A stretch of DNA of 64,000 nt from Metridium senile (taxonomy: Eukaryota > Cnidaria > Anthozoa > Actiniaria > Metridiidae): positions 21,620,375 through 21,684,374 of the forward strand of contig OX459098.1 in NCBI GenBank assembly GCA_949775045.1, written 5' to 3'. Within the stretch, counting starts at the first letter, position 1, and the number at the start of each line of letters is the position of its first letter. The notes under the pieces are model-generated. The model was not told the origin of the DNA, did no database searches, and saw only the letters and a list, made by a program, of their open reading frames with translations. The translations under genes were made by a program, and so were the position numbers. Of the stretch, positions 1-64,000 are shown one piece after another.

Positions 1-219
1 TTATGTCATATTGAAAAAAATTGCCTAACACGACGATTATTTGCTCAAAAATCATAACAAGACAAAAAGCATTGTGTATCACATGATGAGGACTTGAAGT
101 ATTTTTATATTACTCACGGAAAAAGAAAGACAAATATATTAACACACCATCTTCGTGGCAAGATCAGAATTAGCAATGGAGAAAAATCTTCGCAAATCAC
201 AACAAAATGTCATCGTACA

Positions 220-1216
220 CAGTATGTGTGTGCAATTCCGGACGGTTTTTAAATAAATTGCCATATCATTCGTTAAATGCATTGTTCAAGAAAGATATTT
301 TCCCTGGTAATGAGGAAACATCTGATAAAAATTTATATGAAGTATTGGTCAATTTTAGCGATTAATAAAAATGTTATGGGTATATTTGTAAAGTAGTTTG
401 AGTGGTGCAATTCCGGACAGTTGTGGGCAAAGCCGGACACTATCAAAGTAGGTTCTGTTTAATCAATTTCCTAATTTCCTAGCTTTCGAATGCTTATGAT
501 AGATTTTCTATTTCCACAGTAAAATTTGAGATTAAAGTATAAATTTGTGTTAATTAAATCATGAATTATGTTGCTTGATTAAAACGTTTGAGCACTAAAG
601 TATTTGCACACATGAGTAATTGCATTCGTGCACTGGATTCTGCAACGCTTTCAACGTTTTGGTTCGAAATGCCTCAAATAATCGTATCAAAAGATAAATT
701 TTGTTTGCAAAATCAACCTGCAGTTGAATTGTATATTTGTAAGCAACATTTTAACCTATAATTCAAAGTTACGGGTGATGTTTATCTTGTTTATTTTATC
801 GTCCGGAATTGCACATACCTTTAGTGGATTTAAGTAGTATTTCTAAAACCGTCTCCTACACTTATTTTAAACTTTTAAAAGCTCTTCTTTTCACACAAGA
901 TAACACATTGTTTGCAAATGAAAACCTACTAAATATTTTGGCGTTATCATTTGAATCTGCAGAATAATCACCATTTTACGTTTAACATGTAATTCAAAGC
1001 GCGTTTAAAACTGACTTATTGCGAATTTGCATATTCACATGCCATGACAAATCGCTTTTTTTCCTCGCTGAAAATAACTCGATTGTCACAAAAACTTCTT
1101 ACACAATAGAAAACATACAAATGTTTAATGCTATAATGTTGTTTTTATTTGTAAACAAATTTGATCTCTTTTTAACGCTTAAATGCCAAAGTGTCCGGAT
1201 TTGCACACACATACTG
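220..1216. mobile_element. Non-autonomous DNA transposon, Tc1/mariner or pogo-like
   Basis: The ends are inverted repeats of about 24 bases: CAGTATGTGTGTGCAA and on to TCCGGAC on the left, and the reverse complement ending CATACTG on the right, followed by TA. The core word (TCCGGA next to TTGCACA or TGCAAT) recurs inside near 403-440 and 800-822. No transposase frame is visible, so this is a roughly 1 kb MITE-like element. The left flank lacks a clean TA, so the superfamily call is tentative. Confidence 0.55.
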
Positions 1217-1887
1217 TATTTGCAGGACAACCAAATCAGTTAGGTCACTTTCATAATTCAAATTTAAGAAGTTTATATGTGTGAAAAGTGTATCATGAAT
1301 TACTCCAATGTGCCTTGTACGACTGAATTTCAATATGGTGAACGTGGCAAAAAGGACTCGTTAAGCTTCGTGACAAACATAAAAAACTACTTTTTACAAT
1401 TGAGATATCAATAGATTTACTTGAACAATAATACCCAAACGTTACTATCTAGATGTTTAAAATTGTATTTAATACAAAAAAGATAAAATAATCTTGCATA
1501 TTTACACTTTGTCGATAGTTTCATAAAAACTTTGATGACCATTTTTGGCCAGCTTGTGTACACGCCACCAAAATACATCACAAAAAATCTCCTTGTTTTA
1601 TAGATTCTATCATGGATTATTATTCTTACCTTCTTCAAACTGATCAATTACAGGACTTTTCGTGTCTTCATCTTGAGCATTTCAACAAAGGTACAGTTCT
1701 TTTGTCTTCGCTTCCAGTTTCGGACTTTAGGGTACTTATTCCACAGAACAGACGAGAGAAAAGACGTTATTTCTCGCCGGTACGGTGTATAAACTAGCTT
1801 TTGTTAGTCTTTATCTCAGTGCTAAAAAAATAAACGCCGCTTCAATGTAAAAATGCTTATTTGTAATATTATAAAAAGTTTTAACAT

Positions 1888-1990
1888 TAAAAAGAGACGC
1901 GACCGCGTCATTTTGGCGCGCTTTGGCTCAAATGTGACGTCACGTATTTCCACTAGGTTGCACACATGACGTCACGCAGTTTTCCATCCA
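1888..1990 (+). promoter_or_regulatory. Probable promoter of the DUF4470/MYND gene with two CRE palindromes
   Basis: A CG-richer island lies about 250-350 bases upstream of the start codon at 2244. It contains two perfect TGACGTCA palindromes (1935-1942 and 1967-1974), the binding site of CREB/ATF bZIP factors, and GCGC-rich sequence at 1900-1920. There is no clear TATA box. The promoter role is inferred from position. Confidence 0.45.
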
Positions 1991-2243
1991 GTGTTTATAT
2001 TATCTACAATTTTAGTTAGTGAATGCAATGTATAATTGATGATTTATGGTGAAAATGAATAAGATGACGAGAAAATGAATATAAAAATGATAATTTAAAG
2101 TGAAAATGAAAGTGACGTATATTCGGGAAAATACCAATAGTGTCAGGCCTCCTCGGCCTGAATTCCGAGAACTAGCATGTAACAGAACAGTCGAGAACAT
2201 TTCCAGGACCAACAAGTTTAATAACTAGTTGTTGTTTTCCACA

Positions 2244-14026
<11,783 letters not shown>

Positions 14027-15060
14027 CAGTGAATAACATGCAGTGTATCAGCATACCAATCTATAGGATAGGATTCTATTGTATTTGTTGTACTTATATT
14101 CAAATACCAAAGGATTTTACAAAGCGCATTTCATATTTTTCATGGTGATAAACTCTTGAGAGATGCATAATCGCCATTAGTTCGACGTTTACAATTACGA
14201 CGAGTTATTTAATATTCAAAACGTTCATGTTTCATTATATTTTAAAGGTATGTGATAGCTATAAGACTGAGCCCTATTAACCTGTTAACCATTTTAAAAT
14301 TATATTATTTAATAGTACATGGCTTGAAAACAAGGCTAAGTACACACTCGGCGCCAAAATCGGTATAACAAGTACACAGCGCACGCTGGCTATTCATGGT
14401 AATACCGGCCTACACTTCTAGTCAACGCTGTTCTGAAATCAAAGCTTACGCTGTTCTGAAACCAAAGCTAACGCTGTTCTGAAATCAAAGCTAACGCTGT
14501 TCTGAAACCAAAGCTAATGCTGTTCTGAAGTCAAAGCTAACGCTGTTCTGAAATCACAGCTTTAAGGCCTGATTAAACGGGCCCAACATGTTGGGCCAAC
14601 GTTGTTGGATTGTGTTGCGATACGGTTTGTTGAACACGAGAACAAATTTAAACGTTGGATGATGTTTTGTCCAATATGTTGTGCCCGTTTAATCGGGGCT
14701 TTACTGCTAAAAACAAAAAACAAAAAAAAAACAAAAAAACGACAAATATGGACAACATTGTGCAGTTTGTTAAACGTGACCCCCGTTGTAGTTTTCAGTC
14801 ATTAGGTTATGTATTAGTTGATTTGGTTCTCCATTGTTCCTTGAAAATTAAAACATGATTTCATAATATTCCTAGACTCTTTTGTCTCAGTTTATCGTTT
14901 GTTCCTGAACCTCCTCAGCAGAGTGGCAGCAGAGCTCACTACTCGTGGAGTAAATGTAAAGACGTGTTTACCGCAAAAATGTTGGTTACTAAGTCGGAGT
15001 AAATATGAAAATGTATACACCAAAAATGTGAGTGTATCAGGCTTTTCCTACTTCAATCCT
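14027..15060. repeat. Gene-free interval: 23-base tandem array and a small MITE
   Basis: Downstream of the DUF4470/MYND stop codon no coding region is seen. From 14420 to 14562 a unit reading AACGCTGTTCTGAAATCAAAGCT repeats about six times with minor changes. From about 14565 to 14700 the ends GCCTGATTAAACGGGC and GCCCGTTTAATCGGGGC form imperfect terminal inverted repeats of a roughly 135-base MITE, possibly hAT-like. Confidence 0.6.
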
Positions 15061-15084
15061 TCGTCAAACTAATTCAGTCATGAA

Positions 15085-15272
15085 AAAGCTTCATAGTCCG
15101 CGTGATTGAACTCAATCAATAGAAATAAGCTGATGACGTCATGTACTCTAAGCCAATAGCAAGGCCTTAAAATGACGTCACACTATCTTGAAGATGATAC
15201 TGATGTTTATAAGCTACAAACTGACTGACCTTTCAGCATCGATACAATACAAGCACAAAGCAAAAATTCAAG
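15085..15272 (+). promoter_or_regulatory. Candidate distal promoter and non-coding first exon, copy 1
   Basis: The block contains two TGACGTCA palindromes (15134-15141, 15173-15180), a CCAAT box in GCCAATAGCAAGG between them, a TATA-like TTTATAAG (15206-15213), then about 60 bases ending in TTCAAG|GTAAAGC, a good splice donor after 15272. A near-copy lies at 16423-16620. The next downstream gene on this strand starts at 19432, immediately after an acceptor-like TTTTTTTATAG, so this may be an alternative 5' UTR exon of that gene. This is inference from signals only. Confidence 0.45.
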
Positions 15273-16422
15273 GTAAAGCATATCAATGTTTCTCGTAAGA
15301 AAAGTGCTCTCTTCCATATAGATATCAAATATGTGGATATCGCGATAGAATTGCAATAGCTTGTAATTACACTCTATTGACACTATGACAAAAGTCGAAT
15401 ATTCGTTTTATTGAATACGACTAAGTTTTAGGGTATTCTAGTCGCATGCAGCAATTTTATGATCATCATTCAATAGAATATATTGGAATATATTTTAGAT
15501 TTCCGTAATAAGTTCTCAAGAGATTTTGTGCTATTCAGACAATAAACTGCCATAATGTTATAGAGCAAAATACATCTAGCTAAATTGTTTCTAAATTGGT
15601 ATTATAACATTCAGATATCATCGCATTGACTAACCCGTGTCTTAAAGTAGCTATATTTTATAAATAAGAAGTAAATCTTGGTGAAACAAATAATTTACTG
15701 GACATAAAACCGGGATAAAACAAAGCTACTTTTTGGCGGCATTTTTATATCATTCAACGGCAATGTTAATACATTAATACACTGTTAATACATTAATACA
15801 CTGTTCTTTGTTGCTCTAACCTCACGGAATATGTCGTTGGAGCGTGACTGTGATTATTCAAATCTGGCGCATCTAGAAATACTTGCGCTTGATTGGTCAT
15901 TGGACTTTCAACTACAAAATACTGATATCCTATTGGCAGAGTGATCTAGCCCACAACTAGTAAAATTTTTGAATTGTAGTATAGTTTTTTTTCTTATAAA
16001 CTGAATTGAATTTGAAATAAATAAGTATGTAAGTAATAAGTAACAAGACTTAATAATAATAATTTAATTTTAGCGCACTACATAATCTCAGTGCTCTTTC
16101 AATAATATGGACAAAAAAATAAGTAACGAATAGGAAATATAGATGATTGCAATAACAATATGGAAAATCATGATGATGAAAAAACAAAAACCTAGGAATT
16201 AATAATTAATGTCTTTAGCTTTAATTTAAATGAATCTGTGGAAGGTGCTTTCTTATAATATAATTATCTTGTAAAAACTTATTGTTGCAAATCTGAATAC
16301 TAAGGACAGTAGAATGAGAATGCTCGTTGAAATTATGAAAGTGCGAATATAACAATTTACTTTTCAAGATACATATAATATATTATTATCGTTTCACCCA
16401 ATCGCGTTCTTCATATAGTCCG

Positions 16423-16620
16423 CGCGCGTCATTGAACTCAACCAATAGAGAATAAGCTGATGACGTCATGTCCTCTAAGCCAATAGCAAGGCCTTAAAAT
16501 GATGTCACACTATCTTGAAGATGGTACTGATAGTACTTAATAGGGTTGATTTGTTTATAAGCTACAGACTGACTGACCTTTCAGCATCGATAAAATACAA
16601 GCACAAAGCAAAAATTCAAG
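16423..16620 (+). promoter_or_regulatory. Candidate proximal promoter and non-coding first exon, copy 2
   Basis: Duplicate of 15085-15272, with one intact TGACGTCA (16461-16468), the second changed to TGATGTCA, the same CCAAT block, an insertion of about 28 bases before TTTATAAG (16554-16561), and the same donor TTCAAG|GTAAAGC after 16620. Similarity continues into the putative intron for about 50 bases. Confidence 0.45.
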
Positions 16621-16908
16621 GTAAAGCATATCAATGTTTCTCGTAGGAAAAGTTGTCGTTCGTGCGCTCTTCCATGTATAGTATAAACATCCATATTTGT
16701 TAGTAAAATACAAAGGAATTCGCAAATATGTGAATATCTCGATAAGAATACAATTGAGCTCTGTTGAGTTCACCGCGTTTGGCTGAAACAAAAACGAACG
16801 TCAGCAACTAATTGATATGTTCAACATTGTTCAGTGTTAAAATGGCTGACCATGCATGCATATAGGGTACATATGGAGATATACGTGTTTTTAGTTAATT
16901 ACATAAAT

Positions 16909-17060
16909 GGAAACTAGCGAGTAAACTAGTAAAGACTGTGTCGGTGTTTAGTGTATTAAATGATAGGCAATAAAATTAATTTGTAACACCGTAAATAAAG
17001 AAAACTTAACTTTACAGACGTTTCGAGCCTCAGCGATTGGATCGTCGGATTATAATAATG
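16909..17060. mobile_element. Foldback family B fragment (GACGTTTCGAGC core)
   Basis: Begins GGAAACTAGCGAGTAAACTA and contains ACAGACGTTTCGAGCC; the same left end occurs at 23265 and 29886. Only one arm is present here. The minus strand carries the CCGACGA ... CTCGAAACGTC core shared by the family. Confidence 0.6.
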
Positions 17061-19431
17061 ATAATAATAATATGATTATAATATTTTATACATGATGTTC
17101 AATAAATATGTTCAAAATGTATATGTTCAAAATGAGCACATATTATCGAAACATTAAAACCTATTCCTTACTATTTTGTAAAATATTGCGGCGAGTTTAG
17201 ATACCGAAACAGCTAAAAGAACAATAGGCTAAAACAAAAACTTTCTATTTTAGTAACTTGAGGAAAAGCGATAGTCAGCCGCGGCCGAAGTGATTAAATC
17301 AAAGCGGCTAAGAGGGGAAAAAGGAATATATTACCATATCAAAAAGCTATTTATAGAAAGCTGATGTTCAAAATATATATATCAACAATATTGAAATCTA
17401 TAAAGGAAATCTTTTCGTGTTAACATTTAGAGGCATCTGGGAAAGCGCGGAACGATTAAACACTAAAAGGGCGTGTCATACCTAGAGGATAGCAGCGAAA
17501 TATCCTTGAATTTTATGAGATGACTGAGCAATTAATGGTTTTCGTTTCGAAATTTTATTAGATACGGAAGAATTAATTATAAAGAAATTTTATAGCCATA
17601 AACAAGTGCCGGCCCTACCAATTAGGGAGACTCGCACTCATTACCTCTAATGATTTTAAAACTCATCGATCATTTTACTACATATATCAAATCGTTTCCT
17701 ACCTTAAACGATAAACATTCAGAGTTAATCGACACTGCACTACATATATAAGTTATTGTCGTAATCTTTGTCTTAGCGGTATTGAGGTAAAGTTTATTGT
17801 TAATGAGGTTAACCCAGAGGGTTGAACGAGAAACGTTGCTGGTGTAACCAACTGAAAAAATACATTTTAACGAACACATCATCAGATAAGAATCTTTACA
17901 TCCCTTCCAATTGATATCTTAATAGCTTTTCTTGCAGTCGAATGAACATGCGGTTGTGAAGGTGGCTTTTGTGGTTTTCACAGATTTTTTAGAATAATAT
18001 TCAAATAAATAAATAAAATATTTGATAACTTGTGTTTGCCGAGTAACAGTTTGTTTTTTAGTTTTAAAACTTCACCTGAGTTGAAGCTTTGTAAACGGCT
18101 CAGTAAGAGTTCTTCAGGAGGACTTCGTATACAGCGCAACGCGCATTAGCGTGGCCACCTAATTAAAGTTTTGTACAATTTAACCAATTTGAAAGCGAGA
18201 ATTTGACTTTAGTTTAAAAGACGCCGAGTGACAAACACTAAATACTTTGAAATATATGAAGTATAAGTGGCTGAAAAATCTCCCAGGAATATTAAATTTG
18301 AAAAAGCTAGGTGTAGCAAAATTACAATATAAAAAGAGAAACGTTTGAACTCTATAAGCTATCTTGCGAGGGTAAGGCGCGTTATGCTGTAACTTCGGCA
18401 GGAAAAATTAGTTTTAATTAATTTGCTAATACTTAAAATGCAAGATTCACTGAGCATCCTTTTAGAGCTTTTACTTTAGTTTATAAATTGTATTCTACAT
18501 TACTTTGAAATTCAAGCCATCGATCGTGGAGGTCTTAATAATTCATACCTGGTATCCAATGTGAGTTTAAGCATATGACAAGCTAAAAAAACATCTCAAA
18601 TCTCCCGCTTCGTTTGAAAGCAAAACCTTGAATGGTTCTCATTTTCATGATCACCCACATCGTAAGCAGCTGGTTCGACAAATCAATATTCGATTATTAT
18701 AAGATTAAGATCGAATTCAAGTTTTTTTTTATTATTTACATAAATATATATTATATCTATCTTTTTTTTGGATTTCTTTTATTATACACATTACATTAGA
18801 AACTCAGAAAAAACTTTACTAGCTGAGGGTCTGTACCATAATTACTGATTATATATATTTAATTATTTTTCCATTCATACTAATCTATAGACATTATTTG
18901 TATCGCAGTTTTACAATGTTTTTTTATTATAATGAATACAGATATCTGTCTTCATCATATGGTAAATACAAATCATTTATGAATCGTGGTACAAAACACC
19001 ACATGGCCTCGTATGTTAAAAATATGTTTAAACCAATTCTCAGCATTAACCGCAATATCTCATTTCTCACATTTTTTCCATAATTCCCCTCGTATATCCC
19101 GAACTTTTTCAGCTATTTTCCCGTCGAGCTCCCTATTTTCCTTTCCCCATATTTTCCTTTCCCCATATTTTCCTTTCCCCATATTTTCCTTGTTGTTTCT
19201 CCCATTCCCTTGACTATTGTCCCTGTTGTTTCTCGTCTTCCTCCCATCTCCTTTACTATTTTCCCTGTTGTTTGTCCCATCTCCATGACTAATTTCCATC
19301 TTCATCCTTTCTATTCAGTTCTCTCAGTTCCTTTTTTGTCCATTATTTTCTTGTTGGCTTCTTTTTAGTTTATTTAGATATGTCAATGTTGTGTCGATCT
19401 GTTTTCATATCGTAGTGTTTTTTTATAGACA
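17061..19431. other. Gene-free AT-rich interval
   Basis: No frame with splice signals or family resemblance was found. At 17610-17650 a block reading AATTAGGGAGACTCGCACTC resembles one at 44730-44760, so it is probably a dispersed repeat. From 19130 to 19190 TTTTCCTTTCCCCATA is repeated three times in tandem, within a pyrimidine-rich stretch. Confidence 0.5.
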
Positions 19432-20157
19432 ATGAAGCTGCTGTTCGTTGTGTTTGGTGCAATTCTTGTAACTGGCCCAGTTGTATCCCATCCCATCGAT
19501 ATACGGGACCCACTACCAGGCCAAATTGACGTCACATGTACGGGATGTTACGTAGAAGCTGCTAATGGAAAGTGCCAATATGATACCTCCATTTGTCCAG
19601 ATAAAAAAGACGCACTTCCTGGGAAAACCAGCGCTAGATGCAACGGTTGCTACATAGAAGATGCTAATGGAAGGTGCCAATATGATACCTCCATTTGTCC
19701 AGATAAAAAAGACGCACTTCCTGGGAAAACCAGCGCTAGATGCAACGGTTGCTACATAGAAGATGCTAATGGAAGGTGCCAATATGATACCTCCATTTGT
19801 CCTGATAAAAAAGACGCACTTCCTGGGAAAACCGGCGCTAGATGCAACGGTTGCTACATAGAAGATGCTAATGGAAGGTGCCAATATGATACCTCCATTT
19901 GTCCAGATAAAAGAGACGCACTGCCTGGCCAAACCAGCGCTAGATGCAACGGTTGCTACATAGAAGATGCTAATGGAAGGTGCCAATATGATAGCTCCAT
20001 TTGTCCAGATAAAAAAGACGCACTTCCTGGGAAAACTAGCGCTAGATGCAACGGTTGCTACATAGAAGATGCTAATGGAAGGTGCCAATACGATACCTCC
20101 ATTTGTCCAGATAAAAAAGACGCACTTCCTGGCCAAACCAGCGATTATGTCAGATAA
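19432..20157 (+). CDS. Secreted cysteine-rich tandem-repeat precursor (241 aa)
   Basis: Single coding exon. Residues 1-19 form a signal peptide (hydrophobic LLFVVFGAILVTGPVVS, then HP). The rest is six units of 34 residues (102 nt). Units 2-6 are almost identical; unit 1 is more diverged (CTGCYVEAANGKC). Each has four cysteines spaced C-x2-C-x8-C-x6-C and ends with PDKK or PDKR before DALPG. The dibasic ends could be processing sites releasing about 34-residue peptides with two disulfides, or the protein could act as an uncleaved multidomain chain. I do not recognise the family: it is not galaxin, ShK, Kazal or EGF by spacing. An immune, venom, matrix or peptide-precursor role are all open. 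An acceptor-like TTTTTTTATAG just before the ATG suggests an upstream non-coding exon. ATTAAA at 20252 may be the polyadenylation signal. Confidence 0.85.
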   Translation: MKLLFVVFGAILVTGPVVSHPIDIRDPLPGQIDVTCTGCYVEAANGKCQYDTSICPDKKDALPGKTSARCNGCYIEDANGRCQYDTSICPDKKDALPGKTSARCNGCYIEDANGRCQYDTSICPDKKDALPGKTGARCNGCYIEDANGRCQYDTSICPDKRDALPGQTSARCNGCYIEDANGRCQYDSSICPDKKDALPGKTSARCNGCYIEDANGRCQYDTSICPDKKDALPGQTSDYVR

Positions 20158-20780
20158 TGTACGCCGGATAAAATAATAGTTTTAGATGTATCCACACATC
20201 TATCACTTGCATGCTTTTATTGTTACTTAGTTAAAGACTAGACGTGAAATCATTAAAAAAGTTGACTTTAGTTAGTTTGTTTGAGTTCTTACTGCCGGGC
20301 GAGCAATTAAATCGATCTGTGCACAGTTGTTTGAGTGAATCCGAAGAAAACGAAAATATACTTTGAGAGAAAAAAGACAAGAGAAAAAAGCAAGAAGGAC
20401 CGGAAAAAAGAAGGAAGGAAGGAGGGACAAAGCAAAAGAAGGGAAGGGAAAAAAAAGGCGCAACTCTGAAAGGTGAATTTTCTGGACATTAGCAGACAAA
20501 GTAAATAATGAATAAAAAGAATGCGATAAACGAAAAATATATATATAACCTAAAATATAAATTTGCGCATACTTTTCTTTCGGATCTTCCTAGAAAACCA
20601 TTCATTGTCCAATTTTGACATATTTGCCACGTACTGCAATAAAGATGACGTCACGGTCCTTACAGAGCATGCGCGTTTCAGTGAAATACACAGCCATCAA
20701 TAGTGAGGAAATACGTCGAAATTCACTCGCAATTTGTTGGTAAATGCTCATTTAATTGACGAAAAGAACTAAACAGAGAC
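20158..20780 (+). promoter_or_regulatory. Intergenic region with the YIF1 promoter
   Basis: About 620 bases between genes. The left part is purine-rich (AAGAAGGAAGG, 20380-20460). A perfect TGACGTCA lies at 20646-20653 and a GCATGCGC (half of an NRF1-type site) at 20668-20675, about 110-135 bases upstream of the YIF1 ATG at 20781. Together these look like a TATA-less housekeeping promoter. Confidence 0.5.
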
Positions 20781-23700
20781 ATGGATCCCCCTATGAACGG
20801 TAAGCACAAGGACTCTGATGCATTTTGTTGTATTTTTAGTCCATTTTTCTACAATTTGGAGATGGTTAATCTTCGTTTGAATTTGCAAAAATCATACATC
20901 GATTCCCACTTCAATAATTTGTCTGTGTACGTCACTTAATCACGGGGATTTTCAAACTTAACTATATACTTTTATAACAGATATTCTTCTTTGTTTGATC
21001 AATTGCAATTTAATAGTAACCTGAAGTCATACAAGTCGTATAACTGACTGACTTCGAACTTTGATCATTGATTACAATAAAATTCACGAATAACACACTA
21101 CTTCGAGCTATTATAATTTTAAACTAGATAAAAGTGCAGATATGTTACAGGTTTTAAATTTTTTGAAAACTTTTTGAAAATATAGCATCCAGATATTTGT
21201 AATAAACAAATGTCTGGCTTGAAAAGTACAAAGCTTTATTGTTTGAAACGTTGATATTTTAAAATCTTATTAAAAACTTAAAACCATTACAGTGCTAAAA
21301 TCAACTATCATCTAAACTATCAGATATAATCTTTAAACATTCAATTATGAAAAAAACATTGATAAAGGCCTTTTTGCTTGATTCAATGTTATAATTTACA
21401 GTGGCTAGTGTTCGCTATTGATTTGTGGGATCCCTGTGTCACATGTATATGTCTTGCTAACTTATGTAATGTAGTAAACTTTCATACGGCCAATCAGTAA
21501 AAATGGTTAAGTAAACAACATAAAGCAAAGTAAAGAGTATGTTTCTTTTTAATATACAGTGCTTAGTTGCCATATTTAAGAAGCATTGACACCGACTACA
21601 CTTAGTCTAGTTTAACCGTTAATAATCCTACATCTACAGTGGAACCCTGCTTATCCAACCACCGAAGGGACAGCCTAAAGTGGCCGTATTAATAGAGTGG
21701 CGGTATTAAGTGTGTAAATTTATAGAAAATGTATGGGCATGCATTTCGTTGGGACCTAAAATTAAAGGAGCTCAAGGAGCTCATGTGGTTACCCTCACTT
21801 GTTTAGTTAGTTAGAAATGATGATACCAGAAGCTTAATTCTGCAGTGAAATATGCTGCAATGTTATTCGAGTGGCTTTTGAATTTAGAGTACTAGAAGTT
21901 TAAAAAAAAGAAAATTATTATAGATGTAGTTTAAAATTAGATTAAACTAGTTGTCCCTACTAGATTAACTCGTCTATTATCAATATTTGGTTGTGTAATG
22001 TGTAATGATTGTGCTCCCAGTGTCAATTAATAATAATCCAAGATGGTGGCCGGGGTGAGATCGCTGCGAGACGACTTTGATTTCTAGCTAGTTTCGCAAG
22101 CATTTAATGTCTCGTTCCAAATTACCCCCTAGTGCAACCACATTTACCTGTTCTTAGCCTTTATGGAATTCGATTGGTGGCACAGTGGGCAGGTGTATTG
22201 GAATAAGATGCGGACATTTTTCCAGTAATATTATGGTCTGATGACATAACAGGTTTTTTTAAAAAAAAATTATCTCTCGGAAACCAATAAATTAGTATCG
22301 AAAACTATCAAAGCAAAAAAAGGAGAAAAAAAGACAAAAGAAAAGAAAAAGGAAAAAAAATGCTGATGTCAGTTGGATTCGAACTCTTAACCCTTCGGCG
22401 TACAGTGTAGCAGCGTATCGGGCGCGTTAACCGATTGTGCTAGCTTAGTAAATTTGTGACGTCACGTCAAATTTTTGTAAAGTAGTTACACTCTGACATT
22501 TCTGCACGATGACATAGTGGTTACCTATCTTATAGATAGTGTAACCACAAAAATGGCCCAATAACAGGATGGCCGTTTTAAGCAGGTGGCCGTAAGGCAG
22601 GGATCCACTGTAGTTACTACAACTGCTTTCTAAATACCTCTGAAACTGTTTCTTTGCAACCATCAATACAGTACACACTTGTTCAAATGCTAGTTATTGT
22701 TTGCTGTGTTACTAGTGTTGCTCTAAGTGTTTGACATCTAGAAACACATGTGTGCCTTCATTGTAAAGCTCATTAAGTTATTATTATTACTATTACCAGT
22801 GCAGTTCATTTGTTATCATACCTAGATTTCAGTCGCAATGCTATGTGTATTCATCATTAAGGAAAATCTCTCACTCTGTTGATTTTTCTCTGTCTTTGTT
22901 TTCTATTCCAGTACATTTTCTTCTGTTTCTTGTAGATTCTAATGCTTGCCATTCTTCAGGTCCAAGAAAGAGAATTATCTCTAAGAATAAGGGTATTTTC
23001 CTTATCCACTGTGTACATGTACTCAAGATATTTCACAGTTTATTTTGTAATGTGTTGTCCTAATGCAGTCATAAAACCTCTCTTTTACTCAAATGGCATT
23101 TTGAAAGACAAAGTTTTTCAAATATTAAATTTGAAATAGTGTTTTTTTTTTATAGTCGTTATATGTATCTGTTGGAACAGTTATAACTTTTAAGATTTAA
23201 TGTTCAACCTGTATATATTAATTTACTTTAAATTAACATTTACTAATTCATTTTATATAATTGGAAACTAGTGAGTAAACTAGTATAGGCTGCTTCGGTG
23301 TTTGATATAAACGATAGGTAATAGAATGAAATTTGTAATAAAAAATGTTGACTTTACTGACGTTTCGAGCTATAGCCCTTCGTTGGAGTAAAATTAAGAG
23401 TTAAGTCAACATTTTTTTACAGTGTTACAAATTTCATTATATTACCTATCATTTTATATTATCTTTATATTCATAGTCATCAATGACAAGAAAAAGCTAT
23501 TGAAACAGCAAATAAGAATATTATTATAAATCTGTAAAATACAGAAGTACAGTGTGTAAAGACTAAAATAAAAAAGTAAAAGTAAACCCTGACAGAAATT
23601 TAGTTTGAACATAACAAAATGATTAAAACCTAAAAATCTAAAGTAAACCCTAATATAAATTTAGTTTGAACATAACAAAATGATTAAAACCTAAAAATCT

Positions 23701-26700
23701 AAAGTAAACCCTAATATAAATTTAGTTTGAACATAACAAAATGATTAAAACCTAAAAATCTAAAGTAAACCCTAATATAAATTTAGTTTGAACATAACAA
23801 AATGTTTAAAACCCTAAAATCTTCACCACAATCGTTGACTTTTGCATACATAAATGCATCAACCTTTGAATATCTTGCTTTGCTTGCTATATCTCACCAA
23901 CTTTACTGTTGGTCTTCTTGCTCTTTTTCCCTCTGTAGATATGGATAATTCTTACTATAACCCTCCTACGGTACAGAAGAGAAACCCAGAAGGTACTCCC
24001 ATAAAAAGCTACCACTCAGTGCAGAGTTTTTATTGTCTATTAACTCTGCTCAGTGCTTCTTTTACTCTATTTTTTTTATCCTGTATTTTTATGATATTGT
24101 ATTTTTAAAATGAAATATATTTTCTTTTTTGTGTTGATAGATTATTTGTATAGATTATTTGTACACTAGCAGCTATTCTGCCATTCATTTGCAAAACAAC
24201 AAAACAACAGCAACAAATTTAATGTATTAAAGTGTAGTTATAGAATGATGTATTCTTATTCTCATTCTTACTGTGTTTCTCTGACTTTTATACTCTTGAA
24301 GAATATGAATATTTGTTTTAGAACCGTTTAAAAAAATATCATTGCATTGATTATAAATAATAATTAATATTATAAAATAATTGGGATAGTAATAATGTGT
24401 GCATTGATTTGTAAAAAAATGTTTTTCATTAGAGCATAAAACACACTAGCTCCATTTTCAAACATGAGGGCTCATTCAAGGGTCAGTTTTTTTGATGTTT
24501 TGATCTTTCACACTCTCTTATTGGTCAGTTTCGAGCAGGTCAAACCACTGGAATTCGTCTTGTGTTTGGACTGATCTGCTCTTGAATTCTCTCAAATGCA
24601 TCTCAGTTTTCATAAGCGTGTGAAACACATGACATATTTCATTTCTTAACTAATATTAATATTATCTATTGATTATCAGCATACCAGCGAAGCCAGAGAG
24701 GGGGGTATGGAGGTGCCCCAGGCTCTAACCTGTTTGATGACACCAGCGCAGAACAACAAGGACCAATGACCAATCAACAATATACTGGTGCTGAGTTTCT
24801 TCAAGCTCCTGTAACAAATATGGCATTCCAGTATGGCACTAACATGGCTTCACAGGGCAAAGATTATGTGGAGAAAAATGTAAGTTGTTTTTGTAAAATG
24901 TTATGCAATTTATTTGATTTGTTTTAAAACTCAAAGTTTGTAATGTCAATATTGTCAGTGGTACTAATAAATGAATATTGATAATTTCTGTATTTGACTT
25001 AATTATGGTTGTTTAATTGAATTGCGGTTACACTTGGACTCTGATTTGGATTTCCTGGGGTAAATCTTCCTCTAGAGATTGCATTTACTGTGTTACAAAC
25101 AGGTTCCCATTTAAATTTGTACTTTCCCATTTAAATCTGTACTTATGCAAATTTTGTTGATGTGTGCTAAACACACAGATCAACCAATCAGAGAAGCTCA
25201 CTTCAGAAATAATATACTCTGATTGGTTGATCTGTGTGTTTAGCACACATCAAAACAATTTGCATAAGTACAAATTTAAATGGGAACCTGTTTATACTAA
25301 TTACAATAGTGGCATCAGTTACATATACACCTATTTCAAAAATAAATCGTTGTCGCGGCCGAAGCTACAGTCCACACTCTGAAACCTGCATAGCACATGG
25401 GTAATATAAACATAATCTGGTGATTTATTACTCGTGTTTTAGAAGAAATATTTGTTTCATCATCTACCATTACTACAATTTGTTATAGTCATAAAACACA
25501 CCATGCATGCAGAGAAGAAATACCGACATCCTTTGCATGCTTCAGAGTATGGACTACAATGTATAGCATTGATTGCGACAACAATTTTTGAAATAGGTGT
25601 ACATCAGTTCACTGTTGTGTAACCTTGATATGTTTGCCGTGTTTTGAATATTTTACCATATGGTCTATCACTATATGAATATTTCTAAATATTTACTGTT
25701 CTTTTAAAACTCATTGTTTTTTACTCTGTGTTATAGCTGCCTGCAATGAATGCTTGCTGAAACTTATTTTTTATAAGTTCTTCTCAAACTCAACTCAACC
25801 TCTAACTTGTTTTTAAATTGTTGTTCATGCTCATGCTCATTTGTGGTGTTTGGTTTTTGTTTCAGCTTGATAGATTTGTATCTGTCTCCAAGCTAAAGTA
25901 CTATTTTGCAGTGGATACTAATTATGTAGTAAAGAAACTTGGTTTACTTCTTTTTCCTTTCACACACAAGGTAAATACTGGGTGAAAACTGGACTGTCAG
26001 CAGTTGTATTGTGAGTTGAGGGTTGTATGTGTGATGTAAATACTGGACATAGTGGTAGTGTGTGTGGTATGCATGTCAAGTAAATACTAAATGTAGCTGT
26101 AGTGAGTGTCAGATATTTAAACATTAGCTATTTACTGGAGAGATTTGTGAATGACTCCACTTATCTCTACATAAAACAAGTAAGACTGTTATGATATACA
26201 CCTATTTCAATTAACGTTGTCCATCTGGAATGGTCGATCTGAGACCGATAGGAATTGTGGGAGCTCTTTAAACTGCAAATACACTATTATAATCACGCTC
26301 AAATATTATTGTTTACTTCTGAAATACTGTTATCCATAATTCAGCACCATTCAAGTGTGATTAAAACAATGTATTTGGTATTTAATGTACTCCCACAATT
26401 CCTGTCGGTCTCAGATCAACCATTCCAGATGGACAACGTTAATTGAAATAGGTGTATACAAATACATTTAGCAAGCTTCGCAGTTTTTCATACAAATTAT
26501 ACTCTTAGTCCTGGTGATGGCTGAAAGCTTGGCATCAAATTGATACTGAATTATGATGGAGTTGAATATTTACGCATCATGAATTCTACTGCTGCTTACA
26601 AGAACACAATTCTAATATTTACTGGTTTTATGTCTTATTTGACATTGTTTCTTATTGTATTTACTTGTAGAACTGGGGTATTCATTACAATAAAGCTGAA

Positions 26701-29700
26701 CCTGTTGCACCAAGATATGAAATCAATGCACCTGATTTATATATCCCTGGTTAGTATAAACCCTTATAAAATTCATGAATAATTAATGAGAAATTGACAA
26801 AAGAATTCACATCCGTGACAAAGGTTGTATACAGATTCGTCAACTTGAATTTTCTCGGCCAGATTTAGTTTTATCTTGATAATTTAAGTAAAATATGAAA
26901 GGACTAATGTTGGACTTTCATAAATACTATACAATATGAGCGGCTGTTCTGTATGAGATATACAGTCACTTGTCTTCGACTCACCACTGTATACCCCATA
27001 CAGAACAGCTGCTCATATCGTATATAGTTCTTATTATATAACATATAGTGGTATACCGAGTGATATCAACTAGATAAAAAGCCTATCCTAGTCATGAAGA
27101 TATCATTGAGATATCATTGAAGATATAATTGATATCGCACATGTGTGATATCACTCTCAACCAATCAACTTTCAAAATTTTTTTTTTTTCTTCAATCTGT
27201 TATATAATAAACAGAACATTACATGTGCGCTTGGAGATATGAATTTTATCTTCTCGTGTTGAAAAGATATCCCACTCATTCGCTGCGCTCACTCGTGGGA
27301 TATCTTATCAACACTCGAAGATAAAATTCATATCTCCGCGCGCCCATGTAATATCCTCTATATACAGAATAACCTTGATTGATATATGTTCTATATAGTT
27401 ATATAACTCTTGGGCATTGTAAATTAAAGTAATTAATTTACACTTGTGTTGTGATTTTGTAGTGATGGCATTTGTAACCTATGTCCTTGTCGCTGGTCTT
27501 GTTCTTGGCACCCAAAACAGGTAAAGCCAGTATTATACACTGTAGCTTGCTCATTCAATGAACAAACCACTTATTCAGCCAGTCACTTACAGTGCGACTC
27601 GCCGTACCGTAGTCACCTACAAAAACTTTTGATGAATTTTTGACATTATTTTGACATTTTTTCATCTCAATCTGACCAATTACAGACATCAAAGTATCTA
27701 AAGTCTTCACCTCTGATCGATATTAACTCCGCCTCTTGATATAATCTCCGCCTCTCGATATAAACTTGTACCTGATTGGTCCGATTGAGATGAAAAAATG
27801 TCAAAATAATGTCAAAAATTTATCAAATGTTTTTGTAAGTGACTACGGTACGGCGAGTCGCACTGTAATTATTCCTTCATTTGTTTGTTTATTCATTCAT
27901 GCATTTATTTATTTGTTCACTCATTCAATCATCCATTCATTTATATTCATTCATCCACCTATTCATTTATTATTCAGTTATTCATTCATCTATGTATAAA
28001 TAAAGATTTGGAAATATATTTGACAATAATAATTTTCACTCATTATTATTCATGTTTATAAGTTTATCATTTTCACTTGATAATGGCGTTTGATAACGTC
28101 GAAACGTAGTGTAAAAACTTTGTTAATTTCAATGTCTTATCGCAGAACTTTATTGTCAAATGTATTCATTCATCCACCCATTTATTCATTCATTCATTCA
28201 TTCATTCATTCATTCATTCATTCATTCATTCATTCATTCATCCATTCATCCATTCATCCATTCATTCATTCATTCATTCATTCATTCATTCATCCATCCA
28301 TCCATCCATTCATTCCATCCATCCATCCATTCATTCATTCATTCATTCATCCATCCATCCATCCATTCATCCACCCATTTATTTATTCATTCATTCATCC
28401 ATTCATCCATTCATTCATTCATTCATCCACCCATTTATTCATTCATTCATTCATCCATCCATCCATCCATCCATTCATTCATTCATTCATTCATTCATTC
28501 ATTCATTCATTCATTCATTCATTCATCCATCCATCCATCCATTCATTCATCCATCCATCCATTCATTCATTCATTCATTCATTCATCCATCCATCCATCC
28601 ATCCATTCATTCATTCATTTCGTTATTCATTTATTCACTCCTTTGATCATTAACCCACATATACTTTTACATCCATTAGTCAGTCAATGAGTTTTTTTGG
28701 ATTACCATTATAGGTAAAAAAGAATAACAGCACATTTTCATTGTTGTTTTAGATTTACACCAGAACAGCTTGGTATTACTGCAAGTTCAACGTTAATCTG
28801 GCTGTTTGTTGAGATCATGGCTATTTTGTGTTCACTGTACATGTGTAATGTACAATCTGAAGTCAAGACTCTAGACCTGTTGGCTTTCTGTGGTTATAAA
28901 TACTTTGGGTAAGAATCAATTCAAAGTTTCATGGTAAAAAGAACGAAAAGGAACTATGAATGAATGGTTTGAAGGGCTTGAGCCCAGGTGTAAGTGATGT
29001 TGATGAGTTGTAATCATCCGGTGTGTGTATAGTCTTGAGAAAGACTGTTGATATGATGTTAGTGAGTGAATGGTTTGGGCCCAGGTGTAAGTAATGTTAA
29101 TGAGTTTTGATCATCTGGGTGTGTGTATAGTCTTGAGAAAGACTGTTGATGTTAGTGAGTGAATGGTTTGGGCCCAGGTGTAAGTAATGTTAATGAGTTT
29201 TGATCATCTGGGTGTGTGTATAGTCTTGAGAAAGACTGTTGATGTTAGTGAGTGAATGGTTTGGGCCCAGGTGTAAGTAATGTTAATGAGTTTTGATCAT
29301 CTGGGTGTGTGTATAGTCTTGAGAAAGACTGTTGATGTTAGTGAGTGAATGGTTTGGGCCCAAGTGTAAGTGATGTTAATGAGTTTTGATCATCTGGGTG
29401 TATGCTGTCTTGAGAATGTTGGTTTTGGTGACTGATGTTTGAATGGTTTGAACTCAGGTGTAAGTAATATTGATGAGTTGTATTGATTCGGGTGTGTGTA
29501 GTTGATCAACAATAGTAACTATGAGCTAAATATGAGGATACCTTGCTGTTATCAAAGTGGCTGACGGCCAGTCACTCGTAACTAACATCAACTTCTGAAG
29601 AAAGAACGTCCTTCTGAAATGTGTACAGAAAAACTCAAGTTTATAATTATTGACTCTGATTGGGATCCTCATATCCAGCTATTCAACATATGCTACAAAT

Positions 29701-30616
29701 GTTAAAAGGCTTCTTTCACAGATTAAATTATCTTATGTTTAGTAGTGATAATGTGTTATTTTCTGTCCAGGATGATTCTGAGCTGTGTTGCTGGTCTGCT
29801 ATTCAAATCTACTGGATATTATACAGTGTTGATTTACACCAGTATTACAGAGGCCTTTTTCTTGGTGAGTACCTCCTTTAAATACAAATGGAAACTAGCG
29901 AGTAAACTAGTATAGGCTGCGTCGGTGTTTGATATAAATGATAAGTAATATAATGAAATTTGTAACAACGTAAAAAATGTTGACTTAACTTTACTGACGT
30001 TTCGAGCTTTAGCCCTTTGTCGGAGATAAAAAAAGCTCCGACTCCGACTCAGACAAAGGGCTAAAGCTCGAAACGTCAGTAAAGTTAAGTCAACATTTTT
30101 TACGGTGTTACAAATTTCATTATATTACCTATCCTTTAAATACAAAAAACTTATATTTAATGTTGGCTCTTGCTGATACTCCACTATCTAATAATCTATC
30201 CCTATCAAATAATCATTGGTTCTTAAAGTGAAAATACTTGGACTGAAAAGATTCTGAGTTCTTATTGGGTAAAACAGATAGTTCCTCATGTTGAGCGTAT
30301 GAAATCCCGTGCAAAGAACTATGTGAATACTGACATCAAAAGTGGTTGTACTTTTCCGCGTCGTGATGAAAAGAACAATAAATGAGAAGTTTGAAGAAAA
30401 TACCCCATAGTGATATTCATTATTGTTTTTCTGTTTTAGATTCGTACTCTTCGTCTAATAATCATGCCAGAGACAGATTCAGACTCCGTGGCCAGAACAA
30501 GTAAACGACGAGTGTACATGCTGCTCTTTATTGCTGCTTTACAGCCTTTATTTATGTTCTTTTTAACTCGTCATTTACAGTCTGTTAGCTTACCCACAAC
30601 AGAACCAGCATTATAG
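20781..30616 (+). CDS. YIF1B: YIF1 (YIP1-interacting factor) ER-Golgi trafficking protein, 9 exons, 313 aa
   Basis: Exons: 20781-20799, 23939-23992, 24680-24879, 25866-25970, 26671-26749, 27463-27520, 28753-28908, 29771-29864, 30440-30616; phases agree and total 942 nt. Length matches the vertebrate YIF1B (about 314 aa). The cytosolic N-terminus is rich in N, P, Q and G ([26 protein letters not shown]). The conserved core follows: [21 protein letters not shown], the [20 protein letters not shown] block, and five membrane segments from residue 153 to the C-terminus. YIF1 proteins work with YIP1/YIPF proteins at the ER-Golgi intermediate compartment and in COPII vesicle traffic. The first exon supplies only MDPPMN; a second ATG follows at the start of exon 2 and could be used instead. 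Introns carry at least nine MITE or foldback insertions, yet all splice sites look intact. Confidence 0.95.
21637..22610. mobile_element. 974-base Tc1/mariner-type non-autonomous element
   Basis: Ends CAGTGGAACCCTGCTTA and TAAGGCAGGGATCCACTG are inverted repeats, and both are flanked by TA (21635-21636 and 22611-22612), the target duplication of Tc1/mariner elements. A second pair of internal words (GTGGCCGTATTA, ATGGCCGTTTTA) extends the similarity. No transposase is present. It sits in YIF1 intron 1 and carries a tRNA-like block near its right end. Confidence 0.75.
22362..22447 (-). ncRNA. tRNA-derived (SINE-like) pol III unit inside the mariner-type element
   Basis: On the minus strand TAGCACAATCGG (A-box-like) is followed 44 bases later by GAGTTCGAATCC (B-box-like). 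About 15 bases further comes TTTTTTTT, a pol III terminator. An anticodon arm and paired acceptor stem cannot be drawn, so this is a degenerate tRNA or tRNA-derived SINE head, not a working tRNA. Confidence 0.5.
23265..23452. mobile_element. Foldback family B copy 2
   Basis: Two arms of about 80 bases meet near 23395: AATGTTGACTTTACTGACGT on the left and AAGTCAACATTTTTTTACAG on the right, with outer words TAGGTAATA and TATTACCTA. In the left arm the minus strand reads CCAACGAAGGGCTATAGCTC then GAAACGTCAG. In YIF1 intron 1. Confidence 0.75.
23575..23822. repeat. 61-base tandem repeat, four copies
   Basis: The word GATTAAAACC recurs at 23621, 23682 and 23743, giving a 61-base period; each unit contains TAAACCCTAATATAAATTTA. 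It lies just upstream of YIF1 exon 2. Confidence 0.85.
25100..25292. mobile_element. Foldback MITE, family A copy 2
   Basis: ACAGGTTCCCATTTAAATTT and its reverse complement bound a 190-base palindrome with internal GATCAACCAATCAGAG arms. Same family as 5640-5975. In YIF1 intron 3. Confidence 0.8.
25328..25599. mobile_element. MITE family C copy 1 (CACCTATTTCAA ends)
   Basis: Terminal inverted repeats CACCTATTTCAAAAATAAAT and the reverse complement ending TTGAAATAGGTG, flanked by TA on both sides, with GTTGTCGC continuing the match. About 272 bases. In YIF1 intron 3. Confidence 0.75.
26199..26454. mobile_element. MITE family C copy 2
   Basis: Terminal inverted repeats start CACCTATTTCAATTAACGTT and extend about 70 bases through TCCATCTGGAATGG and GGAATTGTGGGAG; the element is flanked by TA. 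In YIF1 intron 4. Confidence 0.8.
26925..27028. mobile_element. Short foldback hairpin
   Basis: CTATACAATATGAGCGGCTG on the left and CAGCTGCTCATATCGTATAT on the right pair over about 40 bases per arm, including TTCTGTATG/CATACAGAA. In YIF1 intron 5. Confidence 0.7.
27216..27358. mobile_element. Foldback hairpin, GGGATATCTT type
   Basis: Arms of about 60 bases contain GGAGATATGAATTTTATCTT and its complement, meeting at CATTCGCTGCGCTCACTCGT. Part of the same sequence is at 11440-11535. In YIF1 intron 5. I recall similar hairpins in anthozoan genomes, which is weak support for the host call. Confidence 0.75.
27590..27865. mobile_element. 276-base MITE with long terminal inverted repeats
   Basis: Ends CAGTGCGACTCGCCGTACCG and the reverse complement, flanked by TA. 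The inverted repeat runs about 88 bases, through TTTGACATTATTTTGACA and TTTCATCTCAATC. In YIF1 intron 6. Confidence 0.85.
27880..28640. repeat. ATTC/ATCC tetranucleotide microsatellite
   Basis: ATTC repeats mixed with ATCC in higher-order blocks at 28165-28640, with a shorter run at 27880-27990. Between them, 28060-28115 holds a TTGATAATGGCGTTTGATAA plus CGTCGAAACG core. In YIF1 intron 6. The FIHS-type frames across it are artefacts. Confidence 0.9.
28955..29490. repeat. 93-base tandem repeat, about 5.5 copies
   Basis: TCTTGAGAAAGACTGTTGAT recurs at about 29033, 29131, 29224 and 29317. The central units are nearly identical; the outer ones are diverged, the usual picture of an actively homogenised minisatellite. 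In YIF1 intron 7. Confidence 0.9.
29886..30135. mobile_element. Foldback family B copy 3
   Basis: Two arms of about 100 bases (AATGAAATTTGTAACA and TGTTACAAATTTCATT; GTTGACTTAACTTTACTGAC and its complement) meet near 30030. Each arm carries AAAGGGCTAAAGCTCGAAAC on the strand reading into the right end. In YIF1 intron 8. Confidence 0.8.
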
Positions 30617-31623
30617 ATTATACACAAATTGGATTTACATTATGTTTGAAATATCAATTTTTCGTCGGGCAGTCAGTATTCGGCCTTTGAAGATTATTGT
30701 TTAAATATGGAGGTTGCATATTAAATTCTGTCTGAATTACAAACAGGGGTTATAGCCGGTCTGGACTAAGATATTAGAAAACAACTTCTCACAAGCAAAC
30801 AAGGATTTGAAGAAACGAAAATAAAGGGAAAAGGAATCAAAGGAAAGATTTAATGAAAGGAAAAGAAAGAAAACAAAATGAGAGAAGAAAGGAAAATACA
30901 ATGAATAAGCTGAATGTTTCAAAATTAATCGAGATGATACATGCATGTACAATATTTTGTGCCGTTAGTAAAAAAGAAATCATTTTGCATTTATTAGTGG
31001 TAAACTAGACGTAAAACTTTGCAGTCAGTACGTCTCTGTTTAAGATAACGAAGAATCGTGAAAATAGTAGAGTACAAACACTAAAAGTGTGCAATACTTT
31101 GTACTATTTACCACTAAATAGTGTTGATAAACAATAGAGAAAAAAGAATTTGCATAATTTAGCAGTATTTAGTTGTATTTATGTTGCACACTTTTAGTGT
31201 TTGTACTCTATCACTGAAGATAACTAAAACCTAACATATATTTGTTTCTATTTAATATTTTCTACTAATATATGACAAAATGCAGTAAATAGAATGTGTT
31301 AGCCGATTCTCCTATGTACTACATCAAATAGTGAAATAAATAATATAATTTCAAAAATGTATCTTTATGTGTTTTGTTCCTCCCCGAAAACGTCTCCAAT
31401 AACTATTTATAATTATCGGTTAGCAAAAGAAAAATCAGAGTTTTCCATAAAAAGCATCAACATTTTTATACGAAATTTGGAAGCAAGGAAGCGCGCGTCA
31501 AAATCCCATAATACTTCCAGCGATGTCCGTGACATGCGCATTGAGAGTCAGATATCGATTGTGACGTCATTAAATCACGCGTTTGCATGAGAGTGCAAAC
31601 TTTTTTGCATTGAATTGCTCTCC
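30617..31623. other. Intergenic interval with a small MITE and the LRR gene promoter
   Basis: No coding region. From 31066 to 31212 GAGTACAAACACTAAAAGTG and its reverse complement bound a roughly 145-base MITE. A perfect TGACGTCA at 31562-31569, 55 bases upstream of the next ATG, marks the likely promoter of the LRR-EGF gene, with ATTTGCATG-like GTTTGCATGAG just after it. Confidence 0.55.
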
Positions 31624-34228
31624 ATGAAGATCGTATTTTTGCTTGTAAAAATTAGTTTAATTGCTGTTACATCGATACCAATCGATGCGCAAACCTTTCT
31701 ACCTTCATTGTGCAAGTATAATGCCGTGAGACGAATTGTTAACTGTACAAACACTTCTCTCAAAGATGTACCAGCAGTCGATATACGAGCAAGAAAATTG
31801 TAAGAACATTTTATTATTTATTCCTTATGTATTTTGATTAACATTTTAGCTTTAGCATTTTATTCTTTGTAAAAAGGTAATAATGGTTTTGTTTGAATGA
31901 TTTCGTGGCAGAATTTTAGAAAAAAATAATATTTCTCGCATCGAAGAGAGTTTCCTCAGCAATTTACAAGAGCTAGAATACCTGTAAGTATTGTCGTATT
32001 GCAAGGAATTTAATAGTTTTTGGGAACGCAAAAGATAACATTTTTAAACTCACAACTATAGTCAACTATTTTTCAGGGATTTGACACATAATAGGATTGA
32101 ATTGTTAGATGAATTTACCTTGGCAAGTCTAAACTCGTTGAGAAAATTGTGAGTAAAGTTTACATCTGAATTCATCGCCGATAGCAGAATCTCTCAGCCT
32201 AGTTCGATCTAATATTTATGTACAATATATATTTTTTAAACCAGGAAAATTAGCGACAATCCGCTTAACTGTGACTGTCATCTTGAGTGGTTACGACAAG
32301 AATTGACTCGGTCGTTCAAGAAACATCGATTTACCGTGGTAGATGCTGATGGTATCAAATGTGTTTCACCGAAGAACTTTAATGGCAAAATGATAGCTAG
32401 AATAGATAGTACGTTTTACTGCGGTAAGTCCATTAATGCTATGGTGGTTTACGTACAAATACATTTAGTTTCAAGAAAACTTACAAAATTTCGATGATTT
32501 TGGACCGAACACTATGTAGATAATTGCGATGACATTGCGGAAGATGATGATTGTGTTGTTGAAATAATCATGATCATGGTAATGAAGATGGTGAAACCGG
32601 TGATGATGATGACGATGATGATGATAATCAATAATTTATAACAGTGTTCCATTTAAATTTGCTTTGTGTTAAAAAAATCTCTTACCTTGGCTGAATTACG
32701 ATCAACACTCATACGAGTTATAACACTGCAGATCAATTTTGCAGTGATTAATTTCATAGCTTTCATTGAAAAACTCACGAGGAAAGGAAAGAAATTAATA
32801 CCAAATCTTTCGTCAACAAAACATGTCATTGGCTAGATTGCAGGATATCCCACGCTCATGCCACTCTGATTGGTTGTTTTGCGCGATTATCCCGCAAGAG
32901 ACGTGTTTACATAAATGTCGCGCTCTGATTGGTTTAGGTGCGGGACTATCCCGCGTAAATTTGCAATGTTTCAAAAGTACAAATTTAAATGGAGAAGTAC
33001 AAATTTAAATGGAACACTGTTATTATGCTCATTAATAACGGTATGATGACGATATATTGAATACAACAAAAAATTGTTGCTACAGAACTTATTGAGAATT
33101 TAAAAAACAATTGACTTTAGACAATAACTACTGCAAAACATCAGCCAATAATCGAGGGGAGAGTACTTGTAATGAGCATGCAGTGTGTACTATACTTAAC
33201 CAACGATACATATGTCAGTGTATAGCTGGATATAGAGGGGATGGTTACTCGTGTTCAGGTGGGTTTAATTTAGTCTTTTATTTATTCATAATTTAATCAT
33301 TCACTTAAAGGGATCCTCCACTAAAAATGAACTTGAACTTCTATGGTGATAAAAATTATGCTGATTTCTAATATATATCAAAAATTTTCATCAGACGATT
33401 TTTCGCGCGGAAAAAAACCGTTTAAAATGTGAGAAAAAAATATTTTTGGGATCTCTGTGGCACCTGATGACGTCTGTTGCTCCCAACGATCCAAAAAGAA
33501 AGCTTTCTTTTCGCTGTAAAGTTAGAAAATGAAATAAAAACTTTTGTTCTTTGTTCAACTTTGCAAAGTCTCCAGACTTTCAGAAAGAAAATTTTCAAAC
33601 CGATTGAAAGACAAAAGTTTGGAGTAATTTTCATTTGTCATTTAATCATTTTATCCCCAAAAAGTAGGTAAAATAGCATCATACTTCGGAATACTTGAAA
33701 GGTATTTTTTTGAAGAACCTATATTCATTCTTTGGGGAATTCTTGCACAATAGGATTAGGCAGAACCATTCTCGCACGATATTTTATGCTCCTATATCTT
33801 TTTTTTTACTTTTAAGCGCTTAGGACAATTAGTGATCGTGAATTAGCGCTATATGAATAAAATTATTATTATTATTATTATTATTTTTTTTTTATGATTC
33901 TGTTTTCTAACATTTTTAACAGCACTTTTCTATTTTTTAACATCCAATTTTCTGCCCATCAGATATCAATGAATGCAATACAAAACACCACCGTTGTCAC
34001 AGCAACGCTACGTGCAAGAATACCGCTGGCTCATATTTTTGTCAATGTATGCCTGATTACCATGGTGATGGACGTTTATCTTGCCAACATTTTAAGAATG
34101 TGACTTCACACTATCAAATAACCGACACTGGATACTCAGAAGAGAGAAGAGTGATAGAAATCATTGGAATAGCTGGTTCTTTTGCACTGGTCGTCGTGTT
34201 TGTAGTTCTGGTTTTTGTCTATTTATAG
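31624..34228 (+). CDS. Small LRR-EGF-EGF single-pass membrane protein, 6 exons, 300 aa
   Basis: Exons: 31624-31799, 31912-31983, 32077-32148, 32245-32423, 33121-33258, 33963-34228; phases agree. A signal peptide (about residues 1-22, ending near SIPIDAQ) is followed by an LRR N-cap with two cysteines, about three leucine-rich repeats (NNISRIEESFLSNLQELEYL, THNRIELLDEFTLASLNSL), and an LRR C-cap (NPLNCDCHLEWL and two more cysteines). Then come an EGF domain (about 167-212) and a calcium-binding type EGF domain (about 213-254, starts DINEC, ends CQC). A final membrane helix (about 277-300) ends the protein with no cytoplasmic tail. Two LRRs are encoded by separate 72-nt exons of identical phase, the classic modular form. 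Likely a cell-surface adhesion or receptor-accessory protein; partner unknown. AATAAA lies at 34275. Confidence 0.88.
32640..33025. mobile_element. Foldback MITE, family A diverged copy
   Basis: ACAGTGTTCCATTTAAATTT and the reverse complement (AAATTTAAATGGAACACTGT) bound the element, with an internal pair around CACTCTGATTGGTTG and GCTCTGATTGG. In intron 4 of the LRR-EGF gene. Confidence 0.7.
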
Positions 34229-34274
34229 AATGCAATCACATAACTGTAAATGCTGTAAATACTAGAATATCTGA

Positions 34275-34280
34275 AATAAA
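34275..34280 (+). terminator. Polyadenylation signal of the LRR-EGF gene
   Basis: AATAAA 47 bases after the stop codon. Confidence 0.5.
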
Positions 34281-34675
34281 TATTTATTCTTCCTAGGAGT
34301 TTCTATTTATATATTCAGCATGACGTCACGAATACTTTGCCGCCATTTTGGATTTGAAAGAGATGACTAGGATTTGATAAAATGATAAAATATTTGCAGT
34401 CTAGAAAGCGAAAATATATATATTTTTAAAGGATTTGATAATTATTTTTATTTCAAAAATCAATCTTAATTAATTCGAAGGTGAATAATTTGTTTTTCTA
34501 ATTAATAGCAATTATTATTAAAACATTTTGAGGGATTTCGTGACACGTTTGGTGTATAGGGTTTCAATGTCATGTCATGTCATGTGTGCTATCGTGTCAT
34601 ATTCCAGTTTCAGTATAATCAATCTTTCGAGGGGAACACAGCAGGTAAACGTTGGATATCGTCACGTTTAGAGCG

Positions 34676-35060
34676 GCTAGATACTACAATACTTAAGGTA
34701 AGAAATCGTACTATAGTTTCACAACGTGTTTTATTCAATAATTGAATGTTTTTAATTGAAATGCAGTACTTGCTGTTGTGAATTGTAAGTGAGTAACTGT
34801 TGAATTTCAAATGCAAATTCATTTCTCGTTGGATTCATTGAATTCATTGAACTCTTTTATTAGTGACTGGTGATGTAGTTGAACTTCAGCGATACTACAA
34901 TACTTAAGGTAAGAAATCGTACTATAGTTTCGCAACGTTTTTTATACAATAATTGCATGTTTTTTATTGAAATGCAGTACTTGCTGTTGTGAATTTGGAT
35001 TCATTGAACTCTTTTACTAGTGACTGGTGATGCAGTTGAACTTCAGCACAATGATATTTC
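34676..35060. repeat. Tandem duplication of about 215 bases
   Basis: ATACTACAATACTTAAGGTA begins both copies (about 34680 and 34893). Both continue through TGAAATGCAGTACTTGCTGT and TGACTGGTGATG, with a small deletion in the second. Confidence 0.75.
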
Positions 35061-35669
35061 AAATTATTAGAGAATTCTATAACAGAGACAAATATATTTT
35101 TACGTATGAAAAACCTACGTTCATGTAGTTCACCCTCATCTTGTAAATATATGCAGATGATGGGAAGAGTTTGACAGTGATTGTGTTTTAATATCTTATA
35201 TATGCTCGCCAATTATTGGAAAATTCTATATTATTTATCTGTGACAATTACAAGTCAGTTTTTCGGGATATTATTTATATGGGTTTAGAGTAGTATTAGT
35301 AGTGTATGTTTCGACTGTTGTGTGACATGAAAGCTTAAGACTATCTCGGAAAACCGAGCAAAATCAAACAAAAGCGGCAGATATGAAAAAAACACCGATT
35401 TTCTTCAAAAACTAGTTTCTTTCCGAGAAAATGAGGATTTTCGTTTTTCCGACCACGACTAGAAAATTTATACAAATTACCGCTTGAATATACGAACATA
35501 AACTTCGCTCCAGCATTTTATAAATATAGCTCCAATTTAATATCTAAGATTATATCTTTAAAAGCTCAGGTCTTTTACAATATTTCTGTATCAAAAATAT
35601 TTCAAAATGTATAATTAAGAGTTGATTTTGAGCTACTCCAAAACAGTAGTTTTTCATTAATACGGAATA

Positions 35670-36110
35670 CAGTAAAAAAACCCGCATATAAGAACCACTA
35701 TTTTTTGAGGTAAGGCTTAAGTGGTTCTTATATAATTGGTTTTTAGTGAGAAATTAGGCTAAGGTGGTTCTTAACTGGTTCTTATTTACAAAGCAAAAAC
35801 AGTTTCCCTTATATAGTGTTTTTTTTTTCATGTTATATTTAATTGTAGAAGCATCTGAATGATGAATGTATTCTCATTGAGAACTAACTGATAATACATT
35901 TGTAAAACATTTTTCTTGCATTGATTTTTAATTTGGTCTTATTCAGACTCGAATTTTTTTTTTCAAATGACCAAATAAATTATGAAACCTTTCATATAAG
36001 AACCAGTCTAACTTTTTAGCCTAAGGTGGTTCTTTTTTAACAGGTGCTTAAAAGCAAATTTTAGCTTAGTGGTTCTTAAACTACTGGTTCTTATATGCGG
36101 GTTTTAACTG
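35670..36110. mobile_element. 441-base Tc1/mariner-type MITE
   Basis: Ends CAGTAAAAAAACCCGCATAT and ATATGCGGGTTTTAACTG are inverted repeats flanked by TA at 35668 and 36111. TGGTTCTTA words recur inside. A partial copy is in the opposite arm at 39696-39830. Confidence 0.8.
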
Positions 36111-36419
36111 TATCTCAATTTAGACCCTTAGAAAATTTGTAGCTAGCTTACCAAGATATTTGCTTTTAAATATATGTAAAAATTTGGCTGGGTTCTTTTT
36201 TTTGAGAGTAGTAATGAAAGCTCAAACTTGTGACGTCATTATTGAATATAAACACAAGGACGAATTTATTTACTCACAACGATATATTTCCCAGTAAGAG
36301 CTTGAAAACTACTCTGGATAAAACAAATTCTCACTTCTATTGCAGTTTTCATATTTCAGTAGTTGTCAGAACATATATATTTAACGGGCTGGGGGGATCA
36401 TTAATGCACTTGTCATCGG

Positions 36420-36457
36420 CTTCCACGAGGGGGGGGGGGGGGGGGAGGGGGGGGGGG
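36420..36457. repeat. Poly-G tract
   Basis: A run of about 35 G with one A. Simple sequence; a possible G-quadruplex former on this strand. Confidence 0.8.
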
Positions 36458-36911
36458 CTAACTCAGCCTAATGTGGGGACTTTGCTTTGGTGTCTTGGGC
36501 AAGTTTTTGCAGAAAATACCCCTATAATTCATCAGTACCCGGGGCAAAGTTAAAAGAAAATTCATAAATAAAAACAAAACTGTCAACAAACAGTGTGCAC
36601 ACACTAAATCTGTGAAACAAAGTTAAATTTATTAAAAAGTAAAATATACAATAAAAGTTTTTGGGAATTTCTTAATTTTCTAAACTGCTATTGATCAACA
36701 TTATTACCTTGTTGAAAGGCATGCAAATAGTATCAACACATATCTAGTGATTAAGACAAGAGTACTTTCCCTTACTGCAGTAAACTGAGCAGTTGTTCTC
36801 GCCTTCTCACATTGCTGTACGGCCGCCACGTTGTCTAGGTACCAGTCTACTAGTAGTGTGTCTCAACACAGCAACCCCAAAATTGATTAATCGAAGACAA
36901 AACGCAAAAAC

Positions 36912-37234
36912 CAGGGTTCGTGCTACTCCTTAAACTCCTTGAAAACTCCTTAGATTTGATTTACGTTTTTAAGGGCACTTGAAAAGCCCTTGAATTTTAG
37001 AAAATCAGCAAAAACTCCTTAACAACTCCTTAATTCTAGCTAAAGTAGGGTAAAAATTCGAGTATTGCAAATTAAAGTTAAGTAAAAATCCTAGTATTAT
37101 ACATCATTTTCGTAAATTCGTAAATTTTCGTAAATCAAAGTTGTCGCAAAAAGTGCTTAAAAATTACTTTTTGGTCCTTGAAAACTCATTCAAAACTCCT
37201 TAGATTTTGTTTACTGACATCAGCACGAACCCTG
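36912..37234. mobile_element. 323-base MITE, CAGGGTTCGTGCT ends
   Basis: Perfect 13-base terminal inverted repeats CAGGGTTCGTGCT and AGCACGAACCCTG, flanked on both sides by AAAAAC, a possible target duplication. The interior repeats ACTCCTTA and CTTGAAAA. Confidence 0.7.
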
Positions 37235-37367
37235 AAAAACGTCGCTCGTACGTAGTTGTATTTGCTTTTTAAATCATTGGTGACCAAGACTTAATTATTA
37301 ACAGCCCTGTATAAAGAATTATAATGCTTTTGGAGGATTTCAAACCATTTTACCTATCCACCACAAT

Positions 37368-37511
37368 AGCTGTTATTACAGTTATATGCAAATGATTTTG
37401 AACAATGGATTGAAGTCGAGGCTTTCGGGCGAAAACAATAGGTTTGCCCGAAAGCCTCGATTTGAATCCATTGTTTGAAATCATTTGCATATAACTGTAA
37501 TAACAGCTATT
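37368..37511. mobile_element. Near-perfect hairpin of about 70-base arms
   Basis: GCTGTTATTACAGTTATATG and its complement at the ends, continuing through ATTGAAGTCGAGGCTTTCGG. The loop near 37437 is only about 10 bases. No target duplication is evident. Confidence 0.85.
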
Positions 37512-38140
37512 CTCCCAGGTACTGGGGGAAGGATTTAAGTCACCATATTTCCCCCATATTTTGCCCAGTCTAGCCCGGGGTCCCCCCCTCCCCCTTCGTG
37601 GAAGCCGATGATAAGTGCATAGAGCTATTAAAAATATCTGACAGTCTGTCTTGTTTATTTTCATACTTTCATGCTAGTCATAATTGTTAAATCTCCCACG
37701 CTTGTTTTCTATTTAATACGGTATACCATGGCTACTATATGACAAAACTGAATGGTTTGTGATTTCATTTCCAATTTCAAACGCGGTAAACGGTGAAAAG
37801 GTTTTTTTTAAAGAATATTTGAGATCGATCCTTTCACTTTCGGTAGTTTTGTTTTGATCAAAACGTAACACACACGCACACACACAAATCCCACAAGCAC
37901 CCCCCCCCTCCTTCCCCTCTGTTACGATAATAAAGATTCTTCTGATGAGACATAATTAGTACATTGTATTAAATATAATTTTCGCTTTCTAATAACAAGT
38001 CTTACAAGTGCGACAAAGACTTGGCTGCACCATGTAGACCTGTCATGTAGCAATTCTAGCAAAATTTGTTAAATATAATTATTCCTAATCTAACTAACCT
38101 TATTCATATTTTAGCTTATTAAACCATTAAATAACTTTTA

Positions 38141-38404
38141 AAGGTGGACAATTAAATTTTTGAGGGGGCTTGGGCAAATACCAAAAAATTCAAGCACAGC
38201 AGAAAAAAATAAAAATCGTGCAAGGGGGAGGGGAGGGGAAAGGAAGGGAAGTCGCCCCATTCCCTCTCCCACTTCCTTTCCCCTCCCCTCCCCCCTTCCC
38301 TCACAATCCCCTTGAGCCTGTCCACAGGCTAGCACAGCAACAATAACCAAAAAATCAGTTTTGCAAGTTGAACCCTCCCCCTCAAAAATCTAATGGTCCA
38401 CCCC
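38141..38404. mobile_element. MITE with GGTGGAC ends
   Basis: AGGTGGACAATTAAATTTTTGAGGGGG-type left end (38141-38167) pairs with the right end CCCCCTCAAAAATCTAATGG then TCCACC. The interior is GGGGAGG and CCCCTCC simple sequence. Confidence 0.6.
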
Positions 38405-38492
38405 TTACCTGAGTCAATAGGAAAAAATATTTATGTTGTGATCCTTAAATTGTACGTCAAGACTTCTGACAGATTTGTGACATTTTGTGCTG

Positions 38493-39000
38493 TATTGACG
38501 GGGGGCGTGGGGGACCCCAAAATACCGCAATGCCGTGCCAAAAAATCGAAAATACCGCGATATCGCGCGCGTTAAAAAATCGAAAATGCCGCGATGCCGT
38601 ACCAAAAATCAGCTAAGTGTCGCAATCAATTCAACTACAATACACATGTAATACACTCCAAAAAATGCTTTTTAACTAAATATGGAAGAAACGAAATAAA
38701 ACTAGCCTATTGAGTGGCTAACAGCATACGTTTTCAGCATGATTGATGTATTTTAAGAACACGTCATCGCGTGCGAGCGAGGAGGTAATACAAGTTTTAG
38801 ATATCGGGCCATACCGCAATACCGTGATGAAATGATTAATTTTCGTATACCGCGACTTGATAAAACGAAAATACCGTGTATCGCTGACTTTGAAAACACC
38901 GCAATACCGAGCAGATAAATTTTACTTACCGCGATACCGAGCAAAAACTGGCCGAATACCTTGATGCCGCGATCCCCCACAACCCCTTCTTGACGGCTAT
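38493..39000. mobile_element. Foldback with ATACCGCGATA sub-repeats
   Basis: TGACGGGGGGCGTGGGGGA on the left and ATCCCCCACAACCCCTTCTT then GACGG on the right are imperfect inverted ends. Inside, ATACCGCGAT-like words recur about ten times in both orientations. Confidence 0.6.
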
Positions 39001-39579
39001 GCCCCGAAATGTCTTGTGGGACAATGCATATCTCTGAACCCATTCGCTAGCCAAGTCCAAGGGATACACGACACGAGGTGGAAGAATTAACAATTATGAC
39101 TAGAAAAGTATGAAAATAAACAAGACAGCTTTAATGATCCCAGCCCGTTAACTATATACATGTTCTGACAACTACTGAAATAAATAGGATATCCATACGA
39201 AATAAAGGATCAAAACTAACAATTTACGATCCTTTTAAGACGTGGAAGTGAAATTCGATTTCGACGAAGTTCTAGTCGTGCAATCTAATGTCTGTCTAAA
39301 AATTGATTGAAATGACGATATACGACAAATCCTTTTATTAAGTATTGTAAAGTCGAATTTCGATTATATTGCATATACAAGTTTTTCAACATGAAAATTG
39401 CAATAGAAGTGAGAATTTGTTTTATTCAGAGTAGTTTTCAAGCTTTTACTGGGAAATATATCGTTGTGAGCAAGTAAATTCGTCCTTTTGTTTATAGGGC
39501 ATAATGACGTCACTTGTGAAATTTAGACAAAGTTTGAGCTTTCATTACTACTCTCAACAAAAAAAAAGAACCCATCCAA

Positions 39580-39947
39580 ATTTTTACATATATTTAAAGA
39601 CAAATATCTTGGTAAGCTAGTTACAAATTTTCAATCAAATCGATCTCATGGCACATACCGAAAATATTTTTTTCGCTAAGGGTCTAAATTGAGATACAGT
39701 TAAAACCCACATATAAGAACCAGTAGTTTAAGAACCACTAAGCTAAAATTTGCTTTTAAGCACCTGTTAAAAAAGAACCACCTTAGGCTAAAAAATTAGA
39801 CTGGTTCTTATATGAAAGGTTTCAAGATTTATTTGGTAATTTTTACATTATATTTTTACATATATTTAAAGACAAATATCTTGGTAAGCTAGTTACAAAT
39901 TTTCAATCAAATCGATCTCATGGCACATACCGAAAATATTTTGAGAT
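39580..39947. repeat. 98-base direct duplication
   Basis: TTTTTACATATATTTAAAGA and on to CATACCGAAAATATTTT occur at about 39580-39677 and again at 39850-39947, bracketing the partial mariner-type MITE at 39696-39830. Confidence 0.85.
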
Positions 39948-40041
39948 ATTCCGTATTAATGAAAAACTTCTGTTTTCGAGTAGCTCAAAATCTGTCAGAT
40001 AGGTCAGCGATATCGTTTCTAAGTCAGGGATGACTCGTCTT

Positions 40042-40383
40042 TCAAGAGCATCCAAGTACATTTCGTCTCTCTTGTGTCAATATCTGATCGACTGTGGAAT
40101 CCTTCCATTGTGAGATTGGCCATGACTGAGCGCACAAAATCGCACAAAAACTCATGAACGAACATTGCCTTCCCCTGGAAATCTCAATAAAACGTTCGTC
40201 CCCTTGATAAATACTTCCAGCTACCAATAAAGTGGAGTTTGGCATGATAAATAAAACAACACAAACTTGAGTATTGACAATGGAAATCCAGCGATGCGAT
40301 GCCAAAACAACATGGAAAGGAATATGCGCGATGTTGGCTACGCACAAATTGATGAAGAAAGTTGCTGAACTAAAGTACTGCAC
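40042..40383 (-). pseudogene. Decayed rhodopsin-class GPCR fragment (TM2-TM3 like)
   Basis: The 113-residue frame contains FFINLCVANIAHIPFHVVLA, resembling GPCR helix 2. After HRW and seven residues comes a cysteine, then a third hydrophobic helix ending DERFIEI, which resembles the DRY motif and its conserved surroundings. The cysteine-to-arginine distance is 23 residues, against 25 in intact class A receptors. The rest of a receptor is not found on either side, so this looks like a remnant, or a single exon of an unusual gene. I am not sure of the family. Confidence 0.35.
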
Positions 40384-40764
40384 ATTCAGAAATCATCCAA
40401 AGCCCGCCCGCCCGCCCGCCCGCTCGCCCACTTGATTGAGATTTCCACGGTATATATAGCCCAGGAACACGCGTCCACAGGCATCCCTGTTGTGTTTAAT
40501 ACGCATTGGTTTGACACTGGCCTGATTTTGGTTTAATTGAATAGTTGACGTCACCTAAATAGTGTTTAGTTTTCGTACATATTATAAAGGACAATCCTAT
40601 ATTCTATTCATACAGGATATGGCTGAGGCGTTTCTGCCGAACAATGCCTATAAAACAGTGTCGTGTTCTTCTTTAAAACTAATTTAAAGTCATTAATATT
40701 CTGGATGTTTTATAAGCAAAAATGCTTATTACCATACAACTATTACCATACAATAGATATATAT

Positions 40765-41325
<561 letters not shown>

Positions 41326-41437
41326 TATACAATATAATATATGTTTTATAAGCAAAAATGCTTATTACCATACAATTATTACCATATAATTTGATGTCAT
41401 TTTCTTACATTTATCCAGGATATAGCTAAAGTAGACC

Positions 41438-43561
41438 ATGGCCTTGAGAACAACCACTAGTACTGGACGAAGACCTTTGTTTTTTCTCTTCTCAATCTGC
41501 ATGTTACTTGTCGTCGTGTTTACATCGTTACTAATGGCAACTAACTATGGATCGTCTCTGAAACATCTACCAACAGTACAAGGGATTTACGAAAAGATGC
41601 CGTTCTTTAATTCAAGTTATTTACGTCTTTACGCGAAAACATCATGTCCTTCATGTCCTACACCTGCACCGTGTCCTACATCGTCTCAATCTACTTGTAA
41701 ACCAGGGAAAAGCCAGCCTTGTCCAACGTCTAAACCGTGTCCTCTACGGTACACAGATTTTGGATACTTTAAACGAGAATTGAACAGGCAGTTGTTAGAC
41801 ATACATCGCGAGATGAAAATATCTATTGAAAGTAAGAAAGCGCCATCTACGCAGGCGTTGTTGAAACTAGAAGGCATTATGGAACAACTAGACAAGAGTT
41901 ATAAGGCCAGTAAAATCATAGAGGCAGAACAACCATCGTATCCAAATATAGACAATCAAACACTAGATGTTTGTCCTGAGAAATATCTTGGTGAGAAAAA
42001 AGGCTACCCGTTCTTTGAAAGAGGTTGGATAACAACAAACTGTACGAACGTCAAACCACTTCCTTCTGTAATCACAATCCTGTTAAACACTATAGAATAC
42101 CCTGAACCTTACGAGGACAAAGTTAACCTTGTATTACGTGGTATTGACCAAACCTATCCTGGTGTACAGGTTTATTTAGCTCCTAAAAACGAAAAGATCA
42201 GAGAGATATGTCGTCGTTATCCTAATGTTAAAGCAATAGACGTAAACCATACTAGTCGTCTGACCATGGGTAAAGTATGGAATCAACTTGTTGCCATGGT
42301 AAAGACACCATATACCTTGATAGGACGTGATCTTGTTCATTTCACTTGGACTGCAAGAATACGAAGACAAATCCGAATGATCACTGAGATCGACTACGTA
42401 GGAATTGTTGGAGGATCTTATCGTAATTGGACAGGTCACTGGAGGAATGGCTGTCGACAAACACGAAAGAAAAACTACGTTCTTGAGTATCAAGAAGGTT
42501 ACCACTATTCCACTCGTTCATGTATGTTTTGTGACGACTTGGAAGGTCCTTTTGTCGCTAAAACACACATCTTAAAAACGGCAGAGTTTGGTGAAAAACT
42601 ACCAAGTGAAGTTGTTTTTGAAGATTTTTTTCTCAAAGTCTATGATATGGGTTATTTAACGATGTCCTGTCCCGATGCCATGTACTTTGCCAATGATTAC
42701 TACAGAGATGTGAAGAGAAACGTTCGAAAAGTTTGGCAATTCTTCTCAGCCAAATGGAAGTTTGTACGAATCTTGCTTCCTGATGGAATCATGCATAGTT
42801 TCTCTTGTGAAGACATCTCTTATCGTTGTGCTACTAAAGTAACTAAATACGCTACTATGCCTGCGTGTTGTCTTGAGGAATACGGCAAAGCCATGAAATT
42901 TCTCTACGACCTATGTCGAGAGCACAACATTCATTTTGAGTTAGACTCTGGTTCTGTGTTGGGTGCGGTCAAGATGGGTGGTCTAATGCCTTATGACGTA
43001 GATGGGGATATATCTTTACTCTCTAATAACTTCTCCATTCTCTATTCTTTCCAAGAATACATACGCCAAAAAGGATTTAATTTAAACGCGTACTCCCGTC
43101 CGAAATGGGATGCAAATGGCACCATTATAAAAAGTAAAAAAGGTTATTTAATGTTTCATAGTCCGCACATTTACACTGAAGTCTACGGTTGGCCGACATT
43201 GTCAGGTTTCTTGTTTCTGCCAGCAGAGCTTCGTGACCCGGTGTATTTTACTAAAGTACTTGTTAATGGCTACTGGATTAGCTCGTCGTTTTGTCCTGGT
43301 CTTTTTGCTCGTAATCGTTATGGACTTGATGTTCTCAAACACTCTCAAAGCTGGCTACAGGTCGGAGGAATGGGTTCTAGTTGGAGTAGATATAAAGCAG
43401 GTCGATTCCTGGGTTGTAAGTATCCAAAATTCCACGCGTGCTTGGACAAGTTCCCCGCAGACGGGAACATTGCTTTCCAGGTTCCTTCTCGAACAGAACA
43501 GACAATGAATAACTTAGAATCAACTATGATAACACCAACTACAGCACACGATAATACATAG
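41438..43561 (+). CDS. LicD/FKRP-like type II Golgi membrane protein, intronless, 707 aa
   Basis: One uninterrupted frame. Residues about 13-35 form a signal-anchor helix (PLFFLFSICMLLVVVFTSLL), giving type II topology. A cysteine/proline-rich stem follows (about 67-105; repeated CPT and PCP), then a helical linker. Residues about 205-400 resemble a GT-A-like fold region with RGIDQTYPG and VYLAPKNEK, as in the stem domain of FKRP. Residues about 450-690 are the LicD-type nucleotidyl/phospho-sugar transferase domain: PACCLEEY, then ELDSGSVLGAVKMGGLMPYD (from about residue 500) and DVDGD metal-binding acids. Human FKRP transfers ribitol-phosphate onto alpha-dystroglycan in the Golgi; a similar phospho-alditol or phosphocholine transfer is inferred here. 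The absence of introns among intron-rich neighbours suggests a retrocopy origin or an intronless clade. An AG just upstream (41418) could end a 5' UTR intron. Confidence 0.85.
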   Translation: MALRTTTSTGRRPLFFLFSICMLLVVVFTSLLMATNYGSSLKHLPTVQGIYEKMPFFNSSYLRLYAKTSCPSCPTPAPCPTSSQSTCKPGKSQPCPTSKPCPLRYTDFGYFKRELNRQLLDIHREMKISIESKKAPSTQALLKLEGIMEQLDKSYKASKIIEAEQPSYPNIDNQTLDVCPEKYLGEKKGYPFFERGWITTNCTNVKPLPSVITILLNTIEYPEPYEDKVNLVLRGIDQTYPGVQVYLAPKNEKIREICRRYPNVKAIDVNHTSRLTMGKVWNQLVAMVKTPYTLIGRDLVHFTWTARIRRQIRMITEIDYVGIVGGSYRNWTGHWRNGCRQTRKKNYVLEYQEGYHYSTRSCMFCDDLEGPFVAKTHILKTAEFGEKLPSEVVFEDFFLKVYDMGYLTMSCPDAMYFANDYYRDVKRNVRKVWQFFSAKWKFVRILLPDGIMHSFSCEDISYRCATKVTKYATMPACCLEEYGKAMKFLYDLCREHNIHFELDSGSVLGAVKMGGLMPYDVDGDISLLSNNFSILYSFQEYIRQKGFNLNAYSRPKWDANGTIIKSKKGYLMFHSPHIYTEVYGWPTLSGFLFLPAELRDPVYFTKVLVNGYWISSSFCPGLFARNRYGLDVLKHSQSWLQVGGMGSSWSRYKAGRFLGCKYPKFHACLDKFPADGNIAFQVPSRTEQTMNNLESTMITPTTAHDNT

Positions 43562-44032
43562 TATATAGATTGAGATTTTAGGATTAATTTCCATACTAAT
43601 GCCAACAGTTGTGCGGTCTCTCACAGCGGTAAACGAAAAGGGAGAAATGTTAGTAAAGAAGGCATTATTGTTAAGGCAATTCTTGAAAAGAGTCGAGAGA
43701 GGACAAGGAGTATAAGAGTCTTTTCTTTGTTGTTGTTGTTGTTGTTGTCGTTTTTGTTGTTGCTCTTTGTATTTTTCAGTAAAAGTATATTTAAATATAT
43801 TGAAGTTGTGTTTTGGTAGAGGTCCGTCATCTCAATGGAGTTCATAATATTGATTTTATTTACTCACAGCATAATAATTGTGACACTGTTGTAGCATAAT
43901 TTCACTTTATTCAAGTAACAGTGTCGTAAAGGTTGTCCATTTCATCTACAAGAAATGTCACGTGCGTTATTAGATATTCATTTTGTGCACGTGCAGACGG
44001 AGAGCAATCATTCTTAGCTTGACTTCGAAACG
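43562..44032. other. Short gene-free interval
   Basis: Contains a TTG repeat (43726-43760). Two E-box CACGTG palindromes (about 43961 and 43988) precede the small frame at 44033 and look promoter-like. Confidence 0.4.
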
Positions 44033-44191
44033 ATGGCTGCTGCGGGGAATTCGAATAATTCTTTCAAATCTACAGACCGATATCGCCGACTACAGAATGG
44101 GAGTACCTTGTTTTGTATATTAGTTTTTAAAAAAGCTTACAATTCGGCAATAGTCCTTTTCGCAGTTCCTTTCAGTGACCACGAACAATAG
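44033..44191 (+). CDS. Possible orphan first exon or small ORF
   Basis: An ATG in a fair Kozak context (GAAACGATGG) follows two CACGTG boxes and opens MAAAGNSNNSFKSTDRYRRL. The composition resembles a genuine N-terminal exon; the frame then runs into a foldback element and stops at 44191. It may be the first exon of a gene destroyed by insertion, spliced at a weak GT near 44102, or not coding at all. No downstream partner exon was found. Confidence 0.25.
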   Translation: MAAAGNSNNSFKSTDRYRRLQNGSTLFCILVFKKAYNSAIVLFAVPFSDHEQ

Positions 44192-44535
44192 TTCCAAGTC
44201 AAAATTCCAGTTGCTGCGCATAGTAAGGCTACGTTTACACAGTACCAGGAACATTTTTGACCGGTCAAAAAAACATCCGCTCAGGGGTTCCGTTCACACG
44301 GGACCACGCTAAACGTGCAATAATTTGGACGCCTAACCGGTAAAAACGAAAATATTGTAATGATCGGTTCCGTGTGAACAGCATGTCCAGGTCGATCTTT
44401 TGACCAGTCAAAAATTCGTCCGGTCCCGTGTAAACCTAGCCTAAAACTATAATTTATCATGTGCAGCAACTGGAACCTCGACTTGGAACTATCATTCGTG
44501 GTCACTGAACGAAACTGTGAAAAGGACTATTGTAA
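44150..44535. mobile_element. Nested foldback with hAT-like core
   Basis: Outer arms: CAATAGTCCTTTTCGCAGTT and its reverse complement near 44510-44530, continuing through GTGACCACGAA. The inner element, about 44226-44441, has ends AGGCTACGTTTACAC and GTGTAAACCTAGCCT, typical of hAT-type MITEs. Confidence 0.7.
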
Positions 44536-45204
44536 AATGTTTAGTTGCAAAGCAAAGCCTGTAAAACTTATCAAGTAGACAAGGTTTGATATTTGACGTA
44601 GAGGTTTCCAGAACAGCCTCAATAATTTTTGTATGCTTTGTTATGCTTTAAAACTTATAAAAATAAAAAATAAATAAAAAAAAAATAAAAAATCACTTTT
44701 TTAACGTCTCAATGTATTTAGCTAGTGGCTAATTGGGGAGACTCAGACACACACTCACTACCTCTACGTTAATTATTTTGCACACAACGCAGCTCACATG
44801 TTCATAAGGCGACCAATTATTAGGGGACAAAATAACAACACAAATGTTATGAAATGTGCATTTATTCATATATAAAGTAGAGACAATTTCCTCCGATATA
44901 GGTGCTGCTATTCTTATTAATCTAAAACATAAAACATTTTACAATTGTTAATTAATAATTGTTTACAATATAATATTCAGAATGCAAATTTTCACGTGCG
45001 AAAGGCAACTTATAATTCATAGCTAATTGTGATTCCCTGCTAGCAGAGGCTATTTTTCCCACCGTACCGGCGAGAGAGAAAGGACGTCCTGCTGCTAGCA
45101 GGGAAGACAGAGTCGTGACGTTTCATGGCGTGGAAACATGATGCCTTTTAGCTGCACAACGTTTATGAAAGTGACTGTTTTATCTTGTGCAAACTATAAA
45201 AATA
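44536..45204. other. Gene-free AT-rich interval
   Basis: Contains AATAAAAAATAAA simple sequence (44660-44695), a GGGGAGACTCAGACACACAC block related to 17610-17650, and a short inverted pair around CTGCTAGCAG (45040-45105). No coding signal was found. Confidence 0.45.
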
Positions 45205-45445
45205 TAAAATTAAAAGGATACTAAATCAATTGTCTCACGATTGAGGTCATTGGTAGAAATACCGCGACGTTTCGACTGCAATCTGCTAGTCTTCATCAGG
45301 CGATGGTGTAGACTAGAAGACAACCATCATCCAGTCTACACCATCGTCTGATGAAGACTAGCAGATTGCAGTCGAAAGGTCGCGGTATTTCTACCAATGA
45401 CCTCATTCGTGAGACAATTGATTAAGTATTCTTTTAATTTCACAT
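45205..45445. mobile_element. Foldback family D with CTGATGAA ... GAAACGTC core
   Basis: Arms of about 105 bases: ATTAAAAGGATACTAAATCA and TGATTAAGTATTCTTTTAAT at the ends, ACCAATGACCTCA and TGAGGTCATTGGT inside. Both arms carry CTGATGAAGACTAGCAGATT then GCAGTCGAAA. The loop is about 20 bases. Confidence 0.85.
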
Positions 45446-45881
45446 TCCACGATGAATAACCTATTTCCTTCTATAAAAATATAATTGATAACAATAAAAC
45501 ATATCAATATGCTATAAAAATATTGATGGTGAAGAAATTATCACTCTTATATATAGACATTTGTGACATACGCTTAACAAATGTCTATTTTACTTCATCA
45601 TATGCACTGAATCCAAGTACAGTCGTACGGAATACATGTACACTTGATCTTTATTGTCAGCGATAGCTCTAAATTGTTATTTTGTTGAGGAATTTACTAT
45701 ATATTCCTAGTGTTGTTTTGTGACGTCATTGATGAGCTCTGTGACGTCATTGATAATGTGTTCTATATTCTTAGTGTTGTTTTGTGGCGTAATTTATAAT
45801 GAGGTCTGTGACGTCATTTACAATGTGCTCTATATTCTTAGTGTTATAACGCGCTCTATACATGCGCGGACTAGTGTTTTG

Positions 45882-46617
45882 TCATGCCATATTTCCTTGC
45901 TGGTGTGTCATACTTACACCCAACACTGCTTCCATCATTTGATACAAGGCCTTTAAATCACGGATACTGACGACTTCCAAGCTGTATACTCGATGGTTGC
46001 ACATCACTATACCAACGACCTGGTTAAGGCTGCCTGTTTGGTGTCCTCTCACTTCACGGGGTTTGATGATCTTTATTGTTTTGGCAACGTGTCGGCCTGG
46101 AAGAACGTTACTTAAACCTAGACAAGAAGATAATCAAGTCTTAAAAAATGTTATTGTTCTGGATTGTTTGCTCGTTTGTTTGCTTGCTCGATTGAGTTGG
46201 AGATTGCATAGCAATTTGTTTGTTTACTTGCTTGCTTGTCTGTCCGTTTACTCCCTTTTGTTCGTTTATTTGTTTATTATTTTTATTATTGTTGTTGGTC
46301 GATGGACAGGTACGTTTTCAAACCAATCTGTTTGTTCGATCGTTTTACTAGTTGATGTCTTGGTTATTTCTATTTGCAACTCCGTTAATTTATTCAGTTG
46401 GTTGAATAGTTGTTGTTGTTTTTAGGTCGATCGCTTGTTTACTTTGTTTACTAAGTTGCTTAGTCTTATGCATGCTTACCAGTTAAGTCGATAACTTTAT
46501 CTCTCCTTCTCTGTGAATCGCGTTCTCCTTTACTCGATACTTGTTTTGTTGCTTTGAATACCAGTCTACTCTCACCCTCCTCGAGATAAAGCTTGCCGAG
46601 TTTGGGAGGTTTAGATC
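45882..46617 (-). CDS. Tentative C-terminal extension exons of the polyketide synthase
   Basis: From a donor after 47463 (phase 1), an acceptor at 46617 opens 45 codons (KLGKLYLEEGESRLVFKATK) to a strong donor GGTAAGC at 46480. An acceptor at 46117 in matching phase opens 79 more codons (VLPGRHVAKTIKIIKPREVR, VYSLEVVSIRDLKALYQMM) before TGA at 45882. The matched phases and protein-like composition argue for real exons, about 120 residues after the TE. I do not recognise the domain. An alternative is that reading ends at TAA 46466, or inside exon 47784. Confidence 0.45.
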
Positions 46618-49600
46618 CTGACAAAGACAAAACCAAAATATGTTAAAGCTACATGATCAACATGGCCGAAAGCTGGTTAAAAAAAAAACGACAAACTTAG
46701 CATAGAAAATTTAGCTTGTGCGTCATTCCGTTCCAGAGAAGTAGATACTAAAGCATTGTAAACCCTTTAAATAAACTAATTCTCTACTTTCACAAAAACA
46801 ATAATGCTTTCTGTTTTTTTTTAGGAGGAGGAGGAGGAGGAGGAGGAGGAGGAGGAGGAGGAGGAGGAGGAGGGGGGGGGGGATGGGGGGATTAGTTATT
46901 GTAATCAGTTCAAATCAAACAAATTGTGGGTGCAATTTATGCGGGCTCATACTAGACTTCAAGTAGGTCTAAAGTATATCTGTATCTAAAGTATATCGAG
47001 AATTCGGCTTGTTTGAAGAGGCGCGACATAACCATAGGAGGAGGAGGAGGAGGGGGGGGGGGGGGGGGGATGGGGGGATTAGTTATTGTAATCAGTTCAA
47101 ATCAAACAAATTGTGGGTGCAATTTATGCGGGCTCATACTAGACTTCAAGTAGGTCTAAAGTATATCTGTATCTAAAGTATATCGAGAATTCGGCTTGTT
47201 TGAAGAGGCGCGACATAACCATATCGACAAAATATATTAATTGAGTGGCCAGAGTGCCGTTCGCAATACAAGTATAACCAAAGTATACTTTACACCTACT
47301 TTAGATCGCCAGTGTGACCACCCCCCCCCCCCCCCCCCCCCAAAAAGACAGAAGGCATTATGGTTATGTGTAAGTAGAGAATGGACTCAACTTCACTTAT
47401 CAGTAAGGATTGAAGAAGATTGTAGTTGTGTTGATGATAATAATTGTAGAAATTTATTTTACCTTTTTTCGAGTGCAAAAACATCTCAACTCCCGACACA
47501 AACTTCTGAACAGCTTTCTTTTCCACGTACGTCATCTGGACGTGTTTTAGCAAACCAAACCTTTGTCGATACGTCACTCCTAATGCTGTTGCTAGGATAC
47601 TTCCAGTAACAAAGGCGTCTGCGGGCTCACTGAGTGCTAAGTGGTCACCAGGACATATGTAAACATCAATATTGCCGTTAACAAGCAACGACCATGCGTC
47701 GTCAGAACTTTCTTGGAGAAGTTTGACCGGGGAATACCGCTGGTCAGCACTTTTCAAATAAGTCAGTGGTCCCTGGTAATAGACCTTTGAAGAGAAAACA
47801 AATGGACTCAAATTATTATAGCTATAGTTTATCTGGAATATCATTTATTGATTGTTTGTTGCTCACCGCTGCTGGCTTCCATTCGCGATGTTTGACCGCA
47901 GCCAGTTGGTTGTCCTGGTGTACTGATTTGTTCAGCTTTCTAATATCATACAGTGGAATGTCAAGCTCATGCGCTCTGTCCTGTAAGAAATCTATGATAC
48001 CGTCTTGTGTCGTCTCCCTCCGTTTGCTATCGTAGTCCTGTGGAGTCATTTTGAGTGTTTGTGAAGCAAGTTTGGAGAGGACTTGTTCAAATGTAGCCTG
48101 AAAAAAACCCGAAAATCGAAATTAGAAAATTGTTTCGTTCGTTCGTCTGTCTGTCCGTCCGTCCGTCCGTCCGTCCGTCCGTCCGTCTGTCTGTGTGCTT
48201 GTTTGTCTGTCTGTCTGTTTGCTTGTTTGTTCGTTCGTTTGATTGTTCGTTCGTTTGTCTGTCTGTTTGCTTGTTTGTTAGTTCGTTTGATTGTTCGTTC
48301 GTTTGTCTTTTTGTCTGTCAGCTTGTTTGTCTGTCTGATTGTTTTTCTTTTGTTTGTTTGTTTGAATATCTGCTTGTTTGTGAGTTTCTTCGTTTGACTG
48401 TTTGTTTGTCTGATTGTTTGTTGCATGTGTGGTAGTTTGTTGTCAATATATCAGTTTTCTTCGATTATAATACACTGTACAAAATTACTCGATTCTGATT
48501 GGACGAGAGGAATACAATTAAATCGCAGAGTACCAATTAGTTTTTCAGTATATTATAAATAAAAAATCGCACGATCTTCTCGTACAATTTGTAATTAATA
48601 GATATTCGTGATGTTTTGAAAGTTATCAAATTGGACTCGCCTAGAAGGCTCGTCCAATTTTGAAAACTTTCAAATCATCACTCGTACCTATTAATTACAA
48701 ATTGTACTTAATATCATGCGATTTCCTAGACTAAATGTCCAAACCTGGAAGAGTCTTTCCATGAGCTGCTCTAGCTTCGTTCCTCCAAACAGTATTTCAA
48801 GACGAGCTGCAGCCGAACGATTCGAGATCTCCCATGGAAAAGTATCAATCATAGCCACAAAGGCAACATCTTCTCCTTGTTCTTGTAATACGCTGGCCAT
48901 TTCAAAGGCTATCAGTCCACCAAACGACTGTCCTCCAAGGAAATACGGGCCGTGTCTTTGTAGTTGTTTGATCATCTTTACGTAGCTCTTAGCAAGCTGG
49001 CGAACACTTCTACTGTCTCCAGACATTGTTGGGTCGGTGTAGCCGATGGCATAAAACGAAATCAAGGACTAAAACAAACAGATTGCTTTAGTTAGAGCTG
49101 TTTGTTCAATTGGTAACATTTAATGAGCACAATATTTGCATCTTTTTAAAACCTGTTTGCAGTGTATTAATAATAGTATATAATAACAATAGTTGGACCT
49201 ACTTGTGTTTTAAATGCTGCTGATATTGATGTATATAATAATAGTATATAATAACAGTAGTTGGACCTACTTGTGTTTTAAATGCTGCTGATATTGGTGT
49301 ATATGATAATAGTTTATAATAACAGTAGTTGGACCTACTTGTGTTTTAAATGCTGCTGATATTGGTGTATATAATAATAGTATATAATAACAGTAGTTGG
49401 ACCTACTTGTGTTTTAAATGCTGCTGATATTGGTGTATATAATAATAGTATATAATAACAGTAGTTGGACCTACTTGTGTTTTAAATGCTGCTGATATTG
49501 GTGTATATAATAATAGTTTATAATAACAGTAGTTGGACCTACTTGTGTTTTAAATGCTGCTGATATTGGTGTATATAATAATAGTATATAATAACAGTAG

Positions 49601-52600
49601 TTGGACCTACTTGTGTTTTAAATGCTGCTGATATTGGTGTATATAATAATAGTATATAATAACAGTAGTTGGACCTACTTGTGTTTTAAATGCTGCTGAT
49701 ATTGGTGTATATAATAATAGTTTATAATAACAGTAGTTGGACCTACTTGTGTTTTAAATGCTGCTGATATTGGTGTATATAATAATAGTTTATAATAACA
49801 GTAGTTGGACCTACTTGTGTTTTAAATGCTGCTGATATTGGTGTATTAATAATAGTATATAATAACTGTAGTTGGACCTACTTGTGTTTTAAATGCTGCT
49901 GATATTGGTGTATATAATAATAGTTTATAATAACAGTAGTTGGACCTACTTGTGTTTTAAATGCTGCTGATATTGGTGTATATAATAATAGTATATAATA
50001 ACAGTAGTTGGACCTACTTGTGTTTTAAATGCTGCTGATATTGGTGTATATAATAATAGTTTATAATAACAGTAGTTGGACCTACTTGTGTTTTAAATGC
50101 TGCTGATATTGGTGTATTAATAATAGTATATAATAACTGTAGTTGGACCTACTTGTGTTTTAAATGCTGCTGATATTGGTACCAGGTTCATAGCATACCG
50201 TCCTGCAGGATGGACACCGAAGAACATAATACTTGCTCCTTCTGGTGCATACAGTGGCATAACCTGATATGTAGCGGTTGGACAGCTTGTATCTTTGGGA
50301 TACTCTCGTTCAGCAGACTGTGTCTCTACCTGCACCGTCTCACTGTCTGGTACATTCTCGTCAGATGTTTTACCAGGTTTGTTAGCATCAGTTTGGTTTG
50401 TTTGCCTTTTGGAGTTCATTTTGATAAGTATGCCCTGGATAATCTTGTTTATTGTTGTGTCTGGCTGCATGAAGTAAAACACCTAGAAATGATTCGGTAA
50501 AAAATACTTAATGAAATTGCTGTATGTTGCAAACTTTGATTAATGCAGATTTTCTCCAATTTTGTTATCTTTTATAAAGATTTTTTATGGCAAAGAAATT
50601 ACTCTTAAAGATCTTAAAGGTCTCAAAACTGCCTTTCAATTTTGTAAATACATAACTATAGAATAAAACAGTTACTAACAACATATCATTGCTAACTAAC
50701 CTCAAACGAGACTTGAAGTGTGGCTTCCAGTTGCATTTTAAACGTCAAAGCAAAGAAAGAATCCAAGCCTTGAGCATAAAGACTTGTTTTCATGTCGATC
50801 TCTGTTGCCGATACACTAAGCCAAGAGGCAATCAGTTCAGTAACGAACTCCTCGACCATGCCTTCCTTCTTCGTGTGATCACTTTCCATCAAGATCTTGG
50901 GCCCGAGGGATGTCAGATCTTTCTCTGATTGCTGAGCTTCTAGTTCTTGCTTGATTGATTCAAATCGTCTTGAGTTACTAATTCCTGTCGATGCATCAAG
51001 TCGCGACCAGTCAGCGTCAAAAAGACTAACGCCGGTCGTTAGGGGCTGCTTTATGAGAACTTCTTCCATGAACTCTATGGCTGCAAAAATAACAATAATG
51101 GTGTAGATGATGATGATGATGATGATAATAATGATAACAACGATAACAGCAGTGGTGAAGATGATGGTGATGATGATAATAATGATGACAACGATAACAG
51201 CAGTGGTGAAGATGATGGTGATGATAATGATGATAACGATAACAGCAGTGGCGAAGATGATGGTATTGATAATAATGATGATGACAACGATAACAGCAGT
51301 GGTGAATCGAAGATGATGGTGATTCGATGATAATAATGACGGTGACAACGATAACAGCAGTGGTGAAGATGATGATAATAGTGATGATAACGATAACAGC
51401 AGTGGTGGAGATGATAATGATAATGATAACAACGTTGATGATGATAGTGACGATGGCAGTGATTTAGGTGATGGTAGTGATAAATCGATAAATAAGTTAA
51501 AGTGTTCAAATTGCATACAGTCTGAAGTAATATTTCAAATCCTACCTTGATTAGCATCCAGCAATCGATATCCAGTATGTGAGAGTAAGGTAGCAATATT
51601 CTCCTGTCTTTGTAAGACTCCGGCTCCCTTGATTGGTCCCCAGTTGATTGACAGTCCAGGAAGACCAAGTACTTGTCGTCTGTAACAAGCAAGACTGTCC
51701 AGGAAGCAATTTGCAGCTGAATAAGCAGACTGACCTGGATTGCCAAATAACGAAGCAATGGACGAGAACATGACGAAGAAATCCAGATCCATGTTTAAAC
51801 TCATTTGATGCAGAAGATAGGCGCCTAATAAACAAATAATGACCATCAAATAAATGCATTTTACCACAATGGGTATTTTTGTACAGCTCTTTCTTCAAAT
51901 ATATCAATGTTTAGATTAGCGACAATTCGAGCATAAAAAAGAAAAGTCGATACCTTAAGCCAAAATTAAGCCAAAATAGCTGGTTGCAATAACTTTGTCC
52001 ACCTCAGATATATATAAATATATATGAAAAACATATTAGAAATTATGGGATGGCTTAGCTAATATTTTTTTTCTGATGGACTATTATCAGGGCTATATGA
52101 AAAAAATATTAGCTAAGCCATCCCATAATTGGTAATATGTTTTTGATTTATATTTATATATATATTTATATATCTGAGGTGGACAATAATATAAAGGTTT
52201 TAATCTTAAAAACATGGACACAGGCATGTATTACTAGTTATATCTATATTTAGATGAGGGTTTCTCTCACCTTTGACTTTGGGAGCCATAACTTGATAAA
52301 AACTTTCTCGTTCAATTAGAGGGATAAGCTGATCCCTTAAGACCATAGCCGTCAGTACAATTCCTGCCATACTGGGTAACTTAGCAAGCTCATTGGTGTT
52401 CATCTTATTCATTTGTACTGGATCTGATACATCGACCTGTAAGACTTTTATCCTAGCACCAGTCTCTTTCTCAAGCAGCGATATCTCATCCAGTTTTGAT
52501 TGTGAAGGAGTGGAACGAGCTACTAGTACAATTGTGCCCGCACCTAGGAGAAATTGCAATAAAATATTTAATCATAAAAGTTGAATTAAACAACAAATGA

Positions 52601-55600
52601 AAGAAAATTTATTTGCGCGGGGCCCACTGTCCTTTATTATCATTCTGTTAGCTACAATGCCAAGCTACTAAGCAAAATCCCCAGATTATTTTCCTCACTC
52701 GCTACACCGTAACATGTTTTAAATCAGCACTGATCATGAATTTTCGAGTTCTTCAAGAATTAATATGTTATTTATCATACAAAAATCCATAAGAAACAAT
52801 ACGATAGGTGCTGTCTCTACTACAATTTACTCCGCAACTAAAACTACTAATAAACTATTTTTGGCGTACAAAAGTGCTTACCATTGAAAGCCATCCAACG
52901 AGCGACTTCAAAACCAAATCCTCTTACACCTCCAGCTATCATGTATGTACGATCGTGTTTCAGCTTGTACTGATCCATTCCTACAGGCAGAACTTGACCA
53001 ACTATTGGCGTAGTACTCGCTTTGAACGAAAACGAGTGAAACGACAAGCTCCTTGTTAACCGTGGCGATTCTTTTATCGATTGCTCGGTGGTTAAGACAT
53101 CGGCAATACTTGTTTCTTGTTGTGGGATTTGTAGTATGTTCTTCAAGCTATCTGTGGATGTAAGAAGCTGCCAACATGTCGACCAAAGTGACTGGTACTT
53201 CCCTGGTGAATCCATGATATCAGTATAGTCGATGCGTTGACATGAAATGCTCTTATTGGATGGTATGATCACGTGGTTATTGACTGTGTTACCAAGAAGG
53301 ACTATCTTTCCACCAGGCTTCAAAAGTTGGCAGCTTTTTCTGGTGCTGTTTGGGAGAGGTTCGTAGAAAAATATGGCTGCTTCTGCTTGTTGCGCTAACT
53401 GGGTTGTGAGGTCTGAAATATGAGTACAATAAAGGATTATATATTATATGTCGGTATGCATATAGTCACAGTATTCAAAGGGGGGTTATTTCGATAACTA
53501 ATCAGCCCCCCTTGAGCATAAGTATTTTGTTCTATGCATTGTTGAATATCGAGCGGCATACCAAGCATTTTTATCCAATCGTAATCACCATTACAATCAT
53601 CATAACCAGGATCACTATGATCTTCATCTCTATCAAGCTTCTATTATCCTGCATCACCATTTTTAATCATAATCATTATCGGCGTCACCACCATCATAAT
53701 CATCGCCAACAGTATCATAACCGTCATCATTACCATTATGATCGTTATCATAATCAATGTCATCGATCATTGCCATTATCATCGTCATCATAATCATAGT
53801 CATCACTGCTATTATCATGGTCATCTCATAGTCGTTGCCATTATCATCGTCATCATAATCATTGCCATTATCATCGTCATCATAATCATAGTCATCACTG
53901 CTATTATCATGGTCATCTCATAGTCGTTGCCATTATCATCGTCATCATAATCATTGCTATTATCATCGTCATCATAATCATAGTCATCACTGCTATTATC
54001 ATGGTCATCTCATAGTCGTTGCCATTATCATCGTCATCATAATCATTGCCATTATCATCGTCATCATAATCATAGTCATCACTGCTATTATCATGGTCAT
54101 CTCATAGTCGTTGCCATTATCATCGTCATCATAATCATTGCCATTATCATCGTCATCATAATCATAGTCATCACTGCTATTATCATGGTCATCTCATAGT
54201 CGTTGCCATTATCATCGTCATCATAATCATAGTCATCACTGCTATTATCATGGTCATCTCATAGTCGTTGCCATTATCACCGTCATCATAATCATAGTCA
54301 TCACTGCTATTATCATGGTCATCTCATAGTCGTTGCCATTATTACCGTCATCATAATCATAGTCATCACTGCTATTATCATGGTCATCTCATAGTCGTTG
54401 CCATTATCACCGTCATCATAATCATAGTCATCACTGCTATTATCATGGTCATCTCATAGTCGTTGCCATTATTACCGTCATCATAATCATAGTCATCACT
54501 GCTATTATCATGGTCATCTCATAGTCGTTGCCATTATTACCGTCATCATAATCATAGTCATCACTGCTATTATCATGGTCATCTCATAGTCGTTGCCATT
54601 ATCACCGTCATCATAATCATAGTCATCACTGCTATTATCATGGTCATCTCATAGTCGTTGCCATTATCATCGTCATCATAATCATAGTCATTATTGCTCT
54701 TATAATCGTCATAATAATCATCATTGCTATTATCATCGTCATCATAATCATAGTCATTATTGCTCTTATAATCGTCATAATAATCATCATTGCTATTATC
54801 ATCGTCATCATAATTATAGTCATTATTGCTCTTATCATCATAATCATACATTGCTATTATCACCGTCATAATCATTGCTATTACCATCGTCATCATAATC
54901 ATAGTCATTATTGTTCTTATTATCGTCATAATAATTATCATTGCTATTATCATCTTCATCATAATTATAGTCATTATTGCTCTTATCATCATAGTCATTG
55001 CTATTATTATCGTAATCATAATCAATTCTATTATCATCCGTCATAGTCATCATTGCTATTAAAATCGTCATAATCATTGCTATTATTGATTTCATCAGCG
55101 ATGAATCGTCATCGCCGTCACCACCATCATAATCATCTTAATCACTGCCATTATCATCGTCATCATAATCGTTATACCTGATAAGTGTGCATCTGTAACC
55201 AACAAAGCGCCTTGTTCTTTAAGACGACGTTTAGAATCTTCAACATGAGGGTCTGAGGAAGTACATAACACAGAATAACCCATGGCCTTTGCTGCTAATA
55301 ATCCAGCAAGACCAAGATCTTTATTCGCCTCGTGAATAATCACAAGCGCATCCTTAGATCCATTAGCAGAAACAGCTTGTTCAAGCGCATAGTAAGCGAG
55401 CGGGAGACAGCTGGATAGTGAGGCAGCTTGTTGCAGGCTTACTTCGTTGGGCTTCCTGATGGCTTCATTTTCTCTGACTTGGAGGATGTTGCTTAGGCGG
55501 TTGGTTCTTGTGAAGCCAAACACAAGCTCTCCATTAGAAAACATTCCGTCTTTTCCAGAGTTTATTACTGACCCAGAGTATCCTATGAAAATACTGGTAC

Positions 55601-58600
55601 TCGTTTTCAGTCGCGTTATGATCTCGTCAGGAATCCAGAAATTGTTTACACAGACTTTGATGTTTCCTTCAATATTGCTTGAGCTCTGAGTCGATTTTCT
55701 TAAGCAAATTTCTTCAGTATTGGGGTTAAGAGCCAAGTATACAGGCCTAGAAAGTAGTTGTGGGTTGATCAGTTCTTCTTCAGTGATTGGATTTGTTCCT
55801 GGAGTAGCTCTTGTAAAACGGTTAACATATCGTTTATCGCCTCGCAGCACAACTTCATCATTCCAGTCTTCCTGGAAAACAATTAATACGCCATTATTGA
55901 GTGCGTGCTAGTTAAAAACGCAACATATTGCTGTGGGATTGGCATTATTGCCCAAAACATTTTCACATAATTTAAAAGCACAAAGAGCAATATGATAGGT
56001 AATTTCAATTACATGTAGTTTATTAGACTCCAAGCTCCTGAGTATAAATAACAAATTAATGATGTCTGAACATCTAAAGCCCATAAGCGGGTACATTTCG
56101 AATTCGAGCACATCACTGACTAGACGTTAGCCCAATCCCTCTCAAATATAGAGGATATATAACTCACCTCAACAGTTATTTCTTTTACCAGTAACTGTAT
56201 TTCAGAGTCATCTAATGCTCCTAGATCAACACTGATCGTTCTGATGTTCTCAAACTCTAGACGAGCTGTCCTGCAGAGCCCCCAAACATTAGACCCCCAT
56301 GGAATCATGTCCTCCTTCTCACCAGCAACGTACTGAGTGCAACGACTGACGACAACTAGCTTACAAGTAGCACTACTAGATGACTGTACATCTTCCAAGA
56401 ACTTTAACGCTTCTAACGACCCCATAAAGCTAGACTCCTGACATCGTTCGTAATTCTCTGGGGTGAAGGGAAAAGAAGAGGTCTCGACTGGCCAAAAGTT
56501 GACGATTGTTAACTTGGTGCATGTTTTAGTCTCGTCGAGTACGGTTTTGAGATCGTTGACCAGGTCTTTAATGGCGGAAACATCGTTAGGTAGTTTAATA
56601 GATAAAATCTAAAGATAAAACATCAGCACCTATTGAATATACATTACTATACTCCAATTAATTATAAGGGCCACAACAATAGATAAATAATACAATAGTG
56701 CCTCTGGTTATATAGGGTTGGTAAAAGGGAAAAATATCAGCCGTGATCCGTGAAATCATCTTTACCTGTGATCCGTGATTTACAGATTTTCAATGTCTGA
56801 TTTTTTTATTACAAAATCAGCCCTACGTGAAAACGTGACAGCTTGTCATATATATAATGAGATGTGAGTGTTTGAATTCTTATTGTTTGTATATTTGTCA
56901 GATTTGTGAAAATAACTCTGTGATCCGTGAAAGTATGAAAACACTGCCCGTGATTCGTGATTGGTATCAGCTATTCAGTCCTCACCCCGTATTTATAGAT
57001 TACAGTGAGGTTCTTTCTTCATTAAAGTCTGTCTGATGATCGTGTAAGCGTGTATATACACAGCAATTTTCAGAAATTATGACCCCATAAATATATATAT
57101 CGGTTGCATTGTGGGTTATGTTTATTTACCCATTTGAGTGCTTTGCTGAGCTAACGTATCCAAAATATATATGTTGTGGGGTTCAGAATTTCTGCAAATT
57201 AATCTATATACAATCATATATAATTATGAGCTCCTGAGCTCAAGTTTATAGCTGTATCGGGTGCATTCTGGGAAGGATATATATGCAATTATTGATTACT
57301 AAATATTATTACCTTTTCCTTGTACACTTGAGAAAGTACATCAACAAACGAGCTGCTAGTTCCAGTCGTGTCTTCCATCACCACAATAACGCCGTCAGAC
57401 AGGTCAGCGGGTTTACTTTCAAGTCGGTTTTCAACCCAATTAGTTTCATAGATGACATCAGAAAGCTTTGGTGACCGAATCATGTTAGCTATCTCGGTGA
57501 ACTGGAACTCATCAATAGTGACGTAGACCTTTCCAAATGAATCGACCAATCGCATACTATATGTCCTTGCATCCCCGGATGTTGTCTTGGCCACGTGACA
57601 GTATGTTTTACGTGGGATGTTGGGATCAATTACTGAGAAACATTTAATTCCAATTGGAACGGCTGGTGAAGCTTCGTCGTTTCCTTCCTCATCATCTTCG
57701 CACGCTATGGAAGTCTAAGATAATAAAATAAAGTTTATGAAATGATGATGAACATCTCGGTAATCTAAGCAATTGCATTAGAAAAGCGAGAACAAATTCA
57801 ACGGCATTCGAACTCATGATTATACTGCATTACTACCAGTATGGCGGTCGAACGACAAGCCAAGCTGTCCACCTTATTCCCTTGTTTTGTCCGCACTCTA
57901 GTGCTGTACCACATTCAATTCTTTTGGCAGTCTACATATCTCAACAAACAATCTAAAGCCAAATCATCTTCCGCTTAGTTTGTAAATTGGAGCAAATATG
58001 GCAGCACGGTCCTCGCTCTTCCATCAAACGACGATCTCATCATTCGCATACTTCTCTGTGGCGATATTCATCCACTATCTGGTCCTGAAGTTTTACACTA
58101 GAATCTCACGTTTCAAAGATGCCTTATGATCTACCAAATGCTGGAGTCAATATTGTGCCTATACTACTCTAAATAAGAAAAATCTTAAGTTATATATAAA
58201 CGTCAATCAAAGTACGGACAGTCAGTTTAACGGTCGTTCAAAAATGTTATAGTTACGGTTGTTTAAAAACCTATGAGGGAAACGCCTTAACAAAGAGCAG
58301 GAACAAGCTGTAAAAGTTCTCTTTTCTTCTCCTCTGCCTTCCCCTTCTATTTTCCCTCCTCCTCAATCCCCCAGAGTTGCCACGCAGGCTAGACATTGCT
58401 AGTCATAGTGATTTATACAATTTACACATTACCTGGAAACAGGCATCAACAAAAGCAGGATGGATTATGTACAGTGGGATTTCTGGTTGGAAAGGACCAT
58501 CCATTTCTAGCATACACACAGCCTTGTTGTCTTGTCGCCATATCTTTCGCACTAGACAGTAACATGGACCATAGTCAAAGCCAACTTTTACCGTCAAATG

Positions 58601-61600
58601 TCGAAACGTCGATACAGGTACTTCGGTCATGTTGGAAATGACTTCTTTTAGGACATCGTTGATTACATCTTCGTCTTTGCTCTGGTTTTCTGCAGGTACA
58701 AAGCATAGTTGTTAGTATTTATTAATAGTTGCATAGTTGATATTGCTTTATAGTGTTAGTACTAACACGTTTTCGTATATATATGTGATGTCTTTTCTAT
58801 GACCTATCTATAGTTTTATCGATAATTTACAATTTATAACGCCCTACATGTTAATGTATTGAGCACTTTACCAACATTATTGGCTCATTGTGCAGTATAT
58901 ATATGTATACAGTGAAGAAATCTGAACTACTTAGTCTTAATATCAGATAGTTAATATATTTCCAGTTAATCATTTTATTGCATTGTCCGAGGAATCCAAG
59001 TGTCCTTTTAACATTATCTATCTAAACCATTTGGATTTATTGAAAACACTAATCATCTAATAGGTTTCAAGGCTAGTTGTTGTGGAATAATTCATGGATA
59101 TGAAGTTTTAATTGTAAACTATAAGTACCTTGTGAAGTATGTAAGCAAACAAGCAAACAGTTTGACGACTCAACAAAGATACTTCCTTTAGCAAGGACCA
59201 TGTCTGTGCCATCATCTTGTACATTACAAACAGAGAAGTCACCTTCTGTGTTGTTTTGTTTCATCTCTAACCTGAGCCTCAGCAATCGTACCTGGGATTC
59301 GGGTAATGTCAGAAGGTTGGTAAAGCGAACATCTTTTACCTCTATCCCCCACGTACGCTGGAATCTTTCTGCCGCCATTGCAATCGCCATTTCTACATAT
59401 GCTGATCCTGGAAGAACTGGTCCTCCTTGAGTTAAAGCATGGTCTTTAAAAGTAGGGAAACGATGAAGATCTATTTCTGTTTCCCAGCACATAACGCCAG
59501 ATAATTGCTCCGTCAGTTTTACCTCTTTTAAGAAAGGGTGACACTTGTGGGATTGATCCTGTCGTGGTTCAAGTGACCGCACTGTTTTGGGCGGTGGCTG
59601 ATCTCTGTACCAGTAATCTATTTCTTTCCACGGGTAAGTCGGAAAGCGGACAAGTCTTCGTGGACCGTCGCCGTACATAGTTGACCAGTAAACAGGGTAA
59701 CCCATGGTATACAACCGGCACACTGTGTTCTTTAAGAACTCCTTGTGTTGAACAGGTACTTTTTGAGGTGGGAAGGTCGCCAAATAAGTAGTTGATTTGT
59801 TTGAGTCGGATTTCGTGGTGTTGGTTGCGATGTTGTGAAGGTAGTGCTTTAAGACTGGCTGCGGACTTATCTCAATGATGGTAGTGTGGCCGTCTTCGAC
59901 AGCGTGTGTCACAGCTTGGTAAAACAGCACAGGTTGTCGCATGTTTTTCCACCAGTATTGGTCTTCTAACTGCTTACGGAAGACCTTATCACCCAAAACT
60001 GTAGAGTACATCGGGATATGCATCATTTTGGGTTTAATCTTAAGGCCTTCGATATCTGCACACAATGGTGTTTTTACCGCATCGATGTACATGCTATGAA
60101 ACGCACGAGCAGTTGCCAGAACTTTCCAGAATACAGCTGGGTGATTTGTGCTGACATGGTTTCCTATGCATTCAATAGACTCTTTGTTACCAGAGATGGT
60201 GACATTACTCTGATCATTGACAGCTGCAATACACACTGTGTTGTCTAATTTCAAATCAATGATTAGATTTCGTGCTTCGTCTTTGGACATTCCAAGAGCT
60301 GCCATCGATCCCTCTGAAGAACACTTCTCATGCCATTTGGATCTTATCAAGACGATCTGTAGTGCCTCTTTAAGACTTAAAGCTCCACAACAACACGCGG
60401 CTGCAAGCTCTCCAAGACTATGACCTACTACAGCAGATGGATGGATGCCCCACGATTCCAGGAGCTTATAGGTGGCGTATTGTATGGCAAATGCAGCTGG
60501 TTGGCCAATAAGGTTACCCATGATCCTCTTTTTCTCGGGTGATGTTAGTTCTCTTATCAAGGACCAATCTTTTCCTAGATCCTTCAGTAGTATGTCAACG
60601 TCGTAGATGCTTTTATTGAACAAGGGTTCTCTTTCCATTAGCTCTTTTCCCATACCTTCCCAGTTTGCACCTTGTCCTCCAAACACAAATAGGAGACTTT
60701 GTTTGGTTGAGCTAGCATTACCAGATATAACTTGACTATCGGTTTTGTTGTTTGTGAATGCAGCTATGGAATCCGCAGCTTCATTTACAGTGCTGAACAC
60801 TAAACCAAGACGACTTTCATGGTGACTACGCCGTTCAGTGAGAGAGTATCCCAAATTGAGTTTAAATTCAGGATCATCCGGTTGTTCTCTTAGCCAAGAT
60901 TCAAAATGCTTTGCGAGATGTTTTAGGGAGTCCTCCGACTTTGCTGATAACGTTAAGATAAACGTGTTTTTGTTAGTTTCATGTTTGGGGGGATTCAACT
61001 GAGGACGCACTTCCTTGAGGATAGCATGTACATTGGAACCTCCATATCCAAAGGAATTAAGGCCTGCTATACGATAGCTACCGTCATTTTTGATCCACTT
61101 CTCACATGTTTCTTGGACAACCATTCCTTTCTCAGAAAGCTTCAATTTGGGATTCAAGTTGTGTACGTTGACAGTTGGTAGAAATATTTCATTCTTTATC
61201 ATGAAGGCAATTTTGATCAATCCAGCAAGACCTGAGGCAGACTCTGTGTGATTCAGATTTGACTTTACTGATCCAACTCGAAGGATTCTGTGTTTCAACG
61301 CAGACCTATCACAGTATGTACTGGCGATTGATGTAGTTTCCACGACATCACCGATAGCTGTACCAGTTCCGTGGGCCTCTACGTATTCGACACTCGACGC
61401 TGTGATACCAGCATCCTCAAGGACTGTCTTTACAAGTTCAGCCTGTGTTTTTGGGCTTGGGGCAGTGATTGGGGTTGCATTTTGTCCATCATTATTCATT
61501 CCACAAGCAAGAATCTCACAATAGATCTCATCGTTGTCAGCTATAGAGACTAAGGTAGGTTTAAGAATTACAGCTGCAAAGCCTTCGCCTCGTCCATAAC

Positions 61601-64000
61601 CATCAGCCGATTCATCAAAGCTTTTACAGCGCCCATCCGGTGCAAGAAGACCTCCAATGCTGAATGTCATGTGTACTGACTCGTCGAGTATAATATTCGG
61701 TGCACAGACTATTGCCACATCACATTCACCGTTAGTAAGGCAGCACTGAGCGATCTTTAGCGCTGTTAACGACGAGGAGCATGCCGTATCAACAGCTAGA
61801 CTTGGTCCTGTCAAGTTCAGGCAGAATGAGACACGGTTTGCAACGATTGAAGTGGTTATACCTGTGGAGTAAAACTGATCCATGTTGACACGGTTGTCGA
61901 CATTCATTATACGGCCTCCATAATCAAGATTCATAACACCCACAAATACGCCAGTTTTACACTTTTGTAGATCTTCAAGGCGAAGCCCTGCATCTTCTAT
62001 CGCTTCGTAGACAACTTGAAGAAGAATTCTTTGCTGTGGATCCATCGCAGGAGCTTCTTGAGGAGAAATCTTAAAGAACTCGGCATCAAAACCTTGTATG
62101 TTTTCTAGAAATGCTCCACCGACTGTACAAATTCTGCTCTTGACAAAACGTTTAGGATGGTAAACATTTTGGAATAGTTCATACTCCTCGGAGCGATTCG
62201 ATGGAAAACGACTAACAGCACATGTACCATTTAAAAGCATTTCCAGAAACTTATCCTTGTTCCTGGCTTGAGGGAATCTACAACCTATACCAATAATACA
62301 GACAGTTGGATGGCGTTGTTTGTTGAAAGTTTCTTGTGTTTCTGTCACTATTTCTATTTCCTGGTTTCTTTTTATAGCTTTCATATCATACCATTCTTCA
62401 ATCGCCATGTATTCCATTAATGTTTCTGCAGGTTTACTTGAGACTAGAATTATTGTTGGTAAAAGTGCGAGGCAATGAAACAGTGCCAGTACAAAAAACG
62501 TTGGAAGAACACATAAGAAGATGGTAGATAAAAATGGAAATATGAATGAAAGGGAAATGGAACATGCGATGGAAATGAGAACTTCAAAGAGAATTGCTGG
62601 ACCTGCTGCTTTCAATGAAGACTCAGTTCTCTTCTCTGCAGTGACATCAGCAGTTACTGATTGTTCTTGTAGGATTCGTATGCTTAGTTGCAATTCCCAC
62701 AGTAAACCAAGGAACAAGCAATAGAACGACACAGGGTTTAATGGAATATTCCAAACCAGTACCAGGACGATCATTTCCTCCACATGAAGAATAAACGTTA
62801 TCACAAGTAGAATTCCAATTCGTATGTTTGCCATCAGAGGTTGGGGGCATAACAAGACAGCTAGTCCAACAACGAGTAAGATTTTAAACGATTCACGTTT
62901 AAATGTATCTATCATGTCGAGTACCAGGAATCTAGAAGACGCGGGTAAAGCAGAGAGTTGTGCTTCCGTGCTAAAAGCCTTAACGTCTGTCCTTAGTGAA
63001 CGAAGTTTCTTTACATCATTTGCAAAACTTCCATCCAACCTTATAAACAGATGAAAGCGTGATAAGCTGATAACTTCTGTGTTGTTTTTGCTTTCAAACA
63101 CAATGTCTTTCTTGTAAAGAGCGTTCTGGGGAACCAAGAAGAACTTCTGCAGACATGATGTAAATTGATCTCCTTGACAAACGATTCCATTGACGTTCGA
63201 CCACGATAACAACTGTACAAGCCATGACGACATGTTTCTTGTACTGTAACTCTTAAGGCTTAATTGATTTGTTATTCTTTTGATGCTATTTTGTACTGAT
63301 GTTTTTTTATAGTCAGTGGAACCCAACATTAGAATGCTTACATCGATGTCTTGGAAATAATTTAGTTCAATGGATTTAAAACTTGATACACGAGTCGATT
63401 TAAGGAGTGCAGTGTTATCCTGATATGCTTGGCTAAGACTGTATCGTTTATGCAAGTAAACACAGCCAGCGATGATTCCAAGTGTGAGAACCAATACTAA
63501 AATCTTAGATATTCGTCTTGTAAGAAACTTGCCGTATTTTTCAAAAAACGTTCCCTGGGTTTCCTGGGTTTGTACTTCGTCCTGCATTGCGACCTTTCCG
63601 TTGAATCCAAAGTATCCCTGGTCAAACGATGAGGGATGTTTTTGCAGCAGCAGATAACTACATGCAAGAAGAAAAGGGTAGAAAAAGAAATAGCGCAGAG
63701 GAACAGCAAATAAAGCAACTAGGAACGCATCCTTGATGCCTGTGAAGGATGTATGAAGAGCAAGACCAAATACTACAACATCAACAAGTACACTTGTTGT
63801 GACCATAAGGCCAACTTTTGAAGTACAACCAGAGATGCGATGCTTTATAGAAAGAACATTCATCTGATTCTCTAGCTCAAAGACAACTATCAAAACATCC
63901 ACAATACCCCTGCCAACAAGAAATACCAGTATGACAATGGTCGCATATGAGAACGATGCACCAGCTGCAAACCCTAGTGACAATGAAGACAAAGTACATA
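45882..64000 (-). CDS. Patched/RND transporter - type I polyketide synthase fusion (partial, N-terminus beyond window)
   Basis: Minus-strand exons, 5' to 3': 64000-59129, 58689-58433, 57714-57313, 56608-56168, 55871-55178, 53412-52882, 52543-52271, 51824-51546, 51080-50701, 50482-50153, 49068-48745, 48097-47867, 47784-47463. Two tentative exons follow: 46617-46480 and 46117-45882 (or ending at a donor near 45918). Every junction among the first 13 exons preserves frame, giving more than 3100 residues. Order: nine membrane helices of an RND/Patched-type domain, ketosynthase, malonyl-type acyltransferase, dehydratase, structural pseudo-KR, degenerate enoylreductase, ketoreductase, acyl carrier protein, thioesterase. 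The layout matches animal FAS and FAS-like polyketide synthases, without a methyltransferase. The enzyme should make a polyketide or unusual fatty acid from malonyl-CoA and release it by hydrolysis. The membrane domain is the unexpected part. Confidence 0.9.
46826..47223. repeat. 190-base tandem duplication with GGA/poly-G tracts
   Basis: Copies at about 46850-47033 and 47052-47223 are essentially identical (GATTAGTTATTGTAATCAGT to GAGGCGCGACATAACCATA). Each is preceded by GGA repeats and a G run. A C run lies at 47321-47341. In the last-but-two intron of the polyketide synthase. Confidence 0.9.
48125..48425. repeat. GTCC/GTCTG/GTTTGTT simple repeat
   Basis: GTCC units at 48148-48188, then mixed TGTCTGTTTGCT and TCGTTCGTTTG units. 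In a thioesterase intron; frames across it are artefacts. Confidence 0.85.
48463..48727. mobile_element. MITE related to 11915-12175
   Basis: TACACTGTACAAAATTACTC then GATTCTGATTGGACGAGAGG are shared with the copy in the DUF4470/MYND gene. An internal hairpin reads GAAAGTTATCAAATTGGACT and its complement. It ends about 17 bases from the splice donor of exon 49068-48745. Confidence 0.75.
49190..50175 (-). repeat. 68-base minisatellite copying an exon end and its splice donor
   Basis: The word GGACCTACTTGTGTTTTAAA occurs 15 times between 49195 and 50145, period 68 (two units 66). On the coding strand each unit reads AGCAGCATTTAAAACACAA|GTAGGTCC. That is the last codons of exon 50482-50153 (PISAAFKTQ) plus its 5' splice site and about 40 intronic bases. 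The copy next to the exon is the functional one; the other 14 lie downstream in the intron. Confidence 0.92.
50701..51080 (-). other. Acyl carrier protein (ACP) domain
   Basis: One exon carries the KR C-terminal linker and a four-helix ACP with QGLDSFFALTFKMQLE. The serine of GLDS is the phosphopantetheine attachment site, so activation by a PPTase is needed. Confidence 0.9.
51095..51480. repeat. GATGATGATAAT-type minisatellite
   Basis: Units of about 40-51 bases built from GATGAT words and AACGATAACAGCAGTGGTGA repeat about seven times in the intron upstream of the ACP exon. Confidence 0.85.
51546..52543 (-). other. Ketoreductase (KR) catalytic half
   Basis: Exon 52543-52271 gives GAGTIVLVARSTPS and the QVDVSDP block. 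Exon 51824-51546 gives the catalytic set: VMFSSIASLFGNPGQSAYSA then AN, i.e. serine, tyrosine and asparagine of the short-chain reductase fold, and LSINWGPIKGAG. It should reduce beta-keto groups with NADPH. Confidence 0.88.
51996..52190. mobile_element. Foldback hairpin in KR intron
   Basis: TTGTCCACCTCAGATATATA and its complement form the ends; TGGGATGGCTTAGCTAATAT and its complement the inner arms, with a loop around 52075. Confidence 0.8.
52882..55871 (-). other. Enoylreductase-like domain with degenerate nucleotide site, then start of KR
   Basis: Exon 55871-55178 has the medium-chain reductase layout: VGYSG-like strand IFIGYSGSVINSGKDG, EVSLQQAASLSSCLPLAYYA, then ALVIIHEANKDLGLAGLLAA. 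In active ERs the last stretch reads HxAxGGVGxAA; here the two glycines are replaced by N and K. Exon 53412-52882 completes it (LLKPGGKIVLLG) and begins the KR with YMIAGGVRGFGFEVARWM, the KR NADPH motif with one glycine changed to arginine. Confidence 0.75.
53530..55165. repeat. 1.6-kb CAT-rich minisatellite in the ER intron
   Basis: A 65-base unit (GTCATCTCATAGTCGTTGCC and on) repeats through 53820-54680, with some longer units of about 92 bases. Related CATCATAATCAT units fill the rest. Local units are near-identical. The encoded YDDDDNSND-like frames are artefacts. Confidence 0.92.
56640..57300. other. Polyketide synthase intron with GTGATCCGTGA words
   Basis: GTGATCCGTGAAA-like words recur at about 56740, 56770, 56920 and 56950, within AT-rich sequence. 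No coding signal or clear inverted repeat was found. Confidence 0.4.
57313..59600 (-). other. Dehydratase (DH) domain, split over three exons
   Basis: The first half has DHALTQGGPVLPGSAYVEMA; the catalytic histidine codon is at about 59441-59443, with one more residue than usual between H and P. The second half, in exon 58689-58433, has HPAFVDACFQ with the catalytic aspartate. Exon 57714-57313 continues the double-hotdog fold (VPIGIKCFSV, VDSFGKVY) and ends in the YETNWV motif that usually follows a DH. It is expected to be active. Confidence 0.85.
59760..60705 (-). other. Malonyl-type acyltransferase (AT) domain
   Basis: Opens LLFVFGGQGANWEGMG. The nucleophile elbow is GHSLGE (about 60410-60425). 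The specificity motif reads RAFHS, where HAFH is typical of malonyl-CoA and YASH of methylmalonyl-CoA, so malonyl is predicted. Ends near ISPQPVLKHYL and the VPVQHKEF linker. Confidence 0.9.
60985..62310 (-). other. Ketosynthase (KS) domain
   Basis: Starts VCIIGIGCRFPQ. The active-site cysteine is in VDTACSSSL (codon at 61779-61781). The two histidines are in VEAHGTGTAIGD and KSNLNHTES; the second motif reads NHTE where most have GHTE. It is followed by a normal post-KS linker (FGYGGSNVHAIL). The sequence is closer in feel to polyketide synthases than to vertebrate FAS. It catalyses decarboxylative Claisen condensation. Confidence 0.93.
62315..64000 (-). other. RND/Patched-like membrane domain (sterol-sensing-domain half and C-terminal half)
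   Basis: From the window edge to about residue 560 of the visible frame. Nine hydrophobic helices correspond to TM4-TM12 of Patched/Dispatched-type RND proteins. TM4 contains FLVGRGIVDVLIVVFELE, aligning with the Patched GxGxDD segment but keeping only one aspartate. The RISGCTSKVGLMVTTSVLVD block matches the conserved loop and TM5. A lumenal domain of about 180 residues follows TM7, then TM8-TM12, with a GLLWELQLSIRI helix keeping one acidic residue. The paired acids used for proton or sodium coupling are therefore partly retained. The frame is open to the right edge, so TM1-TM3 and lumenal loop 1 should lie just outside. Confidence 0.8.

Follow-up and report, generated by a model that had tools for sequence, protein, structure and literature searches.

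A single open reading frame on the minus strand of the 64,000 bp window of Metridium senile DNA analysed here (contig OX459098.1) appears to encode an RND-type membrane protein fused in frame to a polyketide synthase (PKS), and sequence profiles support placing the N-terminal half in the eukaryotic NPC1/Patched/sterol-sensing branch of the RND proteins. The frame (59073-63998) runs for 1641 codons without a stop, passes through the join between the two halves and is still open at the end of the window; the chance of 540 codons without a stop, computed from the base composition of the exon, is about 10^-14.7. The most likely coding exon is 59129-63973, with an acceptor at TTGTCACTAG/GGTTTG and a donor at ACAAG/GTACTT (the slash marks the splice point). 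This agrees with the preliminary description, which had one exon with no stop carrying an RND-like half followed by ketosynthase (KS), acyltransferase (AT) and half of a dehydratase (DH); all three enzymatic domains are matched by Pfam families, and both the coordinates and the position of the join are right. The two halves are connected by a charged linker of 42 residues (62313-62438, minus strand) that leads from TM12 to the KS and is expected to be cytosolic. The same description held that the join has no stop, no repeat and no shift in composition, and the first two statements stand: the window contains no N, and the four short tandem arrays in 57000-64000 all lie away from the join. The third does not, because there is a small shift in GC content, with values at codon positions 1/2/3 of 0.467/0.338/0.356 upstream of the join versus 0.514/0.399/0.392 downstream, which could reflect the passage from a membrane to a soluble protein. 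The codon-usage correlation across the join is 0.82, a value that is non-discriminating since stretches taken as non-coding give 0.33 to 0.88. We considered whether two genes have been joined in the assembly, or fused recently into something non-functional. The basis of the analysis is one window of one assembly, but the join has no gap, repeat or stop, the 13-exon gene model described below is open throughout with most catalytic motifs kept, and only by luck would a false join fall both in frame and outside an intron; such an artefact is thus very improbable.

The RND half (62433-63971, minus strand) corresponds to the C-terminal three quarters of a Patched/NPC1-type transporter. The first ~510 residues of the frame contain hydrophobic segments that can be read from hydropathy as the nine helices TM4-TM12 claimed previously, although several segments in the raw list overlap or are merged, and the count of nine is therefore our own partition. 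The lumenal loop noted with them is also present; it is the second lumenal loop, with 186 residues between TM7 and TM8 and two N-glycosylation sequons (62898-63455, minus strand). The window thus holds nine helices and loop 2, and ends at base 64000 before any TM1-TM3 or loop 1; TM1-TM3 and the first large lumenal loop are presumably in exons upstream, beyond that base. Acidic residues are kept in TM4 (GRGIVD) and TM10 (GLLWE), and we take these, from an unaligned comparison with Patched and MmpL, to be the probable proton-relay positions of RND proteins. Other RND proteins of the branch have their acids in the same two helices (in Patched, GVGVDD in TM4 and GxGVEF in TM10), and we presume that the first acid of the usual TM4 Asp-Asp pair is a Val in this RND half, leaving one acid. 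A comparison of TM4-6 with TM10-12 for internal symmetry was negative (score 29, equalled or beaten by 269 of 300 shuffles), and AlphaFold2 prediction of the RND half from the single sequence without an alignment gave a mean pLDDT of 41.3 and a pTM of 0.24.

A profile search had been proposed as the check on the RND-type identity of the N-terminal half, and it upholds that identity through three profiles out of two libraries. The sterol-sensing domain PF12349 matches TM4-TM6 (63660-63956, minus strand; residues 6-104 of the translation of 63432-63971, profile positions 33-132 of 153), scoring 23.2 bits (6.7e-5) with the first 180 residues as query, 22.3 bits (1.4e-4) with the 1641-residue frame and 20.1 bits (6.3e-4) with 539 residues, such that the gathering score of 22.3 is narrowly reached with the first two queries and missed with the third. 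In the membrane part no other Pfam family attains its gathering score, and PF12349 does so in the 180- and 1641-residue scans but not in the 539-residue scan. PF02460 (Patched SSD) scores 21.1 bits (2.8e-4) on 180 residues and 17.4 bits (0.004) on 539 residues, both under its cut-off of 23. The NPC1 model TIGR00917 matches the end of loop 2 and most of TM8-TM12 (62541-63074, minus strand) at profile positions 992-1168 of 1204, with E-values of 5.8e-8 on 539 residues and 2.2e-5 with the second half alone; its 30.9 bits compare with a model cut-off of 1016.5, the query being only three quarters of a protein. Both the sterol-sensing and the NPC1 profiles thus lie in register with the helices, and three controls (one reversed sequence and two shuffles in which hydropathy is preserved locally) had no hits in the two libraries at E-values up to 10. 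Scanned alone, the second half of the RND part matched nothing in Pfam. The first 180 residues, scanned in the same way, did not return TIGR00917 and gave weak matches to the unrelated membrane families GPR180-TMEM145 (0.0057), succinate dehydrogenase cytochrome b556 (0.0093) and ABC permease (0.025).

The order of TM4-TM12, the TM7-TM8 lumenal loop and these weak in-register matches are shared with the NPC1/Patched/sterol-sensing RND proteins, but the sea anemone protein falls far under the NPC1 cut-off, has one TM4 acid and continues at its C-terminus into a PKS. Because the profile scores are low (17-31 bits) we regard it as a distant member of the RND superfamily and not as an NPC1 or Patched orthologue. 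A bacterial MMPL identity was considered and ruled out, there being no match to PF03176 at the thresholds used; for positive comparison, a true MMPL protein from a Crossiella locus scores 6.4e-109 against the MMPL family. No relatives of the RND half were found in viral contigs, or in plasmids at E up to 1, and a search of solved structures with a limit of E 1 gave a single sequence match, an entry named D3-threaded (E 0.081).

The PKS had been called complete, and this is correct for the gene model and not for the exon alone, with the remainder lying in 12 further exons that extend to 47463. The model of 13 exons, with GT-AG introns, has 3102 codons without a stop and a predicted domain order of RND half followed by KS-AT-DH-ER-KR-ACP-TE. 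Exon ends were picked by eye from consensus splice ends, continuing homology and retention of the frame, so the agreement in phase is partly by construction. All of the domains are on the minus strand. Within the first exon are the KS (61164-62306; motifs DTACSSS, EAHGTGT and NHTESASG; PF00109 5.3e-76, PF02801 1e-33), the AT (59829-60689; motifs GHSLGE and AFHS; PF00698 6e-61) and the N-terminal half of the DH (59229-59540; PF21089 6.9e-14), in which the catalytic His motif at 59406-59441 has one extra residue. The remainder of the DH (57313-58689; exons 58433-58689 and 57313-57714) is matched by PF14765 in the spliced model (4.3e-21). The segment that follows (52882-56608; exons 56168-56608, 55178-55871 and 52882-53412) includes sequence with no Pfam match of its own, a degenerate enoyl reductase (ER; motif at 55311-55343) and the start of the ketoreductase (KR). 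The ER is a weak zinc-type match, with PF00107 at 5.9e-6 and 26.7 bits, below the cut-off of 31.8. The KR (51546-53412; exons 52882-53412, 52271-52543 and 51546-51824; PF08659 1.3e-53) is followed by the acyl carrier protein (ACP; motif GLDS; PF00550 4e-6) together with the start of the thioesterase (50153-51080; exons 50701-51080 and 50153-50482), and by the thioesterase (TE) itself (47463-50482; exons 50153-50482, 48745-49068, 47867-48097 and 47463-47784; motifs GQSFGG and PGDH; PF00975 9.2e-21), for which the end of the last exon is provisional. Fifteen copies of a 68-base unit (49162-50180, minus strand, 97% matches) are also inside the gene; exon 50153-50482 ends, with its donor, inside the first copy, so that the donor sequence recurs along the intron in 15 places.

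In an alignment with the Deinococcus and Persicobacter PKSs, the KS Cys-His-His, AT Ser-His, KR Ser-Tyr and ACP Ser are all kept, and the TE Ser is aligned with that of the Persicobacter TE (the Deinococcus protein is without a TE). KS, AT and ACP with their active-site motifs are carried on one chain, as is the case for a type I modular PKS, and we take the AT motif AFHS to be typical of malonyl-CoA. A highly reducing PKS has working KR, DH and ER domains; here the KR motifs are kept, and the other two domains are altered. First, the ER has KDLG in place of the GGVG/GGLG of its relatives and is without their NFKD stretch, so the NADPH-binding glycines are lost and the domain is probably dead. 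Second, the DH keeps both its His and its Asp, with a distance from the His to the Pro-Gly of ten residues and not nine. A simple pattern for this spacing had 56 hits in the bacterial loci, 43 with nine residues and four with ten; we inspected six of the nine-residue hits and every ten-residue hit, and the latter resemble chance matches. With the extra DH residue and the loss of the ER glycines the reductive loop may be partly dead, and the altered DH and degenerate ER suggest that the product is likely to retain double bonds or hydroxyls.

The domain order is common to this gene and to bacterial cis-AT type I PKSs with KS-AT-DH-ER-KR-ACP (e.g. Deinococcus WP_239048595.1), with 35-36% identity over KS-AT; the four bacterial PKSs that were aligned have KS-AT identities of 33-35%. 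The Deinococcus PKS starts its KS at about residue 22 and is without a membrane part. The Metridium gene also differs from the bacterial cis-AT PKSs in its degenerate ER, in the TE after the ACP and in its introns. Animal fatty acid synthase and the FAS-like animal PKSs are single-module megasynthases with a similar domain order, but the match of the exon to solved fatty acid synthases (327-343 bits) is weaker than its match to bacterial PKSs such as CurL (497 bits).

We also considered whether the exon is shared by two transcripts, one for an RND protein and the other for a PKS, with the PKS message started at an internal promoter or produced by alternative splicing; the fused frame would then be a passive by-product. 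There are methionines after TM12 (MEYMAIEEWYDM), and in 62100-62700 a simple pattern picks out a single donor-like and a single acceptor-like site, which flank the join and are 333 bases apart. However, splicing between them would delete positions of the KS at which the alignment with four bacterial PKSs shows no variation, and with no stop between the halves any RND message through the exon reads into the KS. We therefore consider two separate products improbable.

A search of genome contigs gave no relative when the query was the KS-AT sequence by itself, and a second with a five-sequence alignment, covering the genomes of 84,980 species, matched at least 594 stretches, at least 592 of which encode a relative of the PKS. 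Hydrophobic segments in frame ahead of the KS were counted in the best 80 of these (at least 592) relatives, all 80 prokaryotic: 75 lack them, five have a single one and none reaches two, compared with eight in the Metridium window protein at the same threshold; the upstream sequence covered is at most 6 kb, five of the loci have fewer than 500 bases before the match, and two of the 80 frames reach the edge of the locus. A bacterial origin of the RND-PKS fusion was rejected on this sample, and the fusion was probably made in the eukaryote. The 80 loci together with four plasmid loci contain 27 open frames of at least 250 residues with at least five hydrophobic segments. Ten of the 27 were scanned and include one MMPL-family RND gene, at 2-1792 of locus L083 from Crossiella sp. 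S99.2, where it is upstream of the PKS and separate from it within one 14.6-kb stretch and is cut by the locus edge. This is the neighbourhood familiar from mycobacteria and speaks for the transporter reading given below, but with one such gene in the ten frames scanned, the bacterial neighbourhood gives little help.

A partnership of an RND transporter with a PKS has a precedent in the mycobacteria, in which MmpL exporters act next to PKSs (MmpL7-PpsE, MmpL3/Pks13), although there the two are separate proteins, and here PF03176 is unmatched. Judging from sequence, we give about an even chance to a model of a single gene for a membrane-embedded type I PKS, with the RND half transporting the lipid that the PKS produces. 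An N-terminal two-fold RND transporter of the NPC1/Patched/sterol-sensing branch would lead from TM12 through the short cytosolic linker into KS-AT-DH-ER-KR-ACP-TE. A KS-AT dimer on the cytosolic face would build the chain, probably from malonyl units, and the TE would free it beside the membrane, where the RND half would pick it from the cytosolic leaflet and carry it outward or into a lumen; a reactive or poorly soluble lipid would thereby never be free in the cytosol. Transport by the RND half, the PKS product as its cargo, the starter and extender units and the direction of movement are what we infer in this scheme, and the fusion makes it reasonable to suppose that synthesis and export would be coupled.

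The RND half could instead be a sterol-sensing anchor like that of HMG-CoA reductase, holding the PKS on the ER, with sterols or other lipids controlling its stability or activity and with no transport. HMG-CoA reductase is a biosynthetic enzyme with an N-terminal sterol-sensing domain, and the two proteins are alike in having a sterol-sensing membrane part N-terminal to a cytosolic lipid enzyme. Besides this precedent, the anchor is favoured by the sterol-sensing domain being the only Pfam family to reach its gathering score in the membrane part (the 539-residue scan excepted), and by the reduction of the TM4 acid pair to one acid. However, the membrane part of HMG-CoA reductase is only short and is without a full second RND half, and its enzyme is unrelated; the Metridium protein keeps the second half with its own lumenal loop, NPC1-like TM8-TM12 and the TM10 acid. 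We consider the anchor less likely, though a serious alternative, and prefer a pump to a mere sensor mainly because the retained loop 2 and TM7-TM12, which form the second RND half, would not be needed in an anchor. If the sensor were nevertheless correct, a further lipid enzyme would join HMG-CoA reductase in having a sterol-sensing membrane half.

For the preferred pump, we suggest, as a tentative proposal somewhat short of even confidence, a covalent synthase-exporter: an animal PKS with its own complete RND pump, in which the TE would pass each chain on to the pump within its own polypeptide; the pump would be paired too since PKSs work as dimers. What many eukaryotic Patched-like proteins carry is disputed, and if the fusion is real and exports its own product it would provide genetic evidence for an RND substrate, with the cargo named by the attached enzyme. 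It would also mean that the MmpL-PKS partnership of the mycobacteria arose a second time, as one eukaryotic polypeptide.

The window also contains microsatellites, an Rfam scan of it gave no match at gathering score, and four frames elsewhere in it are on the plus strand. One (2229-3086) encodes a DUF4470 protein (6.3e-23) and another (12416-14026) has six MYND zinc-finger matches (4.5e-55). A third (19429-20157) encodes a putative secreted protein that is built from repeats of a 34-residue cysteine unit (DALPGKTSARCNGCYIEDANGRCQYDTSICPDKK); its best Pfam match is at 3.1e-5, with no single stretch passing and none convincing. The fourth (41435-43561) is a single-exon frame of 708 residues with a LicD-type domain (PF04991, 3.5e-7) that we take to be FKRP-like.
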